DNA of 64,000 bases from an uncultured Alistipes sp. (GTDB taxonomy: Bacteria; Bacteroidota; Bacteroidia; Bacteroidales; Rikenellaceae). The stretch lies in the NCBI GenBank assembly GCA_947573795.1, contig CANPHE010000006.1, positions 21,666 to 85,665 of the forward strand. The letters are read 5' to 3'. Positions 1 to 64,000 of the stretch are shown here, piece after piece. Within the stretch, counting starts at the first letter, position 1; each line of letters opens with the position of its first letter. The position numbers and the translations under genes were made by a program. Under the pieces are notes generated by a model that saw only the letters and a list, made by a program, of their open reading frames with translations, had not been told where the DNA came from and did not search any database.

Positions 1-2565
1 ACCTCGGTGCTCTCGATCGAGCGCGCGGAGGGTCTCGCCGCCGCGCTCAATACGGCGGCCAAGACCATCACGGTGACCTTCCCGGCCGATTTCGAGGAGG
101 GACGTTTGATCGTCATGTTCTACGACGGCGCCGATAACGTCGTGCTCAAACCGCTGGTCTTCACGACCCTCGCAGGAGCTCCGACCGGCATCCGCTCGGC
201 CGACGACCTGAAGGCTTTCGCTTCGGCCTTGAATGCGGGCAAGAGCCTCGCGAAGTGGACGATCGAGGGCGAAATCAAGCTCATGGGCGACATCGACATG
301 ACGGGTGTCGACTGGAGCGACTACGTAATCGGCGGCAAGGTGACGCCCAGCACGACGGATGCCAACAAGGCCGTCGAGTATGCGATGGGCGAACAGGTCT
401 TCGCCAAGGTATTCAACGGCGACGGCCACACGATCCGCAACATCGATTGGACGTTCGACGTGGCGGACGGCAATGCGGCCCACGGCCTCTTCTCGGCGCT
501 CGCGGCCGAGGGCGAAATCAAGAACCTCACGCTCGAAGGCCGCATCCGGCTGACGGGCGATGCTCCGCAGGGCGCTGCGATCGGTGCCGTGGTCGGTTAT
601 GCCGAGGGCAAACTCACGAATTGCCGCAGCAAGGTAGCGATCGCCTTCGAAGGCAGCGATGCGGCCAACGTCTCGGTATGCCAGGGCGGTATCGCCGGGT
701 ATGCTTCGAAAGCCGTGCTGAGCGGATGCGTCAACGACGGCGCGCTCACCTGCGGCACGATCGCCAACACGGGCAACGGCACCAACTCGGGCTTCCACCA
801 GGGCGGTATCGTCGGCGTGATGAAGGAGACGACGCTGACGGAGTGCGTCAACAACGGTGCGCTCAGCGCTCCTGCGGGCCGTGGCGGCGGTATCGTGGCC
901 GTGGCGACGAGCGGTACGGCGACTTCGTGCACGAACAACGGCACGGTGCAGGACGACGTGGCGGGTATCTTCGGCGCCAATCCCGGCTACAAGCGCATGG
1001 GCGGTCTGGCCGGAGGCGCTTCGGCCGGCATGACCTTCACGGCATGCGTCAACAACGGCAACGTCTTCTCGCAGTTAGGATGCCGCACGGGCGGCTTCGT
1101 CGGCCACAACGAGGGCAAGATCGTCAAGTGCGAGAACAAGGGCATCATCCTCTCCGACCATACGGCGTCGGGATCGAACCTCCACGGTGCGGGATGGGCC
1201 GCCGGATACAACAAGAGCGCGGATCTGATCGCGGAGTGCATCATCGGCGGCCGCGTGGGCGACTGGACCGAATATAAGAACGATCCCTCGAAAGCACCCG
1301 CCGCGACCTATGCGATGGCCGTCGTACACGGCCAGTTCAACCCGGCGCTCAACGGACTGAGCGATCTGATGGACGAATACTACGAATGGACGCTCAAGAC
1401 GCAGCGCGAACTGGCGCCCGGCGTCACCTATTACCACTATTCGATGAACAACTTCGCGCAGAACGTCTACGTCGTCGAAGCCGATCTGTCGAATCCTTCG
1501 GTGATGATCGAGACGGTCATCGCCGACGAATTGTGCCTCAATCCCAACGCCAACAACAACTCGAACAACGGCAAGAACATCCGCGAAACGCTGTCGGAGA
1601 CCTGCGTGCGCCGTCGCGCCGAGGGCCGCAACGTCGTGGCGGGTATCAATACCGGTTTCTTCAATTCGCACGACGGTTTCCCGCGCGGATTCCACATCGA
1701 ATACGGCGAACCGGTCTTCGTCAACAACCCCACCGTCCGCAAGAGTCTGACGAACCATCGTCCCGGCTTCACCTTCTTCGAGGACCGGACGATCAGCTTC
1801 AGCAACCGCGACTTCTCGGGCAGCGTCGAGGTCGGCGGCAAGGAGTACGAATTCTATTCGGTCAACGATACGATCGTGCGGCTGAACAATACGGACGGCT
1901 ACGAGGCCAACCTCCTCACGTCGCGCTTCAAGAAGGAGCCCCATCCGGGTATCTTCAACGCCGTAGGCACCGAGGCGCTCTTCATCGCGGGTCGCGGCAC
2001 CAAGCCGCTGACCGTCAACACGGGCTGGATCGACGGCACGGTGACCGCCGTAGTCGACGGCCGCGGCGGCAAACAGATCGACGTGCCGTTCGTCGACGAG
2101 CGTACCGACTGGGTGCTGCAACTCACCGGCACGAAGGCCGAGGCGCTGGCGTCGGTCAAGGCGGGCGATGCGATCCGCATCTCGATGAGCGTCGAGATCG
2201 GCGACGTCGTGAAGCCGATCGTCACGCACAATGCCAGCATGTACCGTTTCGTCAACGACGGCAAACAGGTCGCCGTGAGCGATACGAGTCTGATGCCGGC
2301 GACCTGCATCGGCGCCGACGAGGCGGGCAAGATCGTGAAACTGGTCGCCATCGACGGCCGCACCTCCTCGGATACGGGTATGAATTACCTGCACCTGGCC
2401 CGCACGATGCTCAAACTCGGCTGCTACAACGCCATCCGCTTCGACGGCGGCGGCTCGACGACCATGTGGACCTGGCAGGACGGTGCGGGCAGCATCGTCA
2501 ACCATCCGTGCGATTCGAAGGGCGAGCGCAGTTGCATGAACTACATGCACGTACGTATTCAGTAA
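1..2565 (+). CDS. Large GLUG-repeat protein with C-terminal NAGPA-type phosphodiester glycosidase domain; 5' end truncated by window
   Basis: ORF open to window start; repeated G-G-I-V-G...C-N-N-G GLUG-like motifs; C-terminal GVTYYHYSMNNFAQNVYVVEADL and RFDGGGSTTMW typical of the NAGPA family. Confidence 0.85.
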   Translation, partial: TSVLSIERAEGLAAALNTAAKTITVTFPADFEEGRLIVMFYDGADNVVLKPLVFTTLAGAPTGIRSADDLKAFASALNAGKSLAKWTIEGEIKLMGDIDMTGVDWSDYVIGGKVTPSTTDANKAVEYAMGEQVFAKVFNGDGHTIRNIDWTFDVADGNAAHGLFSALAAEGEIKNLTLEGRIRLTGDAPQGAAIGAVVGYAEGKLTNCRSKVAIAFEGSDAANVSVCQGGIAGYASKAVLSGCVNDGALTCGTIANTGNGTNSGFHQGGIVGVMKETTLTECVNNGALSAPAGRGGGIVAVATSGTATSCTNNGTVQDDVAGIFGANPGYKRMGGLAGGASAGMTFTACVNNGNVFSQLGCRTGGFVGHNEGKIVKCENKGIILSDHTASGSNLHGAGWAAGYNKSADLIAECIIGGRVGDWTEYKNDPSKAPAATYAMAVVHGQFNPALNGLSDLMDEYYEWTLKTQRELAPGVTYYHYSMNNFAQNVYVVEADLSNPSVMIETVIADELCLNPNANNNSNNGKNIRETLSETCVRRRAEGRNVVAGINTGFFNSHDGFPRGFHIEYGEPVFVNNPTVRKSLTNHRPGFTFFEDRTISFSNRDFSGSVEVGGKEYEFYSVNDTIVRLNNTDGYEANLLTSRFKKEPHPGIFNAVGTEALFIAGRGTKPLTVNTGWIDGTVTAVVDGRGGKQIDVPFVDERTDWVLQLTGTKAEALASVKAGDAIRISMSVEIGDVVKPIVTHNASMYRFVNDGKQVAVSDTSLMPATCIGADEAGKIVKLVAIDGRTSSDTGMNYLHLARTMLKLGCYNAIRFDGGGSTTMWTWQDGAGSIVNHPCDSKGERSCMNYMHVRIQ

Positions 2566-2592
2566 CCACACAGTGCTTATAAAAGAACAGAT

Positions 2593-5034
2593 ATGAAAAA
2601 GATAGCGAATACGTTGTTGTGCCTGCTGCTCCTGGTGGCGGTGGGGTGCGACACCTACGACGATACGCGTGTAAAGGAAGACCTCGACGTGGTCGGCAAG
2701 CGTATCGAAGCGCTCGAAAAGGCGGCCGAGGGGTTGCAGGGGCAGTTGAATGCCCTCTCGCAGTTGATCGGAAGCTCGTTCGTGTCGCTCATTTCGACCG
2801 ATGCCGACGGCAATTACGTCATCACCTATATGGATCACGGCGGCGAACGGCATACGCTGACCGTCGCCACGCAGCGGGAGGTCGTCACGATGCCGGTGGT
2901 CGGCATCGCGCAGGATACCGACGGCGAATGGTACTGGCGCACGACGGCCGATAACGGCAAGACCTGGGAATGGATTCTGGTCGACGGCGCAAAAGTCCGC
3001 GTCGGCGGTACGGCCCCCGTGGTGGGTATCGACGCCGAAGGCTACTGGACGGTCAACGGCGAGCCGCTGACCGACGACAAAGGCAACAAACTGCTGGCCG
3101 ACGACGTGAGCAACGTGCTGTTCCGTCGGGCTTATGTCGACGAGAAGACGGGCGAGGCCGTGTTCGTCCTGGCGGACGGCACGGAAGTGCGCCTGCGGAT
3201 GTTCGAGGCGCTGAAGATCGCTTTCGACCGTCCGACCTATACGGCCGTGGCCGACTACGCGACGCGCGTGAAGATCCGCTATACGGTCTCCGGCTCGCAG
3301 GCCGAAGGAGCCGTCGTGGACCTCTTTACGGCCTACAACGTCGATGCAGAGATCGATCCGTCGGTCTCGACGATCAGCGTAGCCCTCAAGGAGGGCGCTA
3401 CGGAGGGCAATATCCTCGTCATGGCGCATGCCGACGGCAACACGGTGCTGCGTCCGTTGTTCTTCACCTTCGGAGAGGCCGAGATTCAACAGCCCGTCTA
3501 CAACGGCTCGACGGCCGACGTGGTGCTGGAAGGCGACATGACGCAGTTCGAGGTGAAGGTCTCGGCGAGCATCGATTACGAAGTCTCGGTCGACGAGTCG
3601 GCTTCGAAATGGCTCATCTACAACTCGACGCGTGCGCTGACCACGACGACGCACCTCTTTACGGCCGACTACTACGAGGATGCCAGCGGCGCGATCCGTA
3701 CGGGTACGATCCGCTTCGCGAACGCACTCTACGACATTTCGGCGGCGATCGTCGTCAAGCAGTCGCCCAAGATTCCGGAGGGCGGCGGAGGCGGTATCTC
3801 CACGGCGGCCGACCTGCTGGGATTCGCGGCGGCGGTCAACGCCGGAGCAAGCACGGCGCGCTGGCAGAACGAAGCCGGCGAAGTGGTGTTGCTCAACGAC
3901 ATCGATATGGGAGCCGTAGAGTCGTGGACGCCCATCGGCGGCGTGGACGGCGGCGGTTGGAACACCACCACGCCCTACAAGACCGTGAATCCCTTCAAGG
4001 GTACGTTCGACGGCCAGGGCTTCGCCATCAAGAATCTCCGCTATACGGCCGACATGACCACCAAGCAGTACGGGTACGCCCTCTTCGGTTCGATCGAGGA
4101 CGCAACGGTGCGCAACCTGACGCTCGGCGACGCCCAGACCGAGGTGACCTGGACCTTCACGGGCATGGCTCCGAAGGCTACGACGTGCGCTTCGCTGGCG
4201 GCCTATGCCGTCAACTCGACGGTCGAGAACTGTACGAACTACTACAACATCGACTTCGCGGGCGACAACGCCGCCGAGGAGGTTTGCGTCGTCTCGGGAC
4301 TCATCGGTGCCATCAAGAACTCGACGATCGGCGGCCGCGCCAAGTCGCTGGGCTGCGTGAACCGCGGATTCGTCCGTACGGGCAAGATCACCAACAACGG
4401 CAACGGCGGAGGCGGCATGCAGACGGCGGGCATCGTCGGTTTCATGGCCAAGGATGCCGGCAACCTGGTGCAGTACTGCGTCAACTACGGCCATATCAGC
4501 TGCCCCTCGGGACGTACGGGCGGTCTGGTCGCCACGCTCATGAACGGTAATGTCAAGAATTCGGACAACCGCGGTACGGTCGAGGACGACTTGGCCGGGA
4601 AGTATGAAGGCTCGGCCCGCGAGAACGCCTACAACTTCAAGCGTATGGGCGGCCTGGTCGGCGGTACGGACGATCTGAAGAAGACCCCTACGGCGACGAT
4701 CGAGAGCTGTACGAACTTCGGCAACGTCATGACCCACATCGGTGCGCGTACGGGCGGTTTCGTCGGACACTCCAACATCCAGATCATCGGCTGCTCGAAC
4801 CAGGGCGCCATCCTGGGCGACAAGTACAACGCCGATCACGGTCCGGCCTGGGCTTGCGGCTATTCGAGCAAGTCGACGGATACGTGGACCAATGTCCGCG
4901 ACTGCTCGATGGGCGGTTACGTCGGCAGCTACGAGACCTATAAGGACAATCCGACCTCGGCGCCCGCCGCTACGGCCGACAATGCCTTCTCGTACAAGAA
5001 TGCCGATTACTACGATCCGTCGATCAACAACTAA
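2593..5034 (+). CDS. Putative surface lipoprotein with N-terminal coiled-coil/DUF4988-like region and GLUG repeats
   Basis: Lipobox LLLVAVGC followed by acidic DTYDD; heptad-like EALEKAAEGLQGQLNALSQLI; GYWTVNGEPLTD; GLUG-like repeats. Confidence 0.8.
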   Translation: MKKIANTLLCLLLLVAVGCDTYDDTRVKEDLDVVGKRIEALEKAAEGLQGQLNALSQLIGSSFVSLISTDADGNYVITYMDHGGERHTLTVATQREVVTMPVVGIAQDTDGEWYWRTTADNGKTWEWILVDGAKVRVGGTAPVVGIDAEGYWTVNGEPLTDDKGNKLLADDVSNVLFRRAYVDEKTGEAVFVLADGTEVRLRMFEALKIAFDRPTYTAVADYATRVKIRYTVSGSQAEGAVVDLFTAYNVDAEIDPSVSTISVALKEGATEGNILVMAHADGNTVLRPLFFTFGEAEIQQPVYNGSTADVVLEGDMTQFEVKVSASIDYEVSVDESASKWLIYNSTRALTTTTHLFTADYYEDASGAIRTGTIRFANALYDISAAIVVKQSPKIPEGGGGGISTAADLLGFAAAVNAGASTARWQNEAGEVVLLNDIDMGAVESWTPIGGVDGGGWNTTTPYKTVNPFKGTFDGQGFAIKNLRYTADMTTKQYGYALFGSIEDATVRNLTLGDAQTEVTWTFTGMAPKATTCASLAAYAVNSTVENCTNYYNIDFAGDNAAEEVCVVSGLIGAIKNSTIGGRAKSLGCVNRGFVRTGKITNNGNGGGGMQTAGIVGFMAKDAGNLVQYCVNYGHISCPSGRTGGLVATLMNGNVKNSDNRGTVEDDLAGKYEGSARENAYNFKRMGGLVGGTDDLKKTPTATIESCTNFGNVMTHIGARTGGFVGHSNIQIIGCSNQGAILGDKYNADHGPAWACGYSSKSTDTWTNVRDCSMGGYVGSYETYKDNPTSAPAATADNAFSYKNADYYDPSINN

Positions 5035-5054
5035 TGCGCTAAAACGGAACTAAC

Positions 5055-8000
5055 ATGAAAAAGATATTTCAAATCATCACGCTGCTGGTCGCCGCCGTTT
5101 CCTGCGCATGCAGCGACTTCGACGACTCGGGCCTGCGCAAGCGCATCGACGACTACAAGAACCGGATCGAGGCGCTGAAGGCCAAGAGCGAGACGCTCGC
5201 CGCGCAGCTCGCCGATCTGAGCTACCTCACCGGCGGCAACGTCATCACCTCGGTGTCGCAGGATGCCGAAGGCAAGTATGTCGTGACCTACAAGGACAAC
5301 GCCGACAAGGAGCATACGCTCGTGCTGGCCACCATGTCCGATATCCTCGACGTGCCGATCGTGGGCGTGCAGCTCGGCGAGGACGGCATCTACTACTGGA
5401 CGCAGTGCGTCGACGGCCGGATTTCGTGGCTGACCGACGCCGAGGGCAACAAATTCCCGGTGAGCGGCTATACGCCGACCATCTCGGTCGACCAGGAGGG
5501 TTACTGGACCATCGACGGCGAGCGGCTGACCGATGCGTCGGGCAAGCCCGTCGAGGCGAACGACTCGGCTTCGTCGGTTTTCCGCGCTGCGGGACTCGAT
5601 GCCGACGGGAATTTCTCGCTGACGCTCGGCGACGGTACGACCCTCACGCTTCCGGTATTCAACACCCTCAACCTCAAGCTCGATGCGGCTCCCGTCACGA
5701 TGGTGGCGGACGTCGCACGGCCCCTGAGCGTCGCCTATGCCCTTTCGGGCGAGGCGGCCGAGCAGGCGATCGTCGCCCTGGCCAAGGTCGAGGGCGTCGA
5801 GGCCAAGCTCGACACCGAGAAGCAGACGATCGACATCTCCTTCGGCGAGACCTTCTCGCAGGGCAGCGTGATCGTCATGGCCTACGACCTGGCGGAGAAC
5901 GTCGTGGTTCGTCCGTTGTTCTTCCGCACCTCGGCGCTCGGCACGGTGGTCATTACCACGGCCGACGAACTGACGGCCTTCGCCGCGGCGGTCAATGCCG
6001 GCGGCGAGCAGGCTGCGGGCAAGGCGGTGCTGGGTGCCGATATCGACCTGAAGGGCGCAGCCTGGACGCCGATCGGCAACGGCAGCTATACGACCGCGAA
6101 CAAAATTTCGGGCGCGACTTTCCAGGGAACGTTCGACGGCAAGGGCTATAAGATCACGAACCTGAAGATCGCGGTTCCGGCCGATGCGGCCGCCGGATCG
6201 GCCTGGGGCCTTTTCGGTGTGCTGGAAGGTGCCGAAGTGCGCAACGTCGTGATCGGCGAGGGTTCGTCGCTGACCTCTACGGCGGCCGCCATGACCGCGA
6301 TGGGTGCCGTCGCAGGCTATGCCTACGATGCGACGGTGGAGAACTGCGAAAACCATGCGGCGATCGATTTCGCCGGAGGTTCGGACAACGTACGCGAATC
6401 GATCGGCGGCGTGGTGGGTGCAACCTGCACGGCCGAGGTCGACTGCGTGGTGACGGGCTGCAAGAACTACGGCCGCATCTCGTCGACCAATACGGTCAAC
6501 ACGAAGAACGGCGGTACGGGATTCTCGGTCGGCGGCATCGTCGGCTTCACCGATGCGCTGGGTACTCCGGCGACGCGGTGCCGTGTGGAGAACTGCGTGA
6601 ACGAGGGTGCGATCGAGGCTCAAGCCACGCGTACGGCGGGTATCGTCGCCTCGATGAACAAGTATAGCGAGGCGAAGGGCTGTACGAACAACGCGGCGGT
6701 CGTCTGCACCGACACGAAGGCGTCGAACAGCCGTGTGGCCGGCATCGTTTCGGGCATGGGCGCCCAGACGAGCCTGGTGAACTGCGTGAACAACGGCGGC
6801 GTCACGTTCGCCGTCGCGGGCGATACGACGCACGGCTATGCGGCCGGCATCGCGGGCCAGACCAACGACAATTCGTGTGTGATCGACGGCTGCGAGAACT
6901 ACGGCACGGTACTTTCGGATATCATCGATGCAGCGACGAACAAATACATCGCCATCGTCTGCGCCAATACCAACAAGAAGACGGTCGCCATCCGCAACTG
7001 CAAGGTCGGCGGCAAGATCGGTCCTTACTCGGGCGGTGCGGAAGGCGCTACGGAGCTGACCGAAGCGAACTACGCGCAGTATATCTATTTCAGCCTCGCG
7101 GGTGCGGAGCCCGTGTTGGAGAACAACGTTTTCGCGAGCGGCGGCATCACGCCTCCGCCCGCGAAAGGTATCGCTACGGCGGAGGAGCTCATGGCCTTCC
7201 GCGATGCGGTCAACCGCGGCGAGAGCACGGCTGAGTGGGAGGACGAACAAGGCGTCGTCAACCTGCTGAAGGATATCGACCTGTCGGGTGCCGGCGTGTG
7301 GACGCCGATCGGCAATGCGTCGGCGAAGTGGTCGAACTCCGAGTTCACCGTGACGGGCAATGCCTTCAAGGGGACGTTCGACGGCGGCGGCCATGCCCTG
7401 CGCAACGTGAAGCTCGCCTATGCGGGCGGCGATGCCAATGCGGCATACGGTCTGTTCGGCGTGCTGGAGGACGCTACGGTGCGTAACCTCACGATCGGTG
7501 CGGCCGAGGGCGATGCGAGCTCGCTGACGGTGACCGCCACGGGCGGCCCGGCCGAAATCGGCGTCGTTGCGGGTTCCTGCTGCGACGCAACGATCTCCGA
7601 GGTGGTCAACTATGCGAAGATCGTCTACGACGGTACGTGCGGCGACAAACGCATCTCGACGGCGATGGTCGGCCTGGCATACGCCTCGGCCAAGGGTACG
7701 ACGCTCGAACACCTGACGAACTACGGCGCGATCGTATGCGATACGCACGGCAATTCGTCCAACGGTCTGGGCAATGCGATCCATATCGGAGGCATCTGCG
7801 GCGTAGCGTCGGGCAATACGAACAACAAGGTCTCCAATACGATCGCCTATTGCGACAACTACGGCGGCATGACCTCCAATTCGGCCCGTACGTCGGGCAT
7901 CGTCGCCGCGGCGAACAACTATACGGCGCTCAATTCGTGCATCAACCACGGCGATCAGTACAATACGTGCGGCAACTCGGGCCGTCTGGGCAATATCACC

Positions 8001-9305
8001 TGCATCACGGGTACGAGTTGTCCGATGACCGACTGCGTGAACAACGGCGATCTGGTAAGCACGATGGGTGCTCGCTGCGGCGGACTGGTCAGCCTGGCCA
8101 ACCATGCGACCAACTCGTTCAGCGGCTGCGCCAACTACGGCGAGATCATCACCGACAGCGAACAGCGCGGCGTGTTCTTCGGATACAGCGGTTACGTCAC
8201 TTCGTGGGTCAACTGCATCGCGGGCGGCAAAGTGGGCGTCTATAACAACGGACAGTACATTTACGACTCCCACAGCGAAGCCGACCAGGTGCGTTATCTC
8301 GGCGTGCAGAAGTCCGGCTCGCCGATCAACGTGTCGAACATCACCTACCTGATCGGTTCGAGCAGCGGCGGGCCGGGCGTCGACGACCCGGTGGAACCGA
8401 CCCTGCGCATTCTCTTCATCGGCAACAGCTTCACGAAGGATGCCGTCGAACATCTTCCCAAAATAGTCGACGCCGCAGGCATCAAGACCCTGAAAATGAC
8501 GCACCTCTACTACGGCGGCCGGACCATTCCCGAGTACGCCGACGGGTATGCGACGCGCAGCGACTATACTTGCTACAAGTATCTGCCTTCCACCTCGGTA
8601 TGGCTGTCGTACAGCGGCTATACGATCCAGCAGATCGTCAAGGAGGAGCCCTGGGATATCGTCTGCATCCAGGAGCATACGGGCAACAAGGCCGCCTGGG
8701 CGTGGGATGCTACCGAGAAGGGGGCCGTCGAGTCGCTGCTCGCCTCGATCAAGGCCGACAACGCCAAGACCCCGCGTTTCGCCTACATCATGTCGCAGGC
8801 CTACTTCAACATGGATAAGATCGGCGGCAATTCGAAACCCTACATGACCTTCACGACCCAAAGCGAGATGTTCGACGTGATCGTCGCGCAGGCCAAGAAG
8901 GTCCTCGCGGAGACCGAAGTCGAGCAGATCATCCCGACGGGTACCGTCTTGCAGAACCTGCGCACCTCGTCGCTCAACAACGCGATGGACCTCACGCGCG
9001 ACGGCTACCACATGGACTACGGCCTGAGCCGTTATGCGGCGGCCTGCGCGGTCTTCGAAATGCTCGTAGCGCCGGCTTTCGACGGCGTGACGCTCGACGG
9101 CAATGCGTTCCGCTACGACGTTTCGAATACGGCCGACGGCAGCTATACGACGCCCGTTACCGATGCCACGGCTCCCGTAGCCTTGCAGGCGGCGCGTTAT
9201 GCCATTCAGAATCCGTTCACGGTCACCGACATGTCCGTTTCGCCTTCGACGCCCGACAACGGCATCGAGGATACGGATTTCGAAAACGACACCGATAAAG
9301 AGTAA
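5055..9305 (+). CDS. Putative surface lipoprotein: coiled-coil/DUF4988-like, two GLUG blocks, C-terminal DUF4886 (SGNH-like)
   Basis: Lipobox and acidic CSDFDDS; two ITTADEL/IATAEEL cap modules; C-terminal LRILFIGNSFTKDAVEHLPKIVDAAG. Confidence 0.8.
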   Translation: MKKIFQIITLLVAAVSCACSDFDDSGLRKRIDDYKNRIEALKAKSETLAAQLADLSYLTGGNVITSVSQDAEGKYVVTYKDNADKEHTLVLATMSDILDVPIVGVQLGEDGIYYWTQCVDGRISWLTDAEGNKFPVSGYTPTISVDQEGYWTIDGERLTDASGKPVEANDSASSVFRAAGLDADGNFSLTLGDGTTLTLPVFNTLNLKLDAAPVTMVADVARPLSVAYALSGEAAEQAIVALAKVEGVEAKLDTEKQTIDISFGETFSQGSVIVMAYDLAENVVVRPLFFRTSALGTVVITTADELTAFAAAVNAGGEQAAGKAVLGADIDLKGAAWTPIGNGSYTTANKISGATFQGTFDGKGYKITNLKIAVPADAAAGSAWGLFGVLEGAEVRNVVIGEGSSLTSTAAAMTAMGAVAGYAYDATVENCENHAAIDFAGGSDNVRESIGGVVGATCTAEVDCVVTGCKNYGRISSTNTVNTKNGGTGFSVGGIVGFTDALGTPATRCRVENCVNEGAIEAQATRTAGIVASMNKYSEAKGCTNNAAVVCTDTKASNSRVAGIVSGMGAQTSLVNCVNNGGVTFAVAGDTTHGYAAGIAGQTNDNSCVIDGCENYGTVLSDIIDAATNKYIAIVCANTNKKTVAIRNCKVGGKIGPYSGGAEGATELTEANYAQYIYFSLAGAEPVLENNVFASGGITPPPAKGIATAEELMAFRDAVNRGESTAEWEDEQGVVNLLKDIDLSGAGVWTPIGNASAKWSNSEFTVTGNAFKGTFDGGGHALRNVKLAYAGGDANAAYGLFGVLEDATVRNLTIGAAEGDASSLTVTATGGPAEIGVVAGSCCDATISEVVNYAKIVYDGTCGDKRISTAMVGLAYASAKGTTLEHLTNYGAIVCDTHGNSSNGLGNAIHIGGICGVASGNTNNKVSNTIAYCDNYGGMTSNSARTSGIVAAANNYTALNSCINHGDQYNTCGNSGRLGNITCITGTSCPMTDCVNNGDLVSTMGARCGGLVSLANHATNSFSGCANYGEIITDSEQRGVFFGYSGYVTSWVNCIAGGKVGVYNNGQYIYDSHSEADQVRYLGVQKSGSPINVSNITYLIGSSSGGPGVDDPVEPTLRILFIGNSFTKDAVEHLPKIVDAAGIKTLKMTHLYYGGRTIPEYADGYATRSDYTCYKYLPSTSVWLSYSGYTIQQIVKEEPWDIVCIQEHTGNKAAWAWDATEKGAVESLLASIKADNAKTPRFAYIMSQAYFNMDKIGGNSKPYMTFTTQSEMFDVIVAQAKKVLAETEVEQIIPTGTVLQNLRTSSLNNAMDLTRDGYHMDYGLSRYAAACAVFEMLVAPAFDGVTLDGNAFRYDVSNTADGSYTTPVTDATAPVALQAARYAIQNPFTVTDMSVSPSTPDNGIEDTDFENDTDKE

Positions 9306-9310
9306 AACCG

Positions 9311-12300
9311 ATGAAAACCGAAATTATATCGCTGTTGTCCGCAGCCCTCGGCCTGATGGGCTGCGCGACCTCTCCCGAACTGGCGGAGCCCATGCGCCCC
9401 GCGACGGAGATTCCCGGAGCCGTGGGGCTCGTCATCGAGGCTTCGTGCCCGGAAATGACCCGCACGGATATCGAGGAGGGCAAATCGACCTGGCAGGCGG
9501 GCGACCGCATCACGGTGGTCTACGACGGCCGCGCCTACGAATATACGGCCGCGGAGGCCGGTGAGACGACGCGTTTCGCCAGCACCGCGGGCATCGAGTC
9601 CTACGACGCTTCGCGTTCGCTGGTGGCTTACTACCCCGAAACGACGGTCGAAGGCGTGGTTTCGATCGCCGCCGAGCGTGAAATCGCGCTCTCGGGCGAC
9701 GACCAGCGCAATGCCGCGTGCGCTCCGCTGGTGGGTGTTCCGGCGGAGGGTGCTCCTACGGACGGCGCACTGCACATGACGTTCCGCAACATCTTCTCGG
9801 TCATGGAGCTGCGCGTCGATGCCGGGGAACTGGCTTCGGCGGCCGAGTCGCTGCGCGTGGAGCCGGCCGATGCCGAGTCGTTCGAGGGCTGGATCACCTT
9901 CACGGGTACGGTCGATGCGCAGACGTTGGCGCTCACCGCGGCCGAGAACGGCACGGGCAAGGAACTGCTGCTGCGCTTCGCCGAGGGTGTCGACCTGCGC
10001 AAGCCGCAGACGATCAAATTCCCCGTAGGGCGTTTCTCGTCGCCCGCGGGCCTGGCGCTCACCCTGCGCACGGCCGACGGCAAGGAGTATACGAAGAAGG
10101 TCTACAAATCGGGCGTGGTCACCTATACCGAGCAGAACGGCGTCTTCCGCGCCAAGCACCTCGCCAAGGCGCTCTACGCCTTCTCGGCGCAGGGCGGCGG
10201 CATCGCTACGGCCGACGATCTGGTGGATTTCGCCGCTGCGGTGAATGCAAACCAGAGCACGGCGCCGTGGCAGAACGAAGAGGGCACGGTCGTGCTGCTC
10301 GACGATATCGACATGGCCGAGGTGAAGGATTGGACGCCGATCGGCCTGGCGACCTTCTCGTGGAAAAGCAATAAACTCACGATCGATAGCGGCAATCCCT
10401 TCACGGGCCGTTTCGACGGACAGGGACATACGATCCGCAACCTGAAGATGGAGTGCCGCACGGCGGCCGCTTCGACGGCTTACGGCCTGTTCGGTGCCGT
10501 GGCCGACGGCGGCGTGGTGGAGAACCTCGTATTCGACGAGAGCTGCTCGCTGACGGTGAAGGCTACGCAGGGCGCCGACTGCGGCATTGCGGCCGGTCTG
10601 GTCTACGACGCGACGGTGCGCAGCATCGTCAACCGGGCGGCTTTGAATTTCGACGGTGCCGCACCCGACAACGTCCGCATGACGCTCGCCATGGTGGGCT
10701 TCGCCTTCGCCCGAGAGAAAGGAGCGACGATCGAGGAGCTGGTCAACTACGGCAAAGTTACGGCGACCTCGGGCGGCAATACCAAGAGCAACGGTGCGGC
10801 CGTCCATCCTGCGGGTATCGTCGGCTTCTCGACGAACTACACCGGCAAGACGACCGAGGTGCGTATCGCCAAATGCGTCAATTACGGCGATTTGGAGACC
10901 GAGACGGGACGCGTCTCGGGGATCGTGGCTTCGGCCAATCGTTATACCTCCGTCGAGGAGTGCGTCAACTGGGGCGAGAGCGTCAACGTCTTCGCGACGA
11001 GCGGCAGCGCGCGTCTGGGCAACATCACCTGCATTGCGGGTACCGGATCGAAACTCCGCGGCTGCATCAACCGCGGCAACCTTATCAGCAAAACGGAAGG
11101 TGCCGCCGGAGGTGTAGTCTGCCTGGTCAATGACGACAACAACTCGTTCGTCGGATGCGAGAACTACGGTCTGGTGATTACCGACAGGACGAGTTACCGA
11201 GGCACTTTCTTCGGACAGTGCAACAAGGCGGCTCAATTCGAAGCCTGCATCGCGCAGGGCGACCTGGGTACCTACGAGGGCGGGTCGTATTCGCTGGTGG
11301 GCGTGAACTACGCCAACTACATGAACTATATCGGCGACCACAATGCGAATGCCGTCAACGTCAACAGCCAGACGATCCGCTATTATCCCGTCGGTTCGTC
11401 GGTGCCGGCCGAGGCGGAGTTCGGGGTGAAACCCTCCGCGGTGGAGTTCGATGCGCAGGGCAGCGACGTCGCGGTCGTGCAGCTCTCGTCGATCGACTGG
11501 GATTGGACGGTTACGGCCGACGCTGCGTGGGTGCATATCGCGGACCTCGAAGGTGCGGCGCTCGCGGGCGGTGAGAAGGATCCCGGCATACAGTACGTGC
11601 AACTCTCGGCCGATGCCAACAACGCTACGGAGGTACGCCGTGCGACGGTGACGTTCGCCTCGACCGACGGACAGCAGAAAGCGACGGTTTCCGTGAGCCA
11701 GCAGGCGCGCGGTGCGGCGTTCCCGAGCAAATGGGTCTTCCAGGCCTCGACGCTCCCGGGTTATCAAACCAAATGGGTGTCGGACAACACGATTCCTGCG
11801 ACTTCGGGCGCCTCGGGCTATATCTCCGTCGTGCGCGGCGAGAAGAACGCCGACGCGCCTTTCACGCGGAGCATCGATTCGAACAAACCGGCCGTCGCGA
11901 CCCTGGTCGAGGGCGATTACTGGCTCTACTCCTTCCCGGTGGCCTCCTTCCCGGCAGGTTCGGCCGTGGAATTCAACGCGACGATGAACGGCGAGGCTGC
12001 GTCGCCCAAATACTACATCGTCGAATACCTCGACGGCGGCGTTTGGAAATGCGTCGAGGAGGATTTGCGCTCGGCGACCGAAGACCCGACGATCCGTTAC
12101 ACGTACAAATGCTCGGGTCTCGGAAGCGGCGGCAGCTACCAGGTTACCACGGTCATGCAGACCATGCGTTTCAGCGAGGCGGTGACGGACGGCGAGGTGA
12201 AAATCCGCTGCCGGGCCGTCGGTCCCTACACCTGCTCGGGTGCCGCGCAGAGTGTTTCGGCCGGTGCGAAGGCGCTTATGCCCGCCTTCGGATTCACGGG

Positions 12301-13033
12301 CAGCTACGTGCAGAACCTCGGTACCTCCGTACCGCGCGATACGAAGAAGGTATTGTGCCTGGGCAACTCGTTCTCCTATTACAGCAATCCGGTGTGGATG
12401 CTCAAGGAGATCGCTTGGCGCGAGGGCCACTACCTGAAGATCAAGGCTCACCTGAAAGGGTCGCAGACCTTGACGCAGCACCAGTCGCTCGCCATGTCGC
12501 TCGATGCCGTGGGCGAAGGCGGCTACGACTATGCGTTCCTCCAGGATCAGAGCCAGAACCCCGCGACCTACGGCCGCGACGCTACGGCGTCGATCCTCTC
12601 GGGATTCACGACGCTCGCCGGGAAGGTGCGCGAGGCATCGCCCGCCTGTCGGGTGGTACTCGAACAGACGTGGGCCTTCTCGGCCAGCAGCTACGGCGGA
12701 TTCACCGATTTCGCGACCTTCGACGCCCTGCTGCGCAAGGGCGCCCGCGAGATGGCCGAAGCCGGTTCGGCCTGGGTGTCGCCCATCGGCGAGGCGTTCC
12801 GCGAGGTGCGTGCCGGATCGTCGGGCATCAACCTCTACTACACGGACAGCAAACACCAGTCGGAATACGGCGCTTACCTGAAGGCTTGCGTGAACTACCT
12901 CGTGCTGTTCGGCGAACGCTTCGGCAGCGATCCGGCCGATTGCGGTCTCGACGCCACGAAAGCGGCTTATCTCCGCTCGGTGGCCGAGCAGGTGGTATTG
13001 GGTCATGAGGACGATTATCTGATCCGCCGTTAA
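9311..13033 (+). CDS. Putative surface lipoprotein: fimbrillin-like N-terminus, GLUG block, BACON-like domain, C-terminal DUF4886 (SGNH-like)
   Basis: Lipobox LGLMGCA; MTRTDIEEGKSTWQAGDRITVVYDG fimbrillin-like; VQLSSIDWDWTVTADAAWVHI BACON-like; KKVLCLGNSFSYYSNPVWMLKEIA. Confidence 0.78.
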   Translation: MKTEIISLLSAALGLMGCATSPELAEPMRPATEIPGAVGLVIEASCPEMTRTDIEEGKSTWQAGDRITVVYDGRAYEYTAAEAGETTRFASTAGIESYDASRSLVAYYPETTVEGVVSIAAEREIALSGDDQRNAACAPLVGVPAEGAPTDGALHMTFRNIFSVMELRVDAGELASAAESLRVEPADAESFEGWITFTGTVDAQTLALTAAENGTGKELLLRFAEGVDLRKPQTIKFPVGRFSSPAGLALTLRTADGKEYTKKVYKSGVVTYTEQNGVFRAKHLAKALYAFSAQGGGIATADDLVDFAAAVNANQSTAPWQNEEGTVVLLDDIDMAEVKDWTPIGLATFSWKSNKLTIDSGNPFTGRFDGQGHTIRNLKMECRTAAASTAYGLFGAVADGGVVENLVFDESCSLTVKATQGADCGIAAGLVYDATVRSIVNRAALNFDGAAPDNVRMTLAMVGFAFAREKGATIEELVNYGKVTATSGGNTKSNGAAVHPAGIVGFSTNYTGKTTEVRIAKCVNYGDLETETGRVSGIVASANRYTSVEECVNWGESVNVFATSGSARLGNITCIAGTGSKLRGCINRGNLISKTEGAAGGVVCLVNDDNNSFVGCENYGLVITDRTSYRGTFFGQCNKAAQFEACIAQGDLGTYEGGSYSLVGVNYANYMNYIGDHNANAVNVNSQTIRYYPVGSSVPAEAEFGVKPSAVEFDAQGSDVAVVQLSSIDWDWTVTADAAWVHIADLEGAALAGGEKDPGIQYVQLSADANNATEVRRATVTFASTDGQQKATVSVSQQARGAAFPSKWVFQASTLPGYQTKWVSDNTIPATSGASGYISVVRGEKNADAPFTRSIDSNKPAVATLVEGDYWLYSFPVASFPAGSAVEFNATMNGEAASPKYYIVEYLDGGVWKCVEEDLRSATEDPTIRYTYKCSGLGSGGSYQVTTVMQTMRFSEAVTDGEVKIRCRAVGPYTCSGAAQSVSAGAKALMPAFGFTGSYVQNLGTSVPRDTKKVLCLGNSFSYYSNPVWMLKEIAWREGHYLKIKAHLKGSQTLTQHQSLAMSLDAVGEGGYDYAFLQDQSQNPATYGRDATASILSGFTTLAGKVREASPACRVVLEQTWAFSASSYGGFTDFATFDALLRKGAREMAEAGSAWVSPIGEAFREVRAGSSGINLYYTDSKHQSEYGAYLKACVNYLVLFGERFGSDPADCGLDATKAAYLRSVAEQVVLGHEDDYLIRR

Positions 13034-13078
13034 GCGTGCCGTCGGAATCCGGCCGGTTCGACCGAAACCGGCAATGTG

Positions 13079-13118
13079 AAGCGAGGCTGTCTGCGATTCG
13101 TCGGACAGCCTCGCTTTT
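13079..13118 (+). terminator. Intrinsic terminator after the GLUG lipoprotein operon
   Basis: 13-bp inverted repeat aagcgaggctgtc / gacagcctcgctt followed by TTTTC. Confidence 0.75.
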
Positions 13119-13202
13119 CGGTACATCGAACGGTTCGCCGGCGATCTGTGGACACAAAAAAACGACAGAACCTAAGTTCTGCCGTCGCGATACACCTCGA
13201 AG

Positions 13203-13287
13203 CGGAAAGAGAGGGATTCGAACCCCCGGAACCTTGCAGTTCAACGGTTTTCAAGACCGCCGCGATCGACCACTCCGCCATCTTTCC
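13203..13287 (-). tRNA. tRNA-Ser(TGA)
   Basis: Minus strand GGAAAGA...TCTTTCC acceptor stem, CTTGAAA anticodon loop (TGA), GGTTCGAATCC T arm, long variable arm, about 85 nt. Confidence 0.93.
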
Positions 13288-13425
13288 GAAACAAATCGTG
13301 ACAAATGTAACACCGATTTTCCATTTCGCCAAATCTTGAACGGCTTTTCGCACGACGGAATATCGCTCCGCACCCCGAACTTCGGTATTTCGTCCCAAAA
13401 TTCGCGGTTTCCGCCGGGAAAACAC

Positions 13426-13433
13426 TATCTTTG
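13426..13433 (+). promoter_or_regulatory. Bacteroidetes -7 element (TATCTTTG) for the aminotransferase gene
   Basis: Matches TANNTTTG about 28 nt before the CDS start. Confidence 0.6.
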
Positions 13434-13460
13434 CCGCATATTCATAACGAATAATCTGCC

Positions 13461-14660
13461 ATGCCGAATATCTCCCAGCGCGCGGCGATCATGCCCGCTT
13501 CCCCCATACGCAAACTCGTCCCCCTGGCCGAGGCCGCCAAAGCGCGCGGTACGAAAATCTACCACCTCAACATCGGTCAGCCCGATCTGCCGACACCGCA
13601 GGAGGGACTCGACGCGCTGAAGCATATCGACCGCCAAATCCTCGAATACAGCCCCAGCGATGGCTACCGCTCGCTGCGCGAAAAGCTGGTCGGCTACTAC
13701 GAGCAATACCAAATCCGTCTGACGGCCGACGATATCATCGTCACCACGGGCGGTTCCGAGGCCGTGCTTTTCGCCTTCATGTCGTGTCTCAATCCGGGTG
13801 ACGAAATCATCGTTCCCGAACCCGCCTATGCCAACTACATGGCCTTCGCCGTCTCGGCGGGCGCTGTGATCCGGCCCGTAGTCTCGTCGATCGAGCAGGG
13901 GTTCGCACTGCCTGACGTCGAACAGTTCGAGGCGTTGATTAACGAGCGCACGCGCGGCATTCTGATCTGCAACCCCAACAATCCGACCGGATACCTCTAC
14001 ACCCGCAAGGAGATGAACCGCATTCGCGATCTGGTCCGCAAATACGACCTGTTTCTCTTTTCGGACGAGGTATACCGCGAATTCATCTATACCGGATCGC
14101 CTTATATCTCGGCCTGCCACTTGGAGGGCATCGAACAGAACGTCGTGTTGATCGATTCGGTTTCGAAGCGTTATTCGGAGTGCGGCATCCGCATCGGTGC
14201 GCTGATAACCAAGAACCGGACGCTGCGTGACGCCGTGATGAAATTCTGCCAGGCACGTCTTTCGCCGCCGCTCATCGGCCAGATCGTGGCCGAAGCCTCG
14301 ATGGACGCTCCGCGTACATACGCCATGGAGGTCTACGAGGAGTATATCGAACGACGCAAATGCTTGATCGACGGTCTGAACCGCATTCCGGGCGTCTATT
14401 CGCCCATCCCGATGGGGGCGTTCTACACCGTGGCGCGGCTCCCGGTGGACGACAGCGACCGCTTCTGCGCCTGGTGTCTCGAAGAGTTCAGCTACGAAGG
14501 CGAAACGGTCATGCTCGCACCGGCTTCGGGTTTCTATTCCGATCCCTCTTTCGGACGCAACGAGGTGCGTATCGCCTATGTCCTTCGAAAAGAGGACCTC
14601 GAACGGGCGCTCGTCGTACTCGCAAAGGCGCTCGAAGCCTATAATGCTCGCCGCGATTGA
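13461..14660 (+). CDS. Pyridoxal-phosphate-dependent class I/II aminotransferase
   Basis: HLNIGQPDLPTP, NPNNPTGYLY, SVSKRYSECGIRIG motifs. Confidence 0.92.
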   Translation: MPNISQRAAIMPASPIRKLVPLAEAAKARGTKIYHLNIGQPDLPTPQEGLDALKHIDRQILEYSPSDGYRSLREKLVGYYEQYQIRLTADDIIVTTGGSEAVLFAFMSCLNPGDEIIVPEPAYANYMAFAVSAGAVIRPVVSSIEQGFALPDVEQFEALINERTRGILICNPNNPTGYLYTRKEMNRIRDLVRKYDLFLFSDEVYREFIYTGSPYISACHLEGIEQNVVLIDSVSKRYSECGIRIGALITKNRTLRDAVMKFCQARLSPPLIGQIVAEASMDAPRTYAMEVYEEYIERRKCLIDGLNRIPGVYSPIPMGAFYTVARLPVDDSDRFCAWCLEEFSYEGETVMLAPASGFYSDPSFGRNEVRIAYVLRKEDLERALVVLAKALEAYNARRD

Positions 14661-14729
14661 GGCGTAGTTTGCCTTTTTCGGACTGCAATTCTTGTATTCG
14701 AAAACGGTTGTTCGGACGTTTTTCTGATT

Positions 14730-14757
14730 CCAAGCCCCTCCTTCGGGAGGGGTTTGG
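14730..14757 (+). terminator. Hairpin terminator with TTCG tetraloop
   Basis: ccaagcccctcc-ttcg-ggaggggtttgg after the aminotransferase gene. Confidence 0.65.
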
Positions 14758-14859
14758 CGTATGGCTGTATCCGGTAACGCAAAGGGCCGGCGGGCAATCG
14801 GTCATATCCTCCAATCTTAGGTCTTTTAATCCAATTTTAAGGAATTTTAGGCCAAAATA

Positions 14860-14891
14860 TTTGGGCGAGGGGAATAGTTTTTCTACTTTTG
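14860..14891 (+). promoter_or_regulatory. Bacteroidetes promoter (TTTG-N20-TACTTTTG) for the ompP1-like gene
   Basis: TTTG at 14860-14863 and TACTTTTG at 14884-14891. Confidence 0.6.
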
Positions 14892-15016
14892 TCCCCGATT
14901 TGCGCAGCCCGCACGAGGCGCGCACGACCTTTTCGATAAGCCGAGGGTGGAACCGGACTTGTTCGGGTGATGCCGAAGCGGGAAAAGGGACAAAAAACAG
15001 AACCAAACCCTTTATT

Positions 15017-16492
15017 ATGAAAAAAATTCTCCTCGTTCTGGCCGCAGCGGCCTTCGCTACGGGAGCCAGCGCCGAAGGCTACCAGGTCAACAACATGTCG
15101 GCCAAACAAACCGGTATGGGCCATGTCGGCACGGCCATGAAACTCGATTCGGAATCCATCTTCTTCAATCCCGCCGCCGCATCGTTCCAGAAGTCGAAGT
15201 TCGATATTTCGGCCGGATTTACGGGCATCCTCGCCTCCTGCGCCTATCGCTCGCTGCCGACGCTGGCCAACGACTATACGAGCGGCCCGGCCGAGAAATC
15301 CGACAACAAACTCTCCACGCCGCTGCACGTCTACTTCAACTACAAACCCATCGAGCGCCTCTCCGTGGGTCTGGGATTCTTCACGCCCAACGGCTCGTCG
15401 ATGCGCTGGAGCGACCAGTGGTCGGGCGCGCATCTGGTGCAGGAGATCAACCTCGCGGCCTATACCGTTCAGCCCACGGTGTCGTATCGCATCTGCGACC
15501 GGCTCTCGATCGGTGCGGGTCTGATGATTACGTGGGGTAATTTCGACCTTGCACGCTCGATGCTCTCGCCCACGACGATCACGGGGCTCGTGCAGACGAT
15601 GATCGATCCGACGATCGGCCAGTTGCAGGGCGCGTTGAATGCCGGATATCCTCTTTCGGACGAGCAGCAGGCGATGCTTCAAACCTTGCAGGGTGCCAAG
15701 GGATTCCTCGAAGCCAACCGCGATCGTACGCTCGTGCTGGCCAAGCTCCAAGGCAATGCCGACGTAGCGGTGGGTGTCAACGCCGGTGCGATGTGGGATA
15801 TTACGGACCAATGGTCGATCGGTATGACCTGGCGTTCGCGCATGAACATGCAGGTCGGCCGCGGTCATGCCACGATGAAGGTCGATCCGACGGCTGCGCA
15901 GCTCATCGCCCAACTCGGACAGCTCTCGCCCGGCACGCAACTGCTGCCGCCGCTCGATAAGGGCACGTTCAACGCCGAGCTGCCCCTTCCGACGGTCGTC
16001 ACGTGGGGCGTATCGTTCCGCCCGACGACGCGCTGGGAACTCGCCGTGGATCTGCAATGGTCCGGATGGTCGGCCTACAAGCGTCTCGACGTCAACTTCA
16101 ACGAGCCCGAACTGGGCATCGCACCGATCCTTTCGGTGAAGAACTATTCGAATACGCTGGCGTTCCGTTTCGGCGGCCAGTATCGTGCGACGGATTTCCT
16201 GACGGCCCGCATGGGTATGTACGTCGACGAGAGCCCCGTAGACAGCAACTACCTCAATCCCGAGACGCCTTCGATGACCAAAGTGGCCTATACGGCCGGT
16301 CTGAGCCTGCGTCCCACGAAGTGCATGTCGATCGACCTGGCTTATTGCTACGTCTCCTCGGCCGATCCCGAACGTACGGGCTCCTATCCGATTTACCAGT
16401 ACGGCAATCCGACCCAGCTGACCGAGGTTTTCTCGGGCAACTACAAGCTGCATGCGAACGTCTTCTCCATAGGCGTAGGATTCCGCTTCTGA
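15017..16492 (+). CDS. OmpP1/FadL family outer membrane transport protein
   Basis: ATG at 15017 in frame in the longer ORF; signal peptide MKKILLVLAAAAFATGASA; YQVNNMSAKQTGMGHVGTA...SIFFNPAA. Confidence 0.9.
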   Translation: MKKILLVLAAAAFATGASAEGYQVNNMSAKQTGMGHVGTAMKLDSESIFFNPAAASFQKSKFDISAGFTGILASCAYRSLPTLANDYTSGPAEKSDNKLSTPLHVYFNYKPIERLSVGLGFFTPNGSSMRWSDQWSGAHLVQEINLAAYTVQPTVSYRICDRLSIGAGLMITWGNFDLARSMLSPTTITGLVQTMIDPTIGQLQGALNAGYPLSDEQQAMLQTLQGAKGFLEANRDRTLVLAKLQGNADVAVGVNAGAMWDITDQWSIGMTWRSRMNMQVGRGHATMKVDPTAAQLIAQLGQLSPGTQLLPPLDKGTFNAELPLPTVVTWGVSFRPTTRWELAVDLQWSGWSAYKRLDVNFNEPELGIAPILSVKNYSNTLAFRFGGQYRATDFLTARMGMYVDESPVDSNYLNPETPSMTKVAYTAGLSLRPTKCMSIDLAYCYVSSADPERTGSYPIYQYGNPTQLTEVFSGNYKLHANVFSIGVGFRF

Positions 16493-16510
16493 GAGTTTCG
16501 AAAAAAACGC

Positions 16511-16518
16511 TATCTTTG
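16511..16518 (+). promoter_or_regulatory. Bacteroidetes -7 element (TATCTTTG) upstream of fabI
   Basis: TATCTTTG 24 nt upstream of the start codon. Confidence 0.6.
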
Positions 16519-16541
16519 CCCCGATTTTTATCAAGGAAAAT

Positions 16542-17411
16542 ATGGCAAATAATTTACTGAAAGGAAAGAAAGGTCTGATCTTCGGCGCGCTCAACGAGCA
16601 GTCGATCGCCTGGAAGGTGGCCGAACGTGCTGTGGAAGAAGGTGCCGAAATCGTGCTGACGAATACCGCCGTATCCATCCGTATGGGAACGATCGGTCAG
16701 CTGGCCGAGAAGTGCAATACGATCGTCGTACCGGCCGATGCGACCAGCGTAGCCGATCTGGAAAACCTGATCGACCGCACGATGGAGCATTTCGGCGGGA
16801 AGTTCGATTTCATGCTCCACTCGATCGGCATGTCGCCCAACGTCCGCAAAGGACGCAAATACGACGATCTGGACTACGACTATCTGCAAAAGACGCTCGA
16901 TATCTCGGCGATCTCGTTCCACAAAGCCATTCAGGTAGCCCGCAAGAAGGACGCCATCAACGAATGGGGTTCGATCGTGGCGCTCTCCTACATCGCAGCA
17001 CAGCGTACGCTTTACGGCTATAACGACATGGCCGATGCCAAGGCGCTGCTCGAATCGATCGCCCGCAGCTTCGGATATATCTACGGCCGTGAGAAACACG
17101 TGCGTATCAACACCGTATCGCAGTCGCCCACGCAGACGACGGCCGGCAGCGGCGTGCTGGGACTGGGCGATTTGATGTCGTTCGCCGAAAATATGTCGCC
17201 GCTGGGCAACGCCACGGCGGAGGACTGCGCCGACTACGTGTTGACGCTCTTCTCGGATTTCACGCGCAAGGTGACGATGCAGAATCTCTATCACGACGGC
17301 GGATTCTCGTCGATGGGTATGAGCCGCCGCGCAATGAAGACCTATGAGAAGGGCATGCGGTTCGAGGACGTGACCGAACACCAATTCCCCTTCGGCAAGA
17401 ACGTCGAGTAA
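16542..17411 (+). CDS. fabI: Enoyl-[acyl-carrier-protein] reductase FabI
   Basis: SDR fold with LNEQSIAW, FMLHSIGMSP, ALSYIAAQR, NDMADAKALLES features. Confidence 0.92.
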   Translation: MANNLLKGKKGLIFGALNEQSIAWKVAERAVEEGAEIVLTNTAVSIRMGTIGQLAEKCNTIVVPADATSVADLENLIDRTMEHFGGKFDFMLHSIGMSPNVRKGRKYDDLDYDYLQKTLDISAISFHKAIQVARKKDAINEWGSIVALSYIAAQRTLYGYNDMADAKALLESIARSFGYIYGREKHVRINTVSQSPTQTTAGSGVLGLGDLMSFAENMSPLGNATAEDCADYVLTLFSDFTRKVTMQNLYHDGGFSSMGMSRRAMKTYEKGMRFEDVTEHQFPFGKNVE

Positions 17412-17520
17412 AGGGTTTTCGCATCGATCCCCGAGGGTCGTCGTTTTAGGGACCAGGGAGCTCGAAAGGTTGAATGCTCCCGACCAGGCGAAGGAACTAT
17501 CCCCGGAGTCTGTGAAATGA

Positions 17521-17561
17521 GGAATCGCCCCTGTCGAACAAGTTTCGACAGGGGCGATTCC
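17521..17561. terminator. Perfect 18-bp hairpin between convergent genes, probably a bidirectional terminator
   Basis: ggaatcgcccctgtcgaa-caagt-ttcgacaggggcgattcc. Confidence 0.75.
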
Positions 17562-17593
17562 GTTAAAATCGGGGAGGATGATTCGACGTATGA

Positions 17594-17685
17594 TTCCCTA
17601 AAACCACGAAGTAAAGTACAGCCTTCCCATCTTCAGCAGCTCGAAACTTCGGTATAACCTGCCAGCCACCGAAGACAAATTTCAA
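17594..17685. repeat. Element B copy 1: imperfect inverted repeat in convergent spacer
   Basis: Arms atcttcagcagct (17629-17641) / agccaccgaagac (17664-17676); similar in sequence and structure to 47094-47178. Confidence 0.6.
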
Positions 17686-17690
17686 ACGAA

Positions 17691-18980
17691 TTACTTAAAC
17701 CGGCGACATTCTCCGATGCCGTCGGCCGAAGCCGTTCCCGTGCGGAAGATGCGGTAACCGGGCCCGCGACTGCGAATGCGCAACGTATGCGGATCGATTC
17801 GCCGAATGCGGAGATCGCCGCAGCCGTCGATCTCCCGCAACGATCGCAAGGACCTGCCGGGAAGTGTCACGGTGCGGTCGCAAGCCTTTTTGCAGTCGAT
17901 GAAAAGCACCCGACCGTCGCCTTCGATCCCTTCGTAACAGAACAATTCATCATCGTCCGCAATCGGATCGACGAACCAGGTGTAGACTCCGCGCCAGCGC
18001 ACCGAATCCCCGTCACGCACCTCGCGACCGGCAATCAAGCGGTGGTAAGATTTCCCGGAGGAGTTGCCGATGAAAACCGCATCGGCATCGGTGAGCAAGC
18101 CGTGATCGCCAGCGCCTTCGGGCAGCAGCCACGTCGATTGATATCCGCAGTCGTTTTTCTCGACGAAACGCCGAAAAGCGGGATGGTCCCCCTTCGTGAA
18201 ATGCGAAACGCGATCTTGGGGCGTCCAGTCGGCGTAGGCGCCGCCGGGAGTAAGGGTACGGATCTCGTCGCAGAACATCGACTGCATGCCGTAGTAAGTC
18301 CTCACGGTAGCGGGTTCGGTGTTGAGGAAACGGTGCGACACGGCGACCTCGATGTTGTTCTCGCGAATGCAATAGGTGACCCGCTCGGTACAAAACGGCC
18401 GAACGGGGCGTTCGTGTCCCGCGGAATCTGCCACAGGATAGCGCGGGTCCAAAAGCCGGTTTTCGACCCGGATCGTCACCTCGCGAGCCCGCAGCGTCGT
18501 GTCGCGGTCGAGGGGGTGTCCGTCGGCCGAAATCGTCGCATCGATGTGGCGGGCCGTGCGGGCGACGCCGCGCTCCCGGTAGGTGTGGTTGGCACCGATC
18601 CACCCCCAGCCCTCGATCGCCAGGGGGCCGATGTTATCGCTCGTAGCCCGGTTGAGAAGGATTTCCGTCCTGCCGTCGTCGCTCGGGGCGTTGTCGTCAC
18701 ACTCCCGACCGCAGCGTTCGCCGACGGCGACTTCGTAGAAGGTGAACAGTTCGTTGAACATGCACCGCCGGAACAGGTAGCGGAACACCCGCCGGTCGCG
18801 GTCCTCGAACCGGATATGGAGCTCGTCGCCCCGGCGCGTGACGGCGAGCGTTCCCAGAGCGTCAGGGGCCGAAACGGCCGCAGCCCGGGATGCTTCCGGG
18901 GCGGAGGCATTTCGGGCTGCGGTGATCCGTTCCGTCGCTGCGAACAGCAGCACGGCGAGCGGAAGCAGACGAAAGAGCAT
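17691..18980 (-). CDS. Uncharacterized secreted protein at distal end of the PUL
   Basis: 429-aa ORF with signal-peptide-like N-terminus; no family recognised confidently. Confidence 0.65.
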   Translation of the reverse strand: MLFRLLPLAVLLFAATERITAARNASAPEASRAAAVSAPDALGTLAVTRRGDELHIRFEDRDRRVFRYLFRRCMFNELFTFYEVAVGERCGRECDDNAPSDDGRTEILLNRATSDNIGPLAIEGWGWIGANHTYRERGVARTARHIDATISADGHPLDRDTTLRAREVTIRVENRLLDPRYPVADSAGHERPVRPFCTERVTYCIRENNIEVAVSHRFLNTEPATVRTYYGMQSMFCDEIRTLTPGGAYADWTPQDRVSHFTKGDHPAFRRFVEKNDCGYQSTWLLPEGAGDHGLLTDADAVFIGNSSGKSYHRLIAGREVRDGDSVRWRGVYTWFVDPIADDDELFCYEGIEGDGRVLFIDCKKACDRTVTLPGRSLRSLREIDGCGDLRIRRIDPHTLRIRSRGPGYRIFRTGTASADGIGECRRFK

Positions 18981-18987
18981 ACTTACG

Positions 18988-19659
18988 CTACTTCATGTAG
19001 GGTTTCATGTAAGGACGCAAGGTCTCGACCCACACGGCGTAACCCGGTCCCGTCAGGTGGATACCGTCCTGGGTATACTCCGCAGGCAGTGCCCCGTCGC
19101 TCTGAATGGCGCTCCAGATATCGACATAAGGCAGTCCGCGACGCTCGGCCATTTCGCGCAATACGGTATTGAACCCGGCGATGCGGCTGTTCTTGCCCGT
19201 GAAGTATTCGCTCCGATCCTCGATGACCGGCAGCAAACTCTGGATATAGACCTTCGTGCGGGGACTCTCTCGGGCGATGATGTCGAGCATGCGTTCGTAC
19301 TGTTCGAGCAGTTTCTCGTAAGTCGTCTTCGAGAAGATCAAATCGTTGACGCCCGCCATGATGAACAGGGCTTTCGGTTTGCCCGAGAGGATGGTTTCCA
19401 GACGGGCGATCATGCCCGATACGCAGTCGCCGCCGATGCCGCGGTTGAGCACGTAGGCCGGCTGGAAATATTCGCCCCACAGGCCCCGTTCGGTAAGGCT
19501 GTTGCCCAGCATCACGATGTTGTGCTTCTTGACGGGCGTAAGTTCGTAGAAGGCGCGCCGCACCGGATAATAGGTCTTGTCGATTCTCAGCGTATCGACC
19601 TGTGCCGAAACTCCGGTCGCGGTAGCGACGGCCAACAGAAAGAGTGCGATTTTTTTCAT
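18988..19659 (-). CDS. Secreted SGNH/GDSL hydrolase
   Basis: Signal peptide; NIVMLGNSLTERG, GVNDL, DGIHLTGPGY blocks. Confidence 0.85.
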   Translation of the reverse strand: MKKIALFLLAVATATGVSAQVDTLRIDKTYYPVRRAFYELTPVKKHNIVMLGNSLTERGLWGEYFQPAYVLNRGIGGDCVSGMIARLETILSGKPKALFIMAGVNDLIFSKTTYEKLLEQYERMLDIIARESPRTKVYIQSLLPVIEDRSEYFTGKNSRIAGFNTVLREMAERRGLPYVDIWSAIQSDGALPAEYTQDGIHLTGPGYAVWVETLRPYMKPYMK

Positions 19660-19678
19660 GGTATGGTTGTTTTAGCGG

Positions 19679-20881
19679 TTATTCGGCTTTCGCGGCAACG
19701 GGTTGTTTTTCGGCCTCGGCGCATTGCTGCAAAAGGCGCCACAACTGGTAGAGACCGCGCGGAACGTGGAAGCAGCCCTTCCATTTGCCGCCCTTGAGCG
19801 GCAGCAGCACCTCGCCGCGGCGGTTGAGGTATCCGAACCATTCGGGATACTCGGTATCCTTGAAGTGCGACCACATATATGCGTCGAGCTTCTCGAACCA
19901 CGCCAGACACTCCCGGTTGCCCGTCAGATGATAGCCCTTGAGCATGGCGATGGCCGATTCGAGGTGTACCCACCACAGTTTTTGGTCCCATTCGAGCTGC
20001 TGCTGGGGATGTCCGAGGCGGTCCATGAAGTAGAAAATGCCGCCGTACTGCTTGTCCCAGCCGTATTCGATCGTACGCAGAGCGATTTCGACGGCACGGT
20101 CGATCAGATCGCGGCGGCCCAGCCGCACGCCCATATCCATGACGAACCACATCGCCTCGAGCGAGTGTCCGGGGTTGATCGTGCGTCCCTCGAACGAGTC
20201 GACGAGCGAATTATCCGCGGCCGAGACGTTTTCGACGATCAGCCCCAGGTCCTTCTGGTAAAAAACGTCGAGAACCTCGTGCAGGCAGATGTCGATCGTG
20301 CTGTCGATCAGCGCCGGATCGATGAACTCCTCGATTTCGAGCGCAAGATTGCAGAGGATCATCGGCAGGGCGAAATCCTTGATCGGACGCGTGCCGGGGT
20401 GGGCCTTGCACCATTTGCCTTTGGGATTGTCGCGCTTTTCGAGGATGCGGTCGAACGTACGCTTGGCGATGCGTGCGTACTCCTCGTTGCCCGAAGCCTT
20501 GGCCAGCTGGGCGAAAGCCATCGTGGCGAAGGTATAGGAGAAGATGTTGTAGGGTTCGACGAGCGGCTGTCCCTCGCGCGTAAGCGAAAAATACCAGTCG
20601 TAGTTGCCGTCGTGGCCGTATTTGCGCAGGAACTCGCCGCCTTGCAGGGCGCAGGCGAGCCATTCGGGACGCTTCTCCACCTTGTTGCACAGCATCGAGA
20701 AAAGCCATACCTCGCGGCCCTGCAACCAGATGAATTTGTCCGTGTCGTAGACGCTGCCGTCGCGATCGAGACAACTGAAATAGCCGCCGCATTCCTTATC
20801 CTGGGAGTGTTCGAGCCAGAAGGGCAATACGTTGTCGAAGAGTTCGGATTCGTATTTTTCAGCCAGTTGTTGGAAATTCAT
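19679..20881 (-). CDS. AGE (N-acylglucosamine 2-epimerase) family protein
   Basis: KFIWLQGREVWLFSML, NPGHSLEAMWFVMD, KLWWVHLESAIAM typical of renin-binding protein/AGE epimerases. Confidence 0.88.
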   Translation of the reverse strand: MNFQQLAEKYESELFDNVLPFWLEHSQDKECGGYFSCLDRDGSVYDTDKFIWLQGREVWLFSMLCNKVEKRPEWLACALQGGEFLRKYGHDGNYDWYFSLTREGQPLVEPYNIFSYTFATMAFAQLAKASGNEEYARIAKRTFDRILEKRDNPKGKWCKAHPGTRPIKDFALPMILCNLALEIEEFIDPALIDSTIDICLHEVLDVFYQKDLGLIVENVSAADNSLVDSFEGRTINPGHSLEAMWFVMDMGVRLGRRDLIDRAVEIALRTIEYGWDKQYGGIFYFMDRLGHPQQQLEWDQKLWWVHLESAIAMLKGYHLTGNRECLAWFEKLDAYMWSHFKDTEYPEWFGYLNRRGEVLLPLKGGKWKGCFHVPRGLYQLWRLLQQCAEAEKQPVAAKAE

Positions 20882-20902
20882 GTTATCCGTATATTTAAGG
20901 GG

Positions 20903-22297
20903 TTAATTTTTCCAGTATTTTTCGATCTCTTCGAGCGAGCGGCCCGTAGTTTCGGGCACGGCCCGCCACATGATGACGATGTAGGGAACGCACATCGCCG
21001 CGAAGAGGAAGAACGTTCCGGCAGGCGTCAGGTTTTCGAGCATCCACGGCGTGAGCTGGCCGATCAGATAGGTGCCCACCCAGAGCGAGAGCCCGGCGAT
21101 CGACATGGCCAGTCCGCGCACCCGCGTAGGATACATCTCCGAGAGGAGCACGAAGACCACGGCGCAGATCGACACGGCGCAGCAGAAGACGTAGCCCAGG
21201 AAGAAGACGAGCAGGAACGTATTCGGCAGTCCCCATGCGGCTCCGACGAGGAAGTAGAGACCGATCGCGAGCAGCGAGACGATCATGCCCGAGACTCCCC
21301 AGTAGACCAGCTGCTTGCGGCCTACGCGGTCGATGATCGCCAGCGCCAGGACGGTCGTAAGCATGTTCACCACGCCCACGAGCACCTGCGAAAAGAGCGA
21401 ATCGCCGCTCGACAGTCCGGCGTTCTCGAAGATCGTGGGACCGTAGTACAACACGGCATTGACACCCATGAACTGCCCGAGAATGGCGATGAAGGCGCCG
21501 ATCGCGACGGCACGCCGGATGCCGGGTTCGAGCAAAGCCCGCCACTGGGGTTCGTCGTTCTTCGTGAAGGTGGCGCGCACGGCGTCGATCTGAGCTTCGG
21601 CATCGGCCTGCACGGGATAGATGCGTTGCAGCACGCGACGGGCCTCTGCGTCGCGCTCGCGCAGCAGCAGCCACCGCGGACTCTCGGGGATGAAGAACAG
21701 GATGGCGAAAAAGAGCGCCGCGGGGAGCGTCTCGGCGCCGAACATGCCGCGCCACATCTCGTCGATCCAGATCTTCTGCATCGCCTCCGAAGCGTAATGC
21801 GCCGTCTCGGCCGAGCGGAGGATGGCGAAATTGACCAGGTAGGCGGCCAGGAATCCGACCGTGATGGCCAACTGGTAGAGCGACACGAGCGATCCGCGCC
21901 AGCGCGGCACGGCCACCTCCGAGATATACATCGGGGAGACGATCGACACCACGCCGATGCCCACGCCGCCGATGATGCGGTAGACGATCAACTGCTGGAA
22001 ATCGGAGCAGATCGCACAACCGACGGCCGAGACCGTGAACAGCACGGCCGAGACGAGCATCGTGCGCTTGCGGCCGAAACGGTCGCTCAGCACCCCGGCG
22101 ACCGCCACGCCGGCGATCGAACCCACGAGGGCGCAGCCGACGAACCACCCCTGCTGCATAGCGTCGAGTCCGAATTGCGACGCCACGCCGGCGATCGTTC
22201 CCGAGATCACGGCCGTATCGTAGCCGAAAAGGATGCCTCCGATCGCGGCGACGACCGACAGGAAGACGATGTATCCCGTATTGGTTTGCGATTTCAT
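20903..22297 (-). CDS. MFS sugar porter family transporter
   Basis: FGYDTAVISGTIAG, DRFGRKRTML, PESPRWLLLRERDAEA, TRVRGLAMSIAG. Confidence 0.92.
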   Translation of the reverse strand: MKSQTNTGYIVFLSVVAAIGGILFGYDTAVISGTIAGVASQFGLDAMQQGWFVGCALVGSIAGVAVAGVLSDRFGRKRTMLVSAVLFTVSAVGCAICSDFQQLIVYRIIGGVGIGVVSIVSPMYISEVAVPRWRGSLVSLYQLAITVGFLAAYLVNFAILRSAETAHYASEAMQKIWIDEMWRGMFGAETLPAALFFAILFFIPESPRWLLLRERDAEARRVLQRIYPVQADAEAQIDAVRATFTKNDEPQWRALLEPGIRRAVAIGAFIAILGQFMGVNAVLYYGPTIFENAGLSSGDSLFSQVLVGVVNMLTTVLALAIIDRVGRKQLVYWGVSGMIVSLLAIGLYFLVGAAWGLPNTFLLVFFLGYVFCCAVSICAVVFVLLSEMYPTRVRGLAMSIAGLSLWVGTYLIGQLTPWMLENLTPAGTFFLFAAMCVPYIVIMWRAVPETTGRSLEEIEKYWKN

Positions 22298-22300
22298 AGG

Positions 22301-23368
22301 CTACTCGATCTCGAAATACTCCTTGTAACGGTTGTAGAGGTGCCCGGCCTGCAAATAGGCCGACTGGGGCGACATGAAGTGCGAGAATTCGAAGGTGATC
22401 GCCTTGTCGTACCCGGCGCGTTTGGCCGCTTCGAGTTTCAGGCGCAGCTTGTCGAACTTGATGGGCAGGAAATTGATGCGCATGTCGCGATCGAACGACT
22501 CGGCGTTGGTCCAGCACTTCATGCCGTATTTGTCCGCCAGGCGCTTGTTGATCGAGAAGAAAAGGTCCAGCTCGTCGTAGTCGATATGTCCGTCCTGGAA
22601 GGCGCAGGCGTCCACCACGTCGTGGATGCCGTCGAAAATCTCGTCCCATTCGCGTTCGTGCTCGTCGGCCGTCACGGCATTCTGGGCGTTCGATACGGCT
22701 TTCTTGCCGTCGATCCAGGGCGATATGAAGGTGGGCAGTCCGCCCGAAACCTCCTTGCACTGCTTGCCCATCGCGTGGAACGCGCCGATAGCCCCCCGGG
22801 TCGCGCGGCTGATCTCGCCGCTGATATACCAGCCGCCGAAGCTGCGGTATTTTTCGCCGTAGAGTTTCCAAACCTCGTCGATGACGTAGCGGTTATGCTC
22901 CACCTCGTGCGACATGTCCTGCGTATCCCAGTATTTGCCCGAATCGTAGAGCCCGAAGTAGAACTTCATGCCGTACTTCTCGGCCAGCCGCAGGAAAAGG
23001 TCCACCAGGTCGACCGAGGGTTTGTAGCAACCCTGCCCCAGCAGATGGGGCGAGGGATAGGTGATGAATTTGCGGTAGCCCGAGCGGATCATGATGACCG
23101 TATCGATGCCGATGGCCTTCATGTAGCGGAAATCGCGGTCCCACTCGCGCTCGCCCCAGTTCTGGTGGGGGATGTCGTGCGAAATTTCGTCGAGGAACGT
23201 GCCCGTGATGCGCAGGGCGTTGCCCTTGGGGACGATCAGGTTCGCCGCTTCGGCGGCGGGGTCATAGGCGTCGTCCTCCTTGCCGCAGGCCGACAACAGC
23301 GGGGGCACGACCAGCGCCGAAGCTCCGGCCGCAACTACTTTTTTCAGGAATTTTCTGCGTGTTTCCAT
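22301..23368 (-). CDS. DUF4434-like TIM-barrel lipoprotein, putative glycoside hydrolase
   Basis: N-terminal METRRKFLKK with lipobox LLSAC; GTFLDEISHDIPHQNWGEREWDRDFRYMKAIGIDTVIMIRSGY. Confidence 0.7.
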   Translation of the reverse strand: METRRKFLKKVVAAGASALVVPPLLSACGKEDDAYDPAAEAANLIVPKGNALRITGTFLDEISHDIPHQNWGEREWDRDFRYMKAIGIDTVIMIRSGYRKFITYPSPHLLGQGCYKPSVDLVDLFLRLAEKYGMKFYFGLYDSGKYWDTQDMSHEVEHNRYVIDEVWKLYGEKYRSFGGWYISGEISRATRGAIGAFHAMGKQCKEVSGGLPTFISPWIDGKKAVSNAQNAVTADEHEREWDEIFDGIHDVVDACAFQDGHIDYDELDLFFSINKRLADKYGMKCWTNAESFDRDMRINFLPIKFDKLRLKLEAAKRAGYDKAITFEFSHFMSPQSAYLQAGHLYNRYKEYFEIE

Positions 23369-23383
23369 CGTGCTTGCAAATGT

Positions 23384-24997
23384 TTAGTCCAGGAACCAGA
23401 ATTCGTAGGTACCGTAGCGGTATCCGCGGGCCTTGTAGAGCGGCAGCATGGTGTCGCGGATGCGGCGGCGCAGGGTGTCGATGTCGCACTTCTCGCGGCT
23501 CCAGGCGATCTCGGCCGCGGCCGAGAGGCGGGGCAGCAGCATGTGCTGCACGTGGCCGAAGTCGGCGATGTACTCGGTCCACAGATTGGCCTGGATGCCC
23601 TTGATATGCTTGCACTCCGATTCGTTGAGTCCTTCGTAGGGATCGAACGAGTAGCATTTTTCGAGCGTCAGGCCGCTGTCGATGGCCAGCGGTTCGCCGT
23701 AGACGGCCTGCTCGCGCGTCTGCGAATAGTCGAGGTAGAGATATTGGTAAGGACACATGACGACGTCGTTGCCCTGCTTGGCGGCGGCGATGCCGCCTTC
23801 GGCTCCGCGCCACGACATGACCGTCGCGGTCGGCGTCACGCCGCCTTCCAGAATCTCGTCCCAGCCGATGATCTTGCGGCCTTTGCCGTTGAGGTATTTC
23901 TCGATGCGGGCCACCAGGTAGCTCTGCAACTGCGCCTCCTTTTCGAGTCCCAGCTCGCGCATGCGCTGCTGGCAGTGGGGACACTCCTTCCAGCTGGCGC
24001 GCGGAGCTTCGTCGCCGCCGATGTGGATGTATTCGCCGGGGAAGAGTTCGCAAACCTCGTCCAAGACGTTCTGGAGGAATTCGAACGTCGTCTCCTTGCC
24101 GACGCAGAAGATATCCTTGTTGACGCCCCACGTGGTCCATACTTCGTAACCCTCGCCGCGGCATCCGAGCCAGGGATAACTGGCCAGTGCGGCCAGTGCA
24201 TGACCCGGCATCTCGATTTCGGGGATGATCGTCACCTGGCGCTCGGCGGCATAGGCCACGATGTCGCGAATCTCGTCCTGGGTATAGTAGCCGCCGTGGG
24301 GCGTACCGTCGTATTTGCCCGTATGGGCGTAGAGGTGGCCGACATAGGTTTCGCGGCGCTGCGAGCCGACACGCGTCAGCTCGGGATATTTCCGAATCTC
24401 GATGCGCCAACCCTGGTCGTCGGTCAGATGCCAGTGGAAGGTATTGATCTTGTGGGCGCTGATGATGTCGATATAGGTTTTGACCTCATCGGCCGTGAAG
24501 AAGTGGCGGCAGCAATCGAGATGGGCACCGCGGTAGGCGAAACGCGGGGCGTCTTCGATCCGCACGGCCGGGATGCGCAGCTGCGCGGATTCTCCGGTCG
24601 CGGCGACGAGCAGCTGTTCGAGGGTCTGCAAGCCCCACCATACGCCCTTCACCGAGCCGCCCGCGAGGACGATCTCTTTGTCCGAGGTCGTATCGAGCGT
24701 GTAGGCCTCCTCGCCCAGCGCAGAGTCGATGCGCAGCTTCACGAAGGCTTTGCGCTCCGACGGAGCGATGCCCAGACCCGTGTAGCCGTCCTTGGCGATC
24801 CGGTCGACGAAAAGTTCGGCCAGGTGGCGCAGGGCGTCGTCGGAGGCCCCGATCGAGGCGTTCTGCGGAATGTCGAGCATGCGGCCCGTCTCCTGGACGG
24901 CGACCGGCTGGGGAATGATGTTCGTCCGGGCGGCTGCGCAGTGATGTACGGCCAGACCCGCGAGGAGCAACAGGGTTGCGATTGCGATACGTTTCAT
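23384..24997 (-). CDS. GH20 beta-N-acetylhexosaminidase
   Basis: HWHLTDDQGWRIEI, EIEMPGHALAAL, HIGGDEAPRASW. Confidence 0.93.
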   Translation of the reverse strand: MKRIAIATLLLLAGLAVHHCAAARTNIIPQPVAVQETGRMLDIPQNASIGASDDALRHLAELFVDRIAKDGYTGLGIAPSERKAFVKLRIDSALGEEAYTLDTTSDKEIVLAGGSVKGVWWGLQTLEQLLVAATGESAQLRIPAVRIEDAPRFAYRGAHLDCCRHFFTADEVKTYIDIISAHKINTFHWHLTDDQGWRIEIRKYPELTRVGSQRRETYVGHLYAHTGKYDGTPHGGYYTQDEIRDIVAYAAERQVTIIPEIEMPGHALAALASYPWLGCRGEGYEVWTTWGVNKDIFCVGKETTFEFLQNVLDEVCELFPGEYIHIGGDEAPRASWKECPHCQQRMRELGLEKEAQLQSYLVARIEKYLNGKGRKIIGWDEILEGGVTPTATVMSWRGAEGGIAAAKQGNDVVMCPYQYLYLDYSQTREQAVYGEPLAIDSGLTLEKCYSFDPYEGLNESECKHIKGIQANLWTEYIADFGHVQHMLLPRLSAAAEIAWSREKCDIDTLRRRIRDTMLPLYKARGYRYGTYEFWFLD

Positions 24998-25144
24998 GGT
25001 ATGGGTTGTTTTCGTTTTAGAGGATTATATACAATTCTACGGTTATGTGCTTCCAAGGAGCGCGCGGGCCGGAGCCTCGCCCCGCGAAGGCCCGAATTAT
25101 GAAACAGTTAATTGTGCCATACTGTAAAGTTGCATATTGTTACC

Positions 25145-30525
<5,381 letters not shown>

Positions 30526-31365
30526 TTATTTTTTGATCTTTTTACCGGCCTTGACTTCGCGCATGCCCATTTTCGAGAGCACCTCGCGGGCCTCAGCCGG
30601 TTCGTCGGTCGTGAGTTGGTCGACGCCCATGGCGAAAAGCGCCTCCATCTGCGCCGGATCGTCGACCGTCCAGGTATTGACGCTCATACCCAGCTTGCGG
30701 GCTTCGGGGTACCACGTAGGGTCGCTCAGCAGCGTTTCGCACCAGGTGCTCACGCCGTTCATACCCATCCGTGCGACCTCCTCCGGGCGGCGGTTGCTGC
30801 CCACGTACTGCACCGTGAAACCCGGAACGGAACGGGCCAACACGACGCTGGCGTTCGGGCTGAAGGTGAAGAACATCACACGCCGGGGCGAGAAAAGTCC
30901 GTGGGCCTTCAGGGTCTCGATGATCCGCGCGATGGCACGGTTCTCGATCTCGGCCGTGGAGTGGGTTTTCACTTCGAGAACCAGCATCGTCTTCGGGTGC
31001 CGCTTCGCCTGGGTCAGGAATCGGTCGAGCGTCGGGATGGGTTCGCCGTTCTTCAGCCGGTAATCCCGGAACTCGGCATAGGGGTATTGATCGATGCGCT
31101 TGCGGTCGATCGAGGAGTCGTGGAAGACGAGCAGTTCGCCGTCGGAGGTCATGTTGACGTCGAATTCGACGCCCCAGAACCCCGCTTTCTGGGCACTTTC
31201 GAGTGCTGCGAGCGAATTTTGGGCATATTCGCCCGCCTCGCAGTTCCAGTAGCCGCGGTGAGCCACGATGGCCGACGCTCCGGGCCGGGCGGCATGGCTC
31301 CAGGCGGCGGTCGCGACGGTCAGCACGGCCGCCAGCAGCGTCTTGGCGATGGTTGCAGGGGTCAT
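30526..31365 (-). CDS. Glycerophosphodiester phosphodiesterase family protein, copy 1
   Basis: VAHRGYWN...NSLAALESAQKAGFWGVEFDVNMTSDGELLVFHD. Confidence 0.9.
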   Translation of the reverse strand: MTPATIAKTLLAAVLTVATAAWSHAARPGASAIVAHRGYWNCEAGEYAQNSLAALESAQKAGFWGVEFDVNMTSDGELLVFHDSSIDRKRIDQYPYAEFRDYRLKNGEPIPTLDRFLTQAKRHPKTMLVLEVKTHSTAEIENRAIARIIETLKAHGLFSPRRVMFFTFSPNASVVLARSVPGFTVQYVGSNRRPEEVARMGMNGVSTWCETLLSDPTWYPEARKLGMSVNTWTVDDPAQMEALFAMGVDQLTTDEPAEAREVLSKMGMREVKAGKKIKK

Positions 31366-32210
31366 TATTTCTTGATCTTGATCTTTTTACCGGCTACGAC
31401 CTCGCGCATGCCCATTTTCGAGAGCACCTCGCGGGCCTCCATCGGGTTGTCGGTCGTAAGCTGGTCGACACCCATTTCGAAGAGGGTTTCCATCTGGTCG
31501 GCGTTGTTGACCGTCCAGGTATTGACGCTCATGCCCAGCTTGCGGGCTTCGGGGTACCACGTGGCGTCGTCCAGCATCGTCTTGAACCAGGTATCCACAC
31601 CGTTCATACCCAGCTCTGCGGCAACCTGTGCCGGACGGCGGTCGCTGCCCAAGTACTGCACCGTGAAACCCGGAGCCGACTGGGCCAACACGCGGCTGGC
31701 GTTGGGCGAGAACGAGATGAAGATCACGCGTTTGGGCGAGAACAGTTTGTGGGCCTTCAGTTTCTCGATGCTCAGGGCGATGGCGCGGTTCTCGATCTCG
31801 TCCGTCGAGTGCCATTTCATCTCGAAGACAAGCACCGTCTTGGGATATTTCTTCGCCTGTTCGAGGTATTGATCGAGCGTCGGGATGGGTTCGCCGTTCT
31901 CCAGGCGGTAGTCCTTGAATTCGGCATAGGGAGTCTGGTCGATGCGTTTGCCGTTGATATGGGCGTCGTGAAAGACGAGCAGCACGCTGTCGGCGGTCAT
32001 GTTGACATCGAATTCGCTGCCCCAGAAACCGGCTTTCTGCGCGCTTTCGAGCGCTGCGAGCGAGTTGCGGGCGTAGCCGCCGGCTTCGCAGTTCCAGTAG
32101 CCGCGGTGGGCTACGATGGCGGAGGCTTTCTTCTGAGCCTGTGCCAGGGTTACGGTTGCCGCTGCCAGGACGGTAGCGAGGAGGGTTTTGGCGATCAGTG
32201 CGGTTTTCAT
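31365..32210 (-). CDS. Glycerophosphodiester phosphodiesterase family protein, copy 2
   Basis: VAHRGYWN...EFDVNMTADSVLLVFHD; paralog of copy 1; start at 32210 (MKTALIAKTLL signal peptide). Confidence 0.88.
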   Translation of the reverse strand: MKTALIAKTLLATVLAAATVTLAQAQKKASAIVAHRGYWNCEAGGYARNSLAALESAQKAGFWGSEFDVNMTADSVLLVFHDAHINGKRIDQTPYAEFKDYRLENGEPIPTLDQYLEQAKKYPKTVLVFEMKWHSTDEIENRAIALSIEKLKAHKLFSPKRVIFISFSPNASRVLAQSAPGFTVQYLGSDRRPAQVAAELGMNGVDTWFKTMLDDATWYPEARKLGMSVNTWTVNNADQMETLFEMGVDQLTTDNPMEAREVLSKMGMREVVAGKKIKIKK

Positions 32211-32215
32211 ATCGA

Positions 32216-33433
32216 TTACATTTTTGAAGCTTTGTAGGTTATGTTGATGACACGGGTCGGTTCGACGGCGGTGATGCGGAACGTGGGAGCCTGTTCCATG
32301 AAATAGGTGCTCAGCCACATGGAACGTTCGCCGTCCGATTCGAACTCCGTATGGATGTAGTCGCCCATCTCGACGCGGATCTTGCCTGCGAAACGGATGT
32401 GCAGACTACCGCCCGAGAGGAACTCCGAGGAGAGCTCCACGCCGGGTTCGAGCGTCTGCCCGGGAGCCAGATGCAGCACGGCATCCCGCTCGACGCCCGA
32501 GGTGCGGAAGTCGTCGAAACGCAGGTCGGCCGTCAGGTTGCAGAGGTTGCCGTTGTCGATCTCGTTGATGTCCCAGCCCGAAGCGGAGAAGTCGAAACCC
32601 ATGTCGAGCAGCTTTTGGGTGTTCTGCGGCGGCTCGTAGCAACCGGCGAATCCGACGTAGCAGCCCACGTTGTGCACTTCGCGGGCGATGGTGCGGAGCT
32701 GCTCGTCCGTGAAGTCGCGGACATTGCCCATGCAGTAGAGATAGGGCGCGCCCATGTATTTGCAACGGTCGACAATCTGCTGGATGCTCTTGTAGGCATG
32801 GTACTCCAGGATGGGCCCCGAGAACTCCTCGCGCGTACCCCAGTAGAGGATGAAGTTCTCGCCCATGATCGAACGCGTAATGCGCACCTGTTCCTCGTCG
32901 GCGTGCGAGAGCAGCGGCGCGATGTTGTTGCGGCGGCACTCCAGGAGGAACTCCTCCATCGAGGTGATGCGGGTGCGGTATTTGGCGTAGCGCGAGCGGT
33001 AGCGGTAGTTGTTCATCAGCGTATCGAACGGCGTCTCGCGGATCACCACGTCGGCGGCCGAATTCCCGTCGAGGTCGGTGACCTGGTCGCCCAGGCAGCC
33101 CCTCACGCCATGCATGACGATGTATTTTCCGGGCGTGGCCGTGGCGTGGATGTTGGCCTCGATGATCTTGAAGCCCAGGCGTGCCGCGATCTGCACGTCG
33201 AAAACCGACTGGCAGGGGATGATCGGATCGCTGTTGGCGTAGATCTTGTCGATGAACAGATGGCTGTAATAGGGGCCTCCGAATTTGAAAGGCCAGTTGG
33301 CGTTCACGGCGCTCGACGTGTTCATGCGGATGCGCCGTTCGACCGCAGGGGTCAGGTTTTGCGCTGCGAGCGTCCCCGCCGTCGCCAAGGCGACGAGCAG
33401 GAATGCACAGCGAACGGATGCGTAAGGTTTCAT
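32216..33433 (-). CDS. Divergent PLC-like/GDPD-like secreted protein
   Basis: Signal peptide; SVFDVQIAARLGFKIIEANIHATATPGKYIVMHG aligns with the GDPD core but has EAN/HG in place of E-x-D/HD. Confidence 0.6.
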   Translation of the reverse strand: MKPYASVRCAFLLVALATAGTLAAQNLTPAVERRIRMNTSSAVNANWPFKFGGPYYSHLFIDKIYANSDPIIPCQSVFDVQIAARLGFKIIEANIHATATPGKYIVMHGVRGCLGDQVTDLDGNSAADVVIRETPFDTLMNNYRYRSRYAKYRTRITSMEEFLLECRRNNIAPLLSHADEEQVRITRSIMGENFILYWGTREEFSGPILEYHAYKSIQQIVDRCKYMGAPYLYCMGNVRDFTDEQLRTIAREVHNVGCYVGFAGCYEPPQNTQKLLDMGFDFSASGWDINEIDNGNLCNLTADLRFDDFRTSGVERDAVLHLAPGQTLEPGVELSSEFLSGGSLHIRFAGKIRVEMGDYIHTEFESDGERSMWLSTYFMEQAPTFRITAVEPTRVINITYKASKM

Positions 33434-33469
33434 AACAGGGGGACTTGGTTCGTTCGGGTTACGGGAGGG

Positions 33470-34594
33470 TTATCGTTTTCGGGCGGCCTGCTGGCGCAGG
33501 GGTCGCTGCGATACGAAGTCGCAGAAATCCTGGTAGAGCTCCTGATCCTCGGGGTCCGCGGAGTGTTTGAGGGCACTCAGGCCTTTGCCGCCCTGGTAGT
33601 AGGCCAGGTAGCAGCGCTCCCAGACGCCCGCCTCCTTGAAGGCCCGCATGTAGTCGCGCAGGCGGCCGCCCTTATGATGCTTCTTGAGGGCCGATTCGTC
33701 GAATTCGAGCTCCATCTCCATGCCGTTGGCGGCAGCCTGTGCGCAGGCCGTCTCCAGACGCGAATAGGGAATGTCGGAGTGGAAGAAGTAGTTGGGCTGG
33801 TAGTAGGCCCGGACGAATCCCTTCTCCCGCCAGCCCTCGTAGCCCGGGGCCTGGAAGTAGGGAATCCAGTAGAGTCCGTAGTGCTTTTGGGCGCAATAGT
33901 CCACGATGTCGGCGATCAGCGGGCTCTTGGTCAACGTCTCCTCGGTCACCCAGTAGAATCCGGCCAGTTCGACATGCTTGAACTTCGCCTCCTTGAAGCG
34001 GCGCAGCACCAGGTCGATATACCAGCGGCAGGCCAGTGCGCGGTCGTTCTCGTCGGAGAAGTCGAGCACGCGGTCTTCGAGCACACCCCAGTAGGTCGTG
34101 CCGCCCTTCTTGGCGATGGGCTGCTTGTAGACGATCGGATTGGGGATCGAAATCATGATCTGGCGTTTGGTCGCGGGGGCGCCGATCGTTTTCGAAGCCT
34201 GCTCGACCGCCTGTTCGATGGCATCGAGCACCTGTCCCTCGGAGAAGTAGTAATCGATCAGCTTGAGCCAGTCGGCCTGCGTGGCGGCCGGAAGGATCGA
34301 GCCGTCCGTGTTGCGGTGTCCCGGATCGAAGGCCACTTCGGCACTGCCTTCACCCAAATCGCGGATTTCCAACAGCAGGAAACCGTCGAAAAGCCATTGT
34401 TCTTTGCCATTGCGGTCGGTGTAGGACACGTAGTCCTTCATTTGCTCTACGCCCCAGTTGCGGTTGTGGGCTCCTCCGGCGTAGATCAACACCAGGTCGG
34501 TAGCCGTGAAGGGCTTGGTTTTGGGTTCGGCCCATACGGGCAGCATGCATGCGAGTGCCGCAAGGCAGGTCAGAATATGTCGGATAGATTTCAT
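33470..34594 (-). CDS. DUF4855-family secreted protein, copy 1
   Basis: DLVLIYAGGAHNRNWGVEQMKDYVSY...WLFDGFLLLEI; paralogous to 37796-39157. Confidence 0.75.
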   Translation of the reverse strand: MKSIRHILTCLAALACMLPVWAEPKTKPFTATDLVLIYAGGAHNRNWGVEQMKDYVSYTDRNGKEQWLFDGFLLLEIRDLGEGSAEVAFDPGHRNTDGSILPAATQADWLKLIDYYFSEGQVLDAIEQAVEQASKTIGAPATKRQIMISIPNPIVYKQPIAKKGGTTYWGVLEDRVLDFSDENDRALACRWYIDLVLRRFKEAKFKHVELAGFYWVTEETLTKSPLIADIVDYCAQKHYGLYWIPYFQAPGYEGWREKGFVRAYYQPNYFFHSDIPYSRLETACAQAAANGMEMELEFDESALKKHHKGGRLRDYMRAFKEAGVWERCYLAYYQGGKGLSALKHSADPEDQELYQDFCDFVSQRPLRQQAARKR

Positions 34595-34611
34595 CGTCGT
34601 CGGGTTTGAGG

Positions 34612-36219
34612 TTACTTTTTGCGGAAGAATCCGATGGTGGATTTTACGGCGCGGTTTTCGTCCGAATGGTAGTTGACGTGCTGCGTGCCGACCATCATGC
34701 CGGTCGAGCCGCCGCCGTCGAGGTTCAGCGCGTCGGTGCATCCGATGCCGCGCAGGATGCGGGCCAGCTCGGTAAGCGTGGCGCCGCCGCTGGCCGCGAT
34801 GCGGCCGTCGCAGATGAAGAGCACCACGCGGCCGTCGGCCATATGTCCTACGGCCGTACGGTCGGGCGAAACCGCGGGGCCGAAGATGTCGTAGGGAATG
34901 ATTTCGTAGTTATTCAGGTAATATTCTTTGCCCTTCGAAGTCTCCGTGAAATCGAAAGGACATTTTCCGTCTTTGAGCAGCACGGGACCCGCACTGATGG
35001 CGTATCGGGGCGACCAGCTCACGGGTTTCGTCGGGTTGACGGTCGATACGCTCGCGTATTTCGCTTCGCCGCGCACCGAGGGCAGCGGACGGTCGAAATA
35101 ATAGTTCGAACCGCTGGTGCCGACCCAGTAGACGCCGGGTTTGCCGTCGGCCGTGACACCGAAGATACCGCGCGTAGCGTGATACATCACGTTATACTCC
35201 TCGTCCTGCGAGCGCAGCGAACCCCGCATGTCGGGAATGAAGCCGATCGGGCTCGAATCCACGACGGCGATGCCCACGTGGTCCGAAGCGTAGAAATATC
35301 CGGCGTTGGTCATTACGCAGCAGTCGCCACCGAACGAGGCGGCCTGCGTGTCGATGGTGGCCTTGGAAGCGGGAACGTTCACGCGCAGCTCCACAGCGCC
35401 TTTGCTGACGTCGGCCACGGCATACCACGCGTGGAAGTTGTGGCCGCCGACCTTGTCCGTCGTCTCGTAGACCGAGATATCGGCGGGCAGCGACGACGTG
35501 TCGAGCTTCTTCCAGTTGAGTTTGATCGCTTCGGGCTCCTTGCCGAGCGAAGCTACGATCTCCTCGCTGTAACGGACCTCGTTGTTCGCCCGCAGATAGG
35601 CCCGGAAACGGTAAGGCCGACCGTATTCGAGCAGCACGTTGGAGATGACCTGCATGACGGGTCGGGTGCCGTCGAGTGCCGGGCCGTCCTGGCGGGTATC
35701 CTCCACGGTCGGCGTTCGGTCGGCGCTCCAGCAGATGCCGCACGCGACGTTGCGGGCACCCTCCGTATTGCGGGGTGCGTAGCGGAAAGCGATGCACGAC
35801 TCGGTTACGGTCGCCTCACCGACGAAAGCGACGCCGGGCGAGGTGAGGTCCTCCAGCCGCAGAGCCGATGCGTAGACGATCTCCGACGAGCCCTTGCGAC
35901 CGTCGGCGCAGACGCCGAACGTGTAGGTTTTGTCCTGTTCCAGCCCTCCGTCCACGGTGTAGCTCTCGACATTGCGGGCCGTGAAGCCGATTTTCCGGGG
36001 TGCAGTCTCCCCTTCGGCGCGTACCCAAACGGTGAATCCGCTCTCCGAGTCGCTTCGGTCGCTCCACGTGACGCGGACTTTCGTCTCGGCGATCCGTTCG
36101 GCGGCGACGTCGGACGGCGGTGTCGGTGCGGACGATGCCGCGGGCGTATCGCCCGAGTCGGAAGAACATCCGGCGAGCAGGAGTGTCGTAAGTGCCGTAT
36201 ATAATAACCGTCGTATCAT
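34612..36219 (-). CDS. Lipoprotein with FN3-like region and NAGPA-type phosphodiester glycosidase domain
   Basis: Lipobox LLAGCSSDSGD; FNHAWYAVADVSKGAVELRV-like region (read as NFHAWYAVADVSKGAVELRV); ALNLDGGGSTGMMV. Confidence 0.88.
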   Translation of the reverse strand: MIRRLLYTALTTLLLAGCSSDSGDTPAASSAPTPPSDVAAERIAETKVRVTWSDRSDSESGFTVWVRAEGETAPRKIGFTARNVESYTVDGGLEQDKTYTFGVCADGRKGSSEIVYASALRLEDLTSPGVAFVGEATVTESCIAFRYAPRNTEGARNVACGICWSADRTPTVEDTRQDGPALDGTRPVMQVISNVLLEYGRPYRFRAYLRANNEVRYSEEIVASLGKEPEAIKLNWKKLDTSSLPADISVYETTDKVGGHNFHAWYAVADVSKGAVELRVNVPASKATIDTQAASFGGDCCVMTNAGYFYASDHVGIAVVDSSPIGFIPDMRGSLRSQDEEYNVMYHATRGIFGVTADGKPGVYWVGTSGSNYYFDRPLPSVRGEAKYASVSTVNPTKPVSWSPRYAISAGPVLLKDGKCPFDFTETSKGKEYYLNNYEIIPYDIFGPAVSPDRTAVGHMADGRVVLFICDGRIAASGGATLTELARILRGIGCTDALNLDGGGSTGMMVGTQHVNYHSDENRAVKSTIGFFRKK

Positions 36220-36261
36220 GGTTTTCCGTATTTTGCGCGTTTGCTTTTCGGTGATTTACGG

Positions 36262-36294
36262 AAGGAGTAACCGACCGTAAGCCGGTTACTCCTT
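36262..36294. terminator. Intra-operon hairpin, candidate attenuator/terminator
   Basis: aaggagtaaccg / cggttactcctt inverted repeat between the BACON lipoprotein gene and the NAGPA gene. Confidence 0.55.
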
Positions 36295-36322
36295 GTCCGA
36301 TTCGTTTTTCAGGCGAAATCCG

Positions 36323-37780
36323 CTATTTGTAGGCGATGAGCGTAACCTCGCTAAGGGTCAGCCAGTGGTTGCGGACACCCCAACCTTCGCCGTAGAAGTT
36401 ATAACCGTTCTTGATCGTCTTGAAACGATAGTAGCGGGCTTCGATCGCGTTTTCCTCGGGAATGACGAGCGTATCGCCATTGGCAATGTATTCGCAAGGC
36501 GTCTTCGCCGGAAGCGCTTTGACGATCTTCGAAATCTCCGTTACGTCCATACCGCCGAGTTTCACCCATTTGTCCCAGGCGGCTTCGGGTTCGCCCGTAC
36601 CGGTATAGGCGTAAATCTCGTAAATCAGCGGGTCGTGGTTGATGTAGTCGTAGTAGTGGTAGGTGATGAAGCGTGCCAGACGGATCGTCTCTCCGGCGTC
36701 GATCGTGAAGGAGTCGCCGTGGCCCTCTGCGGCTTGTGCGTTGGTCGTCGTGAGCTCCCAGTGCTTGTAGGCGATCGGTGCATAATCGCTCTTAGCCGTC
36801 ATCCACTTGCCGTCGAAGAGGTATTCGCTCGCGCTGTTGGACGTGCCGACCACACCGTCGTTCTCCAGTGCGAAGGCGCGCATCTTCGATTTGTCGGGCA
36901 TATAGGTGCTTTCGTAGGCAATGGGCTGTACCTCCAGCGTGAAGGCTACATTGGCGTACGAAGGCGACGAGAAGACGATCTTGGCCTTCTTTTCCGCATC
37001 GATCAGGTTGTTGGGTTCGAGGTCGAAGACAATGGCATCGGCCGTCTTCGAAGCCTCGCGGAGCCATGCGCCGTCGGTGATCGCGTAGGTCCAGTCGTCG
37101 ATGTTCGCGGTTACCTTCACGGTATACTGCTCGCCGCGTTTCACCGTGACGGATTCCTCACCCGTAGCCGTGAGTTCGGCGTAGTTGAGCGGGCGTACGG
37201 ATACCGTCTTCTGGAATACGGGGTCGGAAGGCGACGCGAAGGTGATCGTGGCGGCGACGTTCGTGTCGAACTTCACCGAAGGATCGAGATCGAAGACGAG
37301 CTCCTTCTCCGACTTCGAAGCCTCCTTGAGCCATGCGCCGTTCTCCAGCGTGTAGGTCCAGTCTTCGACGTTGGCCGTGATTTGCAGGGTGAACTGCTCG
37401 CCCTTCTTCACCAGGACGGTCTCCGCTGCGGCGATGTCCATCTCGGCGACATAAGCGGGCTGCGATACCGGAACGCGTTCGATCGTACCGTCCGCAGCGA
37501 CGAACTCCATCGTCGACGTACGCTCGGCGCCCGTCGTGTTGCGGTCGACGCCCAGTTTGAGGGTCGTTTTGCCGCTGCCGTGCTTGGGGGTGACCTTGAA
37601 CCAGGGATCGGAAACGGTCATGGTCCAATTCGTGTTCGAATTCACCGTGAAGTCGATGATTTCCGCATCCGCCGAAAGCACGATCGATTCGGGCACGCCG
37701 ATGTTGGCCGCCTCGTCGTTCTCGCACGCCGTGACGCAGAGCGCTGCGACGGCCAGCAGAAGCATTTTGAAGGTTTTCAT
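36323..37780 (-). CDS. Surface glycan-binding-type lipoprotein with BACON-like repeats and C-terminal discoidin-like domain
   Basis: Lipobox VTACENDE; three BACON-like repeats; C-terminal GDSFTIDAGETIRLARF...EARYYRFKTIKNG. Confidence 0.75.
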   Translation of the reverse strand: MKTFKMLLLAVAALCVTACENDEAANIGVPESIVLSADAEIIDFTVNSNTNWTMTVSDPWFKVTPKHGSGKTTLKLGVDRNTTGAERTSTMEFVAADGTIERVPVSQPAYVAEMDIAAAETVLVKKGEQFTLQITANVEDWTYTLENGAWLKEASKSEKELVFDLDPSVKFDTNVAATITFASPSDPVFQKTVSVRPLNYAELTATGEESVTVKRGEQYTVKVTANIDDWTYAITDGAWLREASKTADAIVFDLEPNNLIDAEKKAKIVFSSPSYANVAFTLEVQPIAYESTYMPDKSKMRAFALENDGVVGTSNSASEYLFDGKWMTAKSDYAPIAYKHWELTTTNAQAAEGHGDSFTIDAGETIRLARFITYHYYDYINHDPLIYEIYAYTGTGEPEAAWDKWVKLGGMDVTEISKIVKALPAKTPCEYIANGDTLVIPEENAIEARYYRFKTIKNGYNFYGEGWGVRNHWLTLSEVTLIAYK

Positions 37781-37795
37781 AATGGATAGCGTTTG

Positions 37796-39157
37796 TTATT
37801 CGTTGTAAAATTTCTTTTGCCGCTCGGCTACGATCTTCGCCAAGCGCTGATAAAAGGCCCGTTCTTCGGCGATGCCGTCCATCCAGTATTCGATGGTGGT
37901 ACCGCCGTAATAGGCCAGATTCGATTTTTCGAGGACTCCCAACTCCTCGTAGACGTCGATGTAGGCTACGTTGCGATCGAACCCATAGTTCGAATCGAAC
38001 TCGACTTCGAGCCCCATGCCGGCCTGCTGCGCCTCCCGGACGGCATCGTAGAGCCGCTGGCGGGGAATCGTGGTGCTGAAGCAGTAGTTGGGCTGGTAGC
38101 AGGCGTAGTCGAAACCGTAGTTTTTCCAATCGGCATGGCCGAAGGCATCGTAGTAGGGAATCCAGTGGAAATCGAGGTTCTTCGAGTGTACGTAATCCGC
38201 GATCTGGCGCAGGTTGCTCGCGATGAATCCTCCGTGCTCGGGGAGCCAGTAGATTCCACTGAGCTGGATGTTGCGGAAATCGTGCTCGGCGAACTTCTCG
38301 ACGACCCGGTCGACGTACCATTTGCAGGCGGCGATGCGGTCGGGATAGTTGTTGAAATCCAGAGCCCGGCCGTCTATCTCGCCCCAGTCGGTCTGACCTT
38401 CCTGCGGATCGGGCAGGAAGATCACCACCTTGCGGCGATGGAAAGTGCCCCCGATCTTGGCGCGCAGTTCGCCTGCGGCCCGGTCGAGCGCCGGGATGGA
38501 GTGTTCGTCGGCGAGGTAGTAATCCAGAACGGCCTCCCAGTCCTTTTTGTTCGAAGCCGGCTTCTTGTATCCGGCACCGAAGGACTTGCCGCCGCGGTGC
38601 AGCGTGAGAAACAGGTAACCGTCGAAGAGCCATTGCGGAGCGTCGTCCGTCGTGGCCAGGTATTTGGCGAACCGCTTTTCGTCGAAGAGACGACCCGTAT
38701 CCGTAGCGTCGTAAATCAACATCAAATCGCGGATCGGAGCGCGGCCGATCGTCTCGCCGAAACGTTGGGTGACGGGGATTTCGATCCGGACCTTCGCATC
38801 TTCGGTCGTAAAGACGATTTTTCCGCTGCGCACCTCCCGGCCGGTGTTCACGTCGATCGAGACCCGGGCCGTGGCGGCGGAGGCTGCCGTGACATGGAGC
38901 CATGCGGCGGCATCGCCGGCCGAAACGTCCCAGCGGACGTTGCTGCGCACGACGAGCGTCTGCTCGAAAGCCGCGAACGTAAGGTCGTAGGCTTCAACCG
39001 AAGCTCCGTCGCGCGTCGCGACGGTGAGATAGGTCTCCTCGACGGGCGGATCGGGTTCGGGTTTTACGGGTTGCGGATCATCGTCGCCCGAGTGTCCGCA
39101 TGCGCTCAGAAGAACGCATGCGAACATCGTCGAACGTATTGCCTGTTTCAAAAACAT
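37796..39157 (-). CDS. Lipoprotein with BACON-like domain and DUF4855-family domain, copy 2
   Basis: Lipobox LLSACGHSGDDD; VVRSNVRWDVSAGDAAAWLHV; DLMLIYDATDTGRLFDEKRFAKYL...WLFDGYLFLTL. Confidence 0.75.
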   Translation of the reverse strand: MFLKQAIRSTMFACVLLSACGHSGDDDPQPVKPEPDPPVEETYLTVATRDGASVEAYDLTFAAFEQTLVVRSNVRWDVSAGDAAAWLHVTAASAATARVSIDVNTGREVRSGKIVFTTEDAKVRIEIPVTQRFGETIGRAPIRDLMLIYDATDTGRLFDEKRFAKYLATTDDAPQWLFDGYLFLTLHRGGKSFGAGYKKPASNKKDWEAVLDYYLADEHSIPALDRAAGELRAKIGGTFHRRKVVIFLPDPQEGQTDWGEIDGRALDFNNYPDRIAACKWYVDRVVEKFAEHDFRNIQLSGIYWLPEHGGFIASNLRQIADYVHSKNLDFHWIPYYDAFGHADWKNYGFDYACYQPNYCFSTTIPRQRLYDAVREAQQAGMGLEVEFDSNYGFDRNVAYIDVYEELGVLEKSNLAYYGGTTIEYWMDGIAEERAFYQRLAKIVAERQKKFYNE

Positions 39158-39164
39158 AGCGGTT

Positions 39165-40163
39165 CTATTCCTCGTTGTTATATCTCCAAAGTTCGACCTC
39201 AGCGATCGAGAAGAAGTTGACGCGTCCCGACCAGTACTGGTTCATGGCCGTGCCGTAAACTGCGTAGAAGTTCTTCAGCATCTTGACGCGGTAGTAGCGG
39301 GCCTCGGGAATCTGACCGTACTTGAACTCCACGGGCGATCCGTAGATCGTAAGGTCCTCGGGCGAACCGGCCTCGGCGGCCTTCGTGGGCTGCCACTTCT
39401 CCGAATCGTCGATGTCGGCGATCTTCTCCCAGTTGGTCCATTCGCCGCTCTGGGCAGGCTCGCCCGGCAGCGTATAGGCGTAAAGTTCGTAGACGGCCGG
39501 CGCCTGGTTCTCATAGGGCCAGTAGGGCCAGAAGATGACTTTCGAGAGGCGCATCGCCTGTCCGGCATCGAAGGTGAACGAGTTGCCGCGACCGTCGGGT
39601 GCCGGGTTGGGCATCGTCCAACCGAAGTTGTTGTAGACGACTTCACCGTAGGCGCCCTTCTTCGAGAGGTGTTTGCCGTCGAAGCAGAAGTAGGGGTCGG
39701 CCTTGTAGGCGGCGGTTCCCTCCCGGATGTAGGCGGCATCGTTGTCGAGCTGCATAACCGAGCACTGCGAGTGAGGCACCTGCGTAATCAGGGCGCGCGA
39801 AGCGGCGATCGTGTAGGTGTAGTCCTCCTCGAGGTTGTTCAACACGAACGAATAGGGATTCGAAAGGTTGATCTGCTGCCCCGCTTCGGGTGCGCCGTCT
39901 TTGAGAATGGCGCGGGTGGCATAGTCCAACGTCACCTTGACATCGGAGAAGTTCGAGCTCTCGACGAAGACGAATTTGATCTCGTGCGTCGAATTGTCCA
40001 CCGTACCGCTGACCGTCTCCGAACCGCAGGTGGCCGTCGCCGACTTCACCATGTTCGAAAGCGGATGCGTAGGAATGAATTCCGAGAACTCGGCATCGAC
40101 GTTGCAGGAGGTCATGCCTGCTGCAAACGAGATGATCGATAATAACGAAAGTATGCGTTTCAT
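39165..40163 (-). CDS. Surface glycan-binding-type lipoprotein, discoidin-like C-terminus
   Basis: Lipobox GMTSCNVDAEFSEF; GNSFTFDAGQAMRLSKVIFWPY...EARYYRVKMLKN resembles the C-terminus of 36323-37780. Confidence 0.72.
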   Translation of the reverse strand: MKRILSLLSIISFAAGMTSCNVDAEFSEFIPTHPLSNMVKSATATCGSETVSGTVDNSTHEIKFVFVESSNFSDVKVTLDYATRAILKDGAPEAGQQINLSNPYSFVLNNLEEDYTYTIAASRALITQVPHSQCSVMQLDNDAAYIREGTAAYKADPYFCFDGKHLSKKGAYGEVVYNNFGWTMPNPAPDGRGNSFTFDAGQAMRLSKVIFWPYWPYENQAPAVYELYAYTLPGEPAQSGEWTNWEKIADIDDSEKWQPTKAAEAGSPEDLTIYGSPVEFKYGQIPEARYYRVKMLKNFYAVYGTAMNQYWSGRVNFFSIAEVELWRYNNEE

Positions 40164-40184
40164 TGCTTTGACAAATTTAATCGG

Positions 40185-42206
40185 TTACCATCCGGGATTC
40201 TGAACCAGTGCAGGGCTCTTGTCGATCTCGGTCTGCGGAATGGGGAACAAATAGTACTCTTTCTTGAATACGCGCTGTTCGAAAGCGACGCGGGTGTAGA
40301 ACTCCGTCGAACGGAAGTTGTTGGTCTTCGGGTCGCCGCCGCGTACCGAGAGGCCCCAAACGTTGCCGGCATCGCCGTATTTGTGGACGGGAGCACCCGA
40401 AACGACCTCGCGCGAATCGTTGCCTCCGGCCGGCGTCTTGTCCGAGAGCAGACGGCGGCGCGTGGTGTAGAAGCGGTCGCCTTCGAAGTTGAGCTCGATC
40501 TGACGCTCGCGCAGGATGTAGTCGCGCTGCTGGTCCTTGTTGCCCTTGATGCCGGGATAGGTCGAGAAGATGCTCGGCAGACCGGCACGCTTGCGGATCA
40601 AATCCCAGTACTTCTGGATATCGCTGTTCGTCGGATCGTACTCGTTCAACGCCTCGATGTAGTCGAGCAGAATCTGGGCGTAACGAATGTAGATCGAGAT
40701 GTATTTGCCGGGCAAGTTCATACGCGTATAGAAATCGGCCTCGGCAACGACGCGCTTCTGCGTGAGGAAGCCCGTCATCGAGTAGTTGAGGCTCTGTCCC
40801 GAGTTGGATTTACCGCCGAAATAGAGTTCGCAACGACCCCAGCCGTCCTGCTGCGAGGCGTTCATGTTGAATCCGTTGCGATGAACGGCATCGTCCGAGT
40901 AGGGAAGCTGTACGCGGTGGTTGTAGTTGATCGAAGCGTAGAAACGCGCCTCGCGGTTGCAGAACATATTCCAGTCGCCCTCGGCATGGCCCCAGGCGTC
41001 GAGGTTCTTCAGGTCGCGGATCTCGGTCTTGCGGCCGGCGTCGGTCTTCATGTCTACGCCGCTGAAGTTGTAGTGCGGACCGTCGGAGGTGGCGAAACCG
41101 CGCTCGGTGTAACCCGACTGGGGATCATCGATCCGGCGGCCGTTCTCCATGTAGAAGGCGTCGACCAGACGCAGCGTGGGGCCTACGGCACCCATACAGG
41201 TGGCGCTACCGGCACCTTCCGGAATCGTGTGGACCATCCAGGCATAACGCGCGCCGCGGTTGTCCCACGAAAGGGTACCCTGGTCGATCGAACCGAAGAC
41301 GATCTCGGAGTTCCAACCGTTGTTGAAGAGGTTGTAGTAGGATTTGTAGGGATTGAAATCCTTCGAATCCATACCTACGTCGCCATTGGTGTAGAGCTTG
41401 ATGTTGGCGGCATCGGCTCGGGCGATCACGACCTTGTATGCGTCGGCCGCCGTCTCCCAACGCTTCACGTCGTAGGTCGTGCTGGCCAGGTGCGTGCCGT
41501 CGTGGTTCGTGAAATCGGCATAGTCGGGGTTGCCGTTCCACTGCTCCGAAGCCTGCAAGAGAAGCATCATGGCCTTCACGGAGAGTGCGGCGGATGCCGT
41601 CGCGCGACCCAGGTTGTCGGTCTCCGAGGAGTAGGAGTCGGGCAACAGTTTCTCGGCGCGGTCCATCAGCTCGCAAACGTATGCGGCGCATTCGTCGAAC
41701 GGCGCGCGGGGCATGTTGCCGAAGTCGGCGTCGTTGCTCATCTGCTGTTTGATGAGCACGACCGGACCGTACTGGCGCAGCAGCAGGAAGTAGTAGTAAC
41801 CGCGCAGGAAGAGGGCTTCGCCCAGGTAGCGGTCCTTGAGGTCCTGCGACAGGGCGCCGCACTTGCCGACGTTGTTTTCGAATACGAACGTCGAACGGAT
41901 GGCCCGGTAGTAGGTACCCCATTTTACGTAGAAGCTCGTCGAGGGCTCCCAGATACCGAGATTGATGTTGTAGGTCGGATATACGGACCAGGGAATATCG
42001 CACTCGTCGGCGCAACCCAGCCAGGGATCATCCTGATGCAGACGGTCCATCGGCAGTGCGGCATAGCAGTTCGTCAGGTATTTCTGCACCTCGGCGCGGT
42101 TGCTCCAGACCATTTTGTCGGTCTTCATGTCGTCGGGTTCTTTGTCGAGATATTCGCAACCCGCGAACATTGCAGTGGCTATAAGCAGATAAAATATCTT
42201 TTTCAT
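40185..42206 (-). CDS. SusD/RagB family nutrient-binding lipoprotein
   Basis: Lipobox MFAGCEYLDKEPDD; FLRGYYYFLLLRQYGPVVLI; RYAQILLDYIEALNEYD; LRERQIELNFEGDRFYTTRR. Confidence 0.95.
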   Translation of the reverse strand: MKKIFYLLIATAMFAGCEYLDKEPDDMKTDKMVWSNRAEVQKYLTNCYAALPMDRLHQDDPWLGCADECDIPWSVYPTYNINLGIWEPSTSFYVKWGTYYRAIRSTFVFENNVGKCGALSQDLKDRYLGEALFLRGYYYFLLLRQYGPVVLIKQQMSNDADFGNMPRAPFDECAAYVCELMDRAEKLLPDSYSSETDNLGRATASAALSVKAMMLLLQASEQWNGNPDYADFTNHDGTHLASTTYDVKRWETAADAYKVVIARADAANIKLYTNGDVGMDSKDFNPYKSYYNLFNNGWNSEIVFGSIDQGTLSWDNRGARYAWMVHTIPEGAGSATCMGAVGPTLRLVDAFYMENGRRIDDPQSGYTERGFATSDGPHYNFSGVDMKTDAGRKTEIRDLKNLDAWGHAEGDWNMFCNREARFYASINYNHRVQLPYSDDAVHRNGFNMNASQQDGWGRCELYFGGKSNSGQSLNYSMTGFLTQKRVVAEADFYTRMNLPGKYISIYIRYAQILLDYIEALNEYDPTNSDIQKYWDLIRKRAGLPSIFSTYPGIKGNKDQQRDYILRERQIELNFEGDRFYTTRRRLLSDKTPAGGNDSREVVSGAPVHKYGDAGNVWGLSVRGGDPKTNNFRSTEFYTRVAFEQRVFKKEYYLFPIPQTEIDKSPALVQNPGW

Positions 42207-42222
42207 CGTTGGTCGGTTTAGA

Positions 42223-45200
42223 TTAGAAGGTGATTCTCACACCGAGGTTGAACTTGCGGGCGAGCGGGTAGTTGCTACCGTTGCTCGAACCGCTCTCGGG
42301 ATCCCACATGTCCCACGGCGAGAAGAGCAGCAGGTTGCTGCCTACGAAGTAGACGCGCAGGGCCTCGCATCCCCACGATTTGAGGTGCTTGCCGCGGAAG
42401 GTATAGCCCAGCTCGAGGTCCGAAAGACGCAGCAGGCTGCCGTCGTAGATCGTACGCGTGGAGGCTTTCTGGTTGTTGGCCGAAGCGCTGGCCGACAGAC
42501 GCGGATAGAATGCGTTGGGATTGGGGTTCTCCTCCGACCAGCGGTCCATCGCCTTGGCGAAGAGGTTGCCCTTGCCCACACCGTTGGCGAAGGGGAAGAA
42601 CGAACCGCCGAGCGAGTAGCTTACGCGGGCCTGGCCGCGGAAGAAGGCGCCGAAGTCGAGACCCTTCCAGTTGATCTGGAGACCGAAACCGTAGTTGATC
42701 TCCGGAACGCGCGAGTAGCCGATGGCCACTTCGTCGTGTGCGTCGACCACGCCGTCTTTGTTGTAGTCGAGGTATTTCACGTCACCCGGACGTACCGTAC
42801 CGAACTTCTGCTCGGGGCTCAGGTCGATCTCGTCCTGGTCCTCGAACAGACCCAGGGCGATCAGACCGAACTGCTGGTTGAGCGGGTGTCCCGTGCGCAT
42901 GCGCCAGGGATCGGTCGGAGCCTCGTCCTTCTCGGTGACCTTGTTGCGGGCGAAGGAGAAGTTACCGTAGATGCGGTAGTTGACTTTGCCGATATGGTGG
43001 TTGAACTCGGCCGTGGCCTCGAAACCGTGGTTGGTCATCTTACCCATGTTGGCCAACGGCTGCTGGTTGAGACCGGCGATGCCCGGAACCGACGAACGCT
43101 GAATGAGGATATCCCAGCGCTTCTCGTGGAAGTAGTCGAGGTCGATCGAGATCATCGAGTCGAACATCTTGAGTTCCAGACCTATGTCTTTCTTGAGACC
43201 CTTCTCCCACGTCAGACCCAGCACGCCTTCCTGTGCTTCGCCCGTACCGCCGGACCAGGAGGCGTTGGGACCGAAGTAGTGGCCGCCCAGACCCGAACCC
43301 CAGGTGCTCAGGTAGGCGAAACGACCCGAAGCCAGCACGTCGGAACCGACCAGACCGATCGATCCGCGGATCTTCAGGTGGTTGATCCACTTCACCTTCC
43401 AGAACGGTTCGTTCGAAATCAGGTAACCGATGGCACCTGCGGGGAAGACGCCGAAGCGCTCGCCCGACTTGAAGTTCTCCGAACCGTTGTAACCCATGTT
43501 GTATTCGAAGAAGTAGCGGTCGTCGTACGAATAGGTGGCGCGGAACGCGAGACCCTGCTTACGATAGGGAAGCGCGAGGATCGAACTGCCGGCCGCCAGG
43601 TTGTTGTAGCTGCGCTGGTAGTACATCGCCATGGCGCCTACGCGGTGCTTGTCGTTGAAGACCCGCTCGTAGTTGAACTGCGCCTTCAGCTCGTCGGCAC
43701 GGTCGCCCGAATGCTGGTGGCTGTAACCCAGGAATTCGTCGCCTTCGCGCTTGCGCACCAGCGAGTAAAGACCCGTTTCGTCGTCGACGCCGTTCACGGC
43801 GTAGAGGGCCGAGTAACGACCGCGCGCCTGGATCGACGAGGAGTTGAAGTCGTAGGAGAACGACGCCGTGAAGTCGAGACCCTTGGTGATGAAGTCGAGT
43901 TTCTGCTTGAGGATGATCTGGCTCATGACCGACGTGCGGTAGGTCTTGTTGTAACCCGAACCGAACAGACGCTCGGCGGGGTTACCCAGCGAGGTCGAAA
44001 GCGGAGCACCCCAACCCCACTGCAATTCGCCGAACTCGTCGTAGCCGATGGGCACGCGTACGGGCGTGGTAATGGGGTCCTGCTCGTAACATGCCTTGAA
44101 AAGCTCCGAAGCCTGCGACTGGAAGTTGTTGTTGGCCGTGATGGGACGCGGCTGGTGGGCATCGGTCATGTTGGCACCGATCTCGAGCGAGAGGGTCGTC
44201 GTCTTGGTGAGCGACATGTCAATGTTCGAACGGAAGTTGTAGCGCGTGATATTGATATTGGTATTATAATCCGTATCGGGATTGTTGTAGAGGTTACCGT
44301 TATCGCGCAGGTAGCTGGCCGTCACGTAGTAACGCGCACGCTCGCCACCGCCCCGGACATTAACCGAAACCTGGGTGTTGGTCGAGTATTTCGTGAAGAG
44401 CTCGTCGAACCAGTTGACGTTGGGATAAAGATAGGGATCGGCTTTCGACTCGGTCATCTGAATCTGGTAGGGCGTGTAGAATTCGCTGCCGTAAGCCTCG
44501 TTGTAGAGACGCATGTAGTTGGCGCCGTCGAGCAGCTTGGGCATGTTCACCAGGTTGGAGATACCGCTTTCGATCTTCACGTCGATCTGCGCCTTCTGAG
44601 CCACACCCTTGCGGGTCGTTACGAGCACGACGCCGTTGGCGGCACGCACACCGTAAACGGCCGTAGCCGATGCGTCCTTGAGCACCGAGATGGTCTCGAT
44701 CTCCTCGATCGAGAGATCGGACATCGAACGCTCCACACCGTCCACCAACACCAACGGGGCGCTGGAGTTGAGCGACGAGATACCGCGAATCCAGAATTCG
44801 GCGTTGTCGAGACCCGGCTCGCCCGTACGCTGTACGACGACCGCACCGGCGATCTTACCGGCCAGGGCGTTGGTCAGGTTGCGCTGCGGGATCTTCAGGG
44901 CGTCGCGCGAAACGGACGAAATGGCGCCGATCACGCTGGCTTTACGCTGATGACCCATACCGACGACCACGGCGGCGTCCATCTCGAGCGTATCCTCCTC
45001 CATGAAGATGTCGAGGCTGAGCGACTTGGGAACGACGGCCGTTTGGGATTTGTAACCCAGGCAGGTGAAGGTCAGGTGCACACCCGGATTGGGAACGTCG
45101 ATCACGTAGTATCCGTTTCCGTCGGTTACGGTACCCGTTTTCGTTTCGTCGATGATAACGGCGACGCCCGCTACCGGCTGACCGTTGGGATCGATGACTT

Positions 45201-45387
45201 TTCCTTTGACGATCTGTCTTTCGGCACGGGCCGGTGCCGCACTGTACGCATTCGACTCCGATGCTTCGTCAGCGGGTGCTGCGAACGACGGCGCCGATAG
45301 CGTAATGGCCAGAAGGAGAGCGAACAACCGCCATTCCCCCCCCCTCAAAAATCGGAAGCAAAGATTTGTCATAAGTTCTTCATACAT
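42223..45387 (-). CDS. SusC/RagA family TonB-dependent outer membrane transporter
   Basis: VKGKVIDPNGQPVAGVAVIIDETKTGTVTDGNGYYVI carboxypeptidase-like domain; ISSLNSSAPLVLVDGVERS plug; C-terminal KFNLGVRITF; start could be 45372 instead of 45387. Confidence 0.96.
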   Translation of the reverse strand: MYEELMTNLCFRFLRGGEWRLFALLLAITLSAPSFAAPADEASESNAYSAAPARAERQIVKGKVIDPNGQPVAGVAVIIDETKTGTVTDGNGYYVIDVPNPGVHLTFTCLGYKSQTAVVPKSLSLDIFMEEDTLEMDAAVVVGMGHQRKASVIGAISSVSRDALKIPQRNLTNALAGKIAGAVVVQRTGEPGLDNAEFWIRGISSLNSSAPLVLVDGVERSMSDLSIEEIETISVLKDASATAVYGVRAANGVVLVTTRKGVAQKAQIDVKIESGISNLVNMPKLLDGANYMRLYNEAYGSEFYTPYQIQMTESKADPYLYPNVNWFDELFTKYSTNTQVSVNVRGGGERARYYVTASYLRDNGNLYNNPDTDYNTNINITRYNFRSNIDMSLTKTTTLSLEIGANMTDAHQPRPITANNNFQSQASELFKACYEQDPITTPVRVPIGYDEFGELQWGWGAPLSTSLGNPAERLFGSGYNKTYRTSVMSQIILKQKLDFITKGLDFTASFSYDFNSSSIQARGRYSALYAVNGVDDETGLYSLVRKREGDEFLGYSHQHSGDRADELKAQFNYERVFNDKHRVGAMAMYYQRSYNNLAAGSSILALPYRKQGLAFRATYSYDDRYFFEYNMGYNGSENFKSGERFGVFPAGAIGYLISNEPFWKVKWINHLKIRGSIGLVGSDVLASGRFAYLSTWGSGLGGHYFGPNASWSGGTGEAQEGVLGLTWEKGLKKDIGLELKMFDSMISIDLDYFHEKRWDILIQRSSVPGIAGLNQQPLANMGKMTNHGFEATAEFNHHIGKVNYRIYGNFSFARNKVTEKDEAPTDPWRMRTGHPLNQQFGLIALGLFEDQDEIDLSPEQKFGTVRPGDVKYLDYNKDGVVDAHDEVAIGYSRVPEINYGFGLQINWKGLDFGAFFRGQARVSYSLGGSFFPFANGVGKGNLFAKAMDRWSEENPNPNAFYPRLSASASANNQKASTRTIYDGSLLRLSDLELGYTFRGKHLKSWGCEALRVYFVGSNLLLFSPWDMWDPESGSSNGSNYPLARKFNLGVRITF
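45336..45344 (-). repeat. G9 homopolymer (C9 on + strand) within the susC 5' coding region
   Basis: ccattCCCCCCCCCtcaaaa; minus strand TTG AGG GGG GGG GAA TGG = L R G G E W. Confidence 0.85.
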
Positions 45388-45681
45388 TTAATAATTAGGA
45401 ATTTAGGTGGCATTGGGATTTCCAGTAGGAAAATTCCAACTATTCATTACGGAAGACAAAATAATATAGTTTTTTTCAATTTGTTCTCATTCCGGGGAGA
45501 TAAAATAAATTAAATTTCCATCTTTTTTATTTAGCGCGCGGATATTCGAAGCGAAAATAAAATATATCATATTGTTTTATAACATATTAAGCGAAAAACT
45601 ACCGCATATCAATTTAAAAATTATATTTTCGAAATTATCCGGATATTTACGATTTTATGTTTTATAATTCCGCTTAAAATA

Positions 45682-45712
45682 TTTGTATTCCGAGCGATAA
45701 TACCTACCTTTG
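45682..45712 (+). promoter_or_regulatory. Bacteroidetes promoter (TTTG-N19-TACCTTTG) for the ROK regulator
   Basis: TTTG 45682-45685; TACCTTTG 45705-45712. Confidence 0.7.
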
Positions 45713-45740
45713 CGGTTGAAACCAGCTTATTTTTGCCGCC

Positions 45741-46982
45741 ATGTCCAGTTTGTTCGCTTCGGAATCCCCTTTGGCCGAGTTCGCCCGGGCCGTCAAGGTC
45801 TCTATTTTAAAAAAGATATTCGCTAAAAAGGAGTTCACGATTCCCGACATCGCAGAAGAGACGAATTTCAGCGTCACGACCGTCGCCAAGCATGTCGCCG
45901 AGTTGCAGGAAAGCCGTCTGCTCGAACGCATCGACCGCCTGAAAACCAACAAACGGGGTCGACGGCCCGTGCTTTATCGGGTGAAATCCGACGCCTGGAA
46001 TTTTCTCGGGGTGGATATCAAGTCGCACGGGCTTACCTTCGGGTTGATGAACCTCTCGGGCGAGATGGTGCGGACCGAGCAGATCGGAGATTTCTATTTC
46101 GAGAATACGCACAACAAGTTGGACGAGATTTGCACCCACATCTCGCAGTTCATCGCGCGGGCCGAAAGCGAACTGCCGGGAAAGGTCGTCAGCGCCAATT
46201 TCAACATCGGCGGACGGGTCAATTCGCGGACGGGAACGAGTGCGTCGATCTTCAATTTCGAGGAGACGCGCGACATGCCGCTGACCGACCTGTTGAGCGA
46301 ACGGCTGGAGATACCGGTTTTCATCGAGAACGACACCAAGGCGATGGCTTACGGAGAGTATGCGTCGGAGGAGCGGCCAGACTACGAAAACGTGATCTAC
46401 GTCAATGTCGGATGGGGGCTCGGGCTCTGCCTGATCGTCAACGGAGAAATCTATTACGGCAAAGACGGCTATTCGGGGGAGTTCGGCCATATCCACATGT
46501 ACAACAACAATGTCATGTGCCACTGCGGCAAGAAGGGATGCATCGAAACCGAACTCTCGGGCAGCGCGATCTGCCGCAAACTCATCGAACGCATCCACAA
46601 CCACGAAGCGTCGGCGCTCTCGCGCAAGGTATGGGACGGCAATGTCATTACGATCGCCGACATCATCGCTGCCACGGAGCAGGAGGACCCCCTCTGCATC
46701 GAACTCGTATCGCAGGTCGGCAGCGAATTGGGGCATCAGCTGGCCGGGTTGATAAACCTGCTGAATCCCGACCGGATCGTCATCGGGGGCAAGATCGCCG
46801 AGGTCGCACCCTACTATTTCTTGCAACCCGTGACGCTGGCCATCCACAAGTATTCGTTGCGGCTGATGAACCAACACCTGTCGATCGTGCCTTCGCGGCT
46901 GGGGCCGAATGCCGGAATCGTCGGCGCCTGCATGCTGGCACGGAAGCGGCAGGTGTGGGACCGTCTGCTGGGGACGATTTAG
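45741..46982 (+). CDS. ROK family transcriptional regulator (NagC/XylR type)
   Basis: N-terminal winged-HTH-like region; GRRPVLYRV; ENDTKAMAYGEY; CHCGKKGCIETE zinc motif. Confidence 0.93.
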   Translation: MSSLFASESPLAEFARAVKVSILKKIFAKKEFTIPDIAEETNFSVTTVAKHVAELQESRLLERIDRLKTNKRGRRPVLYRVKSDAWNFLGVDIKSHGLTFGLMNLSGEMVRTEQIGDFYFENTHNKLDEICTHISQFIARAESELPGKVVSANFNIGGRVNSRTGTSASIFNFEETRDMPLTDLLSERLEIPVFIENDTKAMAYGEYASEERPDYENVIYVNVGWGLGLCLIVNGEIYYGKDGYSGEFGHIHMYNNNVMCHCGKKGCIETELSGSAICRKLIERIHNHEASALSRKVWDGNVITIADIIAATEQEDPLCIELVSQVGSELGHQLAGLINLLNPDRIVIGGKIAEVAPYYFLQPVTLAIHKYSLRLMNQHLSIVPSRLGPNAGIVGACMLARKRQVWDRLLGTI

Positions 46983-47093
46983 CAGGTGAGGGAGGGGCAT
47001 TTCGAGTAGGGTCCTCGGCCGGTCCGTCCTACCCCACTCCCTCGCTCGAAAGAGGCTTATAGTCCGGTTATAAAGATAGAATTTCCACTTTTC

Positions 47094-47178
47094 ACCTAAA
47101 ACCCGCAAGGCACAAGCCCTGCCATCTTCGACGGCTCGCACTTTCAGCGCGACGCCCCAGCTGCCGAAGATGAATTTC
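47094..47178. repeat. Element B copy 2: imperfect inverted repeat in convergent spacer
   Basis: Arms atcttcgacggct (47124-47136) / agctgccgaagat (47159-47171), preceded by cctaaaacc as in copy 1. Confidence 0.6.
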
Positions 47179-47228
47179 TTTTCGCTTTCGGCTTTTCACC
47201 TTTGCCCCTCCACGGCCTCTCGCCCGGG

Positions 47229-48140
47229 CTACCCCTGTGCCTTGTACTGCGACGGCGACATGCCGGTCAGCCGCTTGAAATAGCACCCGAAGAAAGACTG
47301 GTTGGGGAAATTGAGGTGGTAGGATATCTCCTGGATACTCATATTCGTGTATTTAAGTAGCGACTGAGCTTCGAGCAGTACGAAATGAGCGATCCAATCC
47401 GAGACGGGTTTACCGCTGATTTGCTTGATGATCGTCGTCAGGTATTTCGGCGTGATACACAACTGCCGCGCATAAAAATTCACACTGCGCTCCTTTTTAT
47501 AATGGTCGCTGAGCAATTCGATGAATTTGCGGAAATACTCTTCGTTGCGGTTTCGTTCCTGGGGTTCCGTTTCGGGATGTTCCGCGATGTACCGGGATAG
47601 CGTGTCGGCGACTTTGTAGATCGTCGCGGCAGTCAGCTCGTTTACGATATCACGCGTGAACTGCTGCTCGGGAGCCTTCAGTTCGGTGGCGATCAACCGG
47701 ATATAGTCGCCGATCAAGCCACCCTCTTCCGGTCGGAGTTCGATGCAGGGGCGATCGGCCAGTTGCAGAAAGAGTTGCAGAATACGCTTGGTGTCCATCG
47801 CGATATGCCGCATGAACTCGGACGAAAGCGCCAGGATGTAAGCCTGGAAGTCGTGGGTCGACTTGGTTTGCACGATGCTGCGCGGTCCGAAGATGAACAT
47901 TCGGCCCTCGGTGATCCGATATTCGCGAAGGTTGAGCGAAATGGTGGTTTCGCCCCGGGTACAGACTCCGATGATGAAGGCGTCGATACGTCCGAGGAAC
48001 GGGAGCGACTGTAAAGGCGTATCGCCGAGTACGGCGATGCACTCGCGCTGGATACCTTGGCGATAGACGCCTGCCTGGGCGGTCAGTTCGGTCAGTGTGA
48101 TGCTGGGAATGGTCGTTTCGGTTGAGCTTGCTATGTTCAT
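47229..48140 (-). CDS. AraC family transcriptional regulator
   Basis: C-terminal FYARQLCITPKYLTTIIKQISGKPVSDWI...SIQEISYHLNFPNQSFFGCYFKRLTGMSPSQYK. Confidence 0.93.
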   Translation of the reverse strand: MNIASSTETTIPSITLTELTAQAGVYRQGIQRECIAVLGDTPLQSLPFLGRIDAFIIGVCTRGETTISLNLREYRITEGRMFIFGPRSIVQTKSTHDFQAYILALSSEFMRHIAMDTKRILQLFLQLADRPCIELRPEEGGLIGDYIRLIATELKAPEQQFTRDIVNELTAATIYKVADTLSRYIAEHPETEPQERNRNEEYFRKFIELLSDHYKKERSVNFYARQLCITPKYLTTIIKQISGKPVSDWIAHFVLLEAQSLLKYTNMSIQEISYHLNFPNQSFFGCYFKRLTGMSPSQYKAQG

Positions 48141-48167
48141 AATCTCTGCTATTTGCGTTCAAATATA

Positions 48168-48175
48168 CAAAAATA
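48168..48175 (-). promoter_or_regulatory. Bacteroidetes -7 element (TATTTTTG) upstream of araC-family gene
   Basis: caaaaata on + strand, 28 nt before the start codon. Confidence 0.5.
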
Positions 48176-48278
48176 ACGAATATCATGGTTCGATAGGTTC
48201 GAAATAGGAGAAATAACGGACAGTATTGGTCCGTTCATGGAGAATGCGTCGCAAATGGAGCAGTTCCGACCCGGGCAA

Positions 48279-48317
48279 ACGAAATCGCCCCGCCATTGAC
48301 AGGCAGGGCGATTTCGT
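48279..48317. terminator. Hairpin terminator
   Basis: acgaaatcgccc / gggcgatttcgt inverted repeat. Confidence 0.6.
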
Positions 48318-48326
48318 CGGTAGTCG

Positions 48327-48413
48327 GATACGATTTTACACCTTCATCGGTTTTTCGATCGGCATTTTGCACAGGGTGGGCGATGCCTCGCGGCCCTTGG
48401 CCGCGTTTACAAA
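48327..48413. repeat. 87-bp direct repeat copy 1, carrying a family A palindrome
   Basis: Differs from 48515-48601 at two positions by eye; contains CGCGGCC-ctt-GGCCGCG at 48389-48405. Confidence 0.85.
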
Positions 48414-48514
48414 TCTGACCCTCCCCTAAATCCCCTCCTCGGAGGGGACTTCCGGTGCAACCCGCAAAGTTATAACGGATCGAAACCGGGCGCGAGCAAA
48501 ATCGTAGCTAATCA

Positions 48515-48601
48515 GATACGACTTTACACCTTCATCGGTTTTTCGATCGGCATTTTGCACAGGATGGGCGATGCCTCGCGGCCCTTGGCCGCGTTTACAA
48601 A
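48515..48601. repeat. 87-bp direct repeat copy 2, carrying a family A palindrome
   Basis: CGCGGCC-ctt-GGCCGCG at 48577-48593. Confidence 0.85.
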
Positions 48602-48619
48602 CCGGGGACCCTTCTTCGC

Positions 48620-48811
48620 TTCACCGAGTCCCCTTTCTCCGGGCCGATGAACTCCGTCGAGAACGGGGCACTAAATCTGGCCCGGCGAATTCTGTCGAGA
48701 ACGGGTCACGGAACTCCCCTCTCCGGACCGATGGATTCTATCGAGAACGGGACACTCAATCCGGGCCGGCGGATTCCGTCGAGAAAAGGTCACAGCCCCC
48801 GGCTCCGCGGA
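48620..48811. repeat. Degenerate tandem repeat, about 84-bp unit with internal half-unit similarity
   Basis: TCGAGAA(C/A) near 48657, 48695, 48740, 48779; units start ccgatg at 48644 and 48728. Confidence 0.65.
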
Positions 48812-48812
48812 A

Positions 48813-49346
48813 TTAATTGGCCGCTGCGGGAGCGTCGGTGATGCCGAGTTCGCTCTTCACCTCGGGAGCGATATCGGTCAGATTGGCTTCGTCGAAATAA
48901 GCGAGCGAACCGGTCGAGATATCGAATACCACCAAGTATCCGCCCGCTTTCGAAACCTTGTCGATAGCCGCTTTCGCCTTCTCGACGATCGGGGCCATCA
49001 GTTCGTTGTACTTGCGCTCGTAATCCTGCTGGGCGGCCTGCTGGTACTGTTCGCGACGGGCGAGCAAGTCCTGAAGGTCCTTGGCTTTCATCTCGCGCGT
49101 AGCCTCGGGCAGCGTGCTGTAATTCTTCTGATAGTCCTGCATTTTGGTCGTATACTCGACGTTGATGGCTTCGATGCTCTCCTGGAGGGTCTTGCCGAAG
49201 GCTTCGAGGTTCTCCTGCATCTGCTTCATCTCGGGCATCGTGCTGATGATTTCACCCGTGTTGATGCGTCCGAATTTCTGCGCGAAAAGCGATGTCGAGC
49301 TCATCACGAGTACGACCGCGAGGGTCAGTTTGATTGCTTTTTTCAT
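48813..49346 (-). CDS. OmpH/Skp family periplasmic chaperone
   Basis: Signal peptide; FGRINTGEIISTMPEMKQMQENLEAFGKTLQ; follows bamA. Confidence 0.88.
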   Translation of the reverse strand: MKKAIKLTLAVVLVMSSTSLFAQKFGRINTGEIISTMPEMKQMQENLEAFGKTLQESIEAINVEYTTKMQDYQKNYSTLPEATREMKAKDLQDLLARREQYQQAAQQDYERKYNELMAPIVEKAKAAIDKVSKAGGYLVVFDISTGSLAYFDEANLTDIAPEVKSELGITDAPAAAN

Positions 49347-49378
49347 AAAGATTTATTCAGTTAATGTTTTGATGTCGG

Positions 49379-49885
49379 TCATTTCTTCAGTGCGTCGATC
49401 ACCTGCTGCGTGCGTTCCACGGCAGGCGACGAGTAAAGCAGCGTCGGGTTGTTCGACGAGTCGAGCACCACGTCGGCACCGGCCGTGCGGGCATATGCCT
49501 CGATGGCGGCGAAGACCTGCTTCTGGATCGGCTGGATCAACTCCAGACGTTTTTTCATCAACGAGCCCTCCTGTCCGAAGATGCCTTCCTGGAACTCCTG
49601 GGCCTCCTTCTCCTTGGCGAGGATCGCCTCCTCGCGCACCTGGCGCGTGGCGGCCGTCAGCGAGGCTTTCTGGTAGACGTAGTTGTTGTAGAGCGTCTCC
49701 ACCTCGGCGAACTTGGCGTCGACCTGCGCCTGGTATTGCTTGGCGAGTTCGTCCAGGTCGGAGATCGCCGTGTTGTAGGCGTCGAGCGACTTGAAGATTT
49801 TTTCGCTGTTGACGACGATGTAGTTCTGGGCGGCTGCCGTGGCGGCCGTGCATACGAGCGCTGCGAGGAAGATCAGTCGTTTCAT
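49379..49885 (-). CDS. OmpH/Skp family periplasmic chaperone
   Basis: Start trimmed to MKRLIFLAALVCTAATAAAQNYIVVNSEKIFKSL; coiled-coil rich. Confidence 0.85.
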   Translation of the reverse strand: MKRLIFLAALVCTAATAAAQNYIVVNSEKIFKSLDAYNTAISDLDELAKQYQAQVDAKFAEVETLYNNYVYQKASLTAATRQVREEAILAKEKEAQEFQEGIFGQEGSLMKKRLELIQPIQKQVFAAIEAYARTAGADVVLDSSNNPTLLYSSPAVERTQQVIDALKK

Positions 49886-49983
49886 GATTCGCGTGTTTTT
49901 AGGTTCGCCGGACGGCGTTCGGCCGCTTAGCAATTGTAAATATAACTCTTTTCTTTCAAATTTATTGCCACCGGCCCGAAAAA

Positions 49984-52545
49984 TCAGAACTGCTGACCCA
50001 AAACGAAGTGGAACTGGCTGCCGCTCTTGGTCGTCGAGTTGGCCGGAGCGTCGAATCCGTAACCCCAGTCGATACCCAGCATACCGACCACGGGCAGGTA
50101 GAGACGCACGCCGAAGCCGGCCGAACGCTTGATCTTGAAGGGCGAGAATTTCTTCCACGATTCGAATGCGTTACCGCCTTCGAGGAATCCCAGCACGTAG
50201 ATCTGCGACGAGGGTTTCAGGATCACCGGGTAGCGCAGCTCGGCCGTGTATTTGTTGTATCCGCGCGAATAGTCGTTCGTCGGGTCGAGCGCACCGTCTT
50301 CGTAACCGCGCATCGAGATGATGTCGATACCGTAGATGTTGTAACCCGACATGCCGTCGCCGCCGACCTCGAAACGCTCGAAGGGCGATACCTTATATTT
50401 GTTGTAGCTGCCCAGGTAACCCATTTCGGCCTTGAGCATCACGACGAGGTTCGAATTCTTGGTCAACGCTTGGAACCATTGCGCCTTGAGCTGCCATTTG
50501 TGGAACTCGACCCAGCGGTAACGCTCCTGGTTGGCCTTGTCGCTGGTGCTCGAATTCTGCGCCAGACGTTCGAGCTCCTTGTAGTCCTTGCCGTCCCAGA
50601 GCGAGTAGGGAAGCGTCGCCTGCACCGAAACGCTGAACTCCGAGCCGCGACGCGGGTAAATGGGCTGGTCGACCGAGTTGCGGGCGAATACGAGTTTGAG
50701 CGAAAGCAGGTTCGCGGCACCGTTGGTCATGCCGAACGTATTCCAGTTCTTGAGTTTGAACCGCTCGTAGTTGGCCTCGGCGTAGAACGTGAAGTAGGGG
50801 TCGGGCCAGTTCAGACGCTTGCCCAGACCGGCGGCGACACCGTACGTACGGAAGTACTGCGTAGCGGTCTGCCAAACGTAGTAGGCGTTGTTCTGCTCGG
50901 AGAAGTGGGCCGAGAGGGTGAACGAATTGGGTTTCTTGCCGCCCAGCCAGGGATCGGTGAAACTGAAGGCGAAGGCCTTGTAATAGGTACCGTTGGTCTG
51001 CGCCGAGAGCGACAGCCGTTGGTTCTGACCCATCGGGTAAGGACGCCAGGCGCCTTTCTTGAAGGTGTTCTTGATCGAAAGGTTGTTCAGCGTGATGCCG
51101 ACCGATCCCACGAACGTACCCGAACCCCAGCCTCCGGCGATGTTGAACTGGTCGGAAGCCTGCTCCTCGAGGGGCCAGTTGATGTTGACCAGCTCGCTCG
51201 AAACGGGTTTGATGTCGGGCATGATGGCTTCGGGGTTGAAGTGGCCCATCGATCCGAGCGTGCGGATGGTCTGCATGAGCATCGAGCGGTCGTAGAGTTC
51301 GCCCGGACGCGTATAGAGTTCGCGGCGGATCACCTCGTCGTCGACACGCTGGTTGCCCGTGATGCCGACTTCGTTGATCGTGAACTGTTTGCCCTCGAAA
51401 ATCTTCACCTCGATATCGATCGAGTCGGGACCGATGATCGTCTCCGCGGGGTCGATCTGCGAGGTCAGGTAACCCTGGTTCTGGTAGAGCGACGAGACGG
51501 ACATGGCTTCGGGATCGGTCTCCTTGCCGATACCCAGGCGCTTGTGCATCGCCTTCTTGTCGTAGGTGTCGCCCTTCTGTACGCCGAACATGCGTTGCAG
51601 GTCCTCGGTCGGATAGACCGAGTTGCCGACCCACGAGACGTTGCGGATGTAGTATTTGTTGCCTTCCGAGACGTCGATGTCGATGCCCAGGCGGTTGTCG
51701 CCGATCGGGTAGATCGAGTCGCGCAGCACGGTGGCGTTGCGGTAACCCTTCGAGTTGTAGAAGTCGATGAGCAGCTCCTTGTCGGCCTCGTAATCGCTCT
51801 CGTTGAGCTTCGTGCCCTTGAAGATATTGATCGACTTCTGGTGGGTCTTCTTGAAGGTGCGGCGCAGACGCTTGTCGGAGAACTGCTCGTTGCCTACGAA
51901 GTTGATCTTACCGATCTTGACCTTCGAGTTGCGGTCCACGAGGAACGTGACGTTGACCATGTTGGGACGCACCGTGTCGTTTTCGATGCGGACGTCCACC
52001 TCCGTGTTGCGGAAACCCTTTTCGGCCCAGTACTGTTTGATGAGCTTCTGGTTCTTATCGATCACGTAATCGGAAAGCTCGCTGCCGCGTTTGAGCTTGA
52101 GTTTCTCGATCAGGTCCTTTTTCTTACCCTTCGTGATGCCTTCGAAATCCCAGCTGTTGACGCGCGGACGCTCCTGGAGGAAGACCTGGAGATCGAGGCT
52201 GTCGCCCTCGATGTCGGCGCCGATCTTCACGTCGGAGAAGAAACGCTGGCTCCACAGGCGGGCGATGGCATTGGATATGAAGCTGCTCGGCAGGTAGATC
52301 GAATCGCCTTCGATGAGTCCTGCCGAGGATTTGAGGATATCGGGATTGAGGTATTGCACGCCGTGCACGTTGATGTTGCGGATGTGGTACAGTTTGGGCT
52401 GTACGTCGCTGGGCATCACGGGGGCGTCCTGCGGGAAGGTCGTCTGCGGGGTCCCGGCTTCTTCGGGCGCCTGCGTTCGGGCATAGGTATCGAAACCGCA
52501 CAACGCCAAAACGGCGACTGCGAATAACTTTCCGAAATAATTCAT
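49984..52545 (-). CDS. bamA: Outer membrane protein assembly factor BamA
   Basis: POTRA repeats and C-terminal surface antigen barrel; LPVVGMLGIDWGYGFD; uppS-bamA-skp order. Confidence 0.93.
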   Translation of the reverse strand: MNYFGKLFAVAVLALCGFDTYARTQAPEEAGTPQTTFPQDAPVMPSDVQPKLYHIRNINVHGVQYLNPDILKSSAGLIEGDSIYLPSSFISNAIARLWSQRFFSDVKIGADIEGDSLDLQVFLQERPRVNSWDFEGITKGKKKDLIEKLKLKRGSELSDYVIDKNQKLIKQYWAEKGFRNTEVDVRIENDTVRPNMVNVTFLVDRNSKVKIGKINFVGNEQFSDKRLRRTFKKTHQKSINIFKGTKLNESDYEADKELLIDFYNSKGYRNATVLRDSIYPIGDNRLGIDIDVSEGNKYYIRNVSWVGNSVYPTEDLQRMFGVQKGDTYDKKAMHKRLGIGKETDPEAMSVSSLYQNQGYLTSQIDPAETIIGPDSIDIEVKIFEGKQFTINEVGITGNQRVDDEVIRRELYTRPGELYDRSMLMQTIRTLGSMGHFNPEAIMPDIKPVSSELVNINWPLEEQASDQFNIAGGWGSGTFVGSVGITLNNLSIKNTFKKGAWRPYPMGQNQRLSLSAQTNGTYYKAFAFSFTDPWLGGKKPNSFTLSAHFSEQNNAYYVWQTATQYFRTYGVAAGLGKRLNWPDPYFTFYAEANYERFKLKNWNTFGMTNGAANLLSLKLVFARNSVDQPIYPRRGSEFSVSVQATLPYSLWDGKDYKELERLAQNSSTSDKANQERYRWVEFHKWQLKAQWFQALTKNSNLVVMLKAEMGYLGSYNKYKVSPFERFEVGGDGMSGYNIYGIDIISMRGYEDGALDPTNDYSRGYNKYTAELRYPVILKPSSQIYVLGFLEGGNAFESWKKFSPFKIKRSAGFGVRLYLPVVGMLGIDWGYGFDAPANSTTKSGSQFHFVLGQQF

Positions 52546-52609
52546 CTGTACAAATCTTATCTATTGTCTGCGCAATGCTCCGGCATGCGGTCCGGTGCGC
52601 AATTTTCGT

Positions 52610-53332
52610 CTACTTTACCAATCCGAACCGTCTGTCGCGCCGCGCATACTCCTCGATGGCACGGTCGAACTCCGCTTCGGTGAAATCGGGCCACAATACG
52701 TCGGGGAAGTAGAGTTCGGCGTAGGAGGCCTGCCACAGCAGGAAGTTGCTCAGCCGGCATTCGCCGCTCGTGCGGACGATCAGGTCCGGATCGGGATATT
52801 CGGCCGTGTCGAGCGCCGCGCAGACGGTCCGCTCGTCGATCGATTCGGGGTCGAGCTCCCCGGCGGCGCTGCGGGACGCGATCCGGCGTACGGCCCGCAC
52901 GATCTCGCTGCGGGACGAATAGTTGAGCGCCAGAATCAGCGTCAGGGTCTCGCCGGCGGCCGTGCGCTGCTCGACCTGGGCGAGGTAGCTGCGGACCTTC
53001 TCCGAGAAGCGGCTCCGCTCGCCGATCATCCTCACGCGTACGCCTTGGCGGATCAGCTCGGGCGTTTCGTTGACGACGCTCTGGCAGAAAAGTTCCATCA
53101 GCGCATCCACCTCCTTCTCGGGGCGCCCCCAGTTTTCGGTAGAAAAGGCATAGAGCGTCAGGTACTTCACCCCCTGACGCGCCGCAGCGCGCAACGAAGC
53201 CCGCACGGGCTCGACACCCGCGGCATGACCTTCGTAACGCTCCTTGCCGCGCAACTCGGCCCAGCGGCCGTTGCCGTCCATAATGATGGCGACGTGTTGC
53301 GGTATGCGTTTCTGCTCGCTCATATAGGGCAC
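52610..53332 (-). CDS. uppS: Isoprenyl transferase (undecaprenyl diphosphate synthase family)
   Basis: HVAIIMDGNGRWAELRG; LYAFSTENWGRP; DLIVRTSGECRLSNFLLWQASYAELYF. Confidence 0.95.
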   Translation of the reverse strand: MPYMSEQKRIPQHVAIIMDGNGRWAELRGKERYEGHAAGVEPVRASLRAAARQGVKYLTLYAFSTENWGRPEKEVDALMELFCQSVVNETPELIRQGVRVRMIGERSRFSEKVRSYLAQVEQRTAAGETLTLILALNYSSRSEIVRAVRRIASRSAAGELDPESIDERTVCAALDTAEYPDPDLIVRTSGECRLSNFLLWQASYAELYFPDVLWPDFTEAEFDRAIEEYARRDRRFGLVK

Positions 53333-53429
53333 AAATATAGCTAATAAAAATGAGAAACCGTTTAAATTTTGGCAATATATATTACTTTACCCTTATCCGT
53401 TTTCCGGTCCGAATTTCATCCTGGCCGGT

Positions 53430-53515
53430 CGACGCTCGCGGCCCCTGGCCGCGTTTATAAATCCAAGCCCCGCCCTCGGAAGGGGCTTAAGCGTGCAACC
53501 CGCAAGGTTGCAGGG
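53430..53515. repeat. Family A composite element: three successive hairpins
   Basis: CGCGGCC-cct-GGCCGCG (53437-53453), aagcccc/ggggctt (53465-53488), gcaacc-cgcaa-ggttgc (53495-53511). Confidence 0.65.
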
Positions 53516-53555
53516 CCGAGAACATCGTCTTCGCCGCACGGTCCGGAGGTCGGGC

Positions 53556-54434
53556 TCAACTGCGGATATCGATCCCCCACATCATCTTATTGCGTAACGT
53601 GTCGTAAAACGAGATATTGTGCGGAACGGCCAGAAAAATCGGTTTTTCGGCGCGCCGGACCGTGAACGACGCACCCGTAACGACGGGTCGGGCGATCTCG
53701 TCGAGCGTGACGAACGTATCGGCATGCCGGGCATGGATACGCAGGTTGATGACGCTCGTGTCGGGTACAACGACCGGCCGCATCGTGAGGTTGTGGGGCG
53801 CCAGCGGAGTGATTACGAAGCAGGAGCAGGTCGGCGCCACGACCGGGCCTCCCGCGCTGAGCGAATAGGCCGTCGAACCGGTGGGCGTCGAGACGACCAC
53901 CCCGTCGCCGTGGTAGGTGGCGACCATCTGAGCGTCGACGTAGGTCTCCACCGAGATCATTCCCGCGCCGTGGCGCTGCACGGTGAACTCGTTGAGCGCC
54001 CGAAGCGGCTCCGCGGGTGTCGGGAAATCGCCCGCGACCTCGAGCAGCGTGCGGGCCTCGACGGTGAGCTGCCGCGAGGCGATGCGCTCGAAAATCTCGT
54101 GCAGGCCCGAATTGGGCGCCGAGGTAAGGAACCCCAGGTGTCCGGCGTTGATGCCCATCACCGGGAGGGATTGGTCGCCGAGTCGGTGGACCCCTTCGAG
54201 CAGCGTACCGTCGCCGCCGTAGCAGACCATGATCGTTCCGGCGGGTTGCGCGCCGACAGTTCCGGCGTAGATTTTGTCCTCCGGAACGGGAATTCCCGCC
54301 GTGTCGTGCACGGCGGCGGCGAACTCCGCGTTGAGTGCGTAATCGAATCCGAAAAGGCGCAGCGCCTCGAACAGCTGCCGAAGTTCTTCGGCCGACGAGG
54401 CGAGCTGGGGCCGGGAAAAAAGTATGATTTTCAT
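53556..54434 (-). CDS. nadK: NAD kinase
   Basis: [46 protein letters not shown]; start trimmed to [10 protein letters not shown]. Confidence 0.93.
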
Positions 54435-54537
54435 CGGCGGAGTTTCGAAAAAAGTGAGTACCTTTACCACGCCGCACGGCGGCCCTCCGCAAGGAGCGGC
54501 GCGCGGTGTGCATATCGGAGACAAAGATAACGATTTT

Positions 54538-55254
54538 ATGACAAAACTGAGCGTGAACATCAACAAGATTGCCGTCGTACGCAACTCCCGCGGCGGAAAT
54601 CTTCCGGACGTAGTGCGTGCGGCCGAGGATATCGAACGTTTCGGCGCCGACGGCATCACGGTTCATCCGCGACCCGACGGACGGCATATCCGCTACGCCG
54701 ACGTGCGGGAGCTCAAGCGCGTGCTGCGCACCGAACTCAACGTCGAGGGAAATCCCATTCCGTCGTTCGTCGACCTGGTGCTGGAGACCCGCCCCGCGCA
54801 GGTGACCCTCGTGCCCGACGCTCCCGATGCGATCACCTCGTCGGCCGGGTGGGATACGCTGGCCAACCGCGAATTCCTCACCGCGATCGCAGCGAAGTTC
54901 CGCGAACGGGGCATCCGCGTCTCGATCTTCGTCGATCCCGATCCGCGGATGGTGGCCGGAGCGAAGGCCTGCGGCGCCGACCGCGTGGAGCTCTATACCG
55001 AAGCCTATGCCCGCGAATACGCCGCCGATCCCGCAGCCGCCGTGGCCCCCTACCTCGCCGCGGCCGAGGAGGCGCGCCGCCAAGGGCTGGGGCTCAACGC
55101 CGGGCACGATCTCTCGCTCGAGAACCTGCGCTACTACCTCACCCGCATTCCGTGGACCGACGAGGTGTCGATCGGCCATGCGCTGATCTGCGACGCGCTT
55201 TATTACGGGCTGGAGAATACCGTGCAGCTCTACCGGCGGGAGTCGGGCCATTAA
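54538..55254 (+). CDS. pdxJ: Pyridoxine 5'-phosphate synthase
   Basis: [59 protein letters not shown]. Confidence 0.95.
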
Positions 55255-55323
55255 GAATTTTTTCGGAGGCTCCAACGAACCGCACGAGCCATAACCTCCC
55301 TCGGGCGGAGGCTCGCTTCGCAG

Positions 55324-55355
55324 ACTGCGGTCCGCAGAATCTTCCGGACCGCAGT
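55324..55355 (+). terminator. Hairpin between pdxJ and SGNH hydrolase gene
   Basis: actgcggtccg / cggaccgcagt inverted repeat. Confidence 0.6.
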
Positions 55356-55394
55356 TTGCAGAAAAACATGGAAAATACTAAAACACCGATTTTT

Positions 55395-56039
55395 ATGAAA
55401 CGCTTTCTTCTGTTGGCCGCAGCGCTCGTCGCGACGGGTGTCGTCTGCGCCCAGTCTGCCTACGATTTTCAGCGGCGGAGTCTTTTCGACGTGCTGCCGA
55501 TCCGCTCGAACGACATCGTTTTCCTGGGCAACAGCATTGCGGCCAATTGCGAATGGGCCGAATTGTTCGACAACCGCCATGTCAAGAACCGCGGCATCCA
55601 GGGCGACCGTGCGGAGTGGCTGGGCGACCGTGTCGACACCATCATCGCGGGGCATCCCAAGAAGCTGTTTCTGTTGATCGGCATCAACGACCTGACCTCC
55701 GGGCGCAAGCCCCGCGAAATCGCGGCCGACATCGAAAAGGTCGTCGATCGGTTCCAGACCGAATCGCGCTGGACGAAAATCTACGTGCAGAGCATTCTGC
55801 CCGTCAACATCCGTGCGTTCGGCCGATTCGAGGACGGAGCGGTGCCGGCCGGCGTCGCCGCGACAAACCGGCTGCTGGAGGCCATGTGCACCGAGAAAGG
55901 CATCGTCTACCTCGATATCTACACCCCGCTGGTCGATTCGAACGGCGATCTGAATGCAGCCTACACCAACGACGGCGTACATCTGACGGGCGAAGGGTAT
56001 CTCGTCCTGCGCGACGTGCTCAAACCCTATGTCAAATAA
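55395..56039 (+). CDS. Secreted SGNH/GDSL hydrolase, copy 1
   Basis: Signal peptide; DIVFLGNSIAANCEW; LIGINDL; NDGVHLTGEGY. Confidence 0.85.
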   Translation: MKRFLLLAAALVATGVVCAQSAYDFQRRSLFDVLPIRSNDIVFLGNSIAANCEWAELFDNRHVKNRGIQGDRAEWLGDRVDTIIAGHPKKLFLLIGINDLTSGRKPREIAADIEKVVDRFQTESRWTKIYVQSILPVNIRAFGRFEDGAVPAGVAATNRLLEAMCTEKGIVYLDIYTPLVDSNGDLNAAYTNDGVHLTGEGYLVLRDVLKPYVK

Positions 56040-56054
56040 CGGTCGGCCGAATCC

Positions 56055-56702
56055 ATGAAGCGTCTTTTTCTATGGATCGCCGTACTTTCGGCCGTGTCCC
56101 ATGTCTGCGCGCAGGAGGCTTACCGGGCCCAGCGCCGCTCGGTCTTCGAGGTGCTGCCCGCGGGGAGGAGCGATATCGTCTTCGTCGGCAACAGCATCAC
56201 GGACAACTGCGAGTGGACCGAACTGCTCGCAGACCGCCGGGTGAAGAACCGCGGCATCGGTACGGACCGCGCCCAATGGCTGAACGAGCGGATCGATCCC
56301 ATCGTCGCGGGACATCCCCGGAAGCTGTTTCTGATGATCGGGACCAACGACCTGGCTGCGGGCCGCATGCCCCGGGAGATCGCGGCCGACATCGAACGTG
56401 CGATCGACCGTATCCAGGCCGGATCGCGCCGGACGAAAATATTTCTGCAAAGCATTCTGCCGGTCAACGGACGGGCGTTCGGCAAATTTCCGAAACACTA
56501 TGCGCGCGCCGATGCGATCGTCGAGACGAACCGGCTGCTGAAGGCGCTGTGCGCCGAGAAAAACATCGTCTACGTAGACGTTTACGCTTCGCTGGTCGAT
56601 GCGAACGGCGATCTCGATGCCGCCTATACCAACGACGGTCTGCATCTGATGGGCGAGGGCTACCTCGTCTGGCGCGACGTACTCAAACCCTATGTCAAAT
56701 AA
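56055..56702 (+). CDS. Secreted SGNH/GDSL hydrolase, copy 2
   Basis: Tandem paralog: DIVFVGNSITDNCEW; MIGTNDL; NDGLHLMGEGY. Confidence 0.85.
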   Translation: MKRLFLWIAVLSAVSHVCAQEAYRAQRRSVFEVLPAGRSDIVFVGNSITDNCEWTELLADRRVKNRGIGTDRAQWLNERIDPIVAGHPRKLFLMIGTNDLAAGRMPREIAADIERAIDRIQAGSRRTKIFLQSILPVNGRAFGKFPKHYARADAIVETNRLLKALCAEKNIVYVDVYASLVDANGDLDAAYTNDGLHLMGEGYLVWRDVLKPYVK

Positions 56703-58107
56703 CGCTATGCCGCTTTCGAATCCCCTATTCCGCCGCATCGCGCGCCTGGCCGACGAACAGGGCGTGCGGGCCTTCGTCGTGGGCGGATACGTCCGCGACT
56801 ATTACCTGCGGCGTCCATCGACCGATATCGACGTGGTGGTCGTCGGCAGCGGCATCGCCCTGGCCGAGGCGCTCGGGCGCGAACTCCACACGAAAGTCTC
56901 GGTCTTCAAGACCTTCGGCACGGCGATGCTCCGCGCGGGCGGCGTCGAGGTCGAATTCGTAGGGGCCCGCAAGGAGTCCTATTCGCACGATTCGCGCAAA
57001 CCGCAGGTCGAGGCCGGAACGCTCGACGACGACCAGCGCCGCCGCGATTTCACCATCAACGCCCTGGCCTGGTCGCTCAACAGCGACACGTTCGGCGAGC
57101 TGGTCGACCCGTTCGACGGGATGTACGACCTGGAGGAGTGCATCATCCGCACGCCGTGCGATCCCGACATCACCTTCTCGGACGATCCCCTGCGCATGAT
57201 GCGGGCCGTGCGTTTCGCCACGCAGCTGGGATTCCAGATCGAGGAGGAGACCTTCGACGCCATCCGCCGCAATGCCGCGCGCATCGGCATCGTCTCGCGC
57301 GAACGGATCATCACGGAGCTCAACAAGATCGTGCTGTCGCCCGTGCCGTCGATGGGCTTCGAACTGCTGGAAATGACCGGTTTGCTGGAGTTGATTTTCC
57401 CCGAACTGCACAACCTCAAGGGGGTGGAGCGCCGCGGTGCGCACGCCCACAAGGATAATTTCGTCCACACGCTCCAGGTCGTGGACAACGTGGCGCGGCG
57501 CAGCGACGACCTGTGGCTGCGGTGGGCCACCGTGCTGCACGATATCGCCAAGCCGCTCACGAAGGCTTACGATCCGAAGGTGGGATGGACTTTCCACGGC
57601 CACGAGGTGCTGGGCTCGAAGATGGTGCCCGCGATCTTCCGGCGGATGAAACTACCGCTCAACGAGCATATGAAGTTCGTGCAGAAGATGGTCTTCCTCC
57701 ACCTGCGGCCGATCATCCTTTCGGAGGACCTGGTGACCGACTCGGCCGTACGGCGGCTGCTGTTCGAGGCGGGCGACGACGTGGAGGCGCTCATGACCCT
57801 CTGCGAAGCCGATATCACCTCGAAAATCGACGCCAAGGTGAAGCGCTACATGCGCAATTTCGAACTCGTACGCCGCAAGATGAAGGACCTGGAGGAACGC
57901 GACCGCATCCGCAACTTCCAGCCTCCGATCACGGGCGAGATCATCATGGAGACCTACGGCATCGGACCGTGCCGCGTGATCGGCGACATCAAGGAGATCA
58001 TCAAGAATGCGATTCTCGACGGCGAAATTCCCAACGACTACGCTGCGGCCTTCGCGCTGATGGAGCGGCTGGCCGCGGAGCGGGGATTGACGGCGGTCGG
58101 GAAGTGA
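56692..58107 (+). CDS. CCA tRNA nucleotidyltransferase/poly(A) polymerase family protein with HD domain
   Basis: FVVGGYVRDYYLRRPSTDIDVVV; RRRDFTINALAW; DPLRMMRAVRFATQLGF; HDIAKPLT. Confidence 0.93.
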   Translation: MSNNAMPLSNPLFRRIARLADEQGVRAFVVGGYVRDYYLRRPSTDIDVVVVGSGIALAEALGRELHTKVSVFKTFGTAMLRAGGVEVEFVGARKESYSHDSRKPQVEAGTLDDDQRRRDFTINALAWSLNSDTFGELVDPFDGMYDLEECIIRTPCDPDITFSDDPLRMMRAVRFATQLGFQIEEETFDAIRRNAARIGIVSRERIITELNKIVLSPVPSMGFELLEMTGLLELIFPELHNLKGVERRGAHAHKDNFVHTLQVVDNVARRSDDLWLRWATVLHDIAKPLTKAYDPKVGWTFHGHEVLGSKMVPAIFRRMKLPLNEHMKFVQKMVFLHLRPIILSEDLVTDSAVRRLLFEAGDDVEALMTLCEADITSKIDAKVKRYMRNFELVRRKMKDLEERDRIRNFQPPITGEIIMETYGIGPCRVIGDIKEIIKNAILDGEIPNDYAAAFALMERLAAERGLTAVGK

Positions 58108-58139
58108 TTTTCCAAGACGCCGGATGCGTGCGAATGATC

Positions 58140-58179
58140 GCGGGGCCGCCTCACAACGTGAAGCGGCCCCGCTTGTTTT
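58140..58179 (+). terminator. Intrinsic terminator after the CCA-adding enzyme gene
   Basis: gcggggccgc / gcggccccgc followed by TTGTTTT. Confidence 0.8.
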
Positions 58180-58295
58180 GCGGTCGGGACGATTTCAGGG
58201 CGTCGAAAGCGGTTATCTCCCGAGACGGCGCATCTCCGGAGACGAACGGCGTCCCGGCTTATCGGCCGGCAAGACTCCCCCGCCCTGCGGCTCCG

Positions 58296-59996
58296 TTACT
58301 TATTGAGCAGCGAGGGGTTGTAAAGATAACGCTTGATGCTTCGTTTGGGCGTCTTCTCGAACTCCTTGGGATAGAGCACGATCTCGGCGATGCGTTCGTA
58401 GGCCGCCAGCTGGGCGTTGAGCTCCCGGAGGTTGTTCTCCATGATGGCGGGCAATTCGGCCTTGTCCACGCCCTCCGCCTCGGCCAGTTCGTAATCGGGT
58501 ACGACCAGCGCCTTGAGACGGCCGTTGCCGCTGTCGAGCACGAGCGATTCGAGCACCATATACATGTTGTTGAGCTTGTCCTCGATCTCCTCGGGATAGA
58601 TGTTCTGTCCGTTGCCCGAAAGAATCATCGTCTTCGAACGGCCGCGGATATACAGCGTTCCGTCGGGGTCCATCGTACCCATATCGCCCGTGTGGAGCCA
58701 GCCCTCGGCGTCGAGGACCTTCTGCGTATCCTTCTCGTTCTTGTAATATCCCGTCATGACATGTTCGCCGCGCACGAGAATCTCTCCGGCCGTCCGTTCG
58801 GGGTCTGCCGAATCGATCCGTACGTCGAGCATATCCTTCAGATAGCGTCCGCACGACCCGGACTTGAATTCGTTGTCGGGAGCGAAGCTGATGAGCGGAG
58901 CGCACTCGGTCATGCCGTAGCCGATGGTGATCGGGAAACGGATTTTCATCAGGAACGCTTCGGTCTCCTGGTTCATCGGCGCACCGCCGACGATGAAGAT
59001 CGAGACGTTGCCGCCGAAGGCATCCAGGAGCTTCTTGCGGATGACCGAATAGATCGCCGTATTGAGCAGCGGAATGCGCATGGCCACCGACATGGGCCGT
59101 TTTTCGAGCATCGGAAGCACCTGTTTGCGGTAGACCTTTTCGAGAATCATCGGCACGCAGCAGACGATCGTCGGCTTGACGACCGACATGGCTTCGATCA
59201 GAATCTTGGGCGAGGGAATCCGACCCAGCAGGGTGATATGCCCGCCGACGGCCAGCGGCGCCAGGAAATCGAAGGCGCAGCCGTAGGCGTGGGCCAGGGG
59301 CAGGAACGACAGCGTGCGGCCTCCGCGCTGGAAATAGCGCGTGCCGGTCTGGGTGTTGACCGCATTGCGGGCGAAAACCACGTTGCCCGTAAGGTTGTTC
59401 ACCGTGAGCATCACGCCTTTGGAATACCCCGTCGTACCCGACGTATAGTTGAGCAGGCAGACCCGGTCGTTGGGAATCTCCGGATAACGGATGTCGTCGA
59501 TACCAAAGCCGCGCGGATATTTCGAGCGGTAGTTCTTCACGATGTCGCGCTGGAACTTGGTGAGCGATTTGCCGTCGCGTTCGAAGATCGCATGGAAATC
59601 CGTCAGCGAGAAGACCGCTTCGACCTGCCGGATCTGCTCCTCCTCGATCACGTCCCAGAAATTATCGCCCAGGAAGAGCAACCGGCTTTCGGAGTGGTTG
59701 ACGATATGGACGATATCGGTCGGGGTGAAGTCCTGAAGGATCGGCACGATCACGGCACCGTAGGTGATCGTGGCGATATAGGTGATGCACCAGCGCGGGT
59801 TGTTGCGGCCGATCAGGGCGATTTTATCGCCGTGGCGAATGCCCGCCTTCTTGAAAAGCAGGTGCAGCTTGGCGATCTCCTTCGCCATTTCGTAATAGGA
59901 GAAGGTCTCGTTCTTGAAATAATCGGTCAGAGCCGACATTTCGCGGTGTTCGCGAAAACTCGTCTCGTAAATCTTAATCAGATTTTCCTGTAACAT
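58296..59996 (-). CDS. AMP-dependent synthetase/long-chain acyl-CoA ligase
   Basis: LLNYTSGTTGYSKGVMLT; IGYGMTECAPLISF; LHTGDMGTMDPDGTLYIRGRSKTMI. Confidence 0.93.
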   Translation of the reverse strand: MLQENLIKIYETSFREHREMSALTDYFKNETFSYYEMAKEIAKLHLLFKKAGIRHGDKIALIGRNNPRWCITYIATITYGAVIVPILQDFTPTDIVHIVNHSESRLLFLGDNFWDVIEEEQIRQVEAVFSLTDFHAIFERDGKSLTKFQRDIVKNYRSKYPRGFGIDDIRYPEIPNDRVCLLNYTSGTTGYSKGVMLTVNNLTGNVVFARNAVNTQTGTRYFQRGGRTLSFLPLAHAYGCAFDFLAPLAVGGHITLLGRIPSPKILIEAMSVVKPTIVCCVPMILEKVYRKQVLPMLEKRPMSVAMRIPLLNTAIYSVIRKKLLDAFGGNVSIFIVGGAPMNQETEAFLMKIRFPITIGYGMTECAPLISFAPDNEFKSGSCGRYLKDMLDVRIDSADPERTAGEILVRGEHVMTGYYKNEKDTQKVLDAEGWLHTGDMGTMDPDGTLYIRGRSKTMILSGNGQNIYPEEIEDKLNNMYMVLESLVLDSGNGRLKALVVPDYELAEAEGVDKAELPAIMENNLRELNAQLAAYERIAEIVLYPKEFEKTPKRSIKRYLYNPSLLNK

Positions 59997-60057
59997 GGCG
60001 TTCTAAATAGGGGCGTACCAGCCCGCGGTACGATAAGTTCCGAACGGCCGGAGAGCA

Positions 60058-60774
60058 CTACGAACGCTCGTTCGGAGTGCGGTCTTCCGTGCGTTTCTTG
60101 AGCTCGTCGGCGACGGTATGGCGCGGTTTCCAGATATAGATTTTGGATTCGGTGCCGGCCCGCAGCCGCTCGATGTTCTTGCGATGGGTGAACAGCAGCA
60201 GGACGGCGATCACGAACGAAAAGACGATGAAGGGCACGTTGTGTCCCACCTTGGGCGAGATCAGCGTGAAGAGCGGGAAACTGCATCCGGCGATCATCGA
60301 GGCGAGCGACACGTAATGGGTGACCATCAGCACCAGGAACCATACGCCGAAGCACAGCAGCACGAGCGGCGCGTTGACGCCCATGACGGCGCCGACGAGC
60401 GTGGCGACTCCCTTGCCGCCGCGGAATCCGGCGAAGATGGGGAAAATATGCCCGACGACAGCGGCGAAAACGGCGAGGAACCGCAGGATATAGAACCAGT
60501 TTTCGTTGGCCCCGTCGGCGAAAACGCTGTCGTACTTAATCAGATCGACGATCGTCACGGCGACGAATCCCTTCAGGAAGTCGAGCGCGAAGACCGGAAG
60601 CGCCGCACGGCGTCCCAGCACGCGCAGCATGTTGGTCGTTCCGGCGTTTTTCGAACCGTATTCGCGGATGTCTATGCCGTAGTATTTCTTGCCGATCCAC
60701 ACGGCGCTCGGAATCGAGCCCAGCAGATAGGCGATCAGAATCATCGTCGTAGCGGTATAATAAGTCAAAATCAT
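60058..60774 (-). CDS. plsY: Glycerol-3-phosphate acyltransferase PlsY
   Basis: AYLLGSIPSAVWIGK; DIREYGSKNAGTTNMLRVLG; GHIFPIFAGFRGGKGVAT. Confidence 0.95.
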   Translation of the reverse strand: MILTYYTATTMILIAYLLGSIPSAVWIGKKYYGIDIREYGSKNAGTTNMLRVLGRRAALPVFALDFLKGFVAVTIVDLIKYDSVFADGANENWFYILRFLAVFAAVVGHIFPIFAGFRGGKGVATLVGAVMGVNAPLVLLCFGVWFLVLMVTHYVSLASMIAGCSFPLFTLISPKVGHNVPFIVFSFVIAVLLLFTHRKNIERLRAGTESKIYIWKPRHTVADELKKRTEDRTPNERS

Positions 60775-60853
60775 CGTCGTATTCGGTTTAAACGGCTGAT
60801 ACGATTATCCTTAGATTTTCCGCCCCTGGTTGCGTCCGGGCCGGTCGAAGCCT

Positions 60854-60870
60854 CGCAGCCACGGCCCCGT
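60854..60870. repeat. Degenerate family A palindrome
   Basis: cctcgcagccacggccccgttt, with downstream gaacccgcgaagtcgcaagg. Confidence 0.4.
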
Positions 60871-61043
60871 TTGCGAAGCCCCGAACCCGCGAAGTCGCAA
60901 GGCCGGAAATACCGTAAAGGCGAAATCGTATACCCAATAGCCTTCGTTTGTTTTTGCAAATATAATAAAAAAAGGTAACTCTATACAACCTTTATACCTT
61001 ATTCGTTTCCTGCCCGCCAATACGCTCCGTGCGGTCGTATGCT

Positions 61044-61060
61044 CGCAGCCTCAGGCCGCG
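61044..61060. repeat. Family A palindrome
   Basis: ctCGCAGCC-tca-GGCCGCGtttacaaatcc, then ctcctcctcggagggg. Confidence 0.55.
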
Positions 61061-61245
61061 TTTACAAATCCGCCCCACTCCTAAGACTCCTCCTCGGAGG
61101 GGATTTAAATGTATAACAAACGAATTTACAATGATTTATGACTATATTCGTGCAAAATCATCTGTAATTGCCATAAAAAATCTCAAATTCGGATGCCCGT
61201 CGCGAAAAAACCGCTTTCCTTGCATGCGAATTCCGCGGATTGTCG

Positions 61246-61253
61246 TATCTTTG
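61246..61253 (+). promoter_or_regulatory. Bacteroidetes -7 element (TATCTTTG) upstream of yitT-family gene
   Basis: TATCTTTG; implies a leader of about 140 nt. Confidence 0.55.
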
Positions 61254-61396
61254 CGTGAATAAAGAACTGCGATCCGGCATTTCCGAGCGGGGCGACGCAG
61301 GCAGGCTGCGCAAAACCGGAGCCCCGAAAAGTCCGTCCGGACGATCGCGCTCCGAGGCGGAGATACCGGAGTGCAGGATCGCCAAAACGATTTCGT

Positions 61397-62386
61397 ATGA
61401 ATACAAAAGCATTGCTCGAACCGATGGGGTCGTGGGCCTGGTGGCGTTCGTGGTTCCTGATCTTCGTAGGCTGCACGATCATGGGCTCGGGTTTCGTACT
61501 TTTCATCAACCCCTACAAGTTCGTCCCGGGAGGCGTTTACGGCCTGGGCATCGTGCTGCACAACATTTTCCCGTCGATCCAGGTCGGTACGTTCGGCTAC
61601 ATGTTCGACATTCCGCTGATGATTACGGCGCTGCTCGTCTTCGGCGGCCAGTTCGGTACCCGGACGGTCATCGCCGCAATGTTCACGCCGGGATACATGA
61701 ACTTCCTCACGCGGATGGTCTATCCCGACGAAGCGGCCATCGAATCGCTCGACCCGGCGCAACTGCTCGGCGGGCGGCTCGACCTGTCGAACGATCTGCT
61801 GCTCGCCTGCATCATCGGCGCCGTGGTGATCGGCGTCGGCATGGGGCTGGTCGTGCGGCAGCAGGCCACGACGGGCGGAACGGATATCGTGGCGATGCTG
61901 CTCCAGAAATTCGGCGGAATCAAATTCTCGACGGGCATTTTCCTCGCCGACGGATTCGTCGTGTTATCGGGTCTGGCCGTCATCGGCTTCGGACTGGGTA
62001 CGGGAGAGGCCGCCTCGAACGGCTGGACGCTGACGCTCTATTCGCTCATCACGATCTACACCTCGTCGCGCGTGGTGGCCTACATGCTCGACGGCGCTTC
62101 GTACGACAAACTGCTGTTCATCATCAGCGATCACCACGAGGCACTCCGGCGTTTCATCATCGAGGACCTGGACCGCAGCGCCACCTACATCAAGTCGCGA
62201 GGCATGTATACGGGCACCGATCGCGAAATGATCTTCCTGGTCGTGAGCCGCAAGGAGGTGCGCCAGGTGCAGCACCAAATCCGGGAGATCGATCCGCGGG
62301 CTTTCGTCGTGGTGACGGACGCCTACGAAACCTTCGGCGAGGGTTTCAAGCAGTTCCCCGACAAGAACGAAATCCACGTGGAATAG
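61397..62386 (+). CDS. YitT family membrane protein (DUF2179 C-terminus)
   Basis: Multiple TM segments; INPYKFVPGGVYGLGIVLHNIFP; GMYTGTDREMIFLVVSRKEV. Confidence 0.9.
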   Translation: MNTKALLEPMGSWAWWRSWFLIFVGCTIMGSGFVLFINPYKFVPGGVYGLGIVLHNIFPSIQVGTFGYMFDIPLMITALLVFGGQFGTRTVIAAMFTPGYMNFLTRMVYPDEAAIESLDPAQLLGGRLDLSNDLLLACIIGAVVIGVGMGLVVRQQATTGGTDIVAMLLQKFGGIKFSTGIFLADGFVVLSGLAVIGFGLGTGEAASNGWTLTLYSLITIYTSSRVVAYMLDGASYDKLLFIISDHHEALRRFIIEDLDRSATYIKSRGMYTGTDREMIFLVVSRKEVRQVQHQIREIDPRAFVVVTDAYETFGEGFKQFPDKNEIHVE

Positions 62387-62432
62387 GTCGCCGGAGCGAA
62401 AAGTTCTGCGGGGCGAACCGCAGGATCGCCGT

Positions 62433-63833
62433 TTGCGAAAAAGCATAAATAAAAACGTACACATCGTGCAACTCAACATCAATACCCTGCGGCCCGCGAC
62501 GGGCTCGGGACGCAAACTCTTCGTGGAGACCTACGGCTGTCAGATGAATGTCGGCGACACGGAGATCGTCGTCTCCGTAATGCAGCAGGAGGGCTATATC
62601 TATACCGAACGGATCGAAGAAGCGGACGTCATTCTGATAAACACCTGTTCGATCCGCGACAACGCCGAGCAGCGCATCTGGGGACGGCTGGCCGAGATGA
62701 AACGCTACCGCAAACTCCGCCCGGGGCTGGTGATCGGCATCATCGGCTGCATGGCCGAGCGGCTGAAGGAGCGGCTGACCGAGGGGCCTTCGGGCGTCGA
62801 CGTCGTAGCGGGTCCCGACGCCTACCGCGAACTGCCGCGCCTGGTGCGCGAAGCCGAAGCGGGCGGCAAGGGGGTCAACGTGCTGCTGAGCGCCGAGGAG
62901 ACCTATGCCGAGATCGCCCCCGTGCGTCTGGACCGCAACGGCGTGAGCGCCTTCGTGGCGATCATGCGCGGCTGCAACAATTTCTGCTCCTACTGCGTGG
63001 TTCCCTACACGCGGGGCCGCGAACGCAGCCGCGATGCGGAGACGATCCTCACCGAGGTACGCAGCCTCTTCGAAAACGGCTACCGCGAAGTGACGCTGCT
63101 GGGACAGAACGTCAACTCCTACCGCCACGGCGATGTGGACTTCCCCGAACTGATGCGGCGCGTGGCTTCGGTCTCGCCGCTGCTGCGCGTGCGTTTCGCC
63201 ACGTCGCACCCCAAGGACATGAGCGACCGACTGTTGGAAACGATGGCTTCGATGCCCAACATCTGCCGGGCGATCCACCTTCCGGCACAATCGGGCGCCT
63301 CGTCGATGCTGGAGCGGATGAACCGCAAATACACGCGCGAATGGTATCTCGGGCGCGTGGCGGCGATCCGACGCCTGATGCCCGACTGCGCCGTGACGAC
63401 CGACCTGATCGCCGGATTCTCGGGCGAGACGGAGGAGGAGCACCGACAGACCCTCTCGCTCATGCGCGAAGTAGGCTACGATTTCGCCTACATGTTCAAA
63501 TACTCCGAGCGGCCGGGCACCTTCGCCTCGAAGCACCTTCCGGACGACGTGCCCGACGAAGTGAAATCGCGCCGCCTGCAAGAGATCATCGCGCTGCAAA
63601 ACGAACTGGGGCTGGCGAGCAACCGCCGCGACGTAGGCCGCGAATTCGAAGTACTGGTCGAAGGTGCCTCGAAGCGCAACCCCGAACAGCTGTCGGGCCG
63701 TACGTCGCAGAACAAGGTCGTCGTTTTCGACCGCGGCGATCATCGCGTGGGCGACTACGTGCGGGTCCGCGTCACGGACTGTACGGCCGCCACGTTGCTG
63801 GGCGAGGAGATCGCACCGGAAAACGAAAGGTGA
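62433..63833 (+). CDS. miaB: tRNA (N6-isopentenyladenosine(37)-C2)-methylthiotransferase MiaB
   Basis: FVETYGCQMNVGDTE; IMRGCNNFCSYCVVPYTRGRERSR radical SAM motif; TRAM-like C-terminus; ORF-track start is a TTG, so the true start is uncertain. Confidence 0.93.
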   Translation: MRKSINKNVHIVQLNINTLRPATGSGRKLFVETYGCQMNVGDTEIVVSVMQQEGYIYTERIEEADVILINTCSIRDNAEQRIWGRLAEMKRYRKLRPGLVIGIIGCMAERLKERLTEGPSGVDVVAGPDAYRELPRLVREAEAGGKGVNVLLSAEETYAEIAPVRLDRNGVSAFVAIMRGCNNFCSYCVVPYTRGRERSRDAETILTEVRSLFENGYREVTLLGQNVNSYRHGDVDFPELMRRVASVSPLLRVRFATSHPKDMSDRLLETMASMPNICRAIHLPAQSGASSMLERMNRKYTREWYLGRVAAIRRLMPDCAVTTDLIAGFSGETEEEHRQTLSLMREVGYDFAYMFKYSERPGTFASKHLPDDVPDEVKSRRLQEIIALQNELGLASNRRDVGREFEVLVEGASKRNPEQLSGRTSQNKVVVFDRGDHRVGDYVRVRVTDCTAATLLGEEIAPENER

Positions 63834-63962
63834 AAAGTCGACCGTTTTCGATAACCCGAATGCAGCACCGAACTTGTTCAAGCGATGCCGAGGCGAGAAA
63901 AGGTGCAAGAATTCGAAGGAGTAATCCCGCCGTACGATCCACCTCTTCCGAGGAAAGGGAAC

Positions 63963-63979
63963 CGCGGCCAACGGCCGCG
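63963..63979. repeat. Family A palindrome, opposite orientation
   Basis: cCGCGGCC-aac-GGCCGCGaggcttcg. Confidence 0.55.
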
Positions 63980-64000
63980 AGGCTTCGGCGGCCGAGAGCG

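Follow-up and report, generated by a model that had tools for sequence, protein, structure and literature searches.

The susC gene in the window, that is, in the whole 64-kb stretch of DNA from an uncultured Alistipes species analysed here, carries a run of nine Gs near its start that probably acts as a translational contingency (phase-variation) switch, with the gene assembled in the ON frame. The tract lies at positions 45336-45344 (-), which is C9 on the plus strand, and covers codons 15-18 of the open reading frame at 42223..45387 (-), which encodes a 1054 aa TonB-dependent glycan transporter and reads ...FLRGGEW... around the tract. The tract is preceded by two in-frame ATGs, at codons 1 and 6, and followed by the signal peptide's hydrophobic core; the signal-peptide region, MYEELMTNLCFRFLRGGEWRLFALLLAITLSAPSFA at 45280..45387 (-), was taken from the translation and its extent judged by eye. 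An initial annotation had reported the tract with this position, strand and codon range, where we indeed found it, and the translation of susC bears out the placement just before the hydrophobic core that had been described. Nine Gs give the full-length product of 1054 aa, eight Gs truncate it to 71 aa and ten Gs to 39 aa, so that the frame is open at nine and lost after a 1-nt change, as the annotation had predicted.

No other G or C run in the 64-kb window reaches seven, and the tract had already been noted as the longest there. Markov models trained on the window predict 0.14 (order 2) or 0.01 (order 4) runs of at least nine per 64 kb, so the G9 tract exceeds chance. The initial annotation had held that such a run was not impossible by chance and that its position was the main argument; this expectation, together with the spike at nine in the genome and genus described below, makes that assessment too cautious. 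The tract was also underestimated there in that about 85 further tracts of at least nine exist in the genome. The locus combines two of the properties of a poly-G contingency locus, a slippable tract beyond chance and a reading frame that a one-base change alters, and on its sequence the gene is a strong candidate for a phase-variable locus. A scan of viral contigs found no further copies of the susC tract locus.

In the proposed mechanism, slipped-strand mispairing would add or remove one G at replication. With nine Gs the signal peptide would be read through into SusC, the ON state; with eight or ten, translation would stop within 71 or 39 codons and the transporter would be lost, the OFF state, until a later slip brought SusC back ON. 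The phase-variation reading first put forward by the annotation gains from the nine-G spike, from the enrichment of tracts at SusC 5’ ends and from frame-broken paralogs; at this locus itself we infer the replication slippage, the length variation in the population, the reversibility and the selective benefit.

The susC product matches TIGR04056 (OMP_RagA_SusC) with 947 bits against a curated cut-off of 368 and also has CarboxypepD_reg-like and Plug domains. A susD partner (40185..42206 (-), Pfam SusD_RagB, 157 bits) adjoins it 16 nt downstream in the same direction, and by both the profile match and this neighbour the gene belongs to the SusC/RagA transporters. The remainder of a putative glycan-utilisation cluster extends over 31365..40163 (-) and consists, by ORF calls and Pfam, of a DUF5000 gene (39165-40163), a DUF4855 gene (37796-39157), a DUF5000/BACON gene (36323-37780), a NAGPA phosphodiester glycosidase gene (34612-36219), a second DUF4855 gene (33470-34741), an ORF without family assignment (32216-33433) and a GDPD gene (31365-32318), all on the minus strand. 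The genes from susC and susD to the GDPD gene presumably form one operon, and GH2 genes are also found near susC. Divergent from susC is a ROK-family gene with an N-terminal helix-turn-helix (45741..46982 (+), Pfam ROK, 199 bits), which is likely the local regulator. The A/T-rich intergenic region between the two genes (45388..45740) holds no convincing invertible-promoter repeats. Inverted repeats around the promoter, searched for at 45300-45800, were only weak A/T-rich ones of 12-29 nt and 72-92% complementarity, and repeats flanking an invertible promoter, as in Bacteroides-type invertible DNA, were not found in that interval.

The susC tract would belong to a genus-wide set of poly-G tracts held at a slippage equilibrium of nine. 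The assembly (2.75 Mb, 93 contigs) contains 95 G runs of at least nine on the two strands, of which 7 lie no more than about 100 bases from a contig end, and the poly-G set of the genome comprises about 85 tracts. Poly-G at the starts of four contigs (C52, C55, C59 and C75) was left out of the set; the first ~100 bases of these contigs consist of poly-G or mixed homopolymers that resemble sequencing or assembly junk. Runs of exactly 7, 8, 9 and 10 Gs number 12, 12, 83 and 9 in the whole genome. G or C runs of length 5, 6, 7, 8, 9 and 10 number 583, 32, 6, 4, 61 and 7 in an 810-kb sample of it, made up mostly of stretches picked for carrying tracts. A second species (G023, RecA 94% identical) has 10, 23, 86 and 2 runs of 7, 8, 9 and 10 genome-wide, and 725, 63, 1, 6, 59 and 1 runs of length 5 to 10 in a 757-kb sample that was likewise picked for tracts. 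In 37 genomes of the genus taken together, runs of 7, 8, 9 and 10 amount to 257, 334, 854 and 54, whereas 24 genomes from other families in the order give 616, 150, 64 and 19, an ordinary decay. Nine is the strict maximum among 7, 8 and 9 in 28 of the 37 genus genomes versus 1 of the 24 others. That one genome (G044), the only non-genus genome with more G9 than G7 and G8, has 4, 5 and 10 runs of 7, 8 and 9 plus five G10, and is possibly an independent case.

From these distributions we infer that tract lengths in the genus reflect a slippage equilibrium at nine. Should the assemblies represent mixed populations, each locus would appear in the consensus at its most frequent length, and the peak would be sharpened by this. 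Loss of mutS1 was considered as a cause of the spike and rejected, since a survey found full-length or large mutS1 matches in nearly all genus members and mismatch-repair loss therefore fails to explain it; a full-length match is absent from this 90%-complete assembly and from one other genus member (G036), which may be due to gaps. A sharp set point of nine in genomes that bear mutS is a mechanistic puzzle.

Where the tracts lie bears on what they might do. Genes were called with a home-made three-periodic Markov model that gave a coding density of 81%, so some genes were missed, and by this calling about half of this genome’s tracts fall outside genes. Gene interiors carry tracts at 0.32 of expectation, 5’ flanks are enriched 3.8-fold and the stretches just after genes 8-fold. 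The first 30 codons hold 11 tracts against 3.8 expected, 10 of them sense and 1 antisense. The tracts of the second species are mostly intergenic (54/66), and its called genes have no sense-strand tract within their first 30 codons. A good many tracts are found between genes or just past stop codons, where no switch is evident, and this speaks against a switch. In a sample of the second species (L219-L258), 16 tracts lie within 60 nt after stop codons against 0.9 expected, often in purine-rich spacers. Promoter-spacer switching was rejected as a general role, as just two tracts lie in a -33/-7 spacer, which is not above background. These two, L168:1131 and L168:5528, are similar promoter-like sites with G9 inside a 19-nt -33/-7 spacer, and the length of G9 there could tune transcription via spacing.

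This placement is the ground for the main rival to the contingency switch, namely that G runs of about seven or more drift neutrally to nine and are retained at any site that tolerates them (spacers, gene ends and signal peptides), in which case the length of the SusC tract may vary with no selected role. We consider this explanation unlikely. It would fit the depletion of gene interiors and the enrichment in intergenic DNA and directly behind genes, seen in both species, and also the tract upstream of recA, which is missing from 29 other loci of the genus. Likewise, the signal-peptide tracts found in three copies of the DUF4988 lipoproteins of this genome are not common to the genus, as among 30 loci, to which this genome contributed one, a G run of at least seven occurs in L307 only. 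Against it stand the strand bias in the first 30 codons and the concentration of tracts on SusC, regulators and surface proteins, and above all the distribution of tracts along the SusC genes themselves.

Taking TIGR04056 matches as anchors and the genes with an N-terminal domain match as the test set (n=29), we defined the SusC 5’ region as running from 500 nt upstream to 60 nt downstream of the point where that match starts. A tract occurs in this region in 9/29 SusC genes of this genome, the susC of the window among them, where 0.52 are expected, and 7/9 of these tracts have G on the coding strand. The corresponding P of about 5e-9 is indicative only, because it was computed on a pattern that had already been noticed. 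SusC 3’ ends in this genome hold no tract (0.52 expected) and SusC bodies none (2.26 expected). Nine tracts at 5’ ends against none at 3’ ends, which should tolerate them no less well, is the strongest point against neutral drift. The second species is again on the side of drift, in that no SusC 5’ excess was found among 65 of its 86 G9 positions (at least one tract against 0.62 expected). The concentration on SusC accordingly belongs to this species or its near clade, and is not established genus-wide. Comparable single cases are found in the second species: in a receptor-like protein (L250:7277) G9 immediately precedes the hydrophobic core, and one SusC has a tract 8 nt upstream of its domain match. 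In other lineages, close homologs of SusC are free of tracts over the 5’ region that was examined and lack the tract glycines too; a distant SusC homolog (L102) has G8 at the place matching the susC tract.

A gene broken exactly at its tract and open otherwise has the appearance expected of an OFF phase. Four genes are out of frame in this way: two SusC genes, a hybrid two-component regulator and an ECF sigma factor; at the susC locus of the window itself no OFF state was seen. One SusC gene (on contig C17) has G10 and encodes 121 aa as assembled, with full length restored at G9. The other (C41) has C9 with the signal peptide and the domain in different frames, so the in-frame length of that tract is not nine. 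The regulator (C5) and the sigma factor (C31) each have G10. The three G10 cases could be assembly errors. A further locus, L167:2451, was rejected as a frame-broken gene and is better read as the junction of a kinase and a regulator gene. In such assemblies, a SusC or regulator gene that is frameshifted may be in the OFF phase rather than a pseudogene.

These broken genes also bear on a second alternative, that the tract is stable, an invariant Arg-Gly-Gly-Glu coding sequence, and that the spike at nine comes from some other constraint. Some 30 other coding tracts keep the frame open at their assembled length, which is nine throughout, and most of the genus has few runs of ten (54 vs 854 of nine), just as stability would have it. 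Yet runs of 7 and 8 should then exceed runs of 9, as they do in the other families, the spike extends to intergenic DNA, which has no frame, SusC homologs do without the glycines, and four genes have their break exactly at the tract; we regard a stable tract as quite improbable. That translation really starts downstream, at the in-frame TTG of codon 21 after the tract, which would put the tract in the leader with at most a role in tuning initiation and make the frame independent of its length, is scarcely credible even though start sites in Bacteroidota are hard to call from sequence, since such a start would leave MFALLLAITLSAPSFA without the charged n-region that homologs L041 (MNIKRF...) and L045 (MTVKRI...) have, two in-frame ATGs precede the tract, and the tracts of other genes lie inside or after the hydrophobic core and so are translated (MKKFLLMLFSAALLFGGGC..., C51 SusC).

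Poly-G slippage as an established mechanism in other bacteria, which the initial annotation had invoked, is documented in Campylobacter (PMC6321876) and in Neisseria (PMC3786947). The Campylobacter phasome (PMC6321876, PMC4965091) resembles the set described here in its poly-G tracts, tens per genome, with a peak at nine, in genic tracts mostly with G on the coding strand, and in ON/OFF control by frameshift; poly-G/C tracts there peak at 9 (53%) and 10 (26%) (PMC6321876). It differs in that 77% of its tracts are in ORFs, whereas about half, or in the second species most, lie outside called genes here, in that length variation was measured there and is predicted here, and in phylum and targets, which here are glycan uptake. 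The Neisseria meningitidis hmbR and hpuAB genes (PMC3786947) likewise have poly-G in the frame of an outer-membrane nutrient receptor where a frameshift switches uptake, but they serve iron acquisition in a pathogen, in contrast to a SusC glycan transporter with its tract in the signal peptide. The Bifidobacterium breve pilus switch (PMC9187656) is a further case of ON/OFF homopolymer slippage in a gut commensal, there confined to two pilus clusters of an actinobacterium, here a genome-wide set on nutrient uptake. Closest in gene class and bacterial order is the SusC/SusD phase variation of Bacteroides fragilis (Nakayama-Imaohji 2009, cited in PMC11868660), which proceeds by invertase-mediated site-specific DNA inversion, unlike the present locus with its lack of convincing inverted repeats. 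The papers searched present phase variation in Bacteroidales as a matter of DNA inversion, and full-text searches, which reached few subscription journals or preprints, found no poly-G switching in the order.

The poly-G set probably lets these uncultured Bacteroidales switch nutrient-uptake genes randomly on and off. If so, it would be a second switching mechanism in Bacteroidales, acting on nutrient uptake, and the switched outer-membrane proteins may include ones used by phages. In this species the set would centre on SusC 5’ ends and also reach regulators and surface lipoproteins of glycan uptake. For the broader proposal the odds seem to us about even: a poly-G contingency system throughout the genus, with a set point of nine despite mutS in nearly all members, that is wired at several levels in at least one species into glycan foraging (SusC, hybrid two-component regulators, ECF sigma and anti-sigma factors and surface lipoproteins), so that clonal populations would diversify combinatorially in diet and possibly in phage receptors. 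Besides the genes already described, coding tracts occur in hybrid two-component regulators, another ECF sigma factor and a FecR anti-sigma factor, in DUF4988, BACON and DUF4493 surface proteins and sulfatases, and in LacI, TetR, AraC and PadR regulators, and some other genes carry them near their ends. Three short peptides of 53-61 aa (L153:3966, L164:8608 and L178:14123), of which the one scanned against Pfam gave no match, have G9 soon after the start codon and a common APxxE...VE.GFA.S motif.
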